Assembly: GCA_003569205.1 (NCBI GenBank)
Contig: BGOK01000034.1
Coordinates: 1 to 64,000, forward strand
DNA: 64,000 nt
Source of the DNA: Verrucomicrobiota bacterium
GTDB taxonomy: Bacteria; Verrucomicrobiota; Verrucomicrobiia; Opitutales; UBA953
Direction: 5' to 3'
The translations under genes and the position numbers were made by a program. The notes under the pieces are model-generated. The model saw only the letters and a list, made by a program, of their open reading frames with translations. It did no database searches and was not told where the DNA came from. Within the stretch, counting starts at the first letter, position 1. Each line of letters opens with the position of its first letter. Positions 1 through 64,000 of this stretch are shown here, one piece after another.

Positions 1-777
1 CTCGCACTGGCGCAAGGGCTCGCAGGCTAGTCGTTTCAACGAACTCGAGTCCACGCAGGCCGATGGCCATCGACGCTGAGTTGACCGAGCTACTCCAATT
101 CACGCAGAAACTTTGGGCAGCGACGGATCGCCGCTACGACATCACCGTTGCACCCCTGACCAGCCTCTGGGGTTACGGACCAGCCGGAAGTAACCTACCA
201 GTACCATCCGCTGAGAAACTCAACGAGACTCTGACCTTTGTCGGCTCGGACAAACTCACCTTAGATGCCGCAGGCTCTAGCCTCCGTAAAAGCCATCCGC
301 GCGTGCAGTTGGACTTAGGCTCGGTGCTGCAAGGGTACGCCGCTGATCGCGTCGCCAAGTGCTCCGCCAAGCCGGCCAGAAAGATTTCCTCATCGAAGTT
401 GGCGGCGAACTCCTAGCGGCTGGCAGTTGGCAAGTCGGCATTGAAGACCCCTTCAATACGCGGGCGATAATTGCCAAACCCGTGCTCACGGACATGGCTC
501 TTAGCCCCTCCGGTCTGTACCGCGCCAAGCGCGCCGCCGCGGGTAAATCCATCTCGCACATCCTTTCGCCCAGACTGGCCAGCCTGTCGAACCGACCATC
601 GAGCTCTGTTGCGTCTACCACGCCAGTTGCTTCCAGTCGGACGGCTGGTCGACGGCGCTCATGGCCGTCGGCTGGAAAGATGCTCAAGCCCTCGCCGAGC
701 GCGAAGGCCTGGCCGTCATGCTCGTCGGGCCGAAGGGCGAAACCTGGAAGTCGAAGGCGCTGCAGGCTCTCAAGTAA
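1..777 (+). pseudogene. apbE: ApbE-type FAD:protein FMN transferase, 5' partial and frameshifted
   Basis: ApbE enzymes move FMN from FAD onto a Thr of exported flavoproteins. The protein runs through all three frames: an SRFNEL segment near 29-46 (frame of base 2), then AIDAELTELL through LDLGSVLQGYAADRVAK (frame of base 3, to about 358), then VLRQAGQKDFLIEVGGELL through SHILSP (frame of base 2, to about 570), then QTGQPVEPTIELCCVYHASC to the stop at 775-777. DLGS.LQGYA and SHIL-P-TGQPV are family signatures. Three shifts are needed, near 62-70, 358-361 and 569-571; the last two fit loss of one base from a short G or C run. The gene is either a decaying pseudogene or a region of poor sequence. 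Its 5' end lies outside the window. Confidence 0.8.
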
Positions 778-783
778 GCCCGC

Positions 784-1443
784 TTACTTTAGGACTTTAA
801 TCAGGGCCTCACTCCAGCGCTGCGCGATCTTTTCGGCGCCGGCGGCGTTGGGATGCACAAGGTCGGCAATGGTGTCCTTCGCCGGATCAAACCCAGTCGC
901 GAGGTCCACGAGATAGACAGGCTGCTCCGGGCGGTGCAGTTCCTTGACCAACGCGGCTAGCGCGAGGTTGAGCTCAGGGATATAGCTATACTTCGGCAAC
1001 TTGCCGCTAGGGATGACCTGAGCCACGAAGACGATGGACTTCGGATTGAGACGCCGAGCTGTGGCAATCATCTCCCGATGGGCAGTCACGATGCCAGCCA
1101 CCGGCTTTTCCTCAATGAAATGATTATGTCCCGCCTGTAGCATCAGGACGTTCGCTGGGTTCGCCTTGAGCCTTGCCTCGAGAATGGTGGCGAGGAACTC
1201 CGCGTTCTTCCCGCCGTAGCCTTCATGCCAAAGCGGGCCCTGCGGGGTATCCGTCTTCTGCGAGCCGACGAAGACAAAACGCACCCCGGCAGCCTGGAGC
1301 TTCGCCGCGAGCGGAATCCGATAGGTCGCAAAGGTCTTGCCGCCTTGGGTAATTGAATCACCCACCGCCATAATGCGGAAGGCGGTGGCCTCGGCCGCGG
1401 AGAGTCCGCAGGCCAAACAGAGACAGAGGAACCGTAAGACCAT
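784..1443 (-). CDS. SGNH/GDSL-family hydrolase, exported
   Basis: A 219-residue exported esterase-type hydrolase with a signal peptide over residues 1-17. Block I is GDSIT with nucleophile Ser30, block II is a Gly in GYGGK near residue 77, block III is GHNH with Asn107, and block V is D194-x-x-H197. These four blocks are typical of SGNH hydrolases that remove acyl or acetyl groups, often from polysaccharides. It lies 9 bases after the stop of the GntP-type permease on the same strand and is likely the last gene of the sugar-acid operon, although the substrate cannot be read from the sequence. The ATG start at 1443 is supported by the signal peptide beginning directly there. Confidence 0.85.
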   Translation of the reverse strand: MVLRFLCLCLACGLSAAEATAFRIMAVGDSITQGGKTFATYRIPLAAKLQAAGVRFVFVGSQKTDTPQGPLWHEGYGGKNAEFLATILEARLKANPANVLMLQAGHNHFIEEKPVAGIVTAHREMIATARRLNPKSIVFVAQVIPSGKLPKYSYIPELNLALAALVKELHRPEQPVYLVDLATGFDPAKDTIADLVHPNAAGAEKIAQRWSEALIKVLK

Positions 1444-1452
1444 GGGGAGCGC

Positions 1453-2789
1453 TCAGGCGAAGAACTTCAGGAACTGCTCGGCCAGTAGGGCCATCGCCAA
1501 ACCCGAGAACCCAATGAGGGTCTCGGTGATCGTCCAAGTACGCAGGGTCTGGCCCACGGTCAGGCCCAGGCATTCCTTGACCATCCAGAAGCCGCTGTCG
1601 TTGAGGTGGGACAGGAAGAGCGAACCGCAACCAATTGAGATGACCATGAGTTCGGGCTCGTGCCAGGGTTGGCCGCTAGGACAGGCGCGATAAAGCCCGC
1701 AGCGACGGTGATCGCCACGGTCGCAGATCCCGTAGCGACGCGGATGAAGGCCGAGACGAGCCAACCATAGACCAATAAAGGTAAACCGGCCGAGGCCGCC
1801 AATTCGGCGAGTTGCTTGTCCACCCCAGCCGTACGCATCACGAGTGCAAAGCCGCCACCCGCGCCGACCAGGATTAAGGTCATGCCGATACCCGCCACGC
1901 TTTGTTCGGAGAACTTCAGCAACTCACCCGCAGTGCGGCCGCAACGTTTGCCAAAGGCCCACATTGCGAAGAGCACCGATAAAAGCAGGGCGATCACGGG
2001 GTGGCCGACGAAGAGCCCCACCTTACCCCAGAGCGCCTCCTTCGCCTGCAGTAACTCAACCAGTGTGCCAGTCAGGAGCAGGACGACCGGTAGCAGCACG
2101 GTGAAGATCGTGAGCCCGAATGTCGGCAACGTCTGGCCGACGGACACCGACGGCGTGAACTCCGGCGTAGCGACCTCGACGCGTTTGACGGCGAGTTTAG
2201 CGAAGAACGGACCAGCAATGGCCGCGACGGGAATGCCGAGCACGAGAGCCCAGAGGATGACCTTGCCCATGTCGGCTTTCAGGGCCTCGATAGCGATGAC
2301 CGGACCCGGATGCGGCGGCATGAGGCCGTGCATGACCGACAGGAACGAAAGCATCGGTAGCACCAGCAGGAGAAACGGCTTACCGGTTTCCTTAGCTAAG
2401 GTAATCACGATCGGCAAAATGAGGAGTAAGCCGACCGCGAACCAGGTCGTCATGCCGACACAGAGCGCTAGCAGGATAATGCAGAGGCCGATACGGTCAG
2501 GCCCCAGCACCTGAATGAAACGCTTCGCGAGGACGCCGGCGCCGCCTGATTCGGCGAGCAGCTTACCGAAGACGACGCCCAAGACGATGATGGTACCCGT
2601 ACCCGCTAAGGTGTTACCGAAACCGGTCTGAAAGGCCTTGAGAACCTCGGTCATGCTGAGCGTGCCGGAAGTGCCGACGACCATCGCACCGAGCGCGAGC
2701 GAGCTCAGCAGGAGCGCAATGAAGGGGTTTAGTTTCAGCCACGTGACGAGGCCGACCAAAACAGCAATAGCGATGAGGGCGTAGAGCAT
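1453..2789 (-). CDS. GntP-family gluconate/idonate:H+ symporter, frameshifted
   Basis: A polytopic permease of the gluconate:H+ symporter (GntP) family, expected to import gluconate, idonate or similar sugar acids. It starts at ATG 2789 with MLYALIAIAVLVG and shows family segments such as HGLMPPHPGP and GSATVAITVAAG. The reading frame breaks at a C run (GGG at 1654-1656 on the plus strand). Adding one base restores TSPELMVISIGCGS...HLNDSGFW, the conserved GntP C-terminal segment, which continues to the stop at 1453. The whole protein would be about 445 residues, normal for the family. It sits 11 bases after the SDR gene in an idn-like operon. The indel is either a sequencing error or a recent inactivation. 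Confidence 0.85.
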
Positions 2790-2800
2790 AGCGAAGAGGC

Positions 2801-3598
2801 TTAGGCCTTGGGCGGGGCAACCGTGGCGCGGGTGGCACCCGTGCTGATACCGCCGTCGACGAGGAGGGTCTGACCAGTCACGTAGCGGCTCTCCTCGGAA
2901 GCGAGGAAGACCACGGGGCCGGCGAGGTCATCCGCCGCCCCGGGGCGCTTCAGAGGGATGCGGTCACACAAGTACTCGACCCATTCCTTCTGCTCATAAA
3001 GCACCGCATTCTGGGCGGTCTTGAACCAACCAGGGGCGAGGCAATTCACGGTGACCCCATGGCGGCCCCAATCGTCGGCCAAGCTCATCGTCAGTTGCTT
3101 CACGCCGCCACGGCTCGCGCCATAGGGGGCAAGGCCCGCATAACCGGCCACGCACGTCACCGAGCCGATATTGATGATGCGACCATAACCACGGGCAATC
3201 ATGCCGGGAGCGACCGCCTGGGCAGTAAAGAACGTCCCGCGGAGGTTCGTGTCGAGAATGGTGTTCCAATCCTCCCACGTCACTTCGAGCGCAGGCTTAC
3301 GGATATTGCAGCCGGCGTTGTTCACCAAGATATCGATGCGGCCCATCTGGCGTTCCACCTCGGCGACCGCGGCCTTAATGCTAGCACCTTCACGGACATC
3401 GAGGGCGACCGCACACGTGCGCCGGCCAAGGGCTTCGATTTCCTTGCGGAAGCCATCGAGTTTGGACGCATCGCGACTGGACATGGCGATATCGGCGCCG
3501 GCTTGAGCGAGGGCGCGGGCAAAGTGTTGACCGAGGCCACGGCTAGTGCCCGTGATGAAGGCGACCTTTCCAGCGAGGCTGAAGAACGGAGAGGACAT
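2801..3598 (-). CDS. Short-chain dehydrogenase, gluconate 5-dehydrogenase type (IdnO-like)
   Basis: A 265-residue classical SDR expected to reduce or oxidise a sugar acid, such as 5-keto-gluconate/gluconate, with NAD(P)H. It has the TGTSRGLG cofactor loop (residues 17-24), NNAG at 93-96, Asn118 and Ser146, and the C-terminal family segment RYVTGQTLLVDGG. The catalytic YxxxK motif reads Tyr159-Gly-Ala-Ser-Arg163, so the usual Lys is Arg. Its ATG overlaps the stop of the upstream Zn dehydrogenase by one base (TAATG), which indicates translational coupling. The order dehydrogenase, SDR, GntP permease is that of E. coli idnD-idnO-idnT, but the true substrate is inferred. Confidence 0.85.
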   Translation of the reverse strand: MSSPFFSLAGKVAFITGTSRGLGQHFARALAQAGADIAMSSRDASKLDGFRKEIEALGRRTCAVALDVREGASIKAAVAEVERQMGRIDILVNNAGCNIRKPALEVTWEDWNTILDTNLRGTFFTAQAVAPGMIARGYGRIINIGSVTCVAGYAGLAPYGASRGGVKQLTMSLADDWGRHGVTVNCLAPGWFKTAQNAVLYEQKEWVEYLCDRIPLKRPGAADDLAGPVVFLASEESRYVTGQTLLVDGGISTGATRATVAPPKA

Positions 3599-4638
3599 TA
3601 GTTCTGCGGGGCGAGGATGACCTTCATTACGCCCGGGGCGCCGGCGTAGAGCTTAGCGAACCAATCGGCACCCTGTTCTAGGGGCACGACGGCGGAGATG
3701 ATCTTATCGACCTTGATCTGTTTGGTCGCAAGGAGCTCGATACAGCGGGGGATCTCACCAGCCGAAGCGCAGGAACCCTGCAGGCGGAGCTGGCGGGTGA
3801 CGACAACTTGTAACGGTAGTTCGGTCTTGGGCGTAAGGTTACCCACGAGCGTCACCGTGCCGCCCTTGCGGACCGCATGGATGGCGGAAAGCACCGTAGC
3901 GTTGAGGCCCACACATTCGAAAGCCGCATCGGCCCCCTGCCCCTTCGTCAGGGACTTCACAAACTCCGTGAGGTCGCCGCCGGTCTTGGCATTGAAGCGG
4001 TGCGTGGCACCGAGCTCGCATGCGACGTCTAGCCGGGCATCTTCGGTGTCGACGGCGATGACCTGAGCGAAGCCGGCAATCTTGGCGGCTTGGAGCGTCA
4101 ACAGGCCAATCATACCCGTGCCGACGATCACCGCAGTATCGCCGGGGGCGCAAGGCGTGAGACGCACGGCGTGTACGCCGACAGAGACGGCCTCGATCAT
4201 GGCGGCCTCGTTGAAGCCCAAGGCGTCAGGCAAGACGTGCACAATGCGGGCGGGGACGGTGACAAATTCGGCGAAGGCACCATGACGGCGGTAGTCACCG
4301 CAGGAAACGCCAAGAACTTGGCGGTTATCGCAGAGGTTCACGTCGCCGCGTTTGCAATGGACGCACTCGCCGCAGAAGACCGTCGAGTCGAAGGTCACGC
4401 GCTGGCCGGGCGAGAGGTGCTTCACCTCGGCGCCAACGCCAGTGATGACCCCCGCGGCCTCATGCCCCATGACCAAGGGCGGGATGCGCCGGCCCGTCGA
4501 ACCATCGTAGCCGTGAATATCAGACCCGCAAATGCCGCAGGCTTTGACCTGAATAAGGACGTCGGACGGGCCACAGACAGGGTCGGCGACCGTCGTATAG
4601 GACATCTGTTTATATTCCGTAAGCAGCAGGGCCTTCAT
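3598..4638 (-). CDS. Zinc-dependent alcohol dehydrogenase, sorbitol/idonate dehydrogenase type (IdnD-like)
   Basis: A 346-residue medium-chain Zn dehydrogenase. Catalytic zinc ligands are Cys37, His59 and Glu60 (in GHEAAG). The structural zinc site is the four Cys at 89, 92, 95 and 103. The Rossmann motif is GTGMIG at 173-178, followed by an acidic AVDTED segment suggesting NAD preference. I chose ATG 4638 because MKALLLTEY is the usual family N-terminus and a purine-rich AAAGAGGG precedes it. The open frame continues upstream, but that part crosses the neighbour's terminator and encodes low-complexity sequence. It is the first gene of the sugar-acid operon, likely oxidising L-idonate or a related polyol or sugar acid. 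Confidence 0.85.
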   Translation of the reverse strand: MKALLLTEYKQMSYTTVADPVCGPSDVLIQVKACGICGSDIHGYDGSTGRRIPPLVMGHEAAGVITGVGAEVKHLSPGQRVTFDSTVFCGECVHCKRGDVNLCDNRQVLGVSCGDYRRHGAFAEFVTVPARIVHVLPDALGFNEAAMIEAVSVGVHAVRLTPCAPGDTAVIVGTGMIGLLTLQAAKIAGFAQVIAVDTEDARLDVACELGATHRFNAKTGGDLTEFVKSLTKGQGADAAFECVGLNATVLSAIHAVRKGGTVTLVGNLTPKTELPLQVVVTRQLRLQGSCASAGEIPRCIELLATKQIKVDKIISAVVPLEQGADWFAKLYAGAPGVMKVILAPQN

Positions 4639-4710
4639 GGGGATACCCTCTTTATTGGACGGGTTCTGACCACGAGCAAGCCCAGCCTCGCTACCGGGCC
4701 ATCCGGACAA

Positions 4711-4736
4711 CAAAAAGCCCCGGGGTCTCCGGGGCT
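4711..4736 (-). terminator. Rho-independent terminator after the DoxX gene
   Basis: On the minus strand an 8-bp stem (AGCCCCGG / CCGGGGCT) with a 5-base loop is followed by a short T run (A run at 4712-4715 on the plus strand). It lies just downstream of the DoxX-family stop at 4760 and upstream of the Zn dehydrogenase start, separating the two minus-strand groups. Confidence 0.75.
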
Positions 4737-4759
4737 GAGAGGTCGGCTTGGCGGCCGGC

Positions 4760-5326
4760 TTACTTCTTCTCGCCGCAACAACCCGAGTTGGACTCGGTGG
4801 AGCAGCAGGAGCCAGCGGAGCCGGGCGATTGGCAACCGCACGTGCAAGAAGCGCAGCAACCGCAGCCACAGGACTTCTTCCAAGCGTCATAGGCCAGGAA
4901 CAAGCAGGCGAGGGCCGAGAAGATCACGACGGGGTCCTTGAGACCGCCGAACATGAACTGGTGGACGCAGGCGATGTTGAAGACGATGGCGCCGATGATG
5001 ATAAGGCCGAGGCAACGGAGGCGTGGCAGGACGAGGAGCAGGCCGCCGACGATTTCAAGAATCTTGATGAGTTTGAGATAACCCGTGCTGTACATGGCAC
5101 CGAGGAAGGCGGCAGCTGCGGAGCCTTCGGGCGGCGGTGGAATCGCAATGAAGTGGAAGAAGAAGTTGAGTCCGAAGACGATGAAGATTGCGCCGAGGAG
5201 GGCGGCGACGATGTTAGCGGCGAGTTTCATGATACGTTGTTGGCTAGGTGAGAGAGGGGACGGCCAGAGGGCGAAGACGAGAGAGACGACGCCGAGGCAG
5301 GCGAAGAGGATGTCGACGACTGACAT
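4760..5326 (-). CDS. DoxX-like membrane protein with cysteine-rich C-terminal tail
   Basis: A 188-residue inner-membrane protein with about five hydrophobic helices (roughly residues 3-20, 34-57, 73-100, 104-120, 130-147), arranged as in DoxX/DoxX-like proteins. That broad family is linked to redox homeostasis and quinone or thiosulfate-related functions. Residues 150-188 form an unusual soluble tail with 11 Cys in about 35 residues, in CGC, CC and TCGC patterns and rich in Gly and Ser. The tail looks like a metallothionein-like or Fe-S/Cu-binding appendage; this is inference from composition. It is followed by a terminator, and the CDGSH and pirin genes lie upstream on the same strand, 42 and 308 bases away. 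Confidence 0.75.
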   Translation of the reverse strand: MSVVDILFACLGVVSLVFALWPSPLSPSQQRIMKLAANIVAALLGAIFIVFGLNFFFHFIAIPPPPEGSAAAAFLGAMYSTGYLKLIKILEIVGGLLLVLPRLRCLGLIIIGAIVFNIACVHQFMFGGLKDPVVIFSALACLFLAYDAWKKSCGCGCCASCTCGCQSPGSAGSCCSTESNSGCCGEKK

Positions 5327-5368
5327 AGAGTCAGACTAGGCGCTCAGACCAGAAGGTCAATGCAGGGC

Positions 5369-5608
5369 TCAGAGGGCCTTGTGGGAGCCATCGCAGAGGG
5401 CACCCTTCTTGGAGTGCTTGCAGGCGCAGAAGTAGACCGTGCCGTTGGCTTCAGCCGTATAAGGCACCGGGGCGAAGGCCGAACCCTTGTGGGCGCCGTC
5501 GCAGAACGGCTGGGTCTTCGAATGGCCGCAGGAGCACCAGTAGTAGGCCTTACCAGCCTCGACGAGGACGGGGAGCGGGGACTTCTGCGGGATATGCGGT
5601 GCGGACAT
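5369..5608 (-). CDS. CDGSH iron-sulfur domain protein
   Basis: A 79-residue protein with two CDGSH-type Fe-S motifs: CSCGHSKTQPFCDGAH near residues 25-40 and CACKHSKKGALCDGSH near residues 61-76. Each has the three-Cys one-His ligand set of 2Fe-2S CDGSH domains. Tandem small proteins of this kind (bacterial relatives of mitoNEET-like or MiNT proteins) bind redox-active, labile clusters and are thought to take part in Fe-S or redox signalling. There is no signal peptide, so it is cytoplasmic. It lies 26 bases downstream of the pirin gene and 42 bases upstream of the Cys-tailed DoxX gene, all on the minus strand and probably co-transcribed. Confidence 0.92.
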   Translation of the reverse strand: MSAPHIPQKSPLPVLVEAGKAYYWCSCGHSKTQPFCDGAHKGSAFAPVPYTAEANGTVYFCACKHSKKGALCDGSHKAL

Positions 5609-5634
5609 ACCCAGATACTCTCGTTCGAAAGGCC

Positions 5635-6336
5635 TTACGCAAGGTCGAACAAAAGCGCTTCCACTGGTCCGGAGGAGACGAATTCAAACCGGCCGGCCTC
5701 CTCGGAACTCACCGCATCGCCAGGCTGGAGCTTCATGCCACCGACCGTGACTTCGCCCGTGATCAGCTGGAACCAAAGCCCCCTGCCCTGGGCCAACTCG
5801 TGCACCACGGTGAGGGCCTGAGCAGACTTCACGCGATAGACATCGGCATCCTGACTAATGTGGGCCGAGCCCTCACGGCCATCGTTAGAGATAATCAGGA
5901 CCTTCGGCGCGTCCACCTGGGCTGTCGTCGGCGTCCATTCGGCATAGCGCGGCTTCAGGCCGATGCGATTCGGTTGAATCCAAACCTGCAGAATCTGTAG
6001 CGGCTCGCTAGCGGAGGGATTAAACTCACTGTGCTTCACGCCGGTACCCGCACTCATGACTTGAATCTGGCCAGGTTTGACCTGCGCGTGGTTACCCATG
6101 CTGTCGCGATGCTCGATGGTGCCCTCCAGCACGTAGCTGAAGATTTCCATGTCGCGGTGGCCATGCGGAGGAAAGCCTTCGCCAGCCGCGATGATGTCTT
6201 GGTTGATGACGCGCAAGGAACGGAAACCCATGTGCTTCGGGTCGTGATACTCCCCGAAGCTGAACGAATGCCAGGTCTGGAGCCAGCCATGGTCAGCGTG
6301 GCCGCGCTCGGCGGAACGGCGGGTCAGTAATTTCAT
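5635..6336 (-). CDS. Pirin-family bicupin protein (YhhW-like)
   Basis: A 233-residue pirin-like protein, a two-cupin fold whose members bind one metal and in some cases act as quercetin 2,3-dioxygenase. The family start LLTRRSAERGHADHGWLQT is present. Metal ligands are visible as two His in PPHGHRDME and His plus Glu in GVKHSEFN. The C-terminal cupin is shorter and ends with EALLFDLA. I chose ATG 6336; an in-frame GTG lies two codons upstream. It is the first gene of the pirin/CDGSH/DoxX group and diverges from the phosphatase gene at 6480. The substrate is unknown. Confidence 0.88.
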   Translation of the reverse strand: MKLLTRRSAERGHADHGWLQTWHSFSFGEYHDPKHMGFRSLRVINQDIIAAGEGFPPHGHRDMEIFSYVLEGTIEHRDSMGNHAQVKPGQIQVMSAGTGVKHSEFNPSASEPLQILQVWIQPNRIGLKPRYAEWTPTTAQVDAPKVLIISNDGREGSAHISQDADVYRVKSAQALTVVHELAQGRGLWFQLITGEVTVGGMKLQPGDAVSSEEAGRFEFVSSGPVEALLFDLA

Positions 6337-6479
6337 CTCCACTATTAATAATGAAAAAGTCCCCGGAGTCGACCCTGCCGCAGGTTAAATAATCGTCACA
6401 CACCCTTGGCTCACCCCAGCCGAGGTCGCATATAACAGATTGATGCCTCTCAGAAACTGGCTTAACCCTTAAGCACCCC

Positions 6480-7973
6480 ATGAAGTCCTTGCTGTCCTTG
6501 CTATGCCTGACCGCCGCCGCCTCGGCCCAGACAATCTTGGCGCAGCCTTACCTGCAGCCCGGCCCCCAAGGCACGCTCGAGGCCACGGACGAGATGCGGG
6601 TCATCTGGGTGACCGACCAAACTCCTGGCCGATTCACGGTCGAATACGCCCCCAAGGGCTTCAAGCTCATCGCCGCGAAAGTCGAATCCGCCGCGATGGA
6701 CTTCCCCGCTCCCGTCTCCAAGACCCCAGTCACGCAAGAGAAGGATCAGCACTATATCCGTTATACCGCCGCCCTGCCCGGCCTACCCCTCGATAGCTCG
6801 TTCACTTACGTCGTGAAGTTAGACGGCAAGGTCGTCCGCGAACAGACCACGCATACGCGCGTGAGCGGTAGCAAGCCAACGCGCTTCATCATGATTGGCG
6901 ACCTCGCCGACGGTAAAGCCAGCCAGAACGTCATCGCCTACCAGATGAGCCTACAGAAGCCGCATTACACGGTACTACTGGGCGACATCATCTACCCCAC
7001 TGGTCGTGCATACCACTATATGAAGTATTTCTGGAGTACCTATAGCAACCCCACTGAGCCCAGCGAAAAGAATGGCGCCCCCATGATGGGCTCAATTCCT
7101 TTCTATGCCGTCCTCGGTAACCACGACGTCATGGGTAAACTCACCACCACGTCCGACTCCTACGCAGCCTACCACTTCTTTAGCGCCCCGCAGAACGGCC
7201 TGCCTGAAGGCGTTTGGAATACGGCCCTCGCCAAGAGTGAAGCCGCGACTAAGTTCCGGGCCCTCGCCGGCAAGAATTACCCCGCCCTCGGCTTCTACTC
7301 GTTCGACTACGGTGCGGCCCACATCGTCGTACTGGATAATAGCGGGGGTGGTAAATCCGACGACCCGGCCGTCATGGCCTGGCTCGATCAAGACCTCAAG
7401 GCCACCAAGCAGCCCTGGAAGTTCATCGCATTACACATGCCACCCTTTCAGGTCACGGTGGCTCACTACTCTGCCCAGCGCCAACGCAAGTTCGCCCCCA
7501 TCTTCGAGGCGAACGGCGTCGATGTCATCTTTGCCGGACACGTCCACAATTTCCAACGCAGTAAGCCGCTCCGGTTCCTTCCAGCGACGGGGGTGGTTGC
7601 TGCCGCGGCTGCCAAGCCAGTACCCCTTGACCCTAAGGCGAACGTGCAGAGCCTCGCGCCTAACACGCCGCCCAGCTATGTTAATGGCACCTTCACGCTC
7701 GATGAAACCTTCGACGGGGCCAAACACACCCGCCCGAAGGGCGTCATCTACGTTGTGCAAGGCGGCGGCGGCGCGAAGCTCTACACGGGCACGGTCGACA
7801 AGAACCTCGCCAAGCTCCCCAACGGCGGGAAGGACAACTACGCGCCCTTCAACGCTAAGCTTTACGACACCCTCCACTCCTTCAGCGTGATCGACCTCAC
7901 CGTGCAGAGGTTCGAGATGCGGACCATCAACGAGAAGGGCGAAGAAATCGACCGCTGCGTGATCGAGAAGTAA
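6480..7973 (+). CDS. Exported metallophosphoesterase, purple acid phosphatase type
   Basis: A 497-residue secreted phosphatase with a signal peptide over residues 1-16. Residues about 20-130 form a fibronectin-like N-terminal domain, followed by a calcineurin-like catalytic domain. Metal-binding motifs in order are GDLAD, GDIIYP, GNHD, ALHMPPF (His) and GHVHNFQ, the di-metal set of purple acid phosphatases and related enzymes. An insert of about 60 residues follows the GHVH motif. It probably hydrolyses phosphomonoesters or nucleotides in the periplasm. It stands alone, divergent from the pirin gene and convergent with the Tgt fusion gene, whose stop is 6 bases away. Confidence 0.85.
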   Translation: MKSLLSLLCLTAAASAQTILAQPYLQPGPQGTLEATDEMRVIWVTDQTPGRFTVEYAPKGFKLIAAKVESAAMDFPAPVSKTPVTQEKDQHYIRYTAALPGLPLDSSFTYVVKLDGKVVREQTTHTRVSGSKPTRFIMIGDLADGKASQNVIAYQMSLQKPHYTVLLGDIIYPTGRAYHYMKYFWSTYSNPTEPSEKNGAPMMGSIPFYAVLGNHDVMGKLTTTSDSYAAYHFFSAPQNGLPEGVWNTALAKSEAATKFRALAGKNYPALGFYSFDYGAAHIVVLDNSGGGKSDDPAVMAWLDQDLKATKQPWKFIALHMPPFQVTVAHYSAQRQRKFAPIFEANGVDVIFAGHVHNFQRSKPLRFLPATGVVAAAAAKPVPLDPKANVQSLAPNTPPSYVNGTFTLDETFDGAKHTRPKGVIYVVQGGGGAKLYTGTVDKNLAKLPNGGKDNYAPFNAKLYDTLHSFSVIDLTVQRFEMRTINEKGEEIDRCVIEK

Positions 7974-7979
7974 ACCCGC

Positions 7980-10019
7980 TCAACCCGCAAACTGCGGATG
8001 ACGGCGGATTTTAGCCTCGAACGCAACGCGTTCTGGCTCCGTTAGTCCATCCGGGAACTTAGCTTGCGAGCGGTCCCACTTGCCTAGCCATTCGGCACCG
8101 AGCAAGACGTGGCGGGGAGCACCGGCCCAACCCGACGTGAGTGCAACGGTAGTATCCTTCTTCACGCCTGTGCCAACGCCCGCACCGACGAAGAAGCCGG
8201 CGTGCAGCAAGCCGGCTCGCACAGCAGTCGAAGCCGAATACGTAAAGAGCTCGGCGGAACGTTCGGAGCGCACGAGTTCAAACAGGCGCGCAAAGGACGC
8301 TAGCTTCCAGCAGGCGGTGTCCGTCTTGTGCGAGAAGAAGTCGTAGAAGACCAAGTCAGGCTTGGCCGAGGCCTGCGGCGCACGCTCCCAAAAGTCCCCC
8401 TCCAAGAGTTCCCAAGACAGGCCGGGAAACTGGCGAGACGTCCACTGCCCGCGGGCCAGCACGGCGTCGGGACCAGAGTGTCGGAGATACGGAAAGTATG
8501 ACTTATGCGTGAGCGCTAAGCGGAGCGAATCGAGGTCGTTCTCAAAGCTAATGAGCTTGAGTCGCCTTACCGGACCTAGCGCGGCGGCGGCTTCGTAACA
8601 CTGCACCGCAGCCATGGCGTTGGCGGCAGCGCCTAGGCCGACGTCCCAGATGACGAGTTCAGGGACTTCCTCGGGCGACTTCCCCGCAGGCAGCTGCAGT
8701 CGTTCCGCTAAGGCAGACTGGTCGACGTAGAGCGACTTCGCCTCCTCCATGGGGGGCGTGTGTGAATGCATGATCTCACCAGAAGAGACTTGGCGAATAC
8801 TCGCGAAGCCAGCCTCGGCGATATTGACCGTGTAATTACCGAGCGTGCGCGGACGGCGTTCCTTGCCGACCTTTGGCGGCACCGCGGGGTGGTCCATGTC
8901 CTCGACCTGCAGGAACTGGCGCTTCTCGTTGTACAGCGCGAGAAAACGATCCTCGAGGATGCTTTGGCGAATCTCGCGCATCAACTGGTGGTAGAACGCA
9001 ATGTTATGCTGCCCGAGTAACGTCCAACCTAGGGGCTCCTGTGTCTTGGTGAGGTGATGCAGGTAGCCACGCGAATATTTGCGGCAGACGGGACAAAGGC
9101 AGGTCGGATCTAGCTTCTCATCGGAGAACTTGTAGACCGACCGACGGAGCTGCAGCAGCCCCCGCGAGGTGAACGCCGTGCCGAACTGCGCGACCTTGTT
9201 CGGGATGATGCAGTCGAACATATCGACCCCACGGTGGACGGCCTCGAGCAAATCGAGCGGCGTGCCCACGCCCATGAGGTAACGCGGACGGTCGGCCGGC
9301 AGCATGGCCGCGGCGACCTCACACGTATCCTCACGTTGGTGTTTTTCCTCGCCCACGGCTAGGCCACCGATGGCGAAACCATCGAAGGGTAGCTGCGTGA
9401 GTCCATCCGCGCTCTGCTTGCGTAAGTGTGGATAAAGGGCGCCCTGCACGATCGCGAACATCGACTGCGGGGACTCGCCGCGGGCCTTGAGGCTACGGAC
9501 CGCCCAGCGTTGCGTGATCTCGAGTGCGCGACGGGCCGTGGCTTCATCGGCCGTCGACGGGATGCACTGGTCGAGCACCATCATGATATCACTACCGATG
9601 GCCATCTGCGTGCCGATGCTGACCTCGGGGCTGAGCAGAATCTTCTTACCATCGACGTAGCTACGGAATTCGGCGCCCTCTTCCTCGATGGAACGCGAGT
9701 GCGGTAGCGAGAAGATTTGGAAGCCACCGGAGTCGGTCAGGAACGATTTTTCCCAACCGGTGAAACGATGGATGTCGCCGAAGTGACGAAAGACCTCGGG
9801 GCCGGGACGGAGCAAAAGGTGGTAGGTATTCGCGAGCAGAATCTGCGACCCCGATTCTAGGAGCGTATCAAACGTCTGGGCCTTGACCGTCGCCTGCGTA
9901 CCCACGGGCATGAACAGCGGCGTCTTCACCTCGTTATGCAACGTCCGGAAAGTCGCCGCGCGGGCCCGGGAGCCGCTGGCGACCGCCTCTAACTTAAAGT
10001 TTAGCCGGGAAGGTTGCAT
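7980..10019 (-). CDS. tgt: tRNA-guanine transglycosylase fused to an MnmC-like methyltransferase domain
   Basis: A 679-residue two-domain tRNA wobble-base enzyme. Residues 1-390 are bacterial Tgt, which swaps G34 for preQ1: TDSGGFQ (Asp96), putative nucleophile Asp269 in MFDC, and zinc ligands Cys307, Cys309, Cys312 and His338 with canonical spacing. Residues 395-679 look like the MnmC2/DUF752 SAM-dependent methyltransferase of mnm5-uridine-34 synthesis: a DVGLGAAANAM SAM-binding loop near 459, ISFEND, FYDFFSHK, and SASTAVRAGLLHAGF. Normal Tgt is about 375 residues, so this is a genuine fusion in one open frame. After Asp269 the usual PTR reads PNK. I chose ATG 10019; an upstream in-frame TTG at 10052 has less support. 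The monocistronic gene is convergent with the phosphatase gene. Confidence 0.85.
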   Translation of the reverse strand: MQPSRLNFKLEAVASGSRARAATFRTLHNEVKTPLFMPVGTQATVKAQTFDTLLESGSQILLANTYHLLLRPGPEVFRHFGDIHRFTGWEKSFLTDSGGFQIFSLPHSRSIEEEGAEFRSYVDGKKILLSPEVSIGTQMAIGSDIMMVLDQCIPSTADEATARRALEITQRWAVRSLKARGESPQSMFAIVQGALYPHLRKQSADGLTQLPFDGFAIGGLAVGEEKHQREDTCEVAAAMLPADRPRYLMGVGTPLDLLEAVHRGVDMFDCIIPNKVAQFGTAFTSRGLLQLRRSVYKFSDEKLDPTCLCPVCRKYSRGYLHHLTKTQEPLGWTLLGQHNIAFYHQLMREIRQSILEDRFLALYNEKRQFLQVEDMDHPAVPPKVGKERRPRTLGNYTVNIAEAGFASIRQVSSGEIMHSHTPPMEEAKSLYVDQSALAERLQLPAGKSPEEVPELVIWDVGLGAAANAMAAVQCYEAAAALGPVRRLKLISFENDLDSLRLALTHKSYFPYLRHSGPDAVLARGQWTSRQFPGLSWELLEGDFWERAPQASAKPDLVFYDFFSHKTDTACWKLASFARLFELVRSERSAELFTYSASTAVRAGLLHAGFFVGAGVGTGVKKDTTVALTSGWAGAPRHVLLGAEWLGKWDRSQAKFPDGLTEPERVAFEAKIRRHPQFAG

Positions 10020-10121
10020 GTGAACGTTAGGACTAAAGGTCGGTTCGCCCAAATGTAAAGGATGGGCGAGGCCCGCCGACAGGACGCTTGAACTCGGCCA
10101 GCGTTAGGCCACCTTGTACCC

Positions 10122-11339
10122 ATGCGCCGCCACGCCCTGCTGCCCCTGACCTGCTTCGTCCTGGCCCTGCTCGCCAGCGGGTGCACACAGCCCGCTCCCC
10201 GCGAGGAGATCAGCCTCGACGAAAGTAATGCCGTGTTCAGCTTCGCCCTGCAGGAGTTACAGGAGAAGCAGGAGTTCGCCGGCGCCGTCACCATGGTCGT
10301 CGGCCCCAACCGCATCATCGCACTCGAAGCCTTCGGCTTGGCGGATATCGCGAGCGGCCGGCCGATGCGCAAGGACTCCGTCTTCTGGATTGCTTCAATG
10401 ACGAAGCCCATCACCGCCATGGGTGTCCTCATGCTCGTCGAAGAAGGTAAAGTCGGACTCGATGAGCCCGTCGAAAAATACCTGCCGTCGTTTAAAGGGC
10501 AAAAAGTCGCCACGCCCACGGGACCCGTCCCTGCCCCGCGGCCAGTCACCGTGCGCGACCTCCTCACGCACACGAGCGGCCTGTCCGCGGCATCGCTGAC
10601 GGCGGCCAACCAACCCGTCGATACCATCCCGCTCGCCGCGATGGTCGACCACTCTGGCCGCACCCCACTCATCTCCGCCCCGGGCGCCAAGTGGGCCTAC
10701 AGTAACACCGGCATCAACGCGCTCGGTCGCATCATCGAAGTCGTCAGCGGCCAGCCCTATGCGGACTTCGTGCAGAAACGTTTTTTTGATCCGCTAGACA
10801 TGAACAGCACCAGCTTCTGGCCTGACGACACCCTGCAGGCGAGCCTAGCGACGCCGTATCGCAAGGACAAGGCCACCGGCAAACTCATCCCCGCGGGCAA
10901 CAGCCGCTTCAGCAACCCTCTGGAAAATCGCGCACGCACAGCGCTACCAGCCGGCGGACTCTTCTCGACCGCCAATGACTTGGCCCAACTTTACCAGATG
11001 ATCCTGCGCGGTGGCGAACTGGACGGTCACCGCTTTCTTCGTCCCGAGACGCTCAAACTAATGACGACGAACCAGCTCGGCGAGATGCCCAAAGTGAGCT
11101 TTGCAGAGGGCATGCGCATGGGCCTTGGCTTCCACGTCGTCGGCACCCCTGTCGGCGTCACCGAGAGCCTTTCCCCCGGTAGTTTCGGCCACGGTGGCGC
11201 CTATGGTACCCAAGCCTGGATCGACCCCGTCCGTCGCCAAGCCTACGTCCTCCTGATCCAGCGCACTGACCTCGCGAACTCCGATGGCTCCGAGATTCGC
11301 CGAGAGTTCCAAAAGACGGCCGTAGAGGCCTTTAAGTAA
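10122..11339 (+). CDS. Serine hydrolase lipoprotein, class C beta-lactamase fold
   Basis: A 405-residue envelope serine hydrolase. The lipobox LASG-C places the lipidated Cys at 21. The class C beta-lactamase/esterase triad motifs are SMTK (Ser92, Lys95), YSN (Tyr near 193) and a C-terminal HGG in GHGGAYG near residue 360. Members of this large family act as esterases, D-aminopeptidases or peptidoglycan-related hydrolases, and only some degrade beta-lactams. Nothing here indicates antibiotic resistance. It is divergently oriented from the tgt fusion with about 100 bases between them. Confidence 0.85.
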   Translation: MRRHALLPLTCFVLALLASGCTQPAPREEISLDESNAVFSFALQELQEKQEFAGAVTMVVGPNRIIALEAFGLADIASGRPMRKDSVFWIASMTKPITAMGVLMLVEEGKVGLDEPVEKYLPSFKGQKVATPTGPVPAPRPVTVRDLLTHTSGLSAASLTAANQPVDTIPLAAMVDHSGRTPLISAPGAKWAYSNTGINALGRIIEVVSGQPYADFVQKRFFDPLDMNSTSFWPDDTLQASLATPYRKDKATGKLIPAGNSRFSNPLENRARTALPAGGLFSTANDLAQLYQMILRGGELDGHRFLRPETLKLMTTNQLGEMPKVSFAEGMRMGLGFHVVGTPVGVTESLSPGSFGHGGAYGTQAWIDPVRRQAYVLLIQRTDLANSDGSEIRREFQKTAVEAFK

Positions 11340-11440
11340 GCCTAAATTATAGCAATTGAAGTCGGCCACGAACCTTAAGAAAGATTAAGACGGAGAAGGT
11401 TGCCAACGACTGGTGTTCACAAAGTCTGGATACTTCTCCA

Positions 11441-13138
11441 ATGATTAAATCCGCCCTCCTGCTCGCCGGCCTCTTGAGTTGCGCCGTCCTCTCGGCCGCC
11501 GACGCTAAAAAGCCTAACGTCTTGTTCATCGCCGTCGATGACCTGCGGCCCGAGGTCAACGCATCAGGAAGCAACCTGATCAAGACCCCGAACCTCGATC
11601 GCATCGCCGCCCGTGGCACCACGTTCGATCGCGCCTATTGCCAGCAGGCCGTGTGCAGCCCCTCACGCACGTCGCTCATGACCGGACGACGTCCCGACGC
11701 CACGCGCGTCTGGGATCTAGAGACACACTTCCGTAAGGCGCTGCCCGAGGCCGTCACCGTCGCCGCCTATTTCAAAAGTCACGGCTACCACAGCCAAGCC
11801 ATGGGCAAGATCTTCCATGGCGGCTTCGACGACGCCCCCAGCTGGTCCGTGCCGTGGGAAACCCCCAAGGCACCGGCGTACGCTTCCGAGGCCGCGCTCA
11901 AGATGGTTTCCGATCCGGCGAACATCGACAAGAAGGGTCGCGCCCGCGGTCCGGCGGTCGAGTCAGCCGACGTCCCAGACGACACCTACACGGACGGCAA
12001 GACGGCCCGTCTGGCGGTCGCCACCCTCGCCAAACTCAAAGCGAAGGGTCAGCCCTTCTTCCTCGCCGTCGGCATGTCCAAGCCGCACCTGCCCTTCGTT
12101 TCGCCCAAGAAATACTGGGACCTCTACAACCCCAAGGACATCTATGTCCCGGCCTTCCAGAAGCTGCCCGCTGGCACCCCGGAGTTCGTCGGCCACAACA
12201 ACAGCGAGCTCAAGAGCTACGCCGACATCGCGAACGACGGGGCGATTGATGAGGCCACTGCCCGTCGTCTTCGCCACGGCTACTACGCCGCCATCAGTTA
12301 CATGGACGCTCAGGTTGGACTCATCCTCGATGCGCTCGAGAAAGAAGGCCTCGCCGAGAACACCGTCATCGTCCTATGGGGCGACCATGGCTGGCAGCTC
12401 GGCGAACACGGCCTCTGGCACAAGCACACTAACTTCGAAGTCTCTGCCCGAGCACCGCTCCTGATCAGCATGCCCGGACAGAAGGCCGCCGGCCGAAAGA
12501 GCGCCTCGCTCGCTGAGTTCATCGATATCTACCCCACCCTCGCCGACGTGTGCGGCCTGCCCAAGCCCAAGGACATCGAAGGCGTCAGCCTCCGTCCCAT
12601 CCTCAACGACGCCGAAGCCAAGGTCCGTCCGGTGGCGATTAGCCAGTACCCTCGCAGCGACGCTGGTAAGAGTCTCATGGGCTATAGCATCCGCGACGAT
12701 CGCTGGCGCCTAACCCTCTGGCGCGACCGAGCCGCCAACACCATCCACGCGACCGAACTCTACGACGAAGTCAACGACCCGCACGAGACTGTCAATGTGG
12801 CAACCAAGGCTGAGCACGCCGAAGTCATCGCTCGTCTAAGCAAGCACCTACCCCCGCCCATCGCACCCGCGACCGCAGAGAACACCGCAGACAAGGCCAG
12901 CCAAAGCAAGAAAGCCAAAGCCAAGGCCGCAGAACCGGCCGCCCCCAAGGCCGCAGATGCCAACGACCGCGGCCCGATGTTCGACCGACGCGACGTGAAC
13001 AAGGATGGCAAGCTCTCCAAAGAAGAGTTCATGGATAAGCAGAAAGATCCGGCCCAGGCCGCCGAGAACTACCTTAAGTTCGACAAGGACAAGGACAGCT
13101 TCCTGACCAAGGAAGAGTTCGTTAAGATGGGCAAATAA
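11441..13138 (+). CDS. Exported sulfatase, iduronate-2-sulfatase type, with C-terminal EF-hands
   Basis: A 565-residue secreted sulfatase with a signal peptide over residues 1-20. The Cys-type maturation signature C72-S-P-S-R76 implies conversion to formylglycine by an anaerobic or FGE-type activator not seen in this window. Calcium ligands start at AVDD (33-34), and GDHGWQLGE supplies further active-site residues. The overall pattern matches iduronate-2-sulfatase-like enzymes acting on sulfated glycans. Residues about 470-515 are a Lys/Ala-rich linker, followed by two EF-hand loops, DVNKDGKLSKEEF and DKDKDSFLTKEEF, an unusual calcium-binding addition. A terminator follows, so the gene ends its own transcript. 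Confidence 0.88.
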   Translation: MIKSALLLAGLLSCAVLSAADAKKPNVLFIAVDDLRPEVNASGSNLIKTPNLDRIAARGTTFDRAYCQQAVCSPSRTSLMTGRRPDATRVWDLETHFRKALPEAVTVAAYFKSHGYHSQAMGKIFHGGFDDAPSWSVPWETPKAPAYASEAALKMVSDPANIDKKGRARGPAVESADVPDDTYTDGKTARLAVATLAKLKAKGQPFFLAVGMSKPHLPFVSPKKYWDLYNPKDIYVPAFQKLPAGTPEFVGHNNSELKSYADIANDGAIDEATARRLRHGYYAAISYMDAQVGLILDALEKEGLAENTVIVLWGDHGWQLGEHGLWHKHTNFEVSARAPLLISMPGQKAAGRKSASLAEFIDIYPTLADVCGLPKPKDIEGVSLRPILNDAEAKVRPVAISQYPRSDAGKSLMGYSIRDDRWRLTLWRDRAANTIHATELYDEVNDPHETVNVATKAEHAEVIARLSKHLPPPIAPATAENTADKASQSKKAKAKAAEPAAPKAADANDRGPMFDRRDVNKDGKLSKEEFMDKQKDPAQAAENYLKFDKDKDSFLTKEEFVKMGK

Positions 13139-13157
13139 GCCCGCCTACCTCTCCACG

Positions 13158-13186
13158 AAAGGCGGTCCGCAAGGCCCGCCTTTTTT
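13158..13186 (+). terminator. Rho-independent terminator after the sulfatase
   Basis: An 8-bp stem AAAGGCGG / CCGCCTTT with a loop of about 10 bases runs directly into six T residues (13181-13186). It lies 20 bases after the sulfatase stop. Confidence 0.85.
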
Positions 13187-13229
13187 ATGCCTTCCTCCCA
13201 GAAGTATCTGCCCTAGCCTAATCGCCTCC

Positions 13230-14651
13230 ATGTCCGCCCTCTTCCGTTCGCTCGCCCTGCTCTGCGGCTTCACCTTGGCCGCCGGCCAGAGTATCCCGGC
13301 GCAGATCGACGTCGACGCCACCAAGCCCGGTCTGGCGATTCCCGCGGACTTCCTGGGTATCAGCTATGAAAAGAACGCGCTCGTCGAGCCGCACTTCCAG
13401 CCATCCAACAGCGTCCTCATCCAGCTCCACCGCAATCTTGGTGCGGGCACGTTGCGCCTCGGCGGCAACAAAGTCGAACTCACGCGCTGGCAGGCTGACG
13501 CTCCGGCGACTTTGGACAAGGCGACCGGACTGGCAGTGATTGGCCGCACCACGTTGGATAATTTTTACGGCTTCCTGAAAGCCACGGAGTGGAAATGCCT
13601 CCATGGTATCAACCTCTCCGGTAACCAGCCCGACTCATCCGCCGACGAAGCCGCCTATGCGCTCAAGGTCGGCGGCACCTCCATCTTGGCCATCGAACTT
13701 GGTAACGAACCCAATCTTTATACCAACCACGACCTCCGAAAGAAGGGCTACGACTGCCCGACTTATCTCCCCGAGATCGCCGCGGCCATCAAGGTCATCC
13801 GCGCCCGCAACCCCGGCATCATCCTCGCCGGTCCGGCCACCGCGCGTCGCGCCGACCATTGGTTCGAAGACGCCGTCGCTGGACTCAAAGGTCAGCTCCA
13901 AATCGGCACGTCCCACCTCTACGCCCTCTCTGGTGGCTCCACCAATCCCAAGTCGGCCAATTTCCCCTGCATCGAAAATCTCCTGCTCCCGGCCACCATG
14001 GCAAAGGACATCACGATGGTAGACGAACACCTCGCCGCCGCGAAGGCCGCCGGCATGCGCTACCGGCTCGCCGAGTTCAATTCCGTCTCCAACGGTGGCC
14101 GCACTGGCGTCAGCGACACTTTTGTCTCCGCACTCTGGGCCACTGACTTCCTCTTCTCCGTCGCCGCCCACGGCGCCGACGGGGTCAACTTCCACTGTAA
14201 CCTCAAGCCTGGCAGCTACTCGCCGATCTCGGCCGTCAAAGGCGAAACCCGTTACACAGTGCATCCGCTCTATTACGCGATGCTGCTGTTCCATGACGCC
14301 GGCCAAGGACGGCTCCTGCCAACGAAGGTGCAATCCACTGCCAACCTTGTGGCCCACGCGACGCTGGATGACAGCGGCAAGGTACACGTCGTGCTGGTGA
14401 ACAAGGACCTCACCCAAGAAGTCGTGGCCACCGTTCAGGTCGGGGCACGCTTTCGCGCTGGCTCTGTCCAACGGTTGACGGCCCCACAGGCGTCGTCGAA
14501 AGACGGCGTCACCTATGCGAATACGGCGGTGGCAGCGGACGGTCGCTGGCAGCGCACCTTGGCCACGGAAAAAGCCGTGGCGGTCCATGACGGTCGAGCG
14601 ACGGTGAGTTTACCCGCCGCCAGCGCCATGGTCTTGACGATCACTGAATAA
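13230..14651 (+). CDS. Exported GH79-like glycosidase (beta-glucuronidase/heparanase type)
   Basis: A 473-residue secreted glycosidase with a signal peptide over residues 1-19. The predicted acid/base is Glu160 in IELGNEPN and the nucleophile is Glu282 in RLAEFNS, the spacing and context of clan A enzymes such as GH79 beta-glucuronidases and heparanases. Residues from about 370 form a beta-sandwich with LVNKDL, like the GH79 C-terminal domain. A family search could also place it in a related clan A family. It follows the iduronate-type sulfatase, which fits degradation of sulfated uronic-acid glycans, though the two are separated by a terminator. Confidence 0.8.
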   Translation: MSALFRSLALLCGFTLAAGQSIPAQIDVDATKPGLAIPADFLGISYEKNALVEPHFQPSNSVLIQLHRNLGAGTLRLGGNKVELTRWQADAPATLDKATGLAVIGRTTLDNFYGFLKATEWKCLHGINLSGNQPDSSADEAAYALKVGGTSILAIELGNEPNLYTNHDLRKKGYDCPTYLPEIAAAIKVIRARNPGIILAGPATARRADHWFEDAVAGLKGQLQIGTSHLYALSGGSTNPKSANFPCIENLLLPATMAKDITMVDEHLAAAKAAGMRYRLAEFNSVSNGGRTGVSDTFVSALWATDFLFSVAAHGADGVNFHCNLKPGSYSPISAVKGETRYTVHPLYYAMLLFHDAGQGRLLPTKVQSTANLVAHATLDDSGKVHVVLVNKDLTQEVVATVQVGARFRAGSVQRLTAPQASSKDGVTYANTAVAADGRWQRTLATEKAVAVHDGRATVSLPAASAMVLTITE

Positions 14652-14724
14652 GCGACGGAACGACCAAGCCGGACTGATGGGCTAGCCCCTTGACCTAAGA
14701 ACACCTTCGCTACAGACCCCTTCC

Positions 14725-14928
14725 GTGCGTATCTTTCTCTGGACGCTTTATATCTTCCGAGCAGCCGCCTTGCTGGGAGCGGCGGCGTTTAGCGTCTACG
14801 GTTTCATTGCTGCTGGCGAGCCAGGCACCTCAGGCTACTGGCGGCTGGCCTACGCAATGGTGTTCGTCCTTTGCCTTGGGCTCCTTTGGGTCCTCGCACG
14901 CTCGTTCCAAGCCTTTCGGCGGGCCTAG
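14725..14928 (+). CDS. Small two-helix membrane protein
   Basis: A possible 67-residue protein starting at GTG 14725, with two hydrophobic helices (about residues 4-28 and 40-60) and a basic C-terminus. I recognise no family. The gene sits alone between the glycosidase and the heme protein gene, in the same direction. A sequence resembling a -35 element (TTGACC at 14690-14695) precedes it. The start codon and its reality are uncertain because there is no clear ribosome binding site. Confidence 0.5.
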   Translation: MRIFLWTLYIFRAAALLGAAAFSVYGFIAAGEPGTSGYWRLAYAMVFVLCLGLLWVLARSFQAFRRA

Positions 14929-15010
14929 CGGGTCTTTGGCCAATTTTGAGGTAAAGAAGCCTAAGTCCGGTTGACGGACTGGGGATTATTCCTGATGTTA
15001 ACGCATCCCC

Positions 15011-17683
15011 ATGCGACTCCCCCTGTCCTGCCTAGCCCTGCTGCTGGCCGCGTCCCTGCCCGTCTTCGCCGCTGATCCACCCGCCCCGGCCAAGAAGGCC
15101 CCCGCCAAAACCACTGCCAAGAAAGCCGGCGCGACCGGTGCGGCCATCGGCGAGAATAAAGCCACCCCCGTTGACCGCATCAAAGTCCCCGCTGGCTTCC
15201 GAGTTGAGCTACTCTATTCGGTGCCGAACTCGGAGCAAGGCTCCTGGGTCGCACTCTGCACCGACAGTAAGGGCCGAATCTACGCGAGTGACCAATACGG
15301 TGCACTCTACCGCTTCCCTGCCCCCGGGGCCGGCCAACCGCTCAAGGCCACTGACGTCCAGAAACTAGCCGTCAGCATCCGCGGCATCAACGGCATGGTC
15401 TTCGCCTTCGGCGCGCTCTACGTGGGCGTGAACGACTACGAAAAGAAGATTCCCAGCGGCGTCTACCGCCTCAGCGACACCAACGGCGACGACGCCCTCG
15501 ATAAGGTGGAACTCCTCCGCGAAATCCAAGCCAGCGGCGACCACGGCGTCCACGCCATCGTCCCCACCCCCGACGGCAAGGCCCTCTATCTCATCACGGG
15601 CAATAACGCCGTGAAGCCCGAAACTGCGGCGAACTCCCCGGTACCGACGGTTTGGGGCGATGACCATCTTCTGCCCCGCATGCCCGATGGCCGTGGCCAC
15701 AACCGCCACGTGCTCGCCCCCGGAGGGATCGTCTACCGCTTCACTCCAGACGGTAAAGAATTCAAAGTCTTCGCCTCGGGCTTCCGTAATATCTACGGCG
15801 GCGCCGTGAATAAGGACGGCGAGCTCTTCACATACGACGCGGACATGGAGTACGACTTCAATACTCCGTGGTATCGTCCGACACGCATCAACCACGTCGT
15901 CAGCGGTGGCGAATACGGCTGGCGCAATGGCGCCGGCAAGTACCCCGAGTTCTACCCCGACAACCTACCGGCCACCCTTAATATTGGGCCCGGCTCACCG
16001 ACGGGCATGACCTTCGGCTACGGCGCTAAGTTCCCGGCCAAGTACCAGCAGGCGCTTTACGCCCTCGACTGGAGCTGGGGCAAAATCTACGCGGTCCACC
16101 TCGCACCTAAAGGCGCTAGCTACACCGCCACCAAGGAAGAATTCGTGACCGGCGGCCCGCTGCCCGTCACCGACGCCTTCATCCACCCGAAAGATGGCGC
16201 GATGTATTTCGCCATCGGCGGCCGCAAGGTGCAGTCCGGCCTCTACCGCGTCAGTTACATCGGCAAGGAAAGCACTGCTGGCGTCGACGTGCTCACGCGC
16301 CCGACTGACGAAGCGAAACTCCGCCAGCAGCTCGAAGCTTACCACGGCGTCCAAGACCCCAAGTCTATCGACCTCGCCTGGCCGCACCTAAACAGCCCCG
16401 ACCGTAACATCCGCTGGGCCGCCCGCGTCATCCTAGAGCACCAACCCTTGGAACAGTGGAAGAATCGTGCCCTCAAGGAAACCGACCAAGCGCGCTCACT
16501 CGAATCCCTCCTCGCCGTCGCCTTGGTCGGTGCTCAGTGCCCGAACCACAGCCCACGCGCAGCTAAGCCTGACCCTCGGACGGGCGTACCCCTAATGGTC
16601 GCCCAACCAACCGCCGCCGAGGTCGCCACACGCGACGGAGTGCTCGACGCCCTGCTCCGCCTCGACTGGGCCATGCTCACTAACGACCAGCGCATTGCGT
16701 GGGTCCGCATCTCGCAAATCGTGTTGCACCGCTACGGCACGCCTGACGCGGCCCGCGTTCAGCAAATCGTCGGACGTCTCGACCCGGCCTTCCCTGCGAA
16801 TAACTTCGAACTGAACTGGGTCCTCTGCGAGACGCTAGCCTTCCTCCAGGCCCCGAATACGGCAGCCAAGGGCATGGCGCTCATCGCCAACGCCGAAAGC
16901 CAGGAGCCACAGATGGAATACGCTCGTAGCCTCCGCTTCCTGAAGGCCGGCTGGACCCCTGCCCTGCGCCAAGCCCAGCTGAACTGGTTCCTCCAGGCTG
17001 CCAACTACCGTGGCGGCTCGAGCTTCACCCAGTTCATCCAATTCATCCGGAATGACTCCCTCGCGACCTTCACCGACGCCGAGAAGCAGCAGCACGCCGC
17101 GCTCATCGCCCAGAAGCCTGTCATCAAGTCGCCGATTGAGAACGCCGGTGCCATGTTCGCTGGTCGCACGCCCAAGGCTTGGACGCTAGCAGAACTCGAC
17201 GCCGCCGTCGGTGCAGGCCTCAAGGACCGCAACTTCGACACCGGCCGCAAGGCCTTCGCCGCCGCGGCCTGCTTCACGTGCCACCGCTTCGGCAATGCGG
17301 GCGGCATGACCGGGCCCGACCTCACCCTCTCCGGGGGCCGCTACAGTCCACATGACTTCCTCGACCAGATCATTAACCCCAGCAAGGAGATCAACGAGCA
17401 GTTCGCCCCGATTATCGTGACCAAGAACAACGGCGACACCCTCACCGGCGTCATCGTCAACCTGAACGGCGACTCGGTCGTCGTGAACACGGATCTCTCT
17501 GACCCCGACCAACGCGTCAACGTCGACCGCAAGGAAGTGAAGAGCATTGAGCGCAGCGCGATCTCCCCGATGCCCCCGATGCTCCTCAGCATGCTCACGC
17601 AGGATGAAATCCTCGACCTCGTGGCCTACGTCCTGAGCGGTGGCGACAAAGAAAAGCCCGTCTTTAAGAAAGCTGCGAAGTAA
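15011..17683 (+). CDS. Exported heme-binding propeller protein, Pirellula/Verrucomicrobium type
   Basis: An 890-residue periplasmic protein. After the signal peptide (1-20) comes an Ala/Lys/Pro-rich stretch, then a beta-propeller resembling PQQ-type sugar dehydrogenases (about 50-410), an alpha-helical HEAT-like region (about 430-700), and a C-terminal cytochrome c-like heme domain. Its heme motif is C754-F-T-C757-H758, with a following DLTLSGGRYSPHDFL. This matches the PVC heme-binding family known from Planctomycetes and Verrucomicrobia, thought to oxidise sugars or related substrates and pass electrons to the heme. A small membrane protein gene starts 3 bases after its stop. Confidence 0.85.
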   Translation: MRLPLSCLALLLAASLPVFAADPPAPAKKAPAKTTAKKAGATGAAIGENKATPVDRIKVPAGFRVELLYSVPNSEQGSWVALCTDSKGRIYASDQYGALYRFPAPGAGQPLKATDVQKLAVSIRGINGMVFAFGALYVGVNDYEKKIPSGVYRLSDTNGDDALDKVELLREIQASGDHGVHAIVPTPDGKALYLITGNNAVKPETAANSPVPTVWGDDHLLPRMPDGRGHNRHVLAPGGIVYRFTPDGKEFKVFASGFRNIYGGAVNKDGELFTYDADMEYDFNTPWYRPTRINHVVSGGEYGWRNGAGKYPEFYPDNLPATLNIGPGSPTGMTFGYGAKFPAKYQQALYALDWSWGKIYAVHLAPKGASYTATKEEFVTGGPLPVTDAFIHPKDGAMYFAIGGRKVQSGLYRVSYIGKESTAGVDVLTRPTDEAKLRQQLEAYHGVQDPKSIDLAWPHLNSPDRNIRWAARVILEHQPLEQWKNRALKETDQARSLESLLAVALVGAQCPNHSPRAAKPDPRTGVPLMVAQPTAAEVATRDGVLDALLRLDWAMLTNDQRIAWVRISQIVLHRYGTPDAARVQQIVGRLDPAFPANNFELNWVLCETLAFLQAPNTAAKGMALIANAESQEPQMEYARSLRFLKAGWTPALRQAQLNWFLQAANYRGGSSFTQFIQFIRNDSLATFTDAEKQQHAALIAQKPVIKSPIENAGAMFAGRTPKAWTLAELDAAVGAGLKDRNFDTGRKAFAAAACFTCHRFGNAGGMTGPDLTLSGGRYSPHDFLDQIINPSKEINEQFAPIIVTKNNGDTLTGVIVNLNGDSVVVNTDLSDPDQRVNVDRKEVKSIERSAISPMPPMLLSMLTQDEILDLVAYVLSGGDKEKPVFKKAAK

Positions 17684-17686
17684 GCC

Positions 17687-17971
17687 ATGAAGCAGTTGAA
17701 GATTGCCGCGCTCTGCGTGGCCTACGGGATCACGGACCTCTACCTGGTGTTAGGCTGGATGGCGAGTGGCCAACCCCAGCGGGTGTCACTCTGGAATAAG
17801 CTCTACGGTCCGCTGACCTTTGACCTCAGCCCGAACCCCGAAGGCTACGGACTGGCCCTGCTGCTGCTCTCGGGCCTCGCGACCATTGTCTTTATAGTCG
17901 TGATTGTCCGCATGGCCCGTCCAGCGGCACCAGCGACGACGGAGGCCAATCCCTTCACGAAGGAGTCCTAA
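17687..17971 (+). CDS. Small membrane protein downstream of the heme protein
   Basis: A 94-residue protein with two predicted helices (about residues 5-27 and 58-79), a loop of about 30 residues between them, and a polar tail ending NPFTKES. No family recognised. It starts 3 bases after the stop of the heme-binding propeller gene, so the two are probably co-translated. It may be a membrane partner of that protein, which is inference from position only. The gene ends 6 bases before the stop of a convergent gene. Confidence 0.65.
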   Translation: MKQLKIAALCVAYGITDLYLVLGWMASGQPQRVSLWNKLYGPLTFDLSPNPEGYGLALLLLSGLATIVFIVVIVRMARPAAPATTEANPFTKES

Positions 17972-17977
17972 GGGGAC

Positions 17978-19201
17978 TCAGAGCGCCTTACGCAGGGCGG
18001 CGATGGCCGCAGCCTGACGGGCCTGGACGATGGCTTGAGCTTTGCCCACTTTGGCGAGGGACGCCGCGCGGTCTTTGGCCATCGTTAAGACGGCGGGAAC
18101 GATGCCTGGCAGCTGCGTCTCATCGTCGAGGTCAAAGAGCCACTCCCCAAGGCCGATGTCTTTCCACATCGTGCCTTTAGACGTCTGTTCGGCCCAGCGG
18201 CAGACGATGGCGGGGACGCCATTACCGATGCACATGATCGGCGAATGCATCTCGTTACCAAAGAGCCCGGCGCTGCGGACGTAGACCGAGAGCGCTTCGT
18301 CGGTGAGCCAATAGTCGGGGCGCCAAACCACGCGCGGCTTCACGTCGTCGGGCAAGCGATCGAACAGCACTTCCTTCCCTAAGGTCATCTGCGTGCGGTC
18401 TTCGGGGCAGATGAGCACCTTGAGCTTCGTCTGGCGAACGACCTCGATGATGGCAGCACGCAGTTGGGCGTGGTCATGTTCCTTGAGCTCATCGTTACGC
18501 TTCTGCTTCACCGGGTCGAAGGGTATACCCGTCTTAATCAACCAATAGGGCGTGGAGCGGTACCGAGGGATACAGCAAAGAAAACCGCCGACCTCTAACT
18601 GGTTAGCCTGCAGGAAAGCCGTTGCCTTGGCGTCATCGCGAAGGTCCGTGGCGAAAGCGCCATCGGGCGCTAAGCCCATCAAGGGACACTTCACGCCAGA
18701 GGAGATGGCAACGGCGTGCGAGACGCCATCGCGGAAGAAGACGAACTGAGCACCATTCAGGACTTCGATGGTCGCAGGGGTCGGTTTACCTTGGGTAATA
18801 CCGAGCACGCCATAGGGCTTGGACCCGAGCTGACGCCAGCGGACAACGTCTTTTTCGGCGACGAGGGAAGGCCCTGAACCATGCAGGAGGAAATCATGAT
18901 CCGCATAGGCCTGGGCGACGTCGATCTTTCCAGGGACGAGGATACGGAGTTTTGGGAAGCGGCGCTGCAGCATCTCCCCCACCCCATTATCCACACTCCC
19001 AGGCCATAAGGTAATTTCCGCTTCGGGTAGGTGCTTCTCCAGCAAGGCCAACATACCCGGCGTATGCGCGATATCACCGATATTCACAGTCTGCCAGGAG
19101 GAGCGCAGCAGGATGCGCGGGGCGCGGCCGGGGGCGGCGGCGCGCAGGGCTACCGCGAGAGCCAGCGTGGCAGAAGCCCCCAAGAAATGTCGGCGGTCCA
19201 T
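17978..19201 (-). CDS. Polysaccharide pyruvyltransferase-like protein with Tat-type signal
   Basis: A 407-residue protein with a Tat-like start (DRRHFLGAS, residues 2-10). The body resembles polysaccharide pyruvyl transferase-family proteins: an early [13 protein letters not shown] segment and a late [18 protein letters not shown] segment match the conserved N- and C-terminal regions of that fold, which adds ketal pyruvate to glycans. Export by Tat would be unusual for a PEP-dependent enzyme, so a different activity is possible. It lies 5 bases downstream of the zinc peptidase gene, and a sulfatase precedes that gene, so the three form one unit. Confidence 0.65.
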
Positions 19202-19206
19202 CTGGC

Positions 19207-20118
19207 TTACTTCGTATAGGGCTGTGTGATCGGGCCCTTCTCTGCCGCCTGCACGCGTTCGTCGACCTTCTTGCGGATTTCAGCCTTCGCAGTCGTCAGG
19301 CGTTCCGGCCAAACGAATTTTGGGGCCGTCGACGGGTCGTAGCCCGCCATGTGGCCCGTCAGCCGGGTGGTCGGCTTGGTATACTTTAGTTCGGTGTCAC
19401 CAAAAACCTCGCGGCACATCGCGGCCAAGCCGGGGTCGTATTCCAGCAACTGTGTGCGCAGGTGCACGTGGTTGTGGTCGTGGTCGTTGACGCGGTTGTT
19501 ATCGAACCACGACTGGACGCCTTCGGCAAAGTATTCACTGTGATTGGTCGCAGCATACTTCCCCTTCCACAGGCCCTTGGCCATGGCGGCTTGGTAAGTT
19601 GCCTTGAGGCGACGGTCAAAGGTCGGGTCAACCTTCAGCATACCGCGCAGGTGGATATTGTGCGCGAACTCATGGATGAAGATGTTCTCGGAAGCGTAAG
19701 GGTCGCCAGGGAACGCCAACATATTCTCTTCCGCGCAAGAACAGACGGGGTCAGTCTGCGAGCCGCCGAGTCCACGGGCGCGGGCGTCCCAGTAATCCTT
19801 CGGCTTGAAGCCAGCGTATTCAGGAACATCGGTGGTAAACTCCGCCCGCCCCATGATGATGACCCGCGAGCCGTTCGCGATCATCGCTGTCCGGACATCT
19901 GGGCGCTTGGCCAACATGAGGTTAGCTAGGTAAGCGGTCTCCTTGAGGGCGTAGTCGTTGACGGCACCGGAGGCCACAATCGGCAAACCTTGGGCACTGA
20001 TGTATTTTTTGTAAAACGGCGGCAGCTTTAGTTCAGCGGGCGGGGCCGTGACGTCGCCGATGGGGTCAGCGGCTTGGCTGGTAATCGCCAGCAGGCAGAG
20101 GAATGAAAGCAGTTTCAT
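19207..20118 (-). CDS. Exported HExxH zinc metallopeptidase-like protein
   Basis: A 303-residue secreted protein with a signal peptide over residues 1-17. It carries H149-E150-F-A-H153, the HExxH zinc site, and a downstream NHSEYFAEG whose Glu is a plausible third zinc ligand, as in gluzincin-type peptidases. I do not recognise a named family. It may cleave peptides or, given its neighbours, act on glycoconjugates. Its ATG overlaps the sulfatase stop (ATGA), so the two are translationally coupled. Confidence 0.75.
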
Positions 20119-21494
20119 TTTGCAGATTTTTCGCTGAACTTGGCGTCCGCCGGGGCTTCGAGTAAGTCCCCCTTCCGGAGTTCGAGGAAGCGCTCGCGCA
20201 TCTCCTTCAGCTTTTCAGGGAAGCGGGCGGAACACTCGTCCTGCTCGAAGGGGTCTTTGGTAAGGTTGAAGAGTTCTGCCTTCCCTTGGGGGTTGGTATG
20301 TGGGGCGATGAGTTTCCAATCGCCATAGAAGACAGCCGAACGCTGGTAATGGGGAATATAGATGGTCCGCGGCGCGGGCGTCGCATCGGCACCAGTCAAG
20401 ACGGCCCAACGGTCGAGGCCATCTAACTTCGCATCCGCAGGGACGGTGGCTCCCGTCAGGCGAGCCAACGTCGGCAGCCAGTCCGCCACATGCATCGGGT
20501 GGCTATTCTTGCCGGCGGGCAGGTGACCGGGCCAGCTGACGAACGCGTTGACGCGCATCCCTCCTTCATACGGCGTATTCTTCCAGCCGCGGAGGGGGGC
20601 ATTCGTGGTCACGGCCGGACTCCCCTTGGTCTTGCCGACATAGGGATTGCCGCTGCTTTCGATTCCACCGTTGTCCGAGGTGAAGATGATTACCGTGTTC
20701 TCGAGCTGCCCCGAGGCCTTGAGGGCGTCGTAGAACTCGCCCACCTTAGCATCCAGTTGCGTCACAAAGGCGGCGTAGCGACGAATCGAATCGTCCTTCA
20801 CTGCGTCGTCGTGGAACTTCACGCCCTCATACGCTTTGAAATACTCCTTCGGGGCGTCGATCGGGGTATGCACCGCGCCGAACGGGACATAAGCAAACCA
20901 CGGCCCTTTCTTCTCAAGGATGACGCGCTTGGCGTCGGCGGCGATCAGTTCGGTGGCGTTGCCTTCTTCCTTTAACAGCACGTCGTTACGATTCCACGTA
21001 TCCTCCAAGATACCCGGCCGATACTTGTGCGTCCACGGGTCGACGGCGCCCGAGAGGAAGCCATACGACTGGTCGAACCCATACTGGCGGGGTCCCCAAG
21101 CAAACTTACCACCCAGGTGCCACTTGCCCGAGATAGATGTGCGATAGCCCACGGACTTTAACGCCGAGGCCAGCGTGTAGGTCCCCTCGGGGAAAGCGCG
21201 CATGTTCGTCGGACCGAGCACATGGGGACCGAAGCGGCTCGTCCAGCGACCTGAGAGCAAAGCCGTGCGGGTCGGGGTGCACACGGGTTGCACATAATGA
21301 CGATCCAGCTCCACCGAAGTCTTAAGAATCTCTGCCATCCGCGGCGTGGCAAACTTCCCGCCATGCCAACTGACGTCGGCCCAGCCCATGTCATCTGCGA
21401 CGATGAGCAACACGTTCGGACGGACTGGCGGAGTGGCCGCTGCGACGAACGAGACGACACCGAGGCAGGCGGCGAGGAGACGGAGGGTCTTCAT
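20115..21494 (-). CDS. Exported arylsulfatase-type sulfatase
   Basis: A 459-residue secreted sulfatase with a signal peptide over residues 1-20. The maturation motif is C72-T-P-T-R76 and the first calcium ligands are Asp34 and Asp35 in VADDMGWAD. FTSDNGG supplies further metal ligands, and the layout resembles arylsulfatase B or N-acetylgalactosamine sulfatases. I chose ATG 21494 because the signal peptide begins there; the open frame extends 39 bases upstream without support. It leads a three-gene unit with the zinc peptidase and the pyruvyltransferase-like gene. It begins 52 bases after the stop of the PSCyt1-WD40 gene and may be transcribed with it. Confidence 0.88.
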   Translation of the reverse strand: MKTLRLLAACLGVVSFVAAATPPVRPNVLLIVADDMGWADVSWHGGKFATPRMAEILKTSVELDRHYVQPVCTPTRTALLSGRWTSRFGPHVLGPTNMRAFPEGTYTLASALKSVGYRTSISGKWHLGGKFAWGPRQYGFDQSYGFLSGAVDPWTHKYRPGILEDTWNRNDVLLKEEGNATELIAADAKRVILEKKGPWFAYVPFGAVHTPIDAPKEYFKAYEGVKFHDDAVKDDSIRRYAAFVTQLDAKVGEFYDALKASGQLENTVIIFTSDNGGIESSGNPYVGKTKGSPAVTTNAPLRGWKNTPYEGGMRVNAFVSWPGHLPAGKNSHPMHVADWLPTLARLTGATVPADAKLDGLDRWAVLTGADATPAPRTIYIPHYQRSAVFYGDWKLIAPHTNPQGKAELFNLTKDPFEQDECSARFPEKLKEMRERFLELRKGDLLEAPADAKFSEKSAK

Positions 21495-21546
21495 GGGGAT
21501 GCTTTCTTGTAGCACCTCCCTGCCCTGAAGCAATCTTCAGACAGGC

Positions 21547-24500
21547 CTACTTAGCCTGCGCGACGCTACGCTTCGGTAGTTTGGCTAGGTAGGCCGACTC
21601 CGCCGCCTTCACCTTAGCCCGCTGGGGCTCGACCTGCGGAGAGAGGTCCGCAATCGTGCGGGCCAGCTCGACGAGGTTCTTCGCGCGGTCGGGCACTTCC
21701 TTGGTCGCGGCGGCGAGGGCCTTCTGGGCGCCCAGCCACTTGGCCTTGGCTTCGTCCAGCGTCTTGGCAGCCGCTACGATAGCCTGCTTCTTCGCTTCCG
21801 CCGGCCGAGCCGCTTCGGCTAAACGAGCCTTGGCCGTTACGATCGCTTGCTGCAGCGGGGCTAAGGCCGCTTGGGCTTGATTGACGGCTGCTTGATGCGG
21901 GGCGAGCTTGGCGATGTAAGCCTTCTCGACGGCCGCCGGCGCCGCTACTTTCAGTGCATATTCCTTTTGCTGAGCCAAACGAACCTTCGCTTGCTCAACT
22001 AATTCAGCTTGATCGGGACCCAACTGTTTTCCCTTTTCGGCGAGGACCGCCCGGGCCGCATCAACCTTAGCGACATCATCTGCCACCAAGGAGCCTGCCT
22101 GGGTAACGGCGATAACGGCCGCGAAACGGGCCGCTTGGGCTTGCGCCACGGCTTGCTTGGCCTCGGCCAGTTCCGTCAAGGCCGCTGCCAAACGCGCAGC
22201 GGTTTCCTTACTGGAAGTAAAATAACGGAGCGAGAGTACGCCCGAGACACCATGGGTAGAGGCGTCGGCCTCTGAGGCCGTAGTGACCTGGGCCGTGGCG
22301 GCCTGTAAGCGCCTTTCCGTCAACTCGGCCGCCGTCAGGCTGGCCGCCAGCTTACGCTCGGCAGCATCGACTTTCGCTTGGACAGCGGCGACCGCCGCCT
22401 TGGCCTGAGCCAGTTCGGCCGACGCTGTAGCGGCTTCCTTCTTCAAAGTCTCGACGTGAGTCGTCAGTTCCGCCACGCGCAGGCGAACAGGGCGCATGAT
22501 GCGGCCATACTCTTCGATGGCGGCTTTAGCGGCGGCGACTTCCGTGTCGCGCTGGCGGATGGCTTCACCCAACAAGGCCTGGCGTTCGCCTAAAAGTTTA
22601 GTCTGGGCCTCGACCTTACCGGCGGCTTCGGCTTCGGCCTGGCGCAGCGGGCCCAGCGGGGCCTCGAGGGACGGCAACGCTGCCTTGAGCTCACTCCAAG
22701 TCGCTTCCAGTGGAGGCAATTTTGCGGCCAAGTCAGCGACCTGCTGAGTCGTGGCAGTCACGCGCGCAAGGGCGGCCTGGTGCGCCACCTCATTCTCCGC
22801 TTTCGCGGCAATCGCATCGGCGATATCCGCCTCGAGCTTAGCAAGACGCTCCTTCTCAGCGAGGACGCCCACATTAAATTCCGCGGCCCGGAGGAAGGCC
22901 ACGTGCTCTTCCCAGCCCGCAATCTGCGACTGCGAATGCTTGGTGAAGGTCTCGGCGGCGGCGGCGTCCGTCTTTAGCTTATTAAAAGCATTCATCTGCC
23001 CCTGCACGACCCCTTGACGGGCCTGCAGTGAAGCAAGTTGACCACGAGAAAACTCCAAGGCGGTGGCTTGGGTCTCGCGTTGCTTCTGGGTCGACGCCTT
23101 GGTCTTTTCGTCGCTCTTCGCACTGGCGAGGACCTTATCCGAGTAAGCCAACGAGCCTTCGTCGGTTTTCACCTTTGCCTGAAGTTCAAGGAGACGGTTT
23201 GCGATCCAATCTAGGTCGAGCGACGACTTAGCGGCCAACTCTTGCAAAGCACGCCGTTCCGTCTTGGCGGGGGTGAGGGCCTCGCTGGCGACCTTAATCT
23301 TAGCGGTCAATTCGGCCTTCGTCTTCGCATCCGCAGTCTTACCGTAGAGGACCGAGCGCATGGCCTCCAATTCTTTATTAGCCGGCTGATAGCGAACTTC
23401 CACCGCGTTGAGTTTCTTCATCACTTCGGCGGAAGCGGCCAAGACGGTGGCATTCTCGACCTCGGCGGCACGGAGCTTGGCCGTCGCGGCTTGCGCGTCC
23501 GCCGGTGCACTCGTTGCCTTCGCCCGCAGGCTCGCTAATTGCTTTTCGGCTTCGGCGATACGCTCCGCGAGCTTCGGCGGATTCACCGAAACTTGCGTTA
23601 GGTCCTGACCAGACTCGACGTCAAAAAACCGAACCTCGCCCTGCCAGTTACCCGTCACAAAAACTTTGGAGTCGGCAAGAGCGACGATTTTGGACACCAC
23701 GTCGGTCTGCTTAATACCACGGGCATGCGTCAGACGCTTACCCTCGATAGTCCAAAGGGCCGAGGTGCCGTCGTTACCGCAACTTAACAGGCGGCCATCA
23801 GGCGTGAAAGTCACGGACTGTACTGAGCCGCCATGTGCGGCCCAGTTGGCCACGCGCTTCCCCGTCTTGAGTTCCCAAGTGGTAATCGTCCCATCGTCCG
23901 AACAACTGGCGAGCACGTTGGAGTCGGAACGCCATGCGAGGTCGGTGACACTGGACTTGTGTTGCCCGAGGTTGAAGAACTCGCCGCCGTTCTCAGACTC
24001 CCAGACCATCACGTTGCCGTTGCGGTCAGAGGTCGCGAGGAGGATACCATCAGGGCTGAAGTCAGCGCCCGTTACCCATTCAGTGTGTTTGGAGATTGTG
24101 TAGAGCAGTTCGCCCGAGGCGGTGTCGAAACACTTCACCTTCTTAGCGTTTGTACCGACGGCGATACGTTTATGGTCCGGGCTGATATCTGCGGACATCA
24201 ATTGGTCGAATTCTTTACCGACCTCGGTGACGCGTCGGCCGGACTTCACATCCCAGACGACGGCATGGCCGAATTTACCACCGCGGCCACCGCCTAAGAT
24301 AAGCAAGGAACCATTGGCACTGAACTTCAGCGACCGTGCATACCCTTCGGCATAAGGCAGGACGCCCGCGAGTTCGCGGGACTCGGTATCATAGAGGAGA
24401 ATCTGCTTCTGGCCGGCGACGGCCAAGAGGGAGGTCCAGGGACTAGCGGCCATGGCCGTGACAGCCGTGACGCGCGGGGTGACAACGATCGGATCCAGCA

Positions 24501-24993
24501 AGACGTGTTCGGGTCGGGCGACTGGGCCCGTGGGCTTACCCGCCCCAGCCGAAAGCGTCAGGTCAACCTTGGGTTTACTGGCCGTACGCGCCACGCTCCC
24601 CTTACTCTGCAGCACGCCATCGGCAATCCACTTGGATAATAAAGCCAAGTCCTTAGCCGGCAAGGGGGCGCCCTCGGGCGGCATGAACGGCTCCTCCTTC
24701 TGCGTGCTGCAGGTCCACAAGCGACTGCCTCCAGGGTTGCCGGGGTCCACGACGGCACCGCCGCCACCGCCGGCAACGAGGGCAGCATAACTGGTCATAT
24801 CGAGCCCGCCCTTCTTCTTGTCGGGATTATGGCAAGAGAAGCACTTATTCTCCAATAGCGGTCGGATATGGTCGTCGTAGGTCAGCTTGACGGCGGCCTC
24901 TTGGGCACGCACGGTGAGCCCAGTCAGGCCAGTGGCGGCGAGGAGGAGGAAACGGCGCGAGACCGCGCCCAAACGCGATGAGAAAGCAGCCAC
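21547..24993 (-). CDS. PSCyt1 cytochrome-WD40 protein with long coiled-coil tail
   Basis: A 1148-residue exported protein. Start is GTG 24993, followed by a Tat-like SRRFLLLAAT. Heme motif C51-F-S-C54-H55 begins a PSCyt1-type planctomycete cytochrome domain (about 35-125). Residues about 165-465 hold several WD40 repeats (for example SADISPDHKRIAVGT, GADFSPDGILLATS). Residues 475-1148 are an Ala/Lys/Glu-rich heptad sequence predicted to form a very long coiled coil. The first two parts are common in Planctomycetes; the coil of nearly 700 residues is striking. It is the last gene of a four-gene unit with DUF1501, PPC and DUF1549/DUF1553 genes. Confidence 0.85.
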   Translation of the reverse strand: MAAFSSRLGAVSRRFLLLAATGLTGLTVRAQEAAVKLTYDDHIRPLLENKCFSCHNPDKKKGGLDMTSYAALVAGGGGGAVVDPGNPGGSRLWTCSTQKEEPFMPPEGAPLPAKDLALLSKWIADGVLQSKGSVARTASKPKVDLTLSAGAGKPTGPVARPEHVLLDPIVVTPRVTAVTAMAASPWTSLLAVAGQKQILLYDTESRELAGVLPYAEGYARSLKFSANGSLLILGGGRGGKFGHAVVWDVKSGRRVTEVGKEFDQLMSADISPDHKRIAVGTNAKKVKCFDTASGELLYTISKHTEWVTGADFSPDGILLATSDRNGNVMVWESENGGEFFNLGQHKSSVTDLAWRSDSNVLASCSDDGTITTWELKTGKRVANWAAHGGSVQSVTFTPDGRLLSCGNDGTSALWTIEGKRLTHARGIKQTDVVSKIVALADSKVFVTGNWQGEVRFFDVESGQDLTQVSVNPPKLAERIAEAEKQLASLRAKATSAPADAQAATAKLRAAEVENATVLAASAEVMKKLNAVEVRYQPANKELEAMRSVLYGKTADAKTKAELTAKIKVASEALTPAKTERRALQELAAKSSLDLDWIANRLLELQAKVKTDEGSLAYSDKVLASAKSDEKTKASTQKQRETQATALEFSRGQLASLQARQGVVQGQMNAFNKLKTDAAAAETFTKHSQSQIAGWEEHVAFLRAAEFNVGVLAEKERLAKLEADIADAIAAKAENEVAHQAALARVTATTQQVADLAAKLPPLEATWSELKAALPSLEAPLGPLRQAEAEAAGKVEAQTKLLGERQALLGEAIRQRDTEVAAAKAAIEEYGRIMRPVRLRVAELTTHVETLKKEAATASAELAQAKAAVAAVQAKVDAAERKLAASLTAAELTERRLQAATAQVTTASEADASTHGVSGVLSLRYFTSSKETAARLAAALTELAEAKQAVAQAQAARFAAVIAVTQAGSLVADDVAKVDAARAVLAEKGKQLGPDQAELVEQAKVRLAQQKEYALKVAAPAAVEKAYIAKLAPHQAAVNQAQAALAPLQQAIVTAKARLAEAARPAEAKKQAIVAAAKTLDEAKAKWLGAQKALAAATKEVPDRAKNLVELARTIADLSPQVEPQRAKVKAAESAYLAKLPKRSVAQAK

Positions 24994-24999
24994 GGGAGA

Positions 25000-27480
25000 T
25001 TAATGGGTGAAGACGAATTCCTTGGAGTTCAGTAACGCCCAGAAAGCATCCTCAAGGACCGCTTGCCGGCTGGCGGGGTCACTGGCCAAGGCCTTCAGGA
25101 CAGCGTCTTTCTCGGCCGCCAACGGGTGCCGACCGAAGACGCGCATAAAGAGGTCGGTGACGATGACGTCGTTCGACTTACCGTCGGCGATCAGCCGTTC
25201 GACCACCCGACCACGACGGATACGGTCGTTGATGGCGTCCCCGTTCATCAAGTGCAGGGCCTGCGAAAGATTGGGGTCTGTTTTTACCTCGGAAGAGGCC
25301 ACCGACTCGCGCTTGGCGCGGCCAAAGGTTGTGAGGAAGTAGTTACTCACTGCGCCATCGGCGATCTGGACCGCACGGGCCCCGATCGGCAGGCCTTGGA
25401 ACTTATTCGGCGTTTCCGTAATCTGCGAAATGGCGTCGAGTAGTACCTCGGCGCGGACGCGCCGGACCTGGGCGCGGGCGAAATTCAGCTTATCGCCACC
25501 GTTACTGGCGTTCGGCTTGGACGAACGCTGGTAGGCCGCGGAGCTCACGACATCCTTCACCAGCTTCCGGACGTCATAATTATAGTCGGTCAGGTGCTGA
25601 GCTAGTTGGTCAAGTAGATCCGGATTGGACGGCGGATTGGAGACGCGCACGTCATCCACGGGATCCACGACACCGACCCCCAAGAAGTGCGCCCAGACGA
25701 TATTGGAGATATTGCGGGCGAACCATGGGTTCCGCGGCGAGGCGATCCACTCGGCCAACGCCTTGCGTCGGTCATCGCCAGGCTTGAGGTCAGGCTCCTC
25801 GCCTCCGAGGAACTTTGGCTTCACGTTGGCTTTGGTCAGGAAGTGCTGGGACTCCCCGTTCTTATTGTTGTAGATGATGACTTCCTGCGGGTCGTCGGTG
25901 TTCTTCCGGCCAATCTGCGCGAAAAAGGCATTGAAACCATAATAGTCACTCATCGTCCAGCGGTCGAACGGGTGGTTATGGCACTGAGCGCACTGGATGC
26001 GCATCCCCATGAACACCTGGGCAACGTTTTCGCTGAGTTTTAACTTATCCAACTCCGTCTGATAGAAGTTTACCGGCGGGTTGGAGACCGTGCCGCCGTT
26101 GGCGGACAGCAGGTCGACGACCACCTGGTTCAACGGCTGGTTCTGGCCGATACGGTCAGCGAGCCAGTTGTAGTAAAGGAGCGAGTTTTTGTAGAACGGA
26201 GGCTGGTTGTTCCCCCCATTGATGCCGGAGCGAATCTGGAGCAACTCGGACCACTTCATGACCCAGAGCTCGGTGAATTCTTTACGTTGCAAGAGCACGT
26301 CAACCAACTGGGAGCGCTTATCGGGGCGGTTATCCGCTAGGAATGCCTGAACTTCCGCGGGCTTGGGATAAAGCCCGACGACATCGATGTAGACGCGGCG
26401 GACATATTCCTCATCGGTGCAGAGGCCCGAAGGGGCAATGCGCAAGCGGTGCAGGCGCTCGTTCACCGCGGCGTCGACGTAATTATAGGCTTCAGCCTGC
26501 GGACGGGTATAAACCAGGTCCTTGGGAATGACGACCACCTGGGCCGTGACGCTATAGACATCGAAACGGGCCAGCATGAAAGCTGCGCCACGTTCAGCGG
26601 AAATCACCACGCCCTGCTTGTTGACCTTAGCGACAGGGTCATTATTCGACATGAACAGCGCTAGGTTGGTCACATCGCGGTCGGTGCCGTCGGAGTAGGT
26701 GGCGCGGACGGTGATTTGCTGGGTAGCGTTAGATCCCTCCAGGACGATTTGCTTAGGGAAGACCTCGATGCCCGTCACCGTGGCCACGTCGGGGGCGTCG
26801 TTGTGGGCACCCTTTGCGATCCATTCCAGTAAGGTTCGGTTATAAATCGAATCTGCCTCGAAGACTTTATTGCCGGTATGCGGCACGGCACCGATAGACT
26901 TCTCAATCAACGTGCTTTCCTCGGGGATGGCTAAGTTGATACGACGGCCGATCATCTCACGGGTAAGGCGGGTATAGTCGCCGGCAGGGTCCATGCCGAA
27001 AAGCGAGAGACGGAAGCCGTCCTTACCGCGGGCCGCACCGTGACAACCGCCCGCATTGCAGCCACCGCGGAGAAAAACCGGCATCACATCGAGGCGGAAG
27101 GAAACCGCGCGATCCTTGAGGCCATCCTTAACCTGAACTGGCACCTTCGCCGAAAGACCGCCCAATTCGGCGATGACTTCGGTGGCACCGCTGTCGGCGA
27201 CGGCATGCGCGGAATACTCTTCCAGGGAGGCTACCTTCGGATCAACTACGCGTAGGTTAGCAAAAGCCGTCACATCGCGGGTCGTGGCGTCCTTGAAGGT
27301 CGCCAGTACCACTAAGCGATGGAAGTCGCGCTTGGACTCGAGGGCTACCGCGGACGGGAAGATTTCGAGCTTCTCAATCTGCGTGAGCTTTTGCGTCAGG
27401 TCGGCCGGAGCTGGGGCGGCCGTCAGGAAAGCCGGGGCGCACGCCGCCAGGTAAGTGAAGAGCAGTCGGAAGGAAGTCAT
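25000..27480 (-). CDS. DUF1549/DUF1553 (PSD1-type) protein with Ig-like domains and CX4CH site
   Basis: An 826-residue exported protein with a signal peptide over residues 1-22. An Ig-like (BIG2-type) domain at about 35-118 is followed by C141-N-A-G-G-C146-H147, a CX4CH site frequent in this family in place of CXXCH. A second Ig-like domain spans about 230-315. DUF1549 and DUF1553 follow, including CAQCHNHPF and the later FGRHPLAAEKDAV segment. Such proteins pair with DUF1501 proteins in Planctomycetes and Verrucomicrobia and are thought to support glycan degradation; the biochemical role is unproven. Six bases separate its stop from the GTG of the PSCyt1-WD40 gene. Confidence 0.88.
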   Translation of the reverse strand: MTSFRLLFTYLAACAPAFLTAAPAPADLTQKLTQIEKLEIFPSAVALESKRDFHRLVVLATFKDATTRDVTAFANLRVVDPKVASLEEYSAHAVADSGATEVIAELGGLSAKVPVQVKDGLKDRAVSFRLDVMPVFLRGGCNAGGCHGAARGKDGFRLSLFGMDPAGDYTRLTREMIGRRINLAIPEESTLIEKSIGAVPHTGNKVFEADSIYNRTLLEWIAKGAHNDAPDVATVTGIEVFPKQIVLEGSNATQQITVRATYSDGTDRDVTNLALFMSNNDPVAKVNKQGVVISAERGAAFMLARFDVYSVTAQVVVIPKDLVYTRPQAEAYNYVDAAVNERLHRLRIAPSGLCTDEEYVRRVYIDVVGLYPKPAEVQAFLADNRPDKRSQLVDVLLQRKEFTELWVMKWSELLQIRSGINGGNNQPPFYKNSLLYYNWLADRIGQNQPLNQVVVDLLSANGGTVSNPPVNFYQTELDKLKLSENVAQVFMGMRIQCAQCHNHPFDRWTMSDYYGFNAFFAQIGRKNTDDPQEVIIYNNKNGESQHFLTKANVKPKFLGGEEPDLKPGDDRRKALAEWIASPRNPWFARNISNIVWAHFLGVGVVDPVDDVRVSNPPSNPDLLDQLAQHLTDYNYDVRKLVKDVVSSAAYQRSSKPNASNGGDKLNFARAQVRRVRAEVLLDAISQITETPNKFQGLPIGARAVQIADGAVSNYFLTTFGRAKRESVASSEVKTDPNLSQALHLMNGDAINDRIRRGRVVERLIADGKSNDVIVTDLFMRVFGRHPLAAEKDAVLKALASDPASRQAVLEDAFWALLNSKEFVFTH

Positions 27481-27482
27481 GG

Positions 27483-29915
27483 TTATTGCTTGGTGCCCGC
27501 CGCGGCTTGCTGGCGGAGTTGTTCGAGTCGGGAAAGAACGACCGGGGCGGCGGGCGCCACGGCGGGCTTAGTGGCATCGGCCTTCGGGGCTTCGACTTTG
27601 GCGACCGGAGCCGGGGCGACTTTGCGCGGGGCATCGACGCGTAGGCTGGAGCCGAGGGCGACACGGTGCGTCGTCGTGCCACCGGCGAGGGGGACGTCCA
27701 CTTGGATGAAAAGATTACTCAGCTTGCCGGGGAAACAGTCCTTGCCCGGCTTCAGGCGGAAGGTCAGATCCGTAGATGCCTTGGTGATTTTAATCGGCTC
27801 ACTGGCAATGGTGTCAGGAATGCCAACCAAGCGGGCGACGGCCTCCCCTTCGAACGGCTGAAGTTGCTCGAGCTTGGTCGTCACGATGCCCTCCTGCCCC
27901 TGCTCGATAGCCGCCATCGGAAATGCGGGGGCCGCGACATAAGCTGGCTGGGTCTTCAAGCCACAGAACGGCGAAGCGTTAAAGACGCGGCCGCGGCCGG
28001 CATCGGCTTCGCCCATTACGACAAACTTCCACTCCGCCGTTGCCACGCCCGCGTTGGCATTCAGCTGGAAGAAACATTCATTGGCCCCGGCGGGAATGGT
28101 CATCTCCCCAAGCGAAGAAATCCCTGGTGGCGTCCACACCATGACAACCCGAATGGCAGCGGCGAAACCTGGCTTACGCTTAGCAACGACCTTAAGGTCA
28201 TAGACGCCATTCTGGACGAGCGGAACCTTTGGCATGACGATTTCCAAAGCGTAAGGCGCCTCTTCGACCACCACGACTGGCAGGCGGTCCTCCGTGTCGG
28301 TGAGGTAGATAACATTACCATCGCGGACGACGTCGAAGTTCTGGCGGAGACGACCAATGACCTTATTCTGGGGGTCCACGGGCTCTAAGCGGACGGGTAC
28401 GATGGCTTGGCCCAAGGGAGCATCCGCGGCGGCCTCGAACAGCAACGGGGCGTTCGGCATATCCTTCGGTGCGTGCTCGGTCAGTAGTTTCACACCAGCG
28501 GGCAAGCCAGGTGCGACGAATCGGAAATCTCCGCTTACCCGCGTACGGGAGAAGTTTTCGAGTAACGCCATCCGACCACCCCGCGGAACCGCGATGAACT
28601 GACGGTAGTGCGAATCGTTCACCGAGTATTCGGGGGAAGCAAAGGTCAGGCGCGGCTGCGAGGCGATGAGCTCGACGCGGTAGACAAACTTGGGACTGCC
28701 GCGATCCAAGTGGTCACGGATGCTGAGCATGTATTCGCCATCGGCAGGCACCGTGACTTCAAAGCGGGAATCAAGGCGCCGCGTGCCGCCGCCATCATCG
28801 TTGGAAATCAAAGCTACCCCGGTTGAGCCGCGCAGGCTGATAACCGGATCCAGCGGCGAGCCTAACCCCTGCGCGTAGGCATGGCCGGTGAGTACCTGCC
28901 CTTTCTTCAAAGTGAGGCGGTAGTAATCCGAGTCGCCTGGCTCCCCAATGATGCCATTAAGCGCATAAGCCTCGGCGGGCGGCACCACGTTGGCCTGCTC
29001 CCGTGCACTGTTCGGCTCGGACTCCAAGAAGTTATCCATCTGGGAAATGCGAAAGGGATTACCCGACGGCGCCGGCGCCTCGACGGAGAACACCTCGAAG
29101 CTAGGATCCTCTTCCGACGGCACCGTCACCGAACCCGTAAAGGAACCCTTGGCGTCGATGAAACGCACGTCGACTTTTGAGCCGACCTTGCCGCCCGCGG
29201 GGAAGACCACATCTGGTCGGCGGAAATCACCGACATGCAGGCGATAGAACGAGCGCGTCGAACCGCGGTAGGAAGACTCGCGAACCATCACATAATAGTC
29301 ACCGTCGTATTCCGCGACAAAGGAGCAGTAGCCATCTTGACGATGCAAGATCGTGTCGTCGGAAAACGCCTTCTCGAACCGATCCTTGTCGAGAATCGCA
29401 ATGTACGGATCGAAGTTCAAGTAACCAAGACGCAGCCCATCGACCTCCAGGCTGAGGCGCTGCCCTTTTTTCACGGTGACCTTAAAGTAATCCACATCCT
29501 CAGTGAGAACGATACCCTCGATGGTGCTGTTCAGGGGGATGGCCTGGGCCTGAGCAAACTCTGAGTTCGCTTCCTTCTCGTCGACCGTTGGATAAGGGCT
29601 AACAAAGAATTGCCGTGGGTGGGAAAGACCCGTCCGCGTGCGCACGCGCACCAGATGACTGCCCAAGGTGGCGTCGGCGGATACCGCTATGGTCAGATCG
29701 ACCTTACCCGCGGCCACAGCATCGACGCTTTTGACGGTGAAGCCGGGGTCATAGAACAAGAGCGTCTCGAAGTCCTCGAGGCGCGTGCCGGTCACCGAGA
29801 GCTTAAATTCAGAGCCGCGCTGCCCACCATTCGGCTTACAGGCACTGAACTCGGGGTAAGCGGCCCGCAATCCCGCCGTCAGGCAGAGCAGGACGGTAAA
29901 GAGACGGGGCAACAT
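27483..29915 (-). CDS. Exported PPC (pre-peptidase) domain protein
   Basis: An 810-residue secreted protein with a signal peptide MLPRLFTVLLCLTAG from ATG 29915. An in-frame GTG further upstream would overlap the DUF1501 gene and is less likely. It contains Ig-like IPT-type and PPC domains: segments such as VDYFKVTVKKGQRLSLEVDG and SDYYRLTLKKGQVLTGHAYA are typical PPC beta-sandwich sequences, appearing at least twice. No catalytic domain is visible, so it probably has a binding or structural role with its neighbours. The C-terminus is Ala/Pro-rich and ends in a Gln-rich stretch. It lies 29 bases after the DUF1501 stop and 2 bases before the DUF1549/DUF1553 start. Confidence 0.85.
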   Translation of the reverse strand: MLPRLFTVLLCLTAGLRAAYPEFSACKPNGGQRGSEFKLSVTGTRLEDFETLLFYDPGFTVKSVDAVAAGKVDLTIAVSADATLGSHLVRVRTRTGLSHPRQFFVSPYPTVDEKEANSEFAQAQAIPLNSTIEGIVLTEDVDYFKVTVKKGQRLSLEVDGLRLGYLNFDPYIAILDKDRFEKAFSDDTILHRQDGYCSFVAEYDGDYYVMVRESSYRGSTRSFYRLHVGDFRRPDVVFPAGGKVGSKVDVRFIDAKGSFTGSVTVPSEEDPSFEVFSVEAPAPSGNPFRISQMDNFLESEPNSAREQANVVPPAEAYALNGIIGEPGDSDYYRLTLKKGQVLTGHAYAQGLGSPLDPVISLRGSTGVALISNDDGGGTRRLDSRFEVTVPADGEYMLSIRDHLDRGSPKFVYRVELIASQPRLTFASPEYSVNDSHYRQFIAVPRGGRMALLENFSRTRVSGDFRFVAPGLPAGVKLLTEHAPKDMPNAPLLFEAAADAPLGQAIVPVRLEPVDPQNKVIGRLRQNFDVVRDGNVIYLTDTEDRLPVVVVEEAPYALEIVMPKVPLVQNGVYDLKVVAKRKPGFAAAIRVVMVWTPPGISSLGEMTIPAGANECFFQLNANAGVATAEWKFVVMGEADAGRGRVFNASPFCGLKTQPAYVAAPAFPMAAIEQGQEGIVTTKLEQLQPFEGEAVARLVGIPDTIASEPIKITKASTDLTFRLKPGKDCFPGKLSNLFIQVDVPLAGGTTTHRVALGSSLRVDAPRKVAPAPVAKVEAPKADATKPAVAPAAPVVLSRLEQLRQQAAAGTKQ

Positions 29916-29944
29916 GGGCGGACGGGAAGCCGCGGGAGGGACGC

Positions 29945-31276
29945 TTAAGCGAGCCACTCCTGCATGACGCGACCACCGTTGACGATATCGATGGGGCGAC
30001 CGCCATCGGAGACGATACGCTTCTCAGCGTTAATGCCGAGCGCTCGGTACATCGTCTTGGCAAGATCTTCTGGGCCGACCGCATCGCGATCGGGTTCACC
30101 ACCGAGGGCATCGGAAGCGCCGTGCACATAACCTTCCTTCACGCCACCGCCGGCGAGGGCGACCGAGAAGACGCGCGGCCAGTGGTCGCGGCCGTTGGTG
30201 CCGTTGACGCGCGGGGTGCGGCCGAACTCGGAACTGACCATGACGAGCGTGCGCTTGAGCATGCCGCGGTCGGCGAGGTCGGTGATGAGGCGGGCGAAGG
30301 CTTGGTCGAATTGCGGGGCTTGACCGTCGAAGCCGCTCTTGATGTTGGAGTGGTGGTCCCAGCCACCGAAGTTGACGGAGACCATACGGACGCCAGCCTC
30401 GACGAGACGGCGGGCAAGGAGGAAACGCTGCCCCGCGGCATTACGGCCATACTCGTCGCGCATCTTCTCGGACTCCTTGGTGAGGTCGAAAGCCTCGCGG
30501 GCCTTGGCACTGCTGACGAGGCCATAGGCGGCCTGATAGAAGCTATCCATCGCACCGATGGCGTCGGACTTCTCAGTCTCGCGGAAATGCTGGTCGACGC
30601 TTTCGAGCAAGCTACGGCGGCGGTCAAAGCGCTGCTGGTTGATATCCTTCGGCGACAGAAGGTCACGCACGGTGAAGCCCTTATCGGCGGGATCGCTACC
30701 GAGGGCAAACGGACCAAAGGCGCTGCTCATGTAGCCCGTGCCTTGTTCAGGGACGGACTGCGACGGCACCACGACATAGGGAGGCAGGTTGTTGCGCGCG
30801 CCTTGCTCGTGCGAAATGACCGAACCGAAACTTGGAAACTTAATCGCGGGGCTCGGACGGTAGCCCGTGAACATATTATGCGTACCACGTTCATGCGCCG
30901 CCTCACCGTGCGTCATCGAGCGCACGACCGTGAGCTTGTTCATGATCTTAGCGATGTTGACGAATTTCTCGCCGACATACTCACCCGGAAGGGACGTCTT
31001 GATCGGCGTATACGGACCACGGTAATCCGGGGAAGCGAAAGGCTTGGGATCCCAGGACTCGTGTTGCGCCATGCCACCTGGCAGGTAAATGTGAATGACC
31101 GCATCGGCGGTCGCTGCGTAGCCCTCGACCTTCGGCAATTCGAGCGCCTGGAGCTGCATCATTTTAGGCAGCGTGAGGCCAATCGTCCCGAGCATCCCGA
31201 CATGGAGGAAGTCGCGGCGGCTGAAGCCGGCGCCGACCGTGGGGTGGTCACCTTGGCAGAAACGGTGCATTTTCAT
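29945..31276 (-). CDS. DUF1501 protein, alkaline phosphatase-fold, Tat-exported
   Basis: A 443-residue protein with a Tat signal (FSRRDFLHVG, about residues 18-27). The DUF1501 signature includes YLPGGMAQHESWDPK, RSMTHGEAAHERG, GWDHHSN, SSEFGRTPRVNG and GRDHWP, where Asp and His residues suggest a metal-binding, sulfatase-like fold. It is the first gene of the unit DUF1501, PPC, DUF1549/DUF1553, PSCyt1-WD40. Upstream are a G-rich repeat (31284-31308) and an AT-rich patch at 31338-31362 that could hold the promoter. Confidence 0.9.
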   Translation of the reverse strand: MKMHRFCQGDHPTVGAGFSRRDFLHVGMLGTIGLTLPKMMQLQALELPKVEGYAATADAVIHIYLPGGMAQHESWDPKPFASPDYRGPYTPIKTSLPGEYVGEKFVNIAKIMNKLTVVRSMTHGEAAHERGTHNMFTGYRPSPAIKFPSFGSVISHEQGARNNLPPYVVVPSQSVPEQGTGYMSSAFGPFALGSDPADKGFTVRDLLSPKDINQQRFDRRRSLLESVDQHFRETEKSDAIGAMDSFYQAAYGLVSSAKAREAFDLTKESEKMRDEYGRNAAGQRFLLARRLVEAGVRMVSVNFGGWDHHSNIKSGFDGQAPQFDQAFARLITDLADRGMLKRTLVMVSSEFGRTPRVNGTNGRDHWPRVFSVALAGGGVKEGYVHGASDALGGEPDRDAVGPEDLAKTMYRALGINAEKRIVSDGGRPIDIVNGGRVMQEWLA

Positions 31277-31283
31277 GTCGGTA

Positions 31284-31308
31284 GGGGGTAGGGGCTTGGG
31301 GTTAGGGG
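31284..31308 (+). repeat. G-quadruplex-like G-tract repeat in the leader of the DUF1501 operon
   Basis: Four G tracts of 4 or 5 bases (31284-31288, 31291-31294, 31298-31301, 31305-31308) are separated by 2 or 3 bases, an ideal intramolecular quadruplex pattern. The tract is on the template strand of the minus-strand operon, 8 bases from its start codon. A related G-rich stretch lies at 54959-54990. Confidence 0.7.
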
Positions 31309-31434
31309 TAAGACAGATGAAGACGCCTCAGGTTGCCGTTTAAATAACAAAAATAGAACAATTCCACCGCTCAGGCCGGCCCTGTCGCCCCCTCAGGACT
31401 CCCCCGACCCCATTACCCCGCCTGAAAGCCGCTT

Positions 31435-31463
31435 TTGACATTGACCGGGGCATTAAGTACTTA
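31435..31463 (+). promoter_or_regulatory. Candidate sigma-70 promoter for the coiled-coil gene
   Basis: TTGACA at 31435-31440, a 17-base spacer and TACTTA at 31458-31463. The -35 match is perfect and the -10 is weak. If it is used, translation would start at the second ATG (31481) rather than the first (31463). Confidence 0.35.
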
Positions 31464-34078
31464 TGCCGCACCCCCCACCTATGAGCACCCCTGAAACCGA
31501 CGCGACCAGCGAAGAACCCAAGTCCCTCACTTGGGGCTTCCGCCTGCTCCTCGTCTCCTCCGCCCTGTATATTGCCGGATGTTCCGCCTACTTCTCCGTG
31601 CGGGGGCTCGGCCTGCTATTCATCGGCTCGGAGATTCCCGTCATGGTCATGGCGGCGAGCTTGGAGGTCGGCAAGTTGGTCGCGGCCTCCTTCCTCTACC
31701 GCTACTGGGACCGCATCAATGGGGCCATGCGCTTCTACCTCACGGTGGCGGTCGTGGCGCTCATCGCCATCACCTCGCTTGGTAACTACGGCTTCTTGGC
31801 CCGTGCCTACGAGAAGACCATTACACAGATTGCCCTTAATGAAGGCCAAATCGCCAACCTCGAAAAGGAGATCGCGGAAATCAACAAGCAGGTCGAGGAT
31901 GCCCGCGGTAAGAACAGTCGCGTGAACACCTCCAGCCGCGAAGACCTCACGAAGGCTCAAGCCCGCCTTGTCCAGGCCACGGAAGACCTCGCTAAGGCCC
32001 TCACCCGCGTCCAAGAGCAGCGCAAGTCCCTCGCCGACCGCCGGGCCACGGAAATGATTGCGCCCACCCAACGCGGTAGCGACCAGACCGCCGCGATTTC
32101 GAAGTCCATCGCGGCTGAAGAAGCGGCCATTGCCAAGAACGTCGCCGCCGAAGAGGCGACGGTCCTCGGCCTGAACGATCGCCTCAAAGTTCTCGACCAA
32201 GCCGTCGCCGCCTACACCAGCCAAGGCACGACGAGCCAATTCCTCTTCTTCGAGAAGGATAACGTCAAGAAGGGCCAGGAACTCCGCGAGCAACAGCGGT
32301 CGGAACGTCTCGAAATCCTCGCGAAACTTACCGAAACGAGCAACCGCATCGAACGCATCCGCGCCGACGCCAACGCCCGCATCAAGGGTATGCGTGCCGA
32401 CCAGGCCCAGGTCAACGCCACCTCCACCCAGGAGACCGCCACCCTGCGCGCGACCTTCGACCAAGAACTCGCCCGCCTCGATACCGAAGAGAAAGCCCTT
32501 CGTAAATCCGGCGCCGAGAACCTGATCGTCCTGGAAAAGCAGATCACGGCGCTGAATGAGCAAGGCCAAGGTAAGGTCACCTTGACCGAAGCGGAAACCG
32601 AAAAACTCTACGCCTCCGTCCGCACGAAGAACACCGAGGTCTTTAGCCTGCGTGAACAGATTGCTTCCTCTGATATCGGCTCGTATCGCTTCGTGGCCCG
32701 CGCCTTCGACGCCGAAGCCGATGACGTCGTCAAGTGGCTGATGCTGGCGCTTGTCGCGGTCTTCGACCCGCTGGCTGTCTGCCTCGTCGTCGCCTTTAAT
32801 ATGGCGGTGACGCAACGCCGCCGCACCGCGGCGGAAGTTGCGGAAGCCAACGGCGGCGGTAGCGCAGCTGGCCCCGTGCACCGCAAGACCCCTTGGACGG
32901 CCCTCGAAGTCACCATCGTGGTCATCCTGACGTCGGTCATCGCACTGATTGCCGCTTGGTTCTTTATCACCGAACGCTCCAATTCGTATGCCCGGTCCAA
33001 TGCGAACTCGACCGTCTTCATCCCGGCCGAGAGCTTCGCGGTCGTCACCTTTCGCCCCGACGAACTTCGGCAGAAGTCCAATCAGGCCTTTCCGGCATGG
33101 CTCGAGCGCACCGGCGGTAAAGGGATGTCCGCGGCCGTCGCCGAACTCGTGAAGAACGGCCTCGACCCGCACTCTGAACTCTACGCTTTCGTCAAGTTTC
33201 CGACCCAAAGCGTCGCCTCGACCGACGCTAATCGACCGGTGATGATTTGCGGACTGGTCATCCGAGTCAAAGATCCGGTCGTGGCCGAAGCTGCCCTCTC
33301 CCGCGTGGCTGACCAGATGAACAACGCCATCCGCGGTGAGACTGGCAAACCCACTTCACACCTCTCGCGCAGTCGCTCGATGGTCAGACACGGGGAGGGC
33401 CGGTATATGGATCCAGAAGGAGGGTTTTTTACCTTTGGTCTGACGAACCGGACCGCCATCATCTTAGTTGAGTTCGAAGGCAACCCACAGGCCCCTTGCG
33501 TGGAAAAGGAAATCCGCCTATGCCTCACGCCCCCACCCCGCAAGCCCATCAAGGGCACGGAGACGCGCGATAAACTCCCTGCTTACGCCTGCACCCAGGC
33601 CGGCGCTTTGACGCTCTGGTTTGACGCCAACCGTTTTTTCCGTCGCCTGCCGATGAGCACAGCGACCAAGCAGCGCTACGAACAGCTCCAGCCTTCATTG
33701 GACTTCGAACTACTCCTCTCCCTCAGCACGGTAGGAAACGACACGCTCAAGCTCACTGGCAGTTACCTCTACCAATTTGACCGCTTCAATGAAGCCTCGC
33801 CCCGCGAGCCGCTCAAATTACTCGCCGCCGTGGATGCTCCCAAGGCGCCCGACCTCGGCTGGAAACTCATCAACCGTTGCATCGACACCATTGATTACGA
33901 TGCAATGGTGGAACGGATGCGCGGTGCCCTTGGCGACGACCAAGCGCCTGGCGCCCAGCAAGTGCACGTATTGAAAGACATCGCCACTTCCCGTGACGCC
34001 AAGTTTACGATGTCGGCTCGCTTCGACGCCAAGGCGGGCCCGCCAGTGATGGCGGCGATGTCGATTCTTTCGCAATAA
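31463..34078 (+). CDS. Polytopic coiled-coil membrane protein with large C-terminal domain
   Basis: An 871-residue inner-membrane protein. Three helices (about 26-46, 51-75, 88-108) are followed by a coiled coil at about 110-400, a fourth helix near 422-448 containing FDPLAVCLV, a linker, a fifth helix near 478-503, and a C-terminal domain of about 370 residues. The first three helices plus FDPLAV resemble an uncharacterised membrane coiled-coil family that I recall from marine tailed phages (segments like SLEVGKLVAASFLYRYW); the C-terminal domain is not part of that memory and I do not recognise it. The second ATG at 31481 is an alternative start. A lipoprotein gene begins 3 bases after its stop. 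Function unknown. Confidence 0.75.
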   Translation: MPHPPPMSTPETDATSEEPKSLTWGFRLLLVSSALYIAGCSAYFSVRGLGLLFIGSEIPVMVMAASLEVGKLVAASFLYRYWDRINGAMRFYLTVAVVALIAITSLGNYGFLARAYEKTITQIALNEGQIANLEKEIAEINKQVEDARGKNSRVNTSSREDLTKAQARLVQATEDLAKALTRVQEQRKSLADRRATEMIAPTQRGSDQTAAISKSIAAEEAAIAKNVAAEEATVLGLNDRLKVLDQAVAAYTSQGTTSQFLFFEKDNVKKGQELREQQRSERLEILAKLTETSNRIERIRADANARIKGMRADQAQVNATSTQETATLRATFDQELARLDTEEKALRKSGAENLIVLEKQITALNEQGQGKVTLTEAETEKLYASVRTKNTEVFSLREQIASSDIGSYRFVARAFDAEADDVVKWLMLALVAVFDPLAVCLVVAFNMAVTQRRRTAAEVAEANGGGSAAGPVHRKTPWTALEVTIVVILTSVIALIAAWFFITERSNSYARSNANSTVFIPAESFAVVTFRPDELRQKSNQAFPAWLERTGGKGMSAAVAELVKNGLDPHSELYAFVKFPTQSVASTDANRPVMICGLVIRVKDPVVAEAALSRVADQMNNAIRGETGKPTSHLSRSRSMVRHGEGRYMDPEGGFFTFGLTNRTAIILVEFEGNPQAPCVEKEIRLCLTPPPRKPIKGTETRDKLPAYACTQAGALTLWFDANRFFRRLPMSTATKQRYEQLQPSLDFELLLSLSTVGNDTLKLTGSYLYQFDRFNEASPREPLKLLAAVDAPKAPDLGWKLINRCIDTIDYDAMVERMRGALGDDQAPGAQQVHVLKDIATSRDAKFTMSARFDAKAGPPVMAAMSILSQ

Positions 34079-34081
34079 GGC

Positions 34082-35443
34082 ATGAAGGCACGGCGCACAC
34101 TGAACCTCCTGGTTGCCGCCGCGGGTTTGGTGTTCCTCTCGGGTTGCGCCACCGAGACGCTCACCGATAGCGCCTTCTGGTCCTACCTCCCCTTCACTTC
34201 TAACAAGGGAGGCAAGGGCTCAGGGGGCCCGGGCGGCAGCGATGCTCAACAGCCAAAGGTCGACAACGTGCCGTCAGCGAAATCTACCGACGGGGCTAAA
34301 CCGACAACCACGACGCAACGCTCGACCGATCCGGTTTCCGAAGACTGGAACGATCCCGTAAAGCCGAAGTTGCCAGCGGAACTGTCGAAGCAATCTAACA
34401 CGCCACCGCGCGCTCCCAACGACCCTGCGGGCCGCTCGCCCGCGGTGGGTAAGGGTGTCGGTGGCTTGTCGCCTAAAGATTCGGCCGCGAGCCTCCCGGT
34501 CCGAGCTGACCTGCCGACCGCACCCGTTTCTGTCCAGGGCTCGGGCCCAGCCCTGCCTTCGCTGGACAGCAGTGCTCCCGCCGCCAAGAACGCCGGCCCG
34601 GTTACCCTACCCCAGCCCGAGCTCAACCCGACCGCGCCGACCGCGCCACGCGCACTGGGCTTAGGCGATCCGACGGCGCAGGCCCCCGCCAGCCGCACCC
34701 CGGCCAGCAATCCCGCGACCCTCGACTTGCCAGGGCCGAAAGCCCAAGCCCCACGCACCCCGTTGCGCTTGCCCGAACTCTTGGTGGATGGCATTGGCCC
34801 CGCGACAGTCGGTAAACCCACCGTTGCCGAATGGCCGAAGCGCACGGCCCCACCGCAGCCTAGTGATAGCCTCAACCTCCCTCGCGAAGTTCTGGGTGAA
34901 CCTGCCGCAGGCACGCCCGGCCAGGCCTCACGGCGCTTACCTAGGGCCATCACCGACGAACCGCAACGCCCAGCACCCTCAACCGCTTCACTGCCGCTCC
35001 CGGGCATCCCTGCAGACGCACCCACGAGCGCCGCTGGCCAAGCGCCTACAACAGGAACCCTCCCGGGCCAACCCAACGCAGCTAAGACCAACCCTAGCGG
35101 CCCTGCCGTGGCTATCCCGGGCGCACCAGACACCAAGTCCGCCGACGGGCGTACCCTGACTGGTGGCGTGGCCGGCGGTCCCTTGCCAGCCAAGGCCAAC
35201 GGGGAAACGGCCCCTCTGCCAAACGTCGGCCAGGTGCCTCCGCTACCCACTCCCCCGATTCCGGCGCCCTTCCGTCTTAGCGAGTGGATTTCCAACGACG
35301 CCCTGCACCAATCGTGGCGGCGCCAGCAAAGCCAACGCGCTGAACTCGAACCACAGGTCCGTGGCAGCGAACAACAACGCCTGCGGCTCATTCTCGATAC
35401 TTATCTCCTCCGCGAAAAACCCGTGGAGAAGACCGAAAAATAA
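34082..35443 (+). CDS. Proline-rich envelope lipoprotein
   Basis: A 453-residue lipoprotein with lipobox LSG-C near residue 22. Most of it is disordered Pro/Ala/Thr-rich sequence; only the last 60 residues (about 395-453, from RLSEWISNDALHQSW) look folded and helical. A long Pro-rich arm with a terminal helix suggests a structure bridging the periplasm, which is inference from composition. No family recognised. It follows the coiled-coil membrane gene by 3 bases, so both are likely one functional unit. Confidence 0.75.
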   Translation: MKARRTLNLLVAAAGLVFLSGCATETLTDSAFWSYLPFTSNKGGKGSGGPGGSDAQQPKVDNVPSAKSTDGAKPTTTTQRSTDPVSEDWNDPVKPKLPAELSKQSNTPPRAPNDPAGRSPAVGKGVGGLSPKDSAASLPVRADLPTAPVSVQGSGPALPSLDSSAPAAKNAGPVTLPQPELNPTAPTAPRALGLGDPTAQAPASRTPASNPATLDLPGPKAQAPRTPLRLPELLVDGIGPATVGKPTVAEWPKRTAPPQPSDSLNLPREVLGEPAAGTPGQASRRLPRAITDEPQRPAPSTASLPLPGIPADAPTSAAGQAPTTGTLPGQPNAAKTNPSGPAVAIPGAPDTKSADGRTLTGGVAGGPLPAKANGETAPLPNVGQVPPLPTPPIPAPFRLSEWISNDALHQSWRRQQSQRAELEPQVRGSEQQRLRLILDTYLLREKPVEKTEK

Positions 35444-35450
35444 GCAACCG

Positions 35451-35470
35451 CCTTGGGCTTAAACCCAAGG
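35451..35470. terminator. Candidate bidirectional terminator between convergent genes
   Basis: A 7-bp perfect stem CCTTGGG / CCCAAGG around a 6-base loop, overlapping the stop of the minus-strand phosphoesterase and lying 8 bases after the lipoprotein stop. There is no immediate T run on either side, so the assignment is weak. Confidence 0.4.
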
Positions 35471-36562
35471 GATGGTAAACTGATTCTGCTTGGACGCATT
35501 CATCTGCTTACGCGTCGGCGAATAGTCATAGGTCTGCATGGTGCCGTCCTTGCGCATTTCGATGAGGCGCAGCCAGCCATCGCCGCCGTTGGGCTTCATC
35601 TGGAAATTAACGAGGAGCTGGGGCACGGCATGACCTTTGGTAGTCGAGGTGACGACGCGGCCCAGGCCGTCACCAAGGACGTGCCCGTTGAGAGTCAAAA
35701 GGAAGTTCTCATGGCGCGAGATCAACTTTGCCCAGAGCTCTTCGCCGTCGTTGACGTCATCCCCACCCTGCTTGGCCATGACATAAGCGTGCGGATTCCA
35801 GTCCTGCTTGGTTCCGAGCTTCTTCCAGTCGTAGCGCGTCTCATCGTGAAAGATGAGCACGTGCGTTAGGAGAATAACTTCGCGATCTGGGTGCGCCGCA
35901 ACGACTTCATTGGCCCAGCGGACGACGTCATTACGAGGTCCGAACTCCAGACAGAGCACGAGGAACTTGCGGCCACCGGCTTCCAGGAAATGCCAGCTAT
36001 TCTCGGAGCGATCCGGCTCCTTGTCGTAGTTGCCCTTCCAATGCTTCGCCGCGGCCAAGTCCTTCACCGGAAAGAACTCTGACAGCATGCTGGAACGGTC
36101 GGAGCCATTACCCCGCAGGCCGTAGTCATGATTACCCGGCACGAGGCACATCGGCACCTGGGCATCCATGAGCACTTGCATGGCCTTACGCGCGTTAGTC
36201 CATTGTGGGACGGTGTTTTGGTTCGTGATATCGCCGAGGTGGAAGACACCGGCGAGGCGGCGACGTTCGCGTTGTTCGACGAGCCAACGGGTCTGCGCGA
36301 GATAAGTCTCGGGATACTTCTCGGAATAATACTGGGTGTCTGGTAAGACCGCGAAGGTGAAGGAACCTTCGGCCGGCAGTGGCGGCTCGCCCTCGACGAA
36401 GACGGCGTCGGCGTAAGGGTTGGGCTTGGCCTTGGCGGGCACGGCCTTGGGGTCGGCGGCGCGGGCGATAAACGGCAGGCAGCCGAGCGCGAAGGCCCCG
36501 CTGGTCAGGAGAAAATTACGGCGGGAAGGCTGAAAGCGGTGCTCTTCTGAGTTCGGGGTCAT
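35459..36562 (-). CDS. Tat-exported metallophosphoesterase, copy 1
   Basis: A 367-residue calcineurin-like phosphoesterase with a Tat signal (PSRRNFLLTSG). Metal motifs in order: LPDTQYYS, HLGDITNQN, PGNHDYG, LLTHVLIFHD and NGHVLGDG, the last in place of the usual GHxH. I chose ATG 36562 because the GTG that extends the frame to 36586 has no support. It is a paralogue of the next gene upstream (36601-37677), with the last 50 residues almost identical. Substrate unknown; nucleotides or phospholipids are usual for the fold. Confidence 0.85.
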   Translation of the reverse strand: MTPNSEEHRFQPSRRNFLLTSGAFALGCLPFIARAADPKAVPAKAKPNPYADAVFVEGEPPLPAEGSFTFAVLPDTQYYSEKYPETYLAQTRWLVEQRERRRLAGVFHLGDITNQNTVPQWTNARKAMQVLMDAQVPMCLVPGNHDYGLRGNGSDRSSMLSEFFPVKDLAAAKHWKGNYDKEPDRSENSWHFLEAGGRKFLVLCLEFGPRNDVVRWANEVVAAHPDREVILLTHVLIFHDETRYDWKKLGTKQDWNPHAYVMAKQGGDDVNDGEELWAKLISRHENFLLTLNGHVLGDGLGRVVTSTTKGHAVPQLLVNFQMKPNGGDGWLRLIEMRKDGTMQTYDYSPTRKQMNASKQNQFTIPWV

Positions 36563-36600
36563 GAGGCGGTTATAGCGCTCGAGCACGAGCCCGCAAGGGC

Positions 36601-37677
36601 TTACGCCCAGGGAATCGGGAACTGGTTCTGCTTCGACGCGTTCATCTGCTTACGGGTCGGCGAATAGTCGTAAGTCTGCATGGTGCCGTCCTTACGCATT
36701 TCGATGAGGCGCAGCCAGCCATCGCCACCGTTGGGCTTCATCTGGAAATTGACGAGCACTTGCGGTACCGCGTGGCCTTTGGCGGTCGAGGTGACGATAC
36801 GCCCGAGGCCATCGCTGGTGACGTGACCGTTCAAGGTGAGAATAAAGTTCTCGTGGCGAGAGATAAGCTTTTCCCAGACCTCTTGACCGTCATTGATGTC
36901 GTCGTAGGGCTTGGTGAAATAAGCGTGCGGGTTGCCACCCTGCTCCTTGCCGTAGCGCTTCTGATCGTAGCGGGTATCGTCGTGGTGAATATGCGCGTGC
37001 GTGACAAGGATGACTTCGCGTTCCGGGTGGGCGGCGACCACGGTATTGGCCCAGCGAAGCACATCATTGCGCGGCCCAAACTCGAGGCAGAGCACGAGGA
37101 ACTTGCGGCCAGCCGCTTCGAGGAAGTGCCAACTGTTATCGGAGCGGTCGGGTTCCTTGTCATAATTACCCTTCCAATGAGCGGCTTGGGATAGCTCGGC
37201 CACGGGGAAGTATTTGGACAGCATCGTCGTACGGTCGGCGCAGCCACCGCCGAGACCATAGTCATGGTTACCAGGGACGAGGCACATCGGCATTTTGGCG
37301 TCCATCAACACCTGCAAGGCCTTGCGAGCGTTTTCCCACTGCGGGACGGTATTACGGTTCGTGATGTCGCCGAGATGAAGCACGCCGGCAATGCGGCGAC
37401 GTTCACGTTGTTCGACGAGCCAACGCGTTTGCGCAACGAAGTGGTCAGGGAACTTCTCGCAGTAATACTGGGTGTCGGGCAACACCGCGAAGGTGAAGGA
37501 ACCTTCGGCCGGTAAGGGCGGCTCGCCGTCGACAAACACAGCGTCGATATACGGATCCACCTTCTTCTTCGGAGCGTCCGCCCCGCGCACCATGAAAGGC
37601 ACGAAGGCGAGGGAAAGGGCGCCTACGTTGAGTAAGAAATCGCGGCGGCTGCGGTCAAAGCCAGAGGGAGGGGGCAT
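36601..37677 (-). CDS. Tat-exported metallophosphoesterase, copy 2
   Basis: A 358-residue paralogue of the downstream phosphoesterase, sharing its layout: Tat signal SRRDFLLNVG, LPDTQYY, HLGDITNRN, PGNHDYG, LVTHAHIHHD and NGHVTSDG. The two genes are in tandem, 38 bases apart from stop to start. The metal-ligand segment THAHIHHD retains more His than copy 1 (THVLIFHD), so this copy may be the more active one; that is inference. The pair probably arose by duplication with later sequence exchange at the 3' ends. Confidence 0.85.
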   Translation of the reverse strand: MPPPSGFDRSRRDFLLNVGALSLAFVPFMVRGADAPKKKVDPYIDAVFVDGEPPLPAEGSFTFAVLPDTQYYCEKFPDHFVAQTRWLVEQRERRRIAGVLHLGDITNRNTVPQWENARKALQVLMDAKMPMCLVPGNHDYGLGGGCADRTTMLSKYFPVAELSQAAHWKGNYDKEPDRSDNSWHFLEAAGRKFLVLCLEFGPRNDVLRWANTVVAAHPEREVILVTHAHIHHDDTRYDQKRYGKEQGGNPHAYFTKPYDDINDGQEVWEKLISRHENFILTLNGHVTSDGLGRIVTSTAKGHAVPQVLVNFQMKPNGGDGWLRLIEMRKDGTMQTYDYSPTRKQMNASKQNQFPIPWA

Positions 37678-37740
37678 GCGGAGATAGAAGGCGAGCCGCT
37701 AAAGCTCGCCAGCCGAAAGCCACGCTGATGCGTGACGATC

Positions 37741-38376
37741 TTACTTCAACTCAGCCAACTGAATGTTACGGTACTCGACCTTCATCTTGAGCCCGCCATG
37801 GATCTGCAGGCCGACGGAGTAAGGGACCGGGTAAGCTGGGTCGGTCAGCTGCGAGACTTGCTCGCCATTGAGCCAGACGGTGTAGGTGTCGCCCTTGGCG
37901 CGGAAGACGATCTGATTCCAGGCGTCCTTCTTCCAGAGCTTTTCGACCTTCGGGGCAAAACCGGCTTCGGGGTACTTACCGACGTAGTAGGTACAGGTCA
38001 TATCCTTCTTCAGGCTACGAGAGACACCAATCTGCATCTGCATGTCCTTCTTCCCGGCCTTGTCCCGGCGCACCATGATGCCACTGTCGATTTCACCACT
38101 GAAGCGGCATTCAAGGGAGATGATGACATCGCCGTAGGCCTTCTCGGTGTAGAGCATATTGCCCTTCAGCTTTTCATCGTTCTCTCCGACGAGGACGCCA
38201 TCAACGACCTTCCAGAATTTATTCTCCTTAGCGTCCTTCCAGCCGGTGAGGTCCTTGCCATTGAAGGCGGAGACAAAGTCAGCCTTGGGCACGGGCTCGG
38301 AGGCAGGGGCATCGGCGGCACGCAGGGTGGCCGTCAGGGCCAGGGCGAGGAGGGGTAGAAAGCGTAGGGAGCGCAT
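37741..38376 (-). CDS. DUF1080 (3-keto-disaccharide hydrolase-like) protein
   Basis: A 211-residue exported protein with a signal peptide over residues 1-20. FNGKDLTGWK at about 39-48 is the DUF1080 opening, and the remainder (concanavalin-like beta-sandwich, ending KVEYRNIQLAEL) fits the family. Members include 3-keto-glycoside hydrolases and binding proteins abundant in Planctomycetes and Verrucomicrobia. It is divergent from the NHL protein gene at 38479. Confidence 0.85.
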   Translation of the reverse strand: MRSLRFLPLLALALTATLRAADAPASEPVPKADFVSAFNGKDLTGWKDAKENKFWKVVDGVLVGENDEKLKGNMLYTEKAYGDVIISLECRFSGEIDSGIMVRRDKAGKKDMQMQIGVSRSLKKDMTCTYYVGKYPEAGFAPKVEKLWKKDAWNQIVFRAKGDTYTVWLNGEQVSQLTDPAYPVPYSVGLQIHGGLKMKVEYRNIQLAELK

Positions 38377-38478
38377 AGGGTGTATCCCCTAGACACCTCA
38401 AAGGGGGGCGGGTTGCAAGCCTTGGCCGTCTTTCAAATTGCCAGCCCCCGCCGACTGCCCTTAACAAAGCCCACCCCT

Positions 38479-39456
38479 ATGCGTTCGCTCCTCCCTACCC
38501 TCGCCCTCCTTGTCGCCGGTTCCAGCGCTTTTGCCGCCGAACCCAAGTACGAGTTGGTTCCCGACTTCATCAAGCCTAGCCCAGACCGTAAAACTATCGG
38601 CAACGGCCACGGTGAGATCGCCGTCGACTCCGCCGGGCTCATCTACATCAGCGTCCAGGAGGCGAACGCCGGCCTTCAGGTCTACGACCAGACTGGCAAG
38701 TTCGTGAAGGCCCTCAAGCTGCCCAACTCCCTCCACGGCTTCGTGATCCGTAAGACCACCGAAGGTGAATTCATCTATGCCGCCGTCCTCAATGAACAGC
38801 GCCTCATCAAGTGCACGCTCGACGGCGCCATCGTGATGGAAATCAAGGCTGACGACTTCCCCGCCGCCCAAGGCAAGACGAAGGACGGTAAGAACACCCT
38901 TAAGTTGACGAGCTGCGACGTGGCCGCCAACGGCGATATCTACATCGTCGATGGCTACGGCAAGAGCTGGATCTTCCAGTTCGATAAGGCAGGCAAGTTC
39001 AAGCAGGTCTTCGGTGGCCCGACCCAAAAGGTCGCCGAGAAGGGTTTCGCTAACACGCACAAGGTCTTCGTCGATAACCGCTTCGCTCCGGCCCGCCTGC
39101 TCTGCCTCGACCGCGGTAACAACCGTATGTTCCACCTCAACCTCGATGGTACCAACCCGCAGATGATCGCCGATAAGGGCCTGCGTAACCCGTCGTCCGC
39201 CTCATTCCATGGCGAGTTGATGTGCGTCGCTGAAATCGCCGGCCGCGTCTCCGTTTGGAACAAGGAAGGCAAGATGGTCGCAGAACTCGGCGCCAATGAC
39301 ACCAAGGGCCAAACCAACACCCCAGGCGTGAAGCCTGACGCTTGGCGCACCGGCATCGTGACCTCGCCGCACGGCATCACCTTCGACGGCAAGGGCAATA
39401 TCCTCGAGACCGAGTGGAATCAGTTCGGTCGCGTGCTCCGCTGGGACGCTAAGTGA
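38479..39456 (+). CDS. Exported NHL/6-bladed beta-propeller protein
   Basis: A 325-residue secreted protein with a signal peptide MRSLLPTLALLVAGSSAFA from ATG 38479. Repeating blades (for example EIAVDSAGLIYISV, NGDIYIVDGYGKSWIFQFD, SPHGITFDGKGNILETEW) are typical of NHL-repeat propellers. No catalytic residues can be assigned, so it may be a binding protein or a lyase-like enzyme. The next gene starts at a GTG overlapping its stop by 4 bases (GTGA), indicating coupled translation. Confidence 0.8.
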   Translation: MRSLLPTLALLVAGSSAFAAEPKYELVPDFIKPSPDRKTIGNGHGEIAVDSAGLIYISVQEANAGLQVYDQTGKFVKALKLPNSLHGFVIRKTTEGEFIYAAVLNEQRLIKCTLDGAIVMEIKADDFPAAQGKTKDGKNTLKLTSCDVAANGDIYIVDGYGKSWIFQFDKAGKFKQVFGGPTQKVAEKGFANTHKVFVDNRFAPARLLCLDRGNNRMFHLNLDGTNPQMIADKGLRNPSSASFHGELMCVAEIAGRVSVWNKEGKMVAELGANDTKGQTNTPGVKPDAWRTGIVTSPHGITFDGKGNILETEWNQFGRVLRWDAK

Positions 39457-40112
39457 TCCGCGGACTGCGCACCGTCTGCCTGCTTGGGGGAGCCTTGTGG
39501 CTCCCCCTGTTTGCGTCCGCGCATAATGGAGAGTGGTTGCTCGCGAAGTGCACCATCGCGGAAGACAACAGCGTGACGGTGCGGATTACCGCCGACGCCG
39601 AAGCCAACCCGCGTATCAAGACCCAAGAGGACCTCGTCCGTGAGACGAAGGGCCTCCTGCTGGTGTATGACGGCAAGACGACGACCGACTTCTTGCTTCA
39701 GGCCAGCCGAGTCGACCTCGGGGTGGATGACCGCCTCGACCCCGACGCGCCACTCGGCCACACGCCCGAAGAGATGGCGAAGTCGTATACGTTACTGAAG
39801 CTCACCGCTCAGGCCAGCGTGACGCCCCGCAAGTTCACATTCCGGCTGCCAGAGGGCAGTCCACACACAGTGATTCTTTGGCTGGTCGATAAACGCCTGG
39901 AGAAGCAGGAGCCTCGCTGGGTGATGCTCATCGGCGGCGACGAGTCGCCGATGATTGAGGCCGACCGGAGCACCACAGAAGAAGACCGCCCTTGGTGGCA
40001 AAGGGGAGGCAGGAGGGGCTTGCCGATTATCTGGCAGGTAGTCCTGTACGGCACCTTCGCTTTGCTCGCTACTTGGCTGGCCCGTTGGATTAGGAAAAAC
40101 GTGCTGCCCTGA
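39453..40112 (+). CDS. Exported protein with C-terminal membrane anchor, unknown
   Basis: A 219-residue protein starting at GTG 39453, with an N-terminal signal (MIRGLRTVCLLGGALWLPLFASA), a predicted extracytoplasmic beta-rich domain (about 25-175), and one C-terminal helix (about 190-212) followed by a basic end. No family recognised. The 4-base overlap with the NHL propeller gene suggests the two act together. It ends directly at the stop of the convergent esterase gene. Confidence 0.65.
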   Translation: MIRGLRTVCLLGGALWLPLFASAHNGEWLLAKCTIAEDNSVTVRITADAEANPRIKTQEDLVRETKGLLLVYDGKTTTDFLLQASRVDLGVDDRLDPDAPLGHTPEEMAKSYTLLKLTAQASVTPRKFTFRLPEGSPHTVILWLVDKRLEKQEPRWVMLIGGDESPMIEADRSTTEEDRPWWQRGGRRGLPIIWQVVLYGTFALLATWLARWIRKNVLP

Positions 40113-40886
40113 TCAGCCGCAGACGGCGTCGACGAAGCCGCCCTTTGCGTCGAAGTGCGGGTTGTGGCCGCTCTCCGGTAAGGTCACAAAAGTCACCTGC
40201 GGGAAATGCGCGCGAATTATCGGCAGGTCTTCATCGCGCACGTAGCCCGACTTCCCGCCGCGGATGAAGCGTGTGGGGCCGGACCACGTTTCATCGGGTC
40301 CGATGGGGTTGCCGAGGATTTCGGGAATCGCCTCGGTCAAGGCCGCGCGATTCACGGTCCAGCGCCAACGGCCTGCGGCGTCTTGGCCCAGGTTTGTCAG
40401 GATGAATTGACGCATCCCCCAATCGGCGACCAGCGGAGTCAGCAGCGCATCGGCGTCCTTACGCGTCTTGATTGCAGTGAGGTCTAAAGCATTCATCGCC
40501 GAAAACTCCACGCGCGCACGGTCACTATAAGTACGCGGAGCGATATCGACGATGGTGAGGTGTGAAACAAGGTCAGGCCGATCCAACACCAGCCGCATGG
40601 CGACCTTGCCGCCCATGCTATGCCCCATCAGATGCACGGGGCCTAAGGCGAGCTTTTCGAGTAGCGCCACGATATCACTGGCCAACGCCGCGTAAGTACA
40701 ATCATCACCCCACGGCGAGGAACCATGGTTGCGGAGGTCCGGCGCGAGGACGCGGTAGCCGCGCTCAGCCAAGGCCACGCCGGCGGACTGCCAATTCCGC
40801 GACGAGCCGAGGAGTCCGTGGAGCACGACCAAGGGCGGGCCTTCGCCGCCGAGTTCACGCAGCGCAAGCGTCAGCGGGGCGCTCAC
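40113..40886 (-). CDS. Alpha/beta hydrolase (YbfF-like esterase)
   Basis: A 257-residue cytoplasmic esterase-type hydrolase. The oxyanion motif is LHGLLGSSRNW, the nucleophile is Ser in GHSMGG, the acid is probably Asp in the TIVDIAPR region, and the catalytic His is in ESGHNPHF. Start is GTG 40886 overlapping the PilT stop (GTGA), so its expression may be coupled to pilT although no functional link is known. Closest by pattern to acyl-CoA/short-chain esterases such as E. coli YbfF. Confidence 0.85.
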   Translation of the reverse strand: MSAPLTLALRELGGEGPPLVVLHGLLGSSRNWQSAGVALAERGYRVLAPDLRNHGSSPWGDDCTYAALASDIVALLEKLALGPVHLMGHSMGGKVAMRLVLDRPDLVSHLTIVDIAPRTYSDRARVEFSAMNALDLTAIKTRKDADALLTPLVADWGMRQFILTNLGQDAAGRWRWTVNRAALTEAIPEILGNPIGPDETWSGPTRFIRGGKSGYVRDEDLPIIRAHFPQVTFVTLPESGHNPHFDAKGGFVDAVCG

Positions 40887-41992
40887 TGGATGATCCGGCC
40901 AGATTGAATCGAGATACCGGACAGGTTCATCTCGAAAGCCTTCGGGTTAGGCGAGGCGGCGAGGCCAGCGGCCTTGCTGACCTTGCCTGCACGGACCAAG
41001 CGGACCAAGTCTTGGTTAATCGGACGCGAGCCGACATCGGCGCCCCCTTCGACCAGCTCGGGTACGCGTTCAAATTGGCCGTCAGCGAGGAGGCGCTTCG
41101 CCAAGCCATCGACGATGAAGACCTCCATGACAGGCAGCACACCCTGGCCGTCAAGGCGCGGGACGAGGGTTTGTACAAGGACGGCCTTAAGCGAGGCCGC
41201 GATCGAACGGCGCGCCAAGGAGAGCTGCTCGGCCGGGAAGAACTCGAAGAGACGCTGGACGGCTTGCTGGGCAGAGCCGGCGTGTAGCGTCGTGAGTACC
41301 AAGTGCCCTGTTTCCGCGGCATGGAGGGCTGTTTCAAAAGTCTCCTTGTCACGCATTTCACCGACGAGAATCACGTCGGGATCCTGCCGCAAGGCAGCGC
41401 GTAAGCCCATCGGGAAGGACTCCACGTCGATGCCGATTTCACGTTGGCTAAAGGAACTCCGCTCGTCCGCGTAGACATACTCCACCGGGTCCTCGAGCGT
41501 GATGACGTGCAGGGCCGAGTTTTCGTTTACGTGGCGGAGCATCGCGGCGATGGTCGAACTCTTGCCGGAACCGGTTGGACCGCAGACCAGCACGAGGCCT
41601 TCCATGAGCTCGAGGGTCTGGAGCATAGTCTTTTCGTCGAGGTTGAGTTCGGCGAACTGCGGCGGCTTGACCTTTACCAAACGCAGGACGGCAGCGGGCT
41701 GATTACGTTGCAGGAAGGCATTGACGCGGAAGCGCCCTTTGCCTTGGGCCATGCGATCAAAGGAGTAATCGATTTGGTTATCGCGCACCCAGCGGTCGCG
41801 GAAACGGGTCGGTAGGGTCGCGTCGACGAACGCATGTAACAACTCAGCGGTCAATGGGGCCATCTCGGCCTCCACCAGCTCACCAGCGACACGCATCAAG
41901 GCGGGACGGCCGGCTTTAAGGTGCACATCGCTAGCGCCGTTTTCAACGGCGAGGCCTAGGAGTTCCTCGAAGATTTTGGGTAGGTCGGCCAT
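40883..41992 (-). CDS. pilT: PilT/PilU-type twitching motility ATPase
   Basis: A 369-residue cytoplasmic retraction ATPase of type IV pili. Walker A is GPTGSGKSS at about 138-146, followed by the Asp box (ITLEDPVEYV), Walker B (VILVGEMRD) and His box (HLVLTTLHAGSA). ATG 41992 is chosen because the conserved N-terminus ENGASDVHL follows; an extended start at 42040 has no support. PilU differs little and the two cannot be separated here. No pilin or assembly genes are nearby. Confidence 0.9.
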   Translation of the reverse strand: MADLPKIFEELLGLAVENGASDVHLKAGRPALMRVAGELVEAEMAPLTAELLHAFVDATLPTRFRDRWVRDNQIDYSFDRMAQGKGRFRVNAFLQRNQPAAVLRLVKVKPPQFAELNLDEKTMLQTLELMEGLVLVCGPTGSGKSSTIAAMLRHVNENSALHVITLEDPVEYVYADERSSFSQREIGIDVESFPMGLRAALRQDPDVILVGEMRDKETFETALHAAETGHLVLTTLHAGSAQQAVQRLFEFFPAEQLSLARRSIAASLKAVLVQTLVPRLDGQGVLPVMEVFIVDGLAKRLLADGQFERVPELVEGGADVGSRPINQDLVRLVRAGKVSKAAGLAASPNPKAFEMNLSGISIQSGRIIQ

Positions 41993-42094
41993 GGCGGGGG
42001 GCACCAAGGTAAGCCTGTGGTCAGCGAGGGGTCGAACCATAATTCTCAGCGGTGCACGCTGGACAGACCGCGGCAGACTTTTATCACTATTCTC

Positions 42095-43159
42095 ATGCGA
42101 CCCCGCTCCGCCCTATTTGCCCTACTCTGCCTCGCCACCCTGCCGCTGGCTGCGGTAGAAGTCCTGCCCGCCACCGGAGCCGACAAGCTGAATGAGCCCT
42201 TCAGCGTAGACTTCGATGCGCAAGGAAAACTCTACGGCGTTGAGTTCACGCCGAGCAACCAGGTCTTCGCAGTCCTCGACGGCAAGATCCAGCCCATCGC
42301 GGGCGTGCGCTGGAATAGTGTTCCGAAGGGCGCACAGCCGCCGGCTCCCGCTAAGGCCAAGGATCTCTCCCCGGCGATCTTCAACGGTATCCACGACATC
42401 GCGATTGCCCCCGATGGCTCGATCTACATCGCCGACACTTTTCAGCATCGCATCGTCCGGATTGATCCCAAGACCCACGCCGTGACCGCCTTCGCAGGCA
42501 CGGGTGAAGCTGGCTTTGCTGGCGATGGTGGCGCCGCCACGCAGGCCAAGTTCAACAACCCCTTCTGCTGCTCGCTGTCCCCGGATGGCAAAGCGATGGT
42601 GATTGCCGACCTCGGTAACTCACGTGTTCGCCGCATCGACCTCGGCACGAACCGTATCGAGACCATCGCCGGAAACGGCAAGCGAGGGATTGCGGAGGCC
42701 GGGTCGCCGGCCCTGACCGCTCCCCTCAACGGGCCACGAGCCTCGTGCGTGGCCAAGGATGGCACCGTCTATATTGTACAACGCGAAGGCAATTCGCTCA
42801 TCGCGCTGAAGGACGGTAAATTAAAGACCGTCGTAAACGTCGCGGGTAAAAAAGGCAGTGCAGGCGACAACGGCCCCGCCGCGGAAGCCCAGCTTAATGG
42901 CCCCAAATACATCTGCATGGACGCCCAAGGACGCGTGTTAATCGTGGACACCGAGAACCACGCCGTTCGTGCCTACGACCCGACCAAGCAAACCCTCACA
43001 ACCGTCGTGGGAACGCTCGGTAAGGCTGGCGCCAAAATAGCTCCCGACTGGGCTAGCACGCAACTCAAGCGCCCGCATGGCGCACGCTTCGGCCCTGACG
43101 GGAAACTCTACGTCAGCGATAGCGATAACAGCCGTGTTCTCGTCGGAACCGCCCCTTAA
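42095..43159 (+). CDS. Exported NHL-repeat beta-propeller protein
   Basis: A 354-residue secreted protein with a signal peptide from ATG 42095 (MRPRSALFALLCLATLPLAA). NHL blades repeat through the length, such as IHDIAIAPDGSIYIADTFQHR, FAGTGEAGFAGDGG and the final PHGARFGPDGKLYVSDSDNSR. Binding or enzymatic role unknown. It is divergent from pilT, and dapA follows 84 bases downstream with no visible functional link. Confidence 0.82.
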   Translation: MRPRSALFALLCLATLPLAAVEVLPATGADKLNEPFSVDFDAQGKLYGVEFTPSNQVFAVLDGKIQPIAGVRWNSVPKGAQPPAPAKAKDLSPAIFNGIHDIAIAPDGSIYIADTFQHRIVRIDPKTHAVTAFAGTGEAGFAGDGGAATQAKFNNPFCCSLSPDGKAMVIADLGNSRVRRIDLGTNRIETIAGNGKRGIAEAGSPALTAPLNGPRASCVAKDGTVYIVQREGNSLIALKDGKLKTVVNVAGKKGSAGDNGPAAEAQLNGPKYICMDAQGRVLIVDTENHAVRAYDPTKQTLTTVVGTLGKAGAKIAPDWASTQLKRPHGARFGPDGKLYVSDSDNSRVLVGTAP

Positions 43160-43243
43160 GCGGGCTTTCGGCCAGCGAGGTGGGTTTTTGGGTTTGTCAC
43201 CCGCGGGCGGTGCGGGTTGTTTCTTCTTTCAGCACCTGTCGCA

Positions 43244-44182
43244 ATGTCCACTCCTGGTTCCACCACTTCGCGTCCTGGACGCCCGTTCGGCCCTCAGGCC
43301 TACGCCGGCGCCCACACCGCCCTCGTCACCCCGTTTTTGAACGGCCAGGTGGCTTGGGCTGACCTGCGAAAGTTGGTGGATTTTCAAATCAAGGAAGGCA
43401 TCGACGGCTTGATCTCCGTCGGTACGACCGGCGAGTCCCCGACCCTCGACTATGATGAGCACATCGCCGTCATCGCGAAGACCGTGGAGTACGCCGCTGG
43501 CCGCGTCCCGGTCATGGCCGGTACGGGTTCCAACGCGACCACGGAAGCCCTTGACCTGACCAAGCGTGCAGACGAAGCCGGTGCCGACGCATTCCTGCTG
43601 GTTGCTCCGTATTACAACAAGCCCAGCCAAGAAGGCTTGTATCGCCACTTCTCGCTCCTCGCGGAATGCACCGCCAAGCCGATTATGCTCTACTCAATCC
43701 CGGGCCGTTGCGGCATCGAGATCACCTTCGAGACCGTCGTCCGCCTGCGCCAGAAGCACCGTAATATTATCGGCATCAAGGAAGCCGGCGGTCAGGTCGA
43801 CAAGGCCGCCCGCCTCGTGCGTGAGCTCGACTCAGAGTTTCTCGTCCTCAGTGGCGACGACTCCCTGACCGTCGCCTTCGGCGAAGTCGGTGGCCAAGGC
43901 ATCATCTCCGTCGCCTCCAACTGGCTCCCCGGTCCGGTCGCGCAGCTCGCCGCCCTCGTGCGCCAGAAGAAGTTCGCTGAAGCCAAAGTCCTCCAGGCTA
44001 AGTTGGCTGAAATCTTCAAGACCCTCTTCATCGAGCCCAACCCGGTGCCCGTGAAGCACGTCATGCAGCGCTCCGGCCTCATCCAGTCCGGCGAAGTCCG
44101 CCTCCCGCTCTGCGAGATGTCCGACGCCAATCGCCTGCTCGTCGAAGCCTGCGCCGACGTCACCCTCGCCAATCTCCGATGA
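43244..44182 (+). CDS. dapA: 4-hydroxy-tetrahydrodipicolinate synthase
   Basis: A 312-residue lysine/diaminopimelate pathway enzyme condensing pyruvate with aspartate semialdehyde. GTTGESPTL (60-68) binds pyruvate, the catalytic Tyr is Tyr150 in LYSIPGR, and the Schiff-base Lys is Lys179 in IIGIKEAGG. ATG 43244 is chosen because the upstream open frame adds only unsupported residues. A 4-base overlap with dapB (ATGA) couples the two consecutive steps. Confidence 0.93.
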   Translation: MSTPGSTTSRPGRPFGPQAYAGAHTALVTPFLNGQVAWADLRKLVDFQIKEGIDGLISVGTTGESPTLDYDEHIAVIAKTVEYAAGRVPVMAGTGSNATTEALDLTKRADEAGADAFLLVAPYYNKPSQEGLYRHFSLLAECTAKPIMLYSIPGRCGIEITFETVVRLRQKHRNIIGIKEAGGQVDKAARLVRELDSEFLVLSGDDSLTVAFGEVGGQGIISVASNWLPGPVAQLAALVRQKKFAEAKVLQAKLAEIFKTLFIEPNPVPVKHVMQRSGLIQSGEVRLPLCEMSDANRLLVEACADVTLANLR

Positions 44183-44922
44183 GCCAGCCTATCCAAATCC
44201 TCCTGAATGGTGCCAAGGGCCGCATGGGCCTCGCCATTGCCAACGTGGCCGCCGACGAAAAGGCCGTCATCGCCGCAGGCGTTGACCAAGGCGACAACCT
44301 GGCTGCGCACATTGATGCCGCCGACGTCGTCATCGATTTCTCGTACCACTCCGCGACCCTCGCCGTGGCACAGCTCTGCGCCCAGCATAAGAAGCCCCTG
44401 GTAATCGGCACCACTGGCCACACGGCCGAAGAGAAGGCCGCCATCACCGCCGCCATCAAGGGCCTCCCGGTCGTCTGGGCGGGTAATTACTCCGTCGGTG
44501 TCACGCTCCTGAATGCACTCGTCCGCCAAGCCGCTCGCTCGCTCGCCGATGCCGGCCGCTGGGACGTTGAAGTCCTCGAGATGCACCACCGCCTCAAGAA
44601 GGACGCCCCTTCGGGCACGGCCGAAACGCTCCTCAAGATTTTGCTCGAAGAACGCCAGCTCGCCAAGGAAGCCCTTAAGCATGGCCGGGAAGGCTTAGTC
44701 GGCGAACGCCCGCTCAATGAGATTGGCGTGCACGCCATCCGCGGCGGCGACGTCGTCGGCGACCACACCGTCCTTTTCGCTGCGGAAGGCGAACGCCTCG
44801 AACTCACGCACAAGGCTTCTAACCGAGAGATCTTCGCGCGTGGAGCCGTCCGTGCCGCCCGCTGGCTGAAGAGCCAGCCTGCTGGACTGTACGGGATGGA
44901 AGATGTGTTGGGACTGAAGTGA
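44179..44922 (+). CDS. dapB: 4-hydroxy-tetrahydrodipicolinate reductase
   Basis: A 247-residue NAD(P)H-dependent reductase acting directly after DapA. The cofactor loop GAKGRMG is at 11-17, IGTTGHT at about 77-82, and the active site EMHHRLKKDAPSGTA at about 134-148 holds His136, His137 and Lys residues for the substrate. Its ATG overlaps the dapA stop. A hairpin at 44977-45002 lies 55 bases downstream. Confidence 0.93.
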   Translation: MSQPIQILLNGAKGRMGLAIANVAADEKAVIAAGVDQGDNLAAHIDAADVVIDFSYHSATLAVAQLCAQHKKPLVIGTTGHTAEEKAAITAAIKGLPVVWAGNYSVGVTLLNALVRQAARSLADAGRWDVEVLEMHHRLKKDAPSGTAETLLKILLEERQLAKEALKHGREGLVGERPLNEIGVHAIRGGDVVGDHTVLFAAEGERLELTHKASNREIFARGAVRAARWLKSQPAGLYGMEDVLGLK

Positions 44923-44976
44923 GTGTTAGGTAGAAGCGGGTAGCGGTTGGCGGTTAGGAAAGCCCAAACGACCAGG

Positions 44977-45002
44977 TAGGCGCAGCACCGCGTGCTGCCC
45001 TA
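44977..45002. repeat. Hairpin downstream of dapB
   Basis: The arms GCAGCAC (44982-44988) and GTGCTGC (44992-44998) are perfect, extended by TAGG/CCTA with one bulged base. There is no T run, so it may act as an mRNA-stabilising or REP-like element rather than an intrinsic terminator. Confidence 0.6.
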
Positions 45003-45168
45003 GCGTGTGACATCGGGTGGCGGGTGGCAGCCTCAGGTGGCGGGTAGCGGGAAAGACACAGAGGGTCACAAAGGGAAACCGGAGACCAGATGATTGGCTG
45101 GGGATTCATGTCCCAAGCTAACATTCCGGTTCCGGGTCTCCCTTTGTACTATGCATCAGTTGCATCGG

Positions 45169-45290
45169 GTAGGGGCGCGACTGCGTCGCGTCCGTTTGAA
45201 GCCGAAGCCAGAAGTCATCGGGTCTTAGCTATGTTCGGACATATCTCCAAGTCGCCGCTGCGAACGGACGCCACGCAGTGGCGCCCCTAC
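45169..45290. repeat. Long inverted repeat (REP/MITE-like) beside ruvA
   Basis: Two 28-base arms, 45169-45196 and 45263-45290, are reverse complements with only two mismatches, around a 66-base centre. Each arm begins or ends with GTAGGGGCGC. The right arm ends 5 bases before the ruvA stop codon. No target-site duplication is visible. Confidence 0.75.
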
Positions 45291-45295
45291 CTCTT

Positions 45296-45898
45296 CTACC
45301 GACCCAGGGCGGCGCGGACCAACTGATCGGCGGTGGCGCCAGGACCGAGTTTGGCGATGGCCGTCCGGACGCCCTTGTCGGCATCGACCGGTTTGAAACC
45401 TAAGGCCACCAGAGCGGAAACCGCATCGGACGCTGGCGTTGGCTCAACTACAGCCGCGGCCACGGCCGCCATCGTCACGGCACCCGGGGCTTCGAGGCCG
45501 ACCTTATCCTTGAGCTCCATGACAAGACGCTCGGCGGTCTTTTTACCGATGCCAGGGCATTGCGAGAGTAAGGCGACATCGCCGCGGATGATGGCGTCCC
45601 GGAGGATTGGCAACGAAAGGCGGCTCAGGATATTCAAGGCCATCTTGGGACCGACGCCTGAAACCTTCTCGACCAGCAATTTAAAGAACTCGCGCTCCTC
45701 GGCGATGGCGAAGCCGTAGAGGGCTTGGCCGTCTTCGCGGAAGACGTGGTGAATGAGCAGGAAGACCTCGGCCCCCAACTTAGGTAGGCGCTCGGCGGTC
45801 GTGACGGGTACGTTCACTTCGTAACCGACGCCGGCGGACTCGATGACGACGCGCAGAACGCCGGCTTCGATGAGTTTACCGCGGAGGGAGACAATCAT
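45296..45898 (-). CDS. ruvA: Holliday junction DNA helicase RuvA
   Basis: A 200-residue RuvA, which binds Holliday junctions and loads the RuvB motor. It has an N-terminal OB-fold (1-63), two helix-hairpin-helix motifs (VSGVGPKMALNIL at about 79-91 and CPGIGKKTAERLV at about 113-125) and a C-terminal RuvB-interacting domain (GFKPVDADKGVRTAI). ruvB and ruvC are not adjacent. An inverted repeat abuts its 3' end. Confidence 0.94.
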   Translation of the reverse strand: MIVSLRGKLIEAGVLRVVIESAGVGYEVNVPVTTAERLPKLGAEVFLLIHHVFREDGQALYGFAIAEEREFFKLLVEKVSGVGPKMALNILSRLSLPILRDAIIRGDVALLSQCPGIGKKTAERLVMELKDKVGLEAPGAVTMAAVAAAVVEPTPASDAVSALVALGFKPVDADKGVRTAIAKLGPGATADQLVRAALGR

Positions 45899-45928
45899 GA
45901 CAGGATTAAAGTGGTGCGGACGGGGGAG

Positions 45929-47084
45929 TTAAGCCCGAATCTCGATGATGAAGCCCTTAAGGTAGCGGCTCTCGGGGAAGTTCAACAGCACCGGGTGATC
46001 GGCGGGCTGCGACGTGCGTTCGAGCACCACGGCCTCACGACGGGCGTCGGACGCCGCGTCTTCGATGAGTTCGAGGTACATCTCCTCCGTCACGCGGTGC
46101 GAGCAGGAATAGGTCGCCAAGATACCGCCGGGCGAAAGCAAACGGAGGGCGCGCAGGTTGAGTTCCTTGTAACCACGGACGGCGCCGGGGACGGAGTCCT
46201 TGCTGCGAGCGAACGGCGGCGGGTCGAGGATGATGAGGTCATAGGTCGCCTCGCGGTGCTCGGTGAACCAGTCAAAAACATTAGCAACTTCGAACTGGGC
46301 ATTGAGCCCGTTACGCGTCGCGGCGGCGCGGGGCGGCGACGATTGCATCCTCCGAAGAATCCAGCCCGAGGACCGAAGTGGCGCCGGCTTTGGCGCAAGC
46401 GAGGCCGAAGCCACCTTGATTACAGAAAGCATCCAAGACACGACGCCCCTTAGCCAACTGCGCCACACGGGCATGCTGGTCGAGCTGGTCGAGATACATT
46501 CCGGTCTTCTGGCCGCCCATGAGGTCGACGGAGGCCTGGACGCCACCGACTTCCATCCAGGAAGGCTCCAACGGCTGCCCGGAAGCCGTGCGGATATGCT
46601 GATCGAGCCCTTCCAACTTACGCGTCGCCGCATCATTACGGAGAACGATTTCGCGCGGCTTCAGCAAGCGCTGCAGGATATCGAGAATCTGCGGTAGACG
46701 TCGGTCGATACCACAGGTGAGGGCCTGAATCGTCAGCAGGTCGTTATAGCGATCGACGACGAGTCCCGGCAAACTATCGGCCTCGGACCAGACTAAGCGG
46801 CAGACTGGCTTACCACCGCGGCGCTGCACGGCAGCCGTCACGAGCTCCTCGAGCAATGCACCATCGAGCGAAATCGGGCGGCGCGAATAGCGGCGCCAGG
46901 CGATCTGCGACTTGCCGTTCCAAAGGCCGGCACCGAGGCAGCGGCCCTTCGGGTCGGTCAACTCGACGCAATCACCATCAACCGGCGGAGGATTCGAGAC
47001 TTCGACCTCCCCGAGGAAAGCCCACGGGTGACCACGAAGAGAACGTGCCGGAGGACCCGGACGGATACGAATAGCGCGAAGCAT
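45929..47084 (-). CDS. rlmI: RlmI-like class I rRNA cytosine methyltransferase, frameshifted
   Basis: SAM-dependent methyltransferase of the RlmI (23S rRNA m5C1962) family. It has a PUA-like N-terminus, a DAFCNQGGFGLACAKAGA SAM motif, LDPPPFARSK and a TYSCSH segment with the likely catalytic Cys. The frame breaks at a C run (GGGG at 46330-46333 on the plus strand). Removing one base restores AIVAARAAATRNGLNAQFEV and a continuous protein of about 385 residues. The indel is probably a sequencing error. Its ATG lies 1 base after the stop of the LptF/G-type gene. Confidence 0.85.
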
Positions 47085-47085
47085 G

Positions 47086-48205
47086 TCAGTTGACCGAGCG
47101 TAACTTAGGAATCGCCCACGCGGCCGTCAGCACCGTCGGCAGCCACGCGGCCACCACGGGATGTAAGGCGCCGCTGACACCGAAGGCGGAACAAATCGAG
47201 CTCAGGAAAAAGAAAGCTAAGAACAGACCGAACGTCTTGGCAACGCCGACCATCGGGTTGATGCGGCCGCCGACCACGGCGAACGGGATGGCCACGGCGA
47301 TGACCACGAAGCAAATGGCGGGGCTAGACAGAATCGAGTGGTAGCGCATGGCATAGGCAGCGCCACGCCCCGAAGTCGCCACCCCCCGCTTGATCGACAT
47401 AGCGTGCCACCTCCCGAAGGGAAAGGTCGCGTGGCTCCCGGCGAGCGAACAGCATCACCTCGGGATCATCGTCGTAGCCGGCTGGCGACAGCGTATCAAA
47501 ATGCGGCTGGGCGACCATGCCCGCGACTGGGTCGTAACGTTGGTCACGCCCGTCGCGGAAGGTCCACTTCCAAACCCCGTCGACTTTCTTGAATTCGGCG
47601 GTACGAGCGGCGACGCAGCGCAGCAGACGGTTACGGGCATCAAAAGTATAAACGAAAACCTCGTAGGCTTGGCCGGAGTTAAGTCCGAGACGTGAGATCA
47701 GCCAGAAACGCCCGGTCTTCGGATTCTGAAAAGAGACGAATTCGCCCTGACTAATCGGGACCACGGCGTCGCCCTTGGCCTGAATATAATTAAAGCGTTC
47801 GCGCTCCTCCAGATTTCGCTGGGTCTCCAAGGCATCGGGCACCCAGACCGCGTTCAGTAAAGCCGTCACTGCGGCTAAGACCACGCCCACCCACCAAAGC
47901 GGGGCCGTCAGACGCCACATTCCAATACCGGCGGCACGGGCGGCGGCTAACTCCTGATTACGGTTCATGGCGCTCAGCACGAAGACCGTCGAAACCAGCA
48001 AAGAAACCGGGATGAGAATCGAAACCTTGGCGACCACGCCGTTCGCGAGGTAAGTAATGATGGTCCAGGCCGAGGACCCCCAGCCTAGGAAGTCAGGAAT
48101 CCAGTTATATCCGTCGGAAACGAGCAAAAGACCGCAAAAGCTGGCCATGCACAGGGTGAAAACCTTGGCCCATTCGCGGAGGATGTATCGATCGAGGATG
48201 CGCAC
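47086..48205 (-). CDS. LptF/LptG-type permease, frameshifted
   Basis: An inner-membrane subunit type of the LPS exporter LptBFG (YjgP/YjgQ family). Start is GTG 48205 with MRILDRYILREW. Four to six helices and the ELAAARAAGI segment fit the family. The frame breaks near 47368-47387 at C runs (CCCC at 47368-47371 or C6 at 47382-47387); removing one base joins the N-terminal part to the C-terminal RYHSILSSPAICFVVIAVAIPFA and the stop at 47086. The whole protein would be about 372 residues. Whether it is LptF or LptG cannot be told. The adjacent rlmI-like gene follows by 1 base. Confidence 0.82.
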
Positions 48206-48284
48206 CTAACCGAATGACAACAGGCCCCGCCTCTTCAGCAACCCCAAAGGCGTCGAAAACTAGGCAGAAACTGGAAACAAATCC

Positions 48285-48313
48285 TTGTCATCTATGGTCT
48301 AGGAAACTGCATA
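48285..48313 (+). promoter_or_regulatory. Candidate promoter for the DUF1549/DUF1501 pair
   Basis: TTGTCA (48285-48290), a 17-base spacer and TGCATA (48308-48313), 45 bases before the ATG at 48359. The -35 matches consensus in 5 of 6 positions; the -10 is weak. Confidence 0.3.
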
Positions 48314-48358
48314 TCCCTACCCCCGCCGACACCCCGTCGGCTATCGCCCCCAGCAGTC

Positions 48359-50872
48359 ATGTTCGTCCGCCCTACCCCACTTCGTCTCCTCGCCCTCTCT
48401 CTCGGGATTTTAGGGGCCGTTACCGTGGTCGCCGCCGAGACCGCACCCCTTGAGTACAATCGCGACATTCGTCCGATCTTGTCTGAGAACTGCTTTTATT
48501 GCCACGGACCCGATGCCAATAAGCGTGAGGGGAAACTCCGACTGGATATCCGTGAGGAAGCCCTAAAACAGAAGGCCTTCATCCCTGGGGACGCCGCCGG
48601 CAGTGAGCTCGTGAAGCGTCTCTTCTCCAAGGACGAGGACGAAGTCATGCCGCCACCCGAGGCGCACCGCACAGTCACGGCTGCGCAAAAGGAAACCCTC
48701 AAGCGCTGGATTACCGCAGGCGCACCCTATGAAGAACATTGGGCCTTCGTCGCACCCCGGCGAGCGCCCCTCCCCGCCGTGGGCGAACGTCACCCCATCG
48801 ACACCTTCGTTACCGAGCGACTCAAGCAGGCCGGCCTGACGCTCTCAGCCGAAGCCCCCCGCGAGGTCCTACTCCGCCGCTTAGCCCTCGACCTAACGGG
48901 CCTGCCGCCGACGCCGGAGGAAACGGCCACCTTCGTCGCCGACCGAAGCCCCGACGCCTACGAGAAGCAGGTCGATCGCCTGCTTGCGTCCGTTCACTAC
49001 GGCGAACGGATGGTACTGCCCTGGCTGGACGCTTCCCGCTACGCCGACAGCAATGGCTTCCAGCAGGATGGCGACACCTACCAATGGGTCTGGCGCGACT
49101 GGATGGTACGTCAGCTGAACGCGGACAAGCCCTTCGACCAGCTCACCACTGAGCTCTTGGCCGGCGACCTCCTGCCTAACGCGACCACCGAACAGAAGCT
49201 CGCGACCGCTTTCAACCGCAACCACATCCTGAACGGCGAAGGCGGCAATATTGCGGAAGAACAACGCTACGTGAGCTTATTTGACCGCGTCGATACGGTG
49301 TCGACGACTTGGCTCGGCCTGACCTTAGCCTGTGCGCAGTGCCACGACCACAAGTATGACCCTCTGACGCAGAAAGATTACTACAGCCTGCTCGACGCCT
49401 TCAACCATGCCCCCGAACGGGGCGTCCCCGGCGGCGGGCCCTCACGCTTCCGTCTCGATCAGCCGCTGCTCGAGGTCCCCACGCCGGAACAGGTGATCCA
49501 ACTCGCCAAGCTCGAGGCCGACTACGAAACCAAGAATAAAGAAAGCGCCGCCCTCCAAGCCAAAGCCTACGAAACATGGCTAGCCTTGCCCTTAGAGAAA
49601 AAAGGCGTGCTCGACGACAAGCTGAAGGCACTGCTCGCTCCAGGCGTTAAGCCCACGGCCGCCGAGCAGAAGACGCTCGTTGCCCACTATAATAAGAACG
49701 TCTTCCCCGACGACCGAAAGAAGTCCCCTGCGTTCAAGGCCATCGACGACGCCAAGACCGCCGCCACCAAGTTCAAATCATCCGAGGATTACGCGCGCGT
49801 GATGATCATGAGCGACGCGACGGCCCGAGTGACCAATATCCTCGACCGCGGTGCGTACCTCTCGAAGAAGGATAAGGTGACGTTCAACACGCCGGCCTTC
49901 CTACCAAAGCTACCCGCGAATGCTCCCGCCAACCGCCTCGGACTGGCGCAGTGGCTCTTTACGCCTAACCACCCGCTGACCGCCCGCGTGCAGGTCAACC
50001 GCCAATGGCAGCACTTCTTTGGCCAAGGCATCGTACGTACCTCCGAAGACCTCGGCGTGCAAAGCGACGCCCCTACCCACCGTGCGCTGCTTGATTGGCT
50101 CTCCGTCGAATACCAGGAAAGCGGCTGGAAGACCAAGGCCTTGCAGAAGCTCATCGTCACGAGCCGCACCTACCGTCAGTCCAGCCACGTCAAGCCCGAG
50201 CACCTTACCAAGGACCCCGAGAACAAACTACTCGCCCACGCCCCGCGCTTCCGCCTGCCGTCCCTGGTCCTGCGCGACGTCGCCCTTGCGAGCAGCGGTC
50301 TGCTGAACGCAAAAGTCGGCGGCACGCCCGTCTACCCTTACCTCCCACCCTCCCCGTGGGAAAGCCTCGCGATCACCAAGGAACGTAACTTCACCTACCC
50401 AACCTCCAAGGGCGCTGACCTTTATCGCCGGAGCGTCTACACTTTCTGGAGACGCACCATCGCACCGGTGAACATGTTCGACGTATCGGCGCGCCAGACT
50501 TGCCGCGTGCGGACGACGCTGACCACTTCACCCCTGCATGCGCTCACGATGCTGAATGACCCGACTTGGGTCGAGGCCGCCCGCGTGTTGGCCGAACGCG
50601 TGAGTAAGGAGCAGTCCACCGACGACGCCCGCCTCGCCCGCGCTTACGCGCTGATCCTAAGCCGCCCGCCCACCGACCGTGAACAAGCCCTCCTGCGCAA
50701 CTTGCTCGCCCGCCAACGCACCGTCTACGCGAACGACGCAAAGTCCGCCGACGCCTTGCTGGCCATTGGCGAAAGTAAGCGCGACGCCGCACTCAAGAAT
50801 ACCGAGCAAGCGGCCTTGACCGCTGCGTGCCTCGCCCTCCTTAACCTCGACGCCGCACAGACCCGCGACTGA
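48359..50872 (+). CDS. PSCyt1-DUF1549-DUF1553 protein
   Basis: An 837-residue exported protein with a signal peptide over residues 1-26. The heme motif C45-F-Y-C48-H49 is in a PSCyt1 domain, then a DUF1549 domain (QVDRLLASVHYGERM and CAQCHDHKYDP, a second heme-like site) and a DUF1553 domain (ARVQVNRQWQHFFGQGIVRT, then ETLLRTSPLHALTMLNDP-like sequence). These proteins pair with DUF1501 proteins in the PVC group and are linked to polysaccharide breakdown. The DUF1501 gene follows after 3 bases. Confidence 0.88.
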   Translation: MFVRPTPLRLLALSLGILGAVTVVAAETAPLEYNRDIRPILSENCFYCHGPDANKREGKLRLDIREEALKQKAFIPGDAAGSELVKRLFSKDEDEVMPPPEAHRTVTAAQKETLKRWITAGAPYEEHWAFVAPRRAPLPAVGERHPIDTFVTERLKQAGLTLSAEAPREVLLRRLALDLTGLPPTPEETATFVADRSPDAYEKQVDRLLASVHYGERMVLPWLDASRYADSNGFQQDGDTYQWVWRDWMVRQLNADKPFDQLTTELLAGDLLPNATTEQKLATAFNRNHILNGEGGNIAEEQRYVSLFDRVDTVSTTWLGLTLACAQCHDHKYDPLTQKDYYSLLDAFNHAPERGVPGGGPSRFRLDQPLLEVPTPEQVIQLAKLEADYETKNKESAALQAKAYETWLALPLEKKGVLDDKLKALLAPGVKPTAAEQKTLVAHYNKNVFPDDRKKSPAFKAIDDAKTAATKFKSSEDYARVMIMSDATARVTNILDRGAYLSKKDKVTFNTPAFLPKLPANAPANRLGLAQWLFTPNHPLTARVQVNRQWQHFFGQGIVRTSEDLGVQSDAPTHRALLDWLSVEYQESGWKTKALQKLIVTSRTYRQSSHVKPEHLTKDPENKLLAHAPRFRLPSLVLRDVALASSGLLNAKVGGTPVYPYLPPSPWESLAITKERNFTYPTSKGADLYRRSVYTFWRRTIAPVNMFDVSARQTCRVRTTLTTSPLHALTMLNDPTWVEAARVLAERVSKEQSTDDARLARAYALILSRPPTDREQALLRNLLARQRTVYANDAKSADALLAIGESKRDAALKNTEQAALTAACLALLNLDAAQTRD

Positions 50873-50875
50873 CCC

Positions 50876-52348
50876 ATGGACCACGATTATCTCTCCCCGA
50901 CCGAATGGCGCACGCGACTCACGCGCCGCAGTTTCCTCAACGCTTCCGTCCAAGGCATTGGCGCAGTCGCCCTCTCCTCGCTCCTCTCGCGCGACCTCCT
51001 CGCGGCCGCCAGCCCAGCCGCCAAGGGCGGCCTCCCGGCCCTCCCGCACTTCGCCCCCAAGGCCAAGCGCATGATCTGCCTCTGGCAAGGCGGCGGCCCC
51101 TCGCACATCGACCTTTACGACCACAAACCCAAGATGGTCGATTTCGCGGGTAAGGATATCCCGGCCAGCATCCGCGGCGACACGCGCCTCTCCACGATGT
51201 CGAGTGGCTACTCCAAGTGGCCGTGTGTGCCGGCGATTAAACCCTTCAAGAAATACGGCTCCAGTGAGATCGAGATGAGTACGATGTTGCCGCACATCGG
51301 CTCCATCGCCGACGAACTCTGCGTCGTCCGCTCGATGAACACCGAGGCCGTGAACCACGCCCCCGGCGTCACGTTCTTCATGACGGGCTCGCAAATTCCG
51401 GGCCGCCCGGCGATGGGTGCGTGGCTTGCCTATGGCCTCGGCACGATGAACGAGGACCTCCCGGCCTTCGTCGTGATGACCTCGTCGGACAAGACCAAGA
51501 CCTGCGGCCAGCTCTTCTTTGAACATTACTGGAGCAATGGTTTCCTCCCGGGCAAGCACCAGGGCGTCCGTTTCCGTGGCACCGGCGACCCCGTGCCCTA
51601 TGTCGGCAACCCCGCGGGCGTCAGCCGCGACGCGCGCCGGGCGATGCTCGATGACGTGCAAGCCTTCAACCGCGAGCACCTCAGTAGCGTCGGCGACCCC
51701 GAGATCGATACCCGTATCTCGCAATACGAAATGGCGTTTCGCATGCAGGCCTCCGTGCCTGACCTGCTGGATTTCCGTAACGAACCCAAGGCCGTCCTCG
51801 AGATGTATGGACCCGACGTCCTTACCCCAGGCACATTCGCGAACAATTGCCTCATCGCCCGCCGCCTCGCCGAGCGGGGGGTGCGCTTCACGCAGCTCAT
51901 GCATGCGGGCTGGGATCAGCACAATAACCTCACCACTGGTCAGCTAGCAGCGCAGTGCCAAGACACCGACCAACCCAGCGCAGCGCTCGTCAAGGACCTC
52001 AAGCAACGCGGCATGCTCGACGACACGCTCGTCGTCTGGGGCGGGGAATTCGGTCGCACGCCATTTGGCCAGAACCAACAAGGCCAAGGCTTCAAGGGTC
52101 GCGACCACTTCGGCAAAGCCTACAGCTGGTGGCTCGCTGGCGGGGGCATCAAGAAAGGCCACGTCTACGGCGAGACCGACGAGTTTGGCTGGAATATCAC
52201 CAAGGACTCGATGCACGTCCACGACATGCAGGCCACGCTCATGCACCTCTTCGGGATTAACCACGAAACCCTCACCTACCGCTACCAAGGCCGTCAATTC
52301 CGGCTCACGGACGTGCATGGCAAGGTGGCTAAGGGCATCTTAGCCTAA
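50876..52348 (+). CDS. DUF1501 protein, Tat-exported
   Basis: A 490-residue protein with a Tat signal (LTRRSFLNASVQG, about 16-28). Family motifs are LWQGGGPSHIDLYDHK, VRSMNTEAVNHAPG, GWDQHNNL, WGGEFGRTPFG and GRDHF, forming the probable metal site of the sulfatase-like fold. It is longer than the DUF1501 protein at 29945 and from a different subgroup. It forms a two-gene unit with the upstream PSCyt1-DUF1549-DUF1553 gene. Confidence 0.9.
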   Translation: MDHDYLSPTEWRTRLTRRSFLNASVQGIGAVALSSLLSRDLLAAASPAAKGGLPALPHFAPKAKRMICLWQGGGPSHIDLYDHKPKMVDFAGKDIPASIRGDTRLSTMSSGYSKWPCVPAIKPFKKYGSSEIEMSTMLPHIGSIADELCVVRSMNTEAVNHAPGVTFFMTGSQIPGRPAMGAWLAYGLGTMNEDLPAFVVMTSSDKTKTCGQLFFEHYWSNGFLPGKHQGVRFRGTGDPVPYVGNPAGVSRDARRAMLDDVQAFNREHLSSVGDPEIDTRISQYEMAFRMQASVPDLLDFRNEPKAVLEMYGPDVLTPGTFANNCLIARRLAERGVRFTQLMHAGWDQHNNLTTGQLAAQCQDTDQPSAALVKDLKQRGMLDDTLVVWGGEFGRTPFGQNQQGQGFKGRDHFGKAYSWWLAGGGIKKGHVYGETDEFGWNITKDSMHVHDMQATLMHLFGINHETLTYRYQGRQFRLTDVHGKVAKGILA

Positions 52349-52467
52349 GGCGAGGTTGGAGAACCCCTAAACCTAAGGAAAAACCACCTGAACCGCACTT
52401 TTCGGCTTTTTCCCCTTGCCCCCCGCCCTCCCTGCCCTTTTCTCCACCTTTCCTCCTCTTCACGGTC

Positions 52468-52626
52468 ATGACCCAGCACAACAGTTTCAAGTCCAGCGCC
52501 TCCTCTTCCGGCGCCAAGCGTAACGTCCTCAAGCGCTTCGAGCGCGTGGAGCTGCTGAAAAAGCGTGGTGCCCTCAAGGGTATCAAGCGCGTGACCAAGC
52601 TTCCGAAGACCAAGCCAGACGCCTAA
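52468..52626 (+). CDS. Small basic protein of the Chlamydiae/Verrucomicrobia family
   Basis: A 52-residue, Lys/Arg-rich protein starting MTQHNSFKSS and ending LPKTKPDA, with the central AKRNVLKRFERVELLKKR. This matches the small basic protein family restricted to Verrucomicrobia and Chlamydiae (TIGR04137 as I recall it), proposed to be ribosome-associated. It has its own strong terminator. It is the best taxonomic marker in the window. Confidence 0.9.
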   Translation: MTQHNSFKSSASSSGAKRNVLKRFERVELLKKRGALKGIKRVTKLPKTKPDA

Positions 52627-52649
52627 GTCCGGGTCTCGCCCTTTTGCGA

Positions 52650-52681
52650 AAGCCCGCCCGGACCTTCCGGGCGGGCTTTTT
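52650..52681 (+). terminator. Rho-independent terminator after the small basic protein gene
   Basis: A 12-bp GC-rich stem AAGCCCGCCCGG / CCGGGCGGGCTT with a short loop and T run at 52677-52681. It begins 24 bases after the stop codon. Confidence 0.92.
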
Positions 52682-52760
52682 GCTTTAGTAGCGACCCAAA
52701 CCACGCTCGCCTCATTCCCGCCGCCCCTTAACCTCTCACCTTTCCGCCCCTTTTCCGCGT

Positions 52761-54422
52761 ATGCAACCCACCGGCCAGAAATACCGCCCTTTCAAGGTCG
52801 TCGCCCTCCCGGACCGTCGCTGGCCCAACGCGACGATTTCGTCTGCCCCCCGCTGGTGTTCGGTTGACCTTCGCGATGGCAATCAGGCCTTGGCCATCCC
52901 CATGAACGTCGCGGAGAAGCACGAGCTCTTCCAAGAGCTCTGCCGCATCGGCTTCAAGGAAATCGAAATTGGTTTCCCGTCCGCCTCCGACACCGAGTTC
53001 GCCTTCACCCGCGAGCTCATCGAAAAGGATCTCATCCCGGCCGACGTTTCTGTGCAGGTATTGGTGCAGGCCCGCGAGCACCTCATCCGTCGCACCGTCG
53101 AATCCCTCAAGGGTGCCCGCCGGGCGATTGTCCACCTCTACACGCCTACTAATCCGGCCCAGCGCGAAATCGTCTTCGGGTTATCCAAGGAGAAGGTCCT
53201 CGAGATGGCCGTCGCTGGCACCAAGCTTATCCGTGAGCTCACCGATGCCCTGCCCGAGACGAAGTGGCAGTTGGAGTTCAGTCCGGAGACCTTCGTCCTG
53301 ACAGAGGCTGACTACGCCCTCGAAGTCTGTGAAGCCGTCTCGGCCGCCTGGGGCGCCACCGCGCAGCGTCGTATCATTCTCAACCTCCCACTGACCGTCG
53401 AAGCCGGCACGCCGAATACGCATGCTGACCAGATCGAATGGTTCTGTCGCCACCTGGAGAACCGCGAAAGCGCGATCGTTTCCTTACACACGCATAATGA
53501 CCGCGGCACGGGCGTCGCGGCTACGGAGCTAGGCCTCATGGCGGGCGCCGACCGCGTGGAAGGCACCCTCTTCGGCAACGGCGAACGCACAGGCAATGTA
53601 GACATCGTCACCGTCGCGTTGAACATGTTCTCGCACGGCGTCGACCCTCAGCTCGACTTCCGCAACCTCGGCCGCATCCGCGAAGTCTACGAGCGGGTCA
53701 CGCGTATGAGTGTGCATGATCGCCACCCTTACGGCGGCGACCTCGTCTTTACGGCCTTCTCCGGCTCCCACCAGGACGCCATCAAGAAAGGCATGGACCG
53801 CCGCGGCAAAATCGGCGCCGACGCCCCGTGGGACGTTCCTTACCTCACCATCGACCCGATGGATATCGGCCGTTCTTACGAGGCCATCATCCGTATCAAC
53901 TCGCAGAGCGGCAAAGGCGGCGTCGCCTACATCCTCGATCGCGAGTTCGGCTTCGACCTGCCGAAGCTCATGCACCCCGAAGTCGGCAACCTCATCGGCA
54001 AGCATGCGGATAAACTCGGCAAGGAACTCTCACCGGCTGAAATCCACGAATGCTTCCGCGCGAACTTCGTGAACGTCTCCACGCCCATTGAACTCCTTTC
54101 ATTCAGCTCCGCCCCCGTCAACAAGCAGACCGTGTGTTGCAAGGCCGAGATTCGTCGCGATGGTAAAGTCCTCACGCTCACCGGTGAAGGTAACGGCCCG
54201 ATCAGCGCCCTCGTGCACGCCCTCGAATCGATGGGCTGGGCGAACTTCTCCCTCAAGGACTATCGCTCGCATGCCTTGACCGCCGGCTCGGAGTCTTCCG
54301 CTGCGGCCTATGTCTCCCTGCAGTCCAAGGACGGCCGCAACGTCTGGGGTTGCGGCGTCGACGCCAACATCGAACTCGCTGGCCTCAAGGCCCTCGTCAG
54401 CGCAGCGAATCGCCTCGGGTAA
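52761..54422 (+). CDS. leuA: 2-isopropylmalate synthase, LeuA2-type
   Basis: A 553-residue first enzyme of leucine synthesis, condensing acetyl-CoA with 2-oxoisovalerate. Metal-binding motifs are LRDGNQAL (about 37-44), HTHNDRGTG (near 236) and GNGERTGNVD. The long N-terminal extension (AP-RWCSVDLRDGNQ) and total length fit the longer LeuA form rather than E. coli LeuA. The C-terminal LeuA dimer region (about 425-545) is the allosteric site for leucine. The next gene starts at its stop (TAATG). Confidence 0.93.
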   Translation: MQPTGQKYRPFKVVALPDRRWPNATISSAPRWCSVDLRDGNQALAIPMNVAEKHELFQELCRIGFKEIEIGFPSASDTEFAFTRELIEKDLIPADVSVQVLVQAREHLIRRTVESLKGARRAIVHLYTPTNPAQREIVFGLSKEKVLEMAVAGTKLIRELTDALPETKWQLEFSPETFVLTEADYALEVCEAVSAAWGATAQRRIILNLPLTVEAGTPNTHADQIEWFCRHLENRESAIVSLHTHNDRGTGVAATELGLMAGADRVEGTLFGNGERTGNVDIVTVALNMFSHGVDPQLDFRNLGRIREVYERVTRMSVHDRHPYGGDLVFTAFSGSHQDAIKKGMDRRGKIGADAPWDVPYLTIDPMDIGRSYEAIIRINSQSGKGGVAYILDREFGFDLPKLMHPEVGNLIGKHADKLGKELSPAEIHECFRANFVNVSTPIELLSFSSAPVNKQTVCCKAEIRRDGKVLTLTGEGNGPISALVHALESMGWANFSLKDYRSHALTAGSESSAAAYVSLQSKDGRNVWGCGVDANIELAGLKALVSAANRLG

Positions 54423-54943
54423 TGGAAACCTCCGAGATTCAGCCACAAGCTCTGCTGGCCGCTCATCAGCAAGGGGCGCTCCTACTCGATGTCCGTTCGC
54501 CGGCTGAATTCCGTTCCGGACGTGTCCAAGGCGCGGTAAATCTGCCCCTCGAGAACGTAACGGCTGAGTCCGTACGCTCTCTCCTCGTCGGCAACGACCA
54601 GAAGACCGTGGTACTCCTCTGCGCTTCCGGCGGCCGCGCGCGGACCGCGGCACAACGCCTAGCTTCCAGCGGCCTCAAGACGCTCGTCGTCCAAGGCGGC
54701 ACGAATTCCTGCGCTCAGGCGGGCCTTCCGATGGATAAAGACGCCGGCGGCGTCATCTCGGTGGAACGGCAGGTTCGCATCGCCGCGGGATCACTCGTCG
54801 CGACGGGCGTGATTCTCGGCACCTGGGTCCACCCTGGTTTTTATGGCCTCAGCGGCTTCATCGGCGCCGGCCTGGTCTTTGCGGGCGTCACCGACTGGTG
54901 TGGCATGGGCCTCCTGCTCGCCCGCGCACCGTGGAATAAGTGA
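54422..54943 (+). CDS. Rhodanese-domain membrane protein with DUF2892-like helices
   Basis: A 173-residue protein. The N-terminal rhodanese domain (about 1-105) has active-site Cys67 in CASGGRAR, followed by a hydrophobic region from about residue 120 (two helices, GFYGLSGFIGAGLVFAGVTDWCG), as in DUF2892-type small membrane proteins. It may handle sulfane sulfur at the membrane. The start overlaps the leuA stop by one base, indicating coupling, though no metabolic link to leucine synthesis is known. Confidence 0.85.
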   Translation: METSEIQPQALLAAHQQGALLLDVRSPAEFRSGRVQGAVNLPLENVTAESVRSLLVGNDQKTVVLLCASGGRARTAAQRLASSGLKTLVVQGGTNSCAQAGLPMDKDAGGVISVERQVRIAAGSLVATGVILGTWVHPGFYGLSGFIGAGLVFAGVTDWCGMGLLLARAPWNK

Positions 54944-54958
54944 TGAAGATAGCGGATA

Positions 54959-54990
54959 GGGGATAGGGGGTAGGGGTTGGGGGATGGGGG
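54959..54990 (+). repeat. G-tract repeat with quadruplex potential
   Basis: Five tracts of 4 or 5 G (54959-54962, 54966-54970, 54973-54976, 54979-54983, 54986-54990) with 2 or 3 base spacers. It resembles the tract at 31284-31308 and lies between convergent genes. Confidence 0.7.
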
Positions 54991-55030
54991 ATGGTTGGCT
55001 AGGGGAAGTAAGACTCCACCAACATCCGTC

Positions 55031-55072
55031 CTCTGTACTCTGCACTCTGTACTCTGTACTCTGTACTCTGTA
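55031..55072 (+). repeat. Heptanucleotide tandem repeat (CTCTGTA)
   Basis: Six adjacent copies of CTCTGTA, one varying as CTCTGCA (55038-55044), ending 13 bases before the proC stop codon. Perfect short repeats like this are prone to slippage. Confidence 0.9.
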
Positions 55073-55084
55073 CTCTACCCCGTC

Positions 55085-55891
55085 CTACTTCGCCTTCCCC
55101 AATTCTTCGCCGCGGGCTTTAGCCGCGATGAGGGCAGAAGCGACGACCTGACGGAAGTTAGCGGCGGCCATGGCGTCGAGTCCGGCCTTGGTGGTCCCGC
55201 CTGGCGAGGTGACTTGATTACGCAGATTCTCCGGCGTCTCACCCGTGGCCGCCAGCAAGACCAGCGACCCGCTGAAAGTTTGACGGACGAGCAACTTCGC
55301 CTGCTCGGGCGTGAAGCCGAGGGCGACGGCGGCCTCTTCGTAGGCGGCGACGTATTCGAAGAAGAAACCGGGGCCGCTACCCGAGACCGCCGTGACGGCG
55401 TCGAACATCGTTTCCGGAAGTTCTATGACTGGGCCGAGACCCGAGAGGATTGCGTCGACAATCTGGGCATCGGCGACCGCGAGCGGGGCCGCCGAGCAAC
55501 GCGCGCTGATACCCTGACCGACTGCGCCTGGGGTGTTGGGCATAGCGCGGGCGACGTTACGGGCGGACGAGAAGAAAGCTCCGATGGTCGCGAGGCGCGT
55601 GCCGGCGAGGATGGAGAGCACGAGCTTACCCTGCGCCAGCGAGGCGTAGGATTTATCGAGGTCGGCGAACTGCTGCGGCTTGCAGGCGAGCACGACCGCG
55701 TCGGCACCGACAAGAAGTTCAGTCGGGGTTGTGGCCACGCGGACGCCGGTGGCCTTGGACAGATCGGCAGCGGTGGAGTCGTTACCGCCGATGACGGTGA
55801 GGTCAGCCGGGGCGCAGGCGCCCGAACGGAGAAGTCCCTGCACCATGGCCCCTGCCATGCGTCCGGATCCGATGAAAGCGAGTTTAGGCAT
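55085..55891 (-). CDS. proC: Pyrroline-5-carboxylate reductase
   Basis: A 268-residue last enzyme of proline synthesis. The N-terminal Rossmann motif GSGRMAGAMVQGLL is at about 8-21, and the C-terminal signature is VTSPGGTTKAGLDAM near 229-243. SGSGPGFFFEY is the family dimer segment. It lies 2 bases after hemL on the minus strand, so both share one transcript. A tandem repeat follows its stop. Confidence 0.93.
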   Translation of the reverse strand: MPKLAFIGSGRMAGAMVQGLLRSGACAPADLTVIGGNDSTAADLSKATGVRVATTPTELLVGADAVVLACKPQQFADLDKSYASLAQGKLVLSILAGTRLATIGAFFSSARNVARAMPNTPGAVGQGISARCSAAPLAVADAQIVDAILSGLGPVIELPETMFDAVTAVSGSGPGFFFEYVAAYEEAAVALGFTPEQAKLLVRQTFSGSLVLLAATGETPENLRNQVTSPGGTTKAGLDAMAAANFRQVVASALIAAKARGEELGKAK

Positions 55892-55893
55892 GA

Positions 55894-57177
55894 TCAGAGC
55901 GTGCGGATGGCGGCATCGAGGACTTCGCAGGCCTTATCGATATCCGCTCCTTCGTGAGCGGTCGAGATGAAGGCGGTCTCGTAAGGCGATGGTGCCAAGT
56001 AGACACCGTGGTCGAGCGCGTAGCGGAAAACTTTGCGATACTGGTCACCGTTCGACGCGATAGCTTGGTCGTAGTTGCGTACCTTCTCGGCATTAAAGAA
56101 CAGCGAGAACATCGAGCCCACCTGCGGAACCTGTAAAGGAATGCCCTTAGCCTTGGCCGCGCCGAGTAGCGTATCTCGGACGCGCTGACCGAGGACGTCG
56201 AGACGCGCGAATGGATTCAAAGACTTCAGTTTGCGGACCGAGGCGAGGCCAGCGGCCATAGCGAGCGGGTTGCCTGAGAGCGTACCGGCCTGATAGACCG
56301 GGCCCAACGGCGCGAGCTTGTCCATGATCTCAGCCTTACCGCCGAAGGCACCGACTGGTAAGCCGCCACCGATGATTTTACCCATGCAGACGAGGTCAGG
56401 CACGACGTCATGCAGGCCTTGCGTGCCCGCGAGGGATAAGCGAAAGCCCGTCATGACTTCATCGAAGATGAGGACCGTGCCATGCTGAGTGCAGAGTTCA
56501 CGAAGACCGGCCAAGAAACCCGCATCGGGCAGGATGAGACCGACGTTGGCTGGGAACGGCTCCACGATGAGTCCAGCGACCTGACCCGCGTTGGCCTCGA
56601 AGAGCGCGGCGAGTGCTGGGAGATTATTATAGTCGGCGACGAGCGTATCAGCGGCGGTGCCAGGCGTAACGCCAGCGGAATCCGGATTGCCCTGCGTGAG
56701 CGCACCCGAGCCAGCCTTGACGAGGAGCGAATCCACGTGGCCGTGGTAGCAGCCGGAGAACTTAATAATCTTATGACGCCCAGTGAAGCCGCGGGCGAGG
56801 CGGATGGCGGACATCGTGGCCTCGGTACCGCTATTGGTCATGCGGACCTTCTTCACCGCCGGGACGCAGGACAGGATCAACTCGGCCATCTCGACCTCGA
56901 GCGGATTAGGCGTACCGAAGCTGGTACCGCGGTCAAGGGCCTCACGGATGGCGTTACGGATCTCTGGGTCATTATGGCCGTGGATGGCCGGCCCCCAGGT
57001 CAGGACGAAGTCGATGAGCTCCTGGCCATCGGCGGTGGTCAGGCGAGCGCCATTGGCCGACTTCGTAAAGAACGGCGTCCCACCGACCGAACGGAAGGCA
57101 CGGACCGGGGAATTGACGCCACCCGGGATCATCGCGAGGGCACGCTGGAAGAGTTGCTCCGAAGAATTCACACCCAC
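55894..57177 (-). CDS. hemL: Glutamate-1-semialdehyde 2,1-aminomutase
   Basis: A 427-residue PLP enzyme making 5-aminolevulinate in the C5 heme pathway. The N-terminal [15 protein letters not shown] and HGHNDPEI segments, [10 protein letters not shown] (Asp binding PLP) and the Lys in [17 protein letters not shown] are the family signatures. The start is GTG; 57171 is an alternative GTG. hemB lies 5.4 kb away at 62559, so the pathway genes are not in one operon. It is followed by proC after 2 bases. Confidence 0.93.
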
Positions 57178-57237
57178 ACACCTAGGCAGTCCGCCCCTTT
57201 GTTCAAGTATCGTTCACGGGCCACCCTGGCCCGACCC

Positions 57238-57807
57238 TTACATATAGATAATGGGAGGCGGCGGGGCCGGTGGCGGCGCGGCGTTGCTGCGTTGAGTCTG
57301 CGGAGCCGTTGTGTTCGGCTGGGTAGCGGGCTGCGTGTTTAAGCGGGAGAGTTCGGCCAGCACCATCCCTACGGTCTGCTGGCGGATGGCGTTGACCTCA
57401 TCGACGATGGCTTGCTTCTCGGCATCGCCAGCCTGTCCCCAGGTGCCTTCCAAGAAACGGCGACGATTCACTAGGGCTTGGTAATCTGGACTTCTACCCA
57501 CGTTGTCATAGGCCTGGTTCGCCTTCGGCTCGGACTTCATCAAAGAGTCCCGAATCACGCGGCCCTCTTCACGCAGCTCATTGAAACGGGTCTCAAGGAC
57601 GGTACGAACCTCGGGTTGCTTGGCAACGACCGGGGCCACTACGGGCGCGGGGCGCGGACGGACAACCGGTGGAGCGGGCACCGGACGCGGCGCCGTCGGC
57701 ACGCGGGTGGAAGGTTGCGCGACGGGCAAGGGGGCAAAGATCTTTGAGGCCAGATAGGCAGCGCCACACACAATCAGCAGGCCAAAGATGAGGGTGGAAC
57801 GGTTCAT
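57238..57807 (-). CDS. Membrane-anchored Pro-rich protein, unknown
   Basis: A 189-residue protein with an N-terminal anchor (about residues 6-26), a Pro/Val/Ala-rich spacer (28-70), a charged helical region (about 75-160) and a Pro-rich end terminating PPPPIIYM. No family recognised. Topology suggests a periplasmic helical domain at the end of a flexible stalk. It is divergent from the multicopper oxidase gene and downstream of it runs hemL. Confidence 0.65.
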   Translation of the reverse strand: MNRSTLIFGLLIVCGAAYLASKIFAPLPVAQPSTRVPTAPRPVPAPPVVRPRPAPVVAPVVAKQPEVRTVLETRFNELREEGRVIRDSLMKSEPKANQAYDNVGRSPDYQALVNRRRFLEGTWGQAGDAEKQAIVDEVNAIRQQTVGMVLAELSRLNTQPATQPNTTAPQTQRSNAAPPPAPPPPIIYM

Positions 57808-57876
57808 GAGGTACGCCTTTTTAACAATGAAAAGACCGGGAAGTTCCAGCCAAGAGCCGACAATCCTACAAACTCG

Positions 57877-57885
57877 CCCCCCCCC
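57877..57885 (+). repeat. C9 homopolymer upstream of the multicopper oxidase
   Basis: Nine consecutive C residues 37 bases before the start codon, the longest homopolymer I saw. The nearest -35-like sequence, TTGACC, is at 57888-57893 and immediately follows it. Confidence 0.85.
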
Positions 57886-57921
57886 GCTTGACCGCTCTCA
57901 GCCTTTGGTCACCTTTTTGAT

Positions 57922-60063
57922 ATGGTTAGTTTCGTAAATAGCCCAACAAGGCGGCGCAGCCACCCGGTGGTCGTCGGCTGGGTCAGCCTGCTAGTCTTAC
58001 TGGTCACCGCTAGCTCTAGCCTAGCCTGCGAGCTCTGTCGGGCCGCCTATTTCGGAGCCCTCGAAGCCGCCCCTAAAGCATCCCAGACCCACCCGAACGC
58101 CCGCGTCGTTGCCTACAAGTTGGAAATCGGAGCAAGCGAACTTTCCCCGGCTGGGAAGCCCGTGCAAGTCCTCACCGTCAACGGCACGAGCCCGGGTCCG
58201 GTCTTACGCTTCCGCGAAGGCGACGTGGCACGCATCACGGTGCGCAACACGCTCCAGCATGAAGACGCCTCCATCCATTGGCATGGTCTACTCGTCCCCA
58301 ACCTCGAAGACGGCGTGCCCCTGCTGACGACCCCAGCCATCGGGCCGGGCCAGTCGCGCGTCTTCGAATTCCTCATTAAGCAACACGGGACCTACTGGTA
58401 TCATAGCCATACCGCGTACCAAAAACAGCGTGGCATCCACGGCGCCATCGTCATCGAACCGAGCCTAGCTTCGAAAGGTAAAATCGACCACGACCAGGCC
58501 ATCGTACTGAGCGATTGGACCAACGAAGCGCCACGCGAAGTCCAACGCACACTCCAACGTGGCAGTGATTGGTACGCCCTCCGCAAGGGCGCGGCGCAAT
58601 CACTCTACGGCGCATGGCAAGCTGGCCACTTGGGCGAATACCTTGATCGCGAAAAAGCCTTGGTTCCCCCGATGGACTTCGGCGATGTGGCCTACGATGC
58701 GTTCCTGATGAACGGACAACGCCGGCTGCAACTGCCAGGCCAACCTGGCGAAACGATTCGCGTCCGCCTTATCAACGCGGGAGCAGCAACCTACTTTTAC
58801 CTCGATGCCGCGACAGGGCCGCTCCGCATCATCGCGGCGGACGGGCTTGATGTAAAACCACTGGAGACCACGCGACTCCTGATCGGCCCCGCAGAATGCT
58901 ACGACTTACTCGTTACCATACCCCGCTCTGGAAAGTGGGAACTCCGCGCCACAGCGCAAGACGGCAGCGGGACGGTGAGTGCCTGGCTGGGCGCAGGTGA
59001 AACCCATAGCGCCGTCGGTCCCCCTAAGCCCAATCCTTATGGTATGTCGGACTACCTGATGTCTATCCTCGACCAGCTGGACCCCGAACCGGGTGCGCAA
59101 GTCTTTGATCGACCCCTCGCGCCGTATGCTTCCCTGCGGGCCGCCCAACCGCATGCAGTCCCTACCAGCGCCCGTGAAGTCACCCTGAAATTAGCGGGCG
59201 ACATGATGCGGTATGTCTGGTCTTTCGATGGGCTCTCCGCGGAGGAAGCCGGACCACTCAAGGTGCGGCGCGATGAAACGATACGGGTGAAATTGGTGAA
59301 CAACACCATGATGCATCACCCCATCCATTTCCACGGACACTTCTTCCGCCTCGTGACCCCAGGTGAAGACGACCCCGCCACCGCTCCGCTCAAGCACACC
59401 GTTGACGTCCCGCCGATGAGCACCCGCCTGATCGAGTTCACGGCCAACGAGGGTGACGGTGATTGGTTGCTCCACTGCCACCTACTTTACCACCACTCCA
59501 GCGGGATGATGCGCGTCATCCGGGTGACCGGTCCAGCCGGCGAAGAACCCCCGCACGCCCCCATGCTCCATGTGATGGAAAACCGCTTTGCTTGGGGTGA
59601 GGCAACCCTGACCAGCGCGTTCCACCAAGCCTCGGCCACTTTACGGCAAGGCAACCACGACTTCACCCTAGATTGGATGCAAGGTGCCCATTCGGGTGAT
59701 GGCCACGAAGGCCTCTTGGCTTACCGGTATTACGCGGGCCCACGCTGGACCTGGTTTGCAGGTTACCGCGCAGACTCCATGATGGGCGGGGTCAATGGAC
59801 TCGTCGCTGGTGCCACGTACCGCCTGCCCTACTTCATCGACGTGACCTTCTCGCAACAATCCGGAGGAGAAAGCCGCCTCGCAGTGGCGAAATCCTTACA
59901 ACTCTTTGATGGACTGGGCCTTAATCTCTCGCTCCAGCATGGACGCCATACGGGCACTGCGGGTGCCGCCATGTTGAATTACACGCTCACCAAAGAAACC
60001 TCGCTCACGCTCGGATACAGTTCAGAATTTGGATCGGGCGCTGGCCTCACCTTCCGTTTTTAA
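57922..60063 (+). CDS. CopA-type multicopper oxidase fused to a CopB-like outer-membrane barrel
   Basis: A 713-residue exported protein. Three cupredoxin domains bear copper ligands: H119-W-H-G, WYHSH near 160, HPIHFHGHF near 466-474 and H518-C-H-LLYHH. This is a laccase/CopA layout that oxidises cuprous copper or phenols. Residues about 550-713 are Gly/aromatic-rich amphipathic strands ending in a terminal Phe, like the outer-membrane CopB barrel of copper resistance operons. CopA and CopB are normally separate proteins. The barrel call is inference from pattern. A Cys-rich N-terminal ACELC lies after the signal. A small metal-site protein gene follows after 3 bases. Confidence 0.82.
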   Translation: MVSFVNSPTRRRSHPVVVGWVSLLVLLVTASSSLACELCRAAYFGALEAAPKASQTHPNARVVAYKLEIGASELSPAGKPVQVLTVNGTSPGPVLRFREGDVARITVRNTLQHEDASIHWHGLLVPNLEDGVPLLTTPAIGPGQSRVFEFLIKQHGTYWYHSHTAYQKQRGIHGAIVIEPSLASKGKIDHDQAIVLSDWTNEAPREVQRTLQRGSDWYALRKGAAQSLYGAWQAGHLGEYLDREKALVPPMDFGDVAYDAFLMNGQRRLQLPGQPGETIRVRLINAGAATYFYLDAATGPLRIIAADGLDVKPLETTRLLIGPAECYDLLVTIPRSGKWELRATAQDGSGTVSAWLGAGETHSAVGPPKPNPYGMSDYLMSILDQLDPEPGAQVFDRPLAPYASLRAAQPHAVPTSAREVTLKLAGDMMRYVWSFDGLSAEEAGPLKVRRDETIRVKLVNNTMMHHPIHFHGHFFRLVTPGEDDPATAPLKHTVDVPPMSTRLIEFTANEGDGDWLLHCHLLYHHSSGMMRVIRVTGPAGEEPPHAPMLHVMENRFAWGEATLTSAFHQASATLRQGNHDFTLDWMQGAHSGDGHEGLLAYRYYAGPRWTWFAGYRADSMMGGVNGLVAGATYRLPYFIDVTFSQQSGGESRLAVAKSLQLFDGLGLNLSLQHGRHTGTAGAAMLNYTLTKETSLTLGYSSEFGSGAGLTFRF

Positions 60064-60066
60064 ACC

Positions 60067-60345
60067 ATGAAAAGTCTTCTTATCTTCGCCGCCTTCTGGA
60101 CGGCTAACGTCATCGCTGCCGACGCGCCGAAGACTCCTGAGACCAAGCCCGCCGCTCCTGTGACGGCCACGCCCAAGGCTTACCCGCTGAAGACGTGCAT
60201 CGTAACAGAGAACGACCTCGACTCCATGGGCGAGCAGGCGTCCTTCGTTTACCAGGGACAAACCATCAAGGTCTGCTGCAAGCCTTGCATCGCGAAATTC
60301 GAAAAGAACCCTCCGAAGTACCTGAAGAGGCTCGAGGCCAAGTAA
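60067..60345 (+). CDS. Small exported YHS/TRASH-like metal-site protein
   Basis: A 92-residue secreted protein with a signal peptide over residues 1-18. After a Pro/Thr linker, the Cys in KTCIVTEND and the three Cys in KVCCKPCIAKF resemble YHS/TRASH-type metal-binding sequences, found with copper-handling proteins. It starts 3 bases after the multicopper oxidase stop and probably passes or binds copper for it. The metal is not determined by sequence. Confidence 0.75.
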   Translation: MKSLLIFAAFWTANVIAADAPKTPETKPAAPVTATPKAYPLKTCIVTENDLDSMGEQASFVYQGQTIKVCCKPCIAKFEKNPPKYLKRLEAK

Positions 60346-60365
60346 GCTCCGTTTTCTACGGGCAC

Positions 60366-60398
60366 AAAAAGGCCGGGCGTCTCGCGACCCCGGCCTTT
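60366..60398. terminator. Bidirectional terminator between the YHS-like gene and dnaK
   Basis: A 10-bp stem AAAGGCCGGG / CCCGGCCTTT with a 10-base loop. On the minus strand it is followed by a run of T (A run at 60366-60370), serving dnaK; on the plus strand it ends the copper genes. Confidence 0.85.
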
Positions 60399-60419
60399 GT
60401 CGTGTCTGGCTGAGAAGGC

Positions 60420-62348
60420 TTACTTTTTGTCGTCGACGACTTCGAAGTCGCCGTCGACCACCTTACCGTCGGACTTCTTCTTGGCGCCTTCGGGGGCACC
60501 ACCGTCTGGCGCACCCTGATCAGGCTGCGGGGTGGCGGCGGCGTTCATCGCCTGGGCAGCTTCACCGAGAGGAGCGAGGATGGCCTCGTAGGCCTTGGTG
60601 AACTCTTCGGCGGTGGCGTCAGGCTTCTTGAGTAGCTCCTGGGCGGCCTTGACGGCCTCCTCGGTGCGGGTCTTCGCCTCGGCCGGGAACTTGTCGCCGT
60701 TATCCTTAAGCTGCTTTTCGCCCTGGAAGACCATGGCGTCGAGCTGATTGCGGGCCTCGGCGAGTTCGCGGGCCTTCTTGTCATCGTCAGCGTAGAGTTC
60801 GGCTTCCTTGCGGAGCTTTTCGACTTCTTCCTTGGAGAGACCTGAAGAACCCGAGATCGAGATCTTCTGCGCCTTACCAGTACCCTTATCCGTCGCGCTC
60901 ACGTGTAGGATACCGTTGGCGTCGATGTCGAAGGTGACTTCAATCTGCGGCTGGCCGCGAGGAGCGGGCATGATGCCATCGAGCTTGAACGTGCCGAGCT
61001 GCTTGTTGTCGCGAGCCATCGGACGTTCACCCTGGAGGATGGCGATTTCGACGGACGGCTGGTTGTCGGCGGCGGTAGAGTAGACCTGCGACTTCTTGGT
61101 CGGGATGGTCGTGTTACGGTCAATCATCGCCGTGGCCACGCCACCCATCGTTTCGATAGAGAGCGTCAGCGGGGTGACGTCGAGCAGGAGCACGTCCTTG
61201 ACGTCGCCCTTGAGCACACCGGCCTGGATGGCAGCGCCGATGGCGACGACTTCGTCTGGGTTCACACCCTTGTGGGGTTCCTTGCCTGCGAGGGCGCGGG
61301 CGATCTCGATGATCTTGGGCATGCGGGTCATGCCGCCGACGAGTACGAGCTCATCGACTTGGGTCATGGAGAGACCGGCGTCCTTAAGGCAGGACTCGAA
61401 CGGCTTGCGCGTGCGGTCGGAGAGGTCGTCGCAGACCTTCTCCATCTGGGCGCGGGAGAGCGTGACATTGAGGTGCTTGGGGCCGGAAGCATCGGCCGTG
61501 ATGAACGGCAGGTTGAGGTCGACCGAGTTGGAGGACGACAAGGCAATCTTGGCCTTTTCGGCTTCTTCCTTGAGGCGCTGGCGGGCCATCGGGTCCTTGG
61601 AGAGATCGATACCCTGCTCGGCCTTAAAGGTGTCGATGAGCCACTGGATGATGCGCTCGTCCCAGTTGTCGCCGCCGAGTTCGGTGTCGCCGTTGGTCGC
61701 CTTCACTTCGAAGACGCCGCCGCCGATTTCGAGAATCGAGACGTCGAAAGTACCACCACCCAAGTCATAGACGGCAATCTTTTCATCACCCTTCTTGTCG
61801 AGGCCGTAGGCCAACGAGGCCGCAGTCGGTTCATTGACAATGCGGAGCACCTCGAGACCCGCGATTGTGCCGGCGTCCTTGGTAGCTTGGCGCTGCGAGT
61901 CGTTGAAGTAGGCCGGAACGGTGATGACCGCCTGGGTCACTTTCTCGCCGAGGTAGGCTTCGGCGTCGGCCTTCAGCTTGGCGAGGACCTTAGAGGCGAT
62001 CTCTTGCGGCGTGAACACGCGCGGCTTGCCGTCAACTTCGCACTCGATGGCGGCGTCGCCGTTCTTCCCTTCGACCACCTTGTATGGCAGCTTGGAAGCG
62101 ATGCCCTTCACTTCACCGTACTTGCGGCCGATGAGGCGCTTGGCGGAGAAGACGGTGTTCTTCGGGTTGGTCACGGCTTGGCGCTTAGCGGCCTGGCCGA
62201 CGAGGACGTCGCCGTTCTTAGTGAACGCGACGACCGAGGGCGTGGTGCGCGCGCCTTCGGAGTTAGGGATGACGACGGACTCGCCTGCTTCCAGGACGGC
62301 CATACAGGAGTTGGTTGTACCGAGGTCGATGCCGATGATTTTGCTCAT
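60420..62348 (-). CDS. dnaK: Molecular chaperone DnaK
   Basis: A 642-residue Hsp70. The ATPase domain starts [11 protein letters not shown], with the conserved [11 protein letters not shown] and VGGMTRMP signatures. The substrate-binding domain and helical lid follow, ending with [13 protein letters not shown], the acidic tail for cochaperone contact. No dnaJ or grpE is adjacent. Divergent from hemB; the 210-base region between holds the palindrome at 62468-62480 but no CIRCE-type element. Confidence 0.97.
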
Positions 62349-62467
62349 ATGGTTGGTATTAGGAGTGTGGGTTTAATAGGCAGGGCTTATGCCAAGGCTG
62401 AAAACACTGGTTTTAGCGTATTTAATGAGATTTAGCCGTTTAAATGCCCCCTTTAAGCGGGGCGGGA

Positions 62468-62480
62468 TGACAAAGTGTCA
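62468..62480. promoter_or_regulatory. TGACA-AAG-TGTCA palindrome between dnaK and hemB
   Basis: A perfect 5-bp inverted repeat with a 3-base centre, plus a further TGTCA at about 62490. Its position between divergent starts suggests an operator, but no known regulator is indicated. Confidence 0.4.
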
Positions 62481-62558
62481 CACCCTGGCGTGTCAGGTCG
62501 GCCCCTTAATTCCTTCGCCGTTGCCCTAGCATAGCCAAAGGGCTATTCCCCTCTTCTC

Positions 62559-63569
62559 ATGTCGGACTCCCTGAACCAGCCCATCCGCCTTCGTCGCCTC
62601 CGTGCGTCGGCCGGCATCCGCGCGATGCTCTCGGAGACCGTGGTCGAACCCCGTCACCTGATCCAGCCGCTCTTCGTCACCGAAGGCGAGCAGGCCGAGC
62701 CCATCGCATCGCTTACGGGCATCAGCCGCATCCCGCTCTCGCAGCTCGCGGCCAAGTGCGCCGAACTCCAACTCCTCGGCGTGCATGGTGTAGCCCTCTT
62801 CCCGAAAATCGATCCGAAGCGCAAGACAGCGGAGGGCGCGGAAGCACTCAACCCGAACAACCTCGCTCTCTGTGCGATTCGTGAAGTGAAGACGAAGTGC
62901 CCAGGTATCGTCATCTTCGCCGACATCGCACTCGACCCTTACACCACGCACGGACACGACGGCATCCTCAACGAGGCCGGCGCGGACGTCGACAATGACC
63001 GCACCGTCGCCGCGCTCGTCAAGATGGCCCTCTTCACCGCGCAAGCGGGCGCCGACTTCGTCGCACCCTCGGATATGATGGATGGCCGCGTAGGCGCAAT
63101 CCGTACGGCCCTCGATGCTTCCGGCCACACCGGCACGGGTATCCTCGCCTACTCCGCCAAATACGCTTCGGCCTTCTACGGCCCCTTCCGTGATGCCGTC
63201 GGCAGTGCCCGCCAGCCCGGTGAAGCCGCCATCTCCAAGACGTCCTACCAGATGAACCCGGCCAATCGCCGCGAGGCCCTGCGCGAAGCTGCGCTCGACG
63301 CCGCGGAAGGTGCCGACCTCCTGATGGTGAAGCCTGCAGGTGCGTATCTCGACATTATCCGCGACCTCCGTGAGTCCACTGACCTTCCGCTCGCGGCCTA
63401 TCAGGTCTCGGGTGAATACGCGCAGTTGCAGGCCGCCGCCGAAAAGGGCTGGCTCGACCTCCGTTCCGCACGCGATGAATCGCTCCTCGCCATCCGCCGT
63501 GCCGGGGCCGACGTCATCCTGACCTATTTCGCCGAAGCCTACGCCCGCGATTACGCCAGCCGCGCCTGA
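62559..63569 (+). CDS. hemB: Delta-aminolevulinic acid dehydratase (porphobilinogen synthase)
   Basis: A 336-residue enzyme condensing two 5-aminolevulinates in heme synthesis. Schiff-base Lys residues are in AYSAKYASAFYGPFRDA and LMVKPAGAYLD. The metal-site segment reads DIALDPYTTHGHDG, with Asp replacing the Cys cluster of zinc-type enzymes, so it is the magnesium-dependent type. Its stop overlaps the next ATG by one base (TGATG), coupling it to the VF530-like gene. Confidence 0.94.
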   Translation: MSDSLNQPIRLRRLRASAGIRAMLSETVVEPRHLIQPLFVTEGEQAEPIASLTGISRIPLSQLAAKCAELQLLGVHGVALFPKIDPKRKTAEGAEALNPNNLALCAIREVKTKCPGIVIFADIALDPYTTHGHDGILNEAGADVDNDRTVAALVKMALFTAQAGADFVAPSDMMDGRVGAIRTALDASGHTGTGILAYSAKYASAFYGPFRDAVGSARQPGEAAISKTSYQMNPANRREALREAALDAAEGADLLMVKPAGAYLDIIRDLRESTDLPLAAYQVSGEYAQLQAAAEKGWLDLRSARDESLLAIRRAGADVILTYFAEAYARDYASRA

Positions 63570-63874
63570 TGACCGAGCCACGCCAGCATCCGCGGGATCC
63601 GCTCCACGGCGTGACCCTTGAGACGATTGTCAAATACCTCGAAGCCAAGCATGGCTGGCACGAGATGGGGAATCGTATCCCAATCCGTTGCTTCCTCTTT
63701 GACCCCTCGGTGAAGTCGAGCCTCACCTTCCTACGGAAGACCCCGTGGGCGCGCGAGAAACTCGAAGCTTGGTATGCCACGGACGTCGGCGGCGGGTTCG
63801 GCAGTGGCCCCGTCCGCGGCACGCAGCCCGGCATCGACGTCCGCCCTCGCTTCGGCAGCGGCCCGCAGCGCTGA
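63569..63874 (+). CDS. VF530-family (DUF2132) DNA-binding-like protein
   Basis: A 101-residue cytoplasmic protein. DPLHGVTLETIVKYL, RCFLFDPSVKSSLTFLRKTPWAREK and EAWY are the hallmark segments of the VF530/DUF2132 family, small proteins with a DNA-binding-like fold whose role is unknown. The C-terminal 25 residues are Gly/Arg-rich, an addition to the usual 70-80 residues. It overlaps the hemB stop by one base. Confidence 0.88.
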   Translation: MTEPRQHPRDPLHGVTLETIVKYLEAKHGWHEMGNRIPIRCFLFDPSVKSSLTFLRKTPWAREKLEAWYATDVGGGFGSGPVRGTQPGIDVRPRFGSGPQR

Positions 63875-63942
63875 GCCGCCTGCAAAAAGCCTATATTTTA
63901 GGTGTCAGCCCGCAGCTGAATGGGCATAAGTGAGGCCACCCC

Positions 63943-64000
63943 ATGAGCCCCCGTGCCCTCCTCGCCGCTTTACTACTTCCTTGGCTAGCGTGCGCTGCGC
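63943..64000 (+). CDS. Exported protein, 5' fragment only
   Basis: The ATG at 63943 opens MSPRALLAALLLPWLACAA, a typical signal peptide of which 19 residues are visible before the window ends. Nothing can be said of the mature protein. It lies 68 bases after the VF530-like gene and may be in the same transcript. Confidence 0.7.
   Translation, partial: MSPRALLAALLLPWLACAA

Follow-up and report, generated by a model that had tools for sequence, protein, structure and literature searches.

Genes A and B, adjacent in a 64,000-nucleotide stretch of an Opitutales contig (BGOK01000034.1; here called the window), are real genes that form a stable two-gene unit across the Opitutae. The core of A is almost certainly a member of a protein family of large tailed phages, and B encodes a lipoprotein. 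The reading preferred here, at a little short of even confidence, is that the two proteins make up a putative envelope-spanning bridge, its core probably captured from a phage, in which B would reach A from the outer membrane.

Both open reading frames were verified where a preliminary description of the window had placed them, three bases apart (Table 1). The later start given for A is probably the true one, since close homologues begin at MSTPE. Purifying selection is strong on A (omega 0.01-0.16 in TM1-3, 0.05-0.20 in the C-terminal domain, and 0.12-0.35 in the coil) and weaker on B (omega 0.25-0.53 at 29-61% identity, in five comparisons). Searches of Pfam, NCBIfam, and PHROGs with A and B returned nothing meaningful, and promoter and terminator scans of the locus gave results at chance level.

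Table 1. Positions in the window of genes A and B and of the segments of A, with the basis for each.
Feature	Position	Strand	Description and basis
Gene A, inner-membrane protein	31463..34078	+	871 aa; probable start 31481 (865 aa)
A: TM1-TM3, residues 24-114	31532..31804	+	motifs LEVGKLVAASFLYRYW and ITSLGNYGFL; phage/bacterial alignment, AlphaFold2 model, omega 0.01-0.16
A: outgoing coiled-coil arm, residues 115-235	31805..32167	+	AlphaFold2 model, conservation, arm-length covariation
A: conserved hairpin tip, residues 236-285	32168..32317	+	alignment, AlphaFold2 model, conservation
A: returning coiled-coil arm, residues 286-398	32318..32656	+	AlphaFold2 model, conservation, arm-length covariation
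A: membrane-proximal segment and TM4 with FDPLA, residues 399-447	32657..32803	+	alignment, model; common to phages
A: TM5, about residues 478-500	32894..32962	+	AlphaFold2 model; bacterial proteins only
A: C-terminal domain, residues 512-871	32996..34075	+	DUF4836-like, probably TP0453-like fold; predicted periplasmic
Gene B, lipoprotein	34082..35443	+	453 aa; lipobox LSGC (Cys22), low-complexity arm, conserved C-terminal motif

The core of A consists of three transmembrane (TM) helices, a coiled coil whose tip is conserved, and a fourth TM helix carrying FDPLA. By tblastn it matched 13 phage records (E 1e-11 to 3e-28). A single Flavobacterium phage accounts for four of these, as isolates or copies, and two are huge-phage records that match identically; the same 13 were recovered with two different viral queries. 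The matched phages include XacN1, Stenotrophomonas CM1 and RAS14, Pelagibacter Mosig, Microcystis Mel-JY01, Flavobacterium immuto, and Salicola SCTP-2, along with metagenomic phages of 484 and 735 kb, and a scan of IMG/VR yielded at least 582 viral stretches with a homologue of the core. Aligned phage and bacterial cores have motifs in common in TM1-TM3, at the tip of the coil, and in TM4 (VFDPLA); the tip motif, LDxxxxxY...K...LR..Q.PER, is present in Mosig and partly in SCTP-2. The two segments quoted in the preliminary description, SLEVGKLVAASFLYRYW and FDPLAVCLV, are both present and are conserved parts of this phage-shared family, and the resemblance of residues 20-450 to phage proteins that was proposed there is borne out by tblastn (E to 3e-28), by the alignment, and by the IMG/VR scan. 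Its attribution to marine tailed phages was right as to the tailed phages but too narrow as to habitat, since phages of Xanthomonas, Stenotrophomonas, and Microcystis and huge metagenomic phages have it as well. The family is unnamed in Pfam, NCBIfam, and PHROG, none of which has a model covering the core.

The surroundings of the phage homologues vary. An Hsp20-type chaperone gene occurs within a few genes of the homologue at 38 of the 80 loci of a redundant set (L035-L114), and among 6 of 114 neighbours in a less redundant one; as a constant phage neighbour it was rejected, being frequent but not universal. ClpX and ClpS- and ClpP-like genes recur around the homologues of the same redundant set. 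A lipoprotein is gene -1 in only three of 39 phage contigs; the viral, long-coil homologues L055, L092, and L096 have a lipoprotein gene at -1, and L055 and L096 another at -3. Phage-type homologues also turned up in a Pseudoalteromonas peptidolytica isolate (L191, NZ_WEHZ01000015.1; possibly a prophage or phage contig) and in metagenome-assembled genome records whose titles name other bacteria or an archaeon (L187, L188, L190, L192, and L193), which are probably binned viral contigs.

The AlphaFold2 model of the whole of A (mean pLDDT 78, pTM 0.47) has helices at residues 87-152, 159-253, 267-368, and 376-402, with a break at 254-266, followed by TM4 and TM5; the arrangement between the membrane segments is TM3-helix-turn-helix-TM4. 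Compared with the PDB, the full-length model gave coiled-coil noise only. Among 47 homologues, the lengths of the outgoing and returning arms are correlated with r = 0.987 (0.976 over the 17 distinct pairs), and they change in matched steps, for example from 127/122 to 116/111 (-11/-11); related rows in this set are not independent, but the separate length classes (116, 127, 141, 152, 159, 166, and 191) match alike. Matched lengths are a requirement of an antiparallel coiled-coil hairpin, and the coil of A behaves as one. Its tip is more conserved than its arms (mean majority fraction 0.64, vs. 0.46 and 0.44), and alignment insertions take up 118 and 129 columns in the arms and 6 in the tip. 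A rise of 0.1485 nm per residue gives arm lengths of 16-29 nm.

Beyond TM4 the bacterial proteins part company with the phage ones, which end there with a short tail: TM5 is found in 49 of 49 bacterial and 0 of 78 viral proteins, and the C-terminal domain accompanies it in all 49, so that A combines a homologous core with a different architecture. Modelled alone, the domain is predicted with fair confidence (pLDDT 81, pTM 0.83). It had been described as an unknown domain of 370 residues; an alpha/beta domain of its own, some 360 residues long, is indeed present, but "unknown" no longer applies, since it is DUF4836-like and, in its modelled fold, probably TP0453-like. At E<=1, Pfam DUF4836 (PF16120) matches 14 of 45 of these domains (best E 1.1e-6), the one in the window scoring 13.4 bits, under the gathering cut-off of 27. 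Comparison of the domain model with TP0453 by VIA-align gave Z 11.9 (rmsd 4.5, 229/250 residues), the next family standing at Z 6.7. Foldseek alone found no significant match for the domain in the PDB, and a PDB sequence search with A alone found nothing; a profile of the domain gave weak matches to Tcp24 (E 0.0037). No other DUF4836 was found in the window's genome, and none of the papers searched dealt with DUF4836. Three marine Opitutae loci (L194:891-3368, L195:533-2989, and L196:2559-5021), each adjoining a riboflavin synthase-like gene (MFTGIVE start), encode proteins of about 820 aa that look secreted and contain a domain matching the C-terminal profile of A (E 2e-6 to 7e-11), followed by repeats that look ankyrin-like by eye. 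Because these proteins carry a matching domain, a mobile domain fused to a phage-type core is suggested for A.

TP0453 itself is a Treponema pallidum lipoprotein located on the outer membrane's inner leaflet (PMC7521688), and titles cited in that paper describe it as membrane-sensing and permeability-enhancing. Such a fold, together with the lipoprotein nature of B, would fit a lipid or lipoprotein carrier, in which the TP0453-like domain takes up an amphiphile at the inner membrane, to be passed across the periplasm by A and B, with the hairpin as a guide and not a structural tether. A common fold does not establish function, however, and no ATPase or other transport gene is linked to the pair in both clades; a carrier is considered unlikely.

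A lipobox is present in B (LSGC, Cys22; Ala at +2), as it is in nearly all of the complete genes downstream of A homologues. Its layout is a lipid anchor, a long low-complexity arm, and a conserved end, the motif PFRLSEWIS...HQ.WR...RLRLILDTYLL. The tail motif of the window's genus is PFRLSEWIS..HQAWR, and that of the marine clade is RFxxALxWIxxKGR; at L137 and L138, B is without the terminal helix. The earlier label of a "Pro-rich lipoprotein" is correct as to the lipoprotein, but Pro richness is a variable trait (2-22% Pro in the full-length protein), restricted to close relatives of the window and certain other lineages. The arm, described earlier as ending in a helix, does close with a conserved short motif.

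At nearly every locus with sufficient sequence, B lies downstream of A, with a gap of no more than about 15 bases or a short overlap; L142, L154, L175, L177, and L178 lack a clear lipoprotein under a simple ORF rule, and the same rule missed B at L125 and L129, whose close relatives L126 and L127 have it. The adjacency, noted earlier for the window alone, is kept in its genus and in other families of the order, and the downstream lipoprotein persists in freshwater and marine clades despite different other neighbours. It is this preservation, in two deep clades whose other neighbours differ, that speaks against separate action of two co-transcribed genes, A as a membrane scaffold on its own and B as an unrelated lipoprotein. 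The rapid divergence of B and the two different forms of its tail would fit such an arrangement; it is judged quite improbable.

A is present in 23 of 57 near relatives, in 54 of 323 genomes of the order, and in 5 of 388 genomes drawn from the phylum. The bacterial proteins fall into two blocks, one of freshwater Opitutae in and around the window's genus and the other of marine Opitutales (both habitat labels being taken from record titles and tree position); a few matches titled otherwise (e.g., Phycisphaerales, Klebsiella) group with these blocks and are probably mislabelled or misbinned. In an unrooted tree of the homologues of A, each block is a single group (support 100/99 and 100/96), and the two together with a single long viral row, L035, form one group (85/90) beside far more diverse viral rows. 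Since the bacterial range is narrow and patchy and the viral rows are more diverse, transfer from phage to bacterium is the likelier direction.

Neighbours tested from 25000 to 42040 encode DUF1549/DUF1553, PPC, and DUF1501 proteins, two metallophosphoesterases, a 3-keto-disaccharide hydrolase, and a T2SSE ATPase, with two more lacking a Pfam match; the Pfam scan of these genes found no phage family, in agreement with the earlier remark that no phage genes are nearby. The two metallophosphoesterase genes (35459-37677) are tandem and similar, with RRDFLL/RRNFLL-type N-termini. A perfect inverted repeat without a T run, CCTTGGG-CTTAAA-CCCAAGG, occupies 35451-35470 and lies across the ends where B and the following gene converge.

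A core homologous to a protein common in aquatic phages, patchily present in the order, could also be an exapted interference device, with A mimicking the homologue of an infecting phage and blocking its function or assembly, and B as an accessory. PADLOC gave no credible match for A or B, only for coiled-coil stretches in two homologues; in the marine clade the surrounding genes are conserved and of housekeeping type, not a defence island; and deep clade-wise inheritance with a conserved hairpin suits a housekeeping role. Interference by A seems decidedly improbable.

For the preferred envelope bridge, the following may be proposed. An ancestor of the aquatic Opitutae probably took the core of A from a large tailed phage. 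A would be the inner-membrane half of the bridge, with its hairpin and C-terminal domain in the periplasm, a placement suggested by the number of TM helices and by positive residues after TM2 and TM4 (RYWDR and QRRR, by eye). The tip might extend as far as the outer membrane or the peptidoglycan, or close to them. B could be seated in the outer membrane, its C-terminal motif docking on A at the end of a long flexible arm, and the pair would tether the two membranes or hold their spacing. To our knowledge, lipoprotein sorting rules are not established in the Verrucomicrobiota, so the outer-membrane location of B is a guess by analogy. We infer a joint structure spanning both membranes, as the preliminary description did, and the hairpin lengths argue for it; the variation of the arm and tail motif of B between clades argues against a bridge. 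A more ambitious version, an undescribed class of phage-derived envelope-spanning machine in which the 16-29 nm hairpin is a ruler of periplasm width, B closes the bridge at the outer membrane, and the phage version acts in the same space during infection, is rather doubtful.

Whatever its function, the core of A draws attention to an undescribed family of proteins that is widespread among large aquatic phages, a member of which one bacterial lineage retains as a stable two-gene unit, and the bacterial pair offers a handle on the role of the phage protein. If the bridge is real, phage membrane machinery became part of a cell envelope, and the matched arm lengths make control of periplasm width testable, as arm length against envelope spacing across species. 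None of the libraries searched describes the core family, and a literature search likewise found neither the phage protein nor a domesticated envelope pair in this phylum described, although a description elsewhere is possible.

Systems that span the envelope with an inner-membrane coil paired with a lipoprotein are already known as a kind. In Tol-Pal and similar systems, an inner-membrane protein that has long periplasmic helices is combined with a lipoprotein of the outer membrane; the analogy is one of working only, and A and B match no Pfam or NCBIfam model. Two-component spanins (Rz/Rz1), like A and B, have an inner-membrane coiled-coil protein followed by a lipoprotein, the small i-spanin having a single N-terminal TM helix, and they disrupt the outer membrane through its fusion with the inner membrane; unlike them, A and B are chromosomal and much larger, with five TM helices, a hairpin that returns to the membrane, and no lysis cassette, none of the tested window genes being a lysis gene. 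A lysis pair captured from a phage and acting in programmed lysis or spanin-like membrane fusion, which the i-spanin/o-spanin gene order (PMC6139136) would recall, can be given hardly any credence, as the two spanins combined average no more than 250 residues (PMC6139136) vs. 871 + 453 aa and five TM helices here, the phage homologues have no consistent lysis neighbours, and most phage contigs have no adjacent lipoprotein gene. The C-terminal domain of A is probably similar in fold to TP0453, at a sequence identity of about 10%, but unlike DUF4836 and TP0453 it is tethered by TM5 to a hairpin protein. With the phage family (named examples: XacN1 ORF242 in Xanthomonas, Mosig gene 157 in Pelagibacter, SCTP-2 gene 195 in Salicola, and immuto gp185 in Flavobacterium), A shares the TM1-TM3 motifs, TSxGxYGF, the TM3-TM4 coil, FDPLA in TM4, and, with some members, the tip motif. 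The phage proteins have a shorter coil (median TSxG-FDP distance 161, vs. 329-378 in the bacterial proteins) and a tail after TM4 without TM5 or C-terminal domain, and they have no constant lipoprotein partner, whereas A carries both additions and is accompanied by B.
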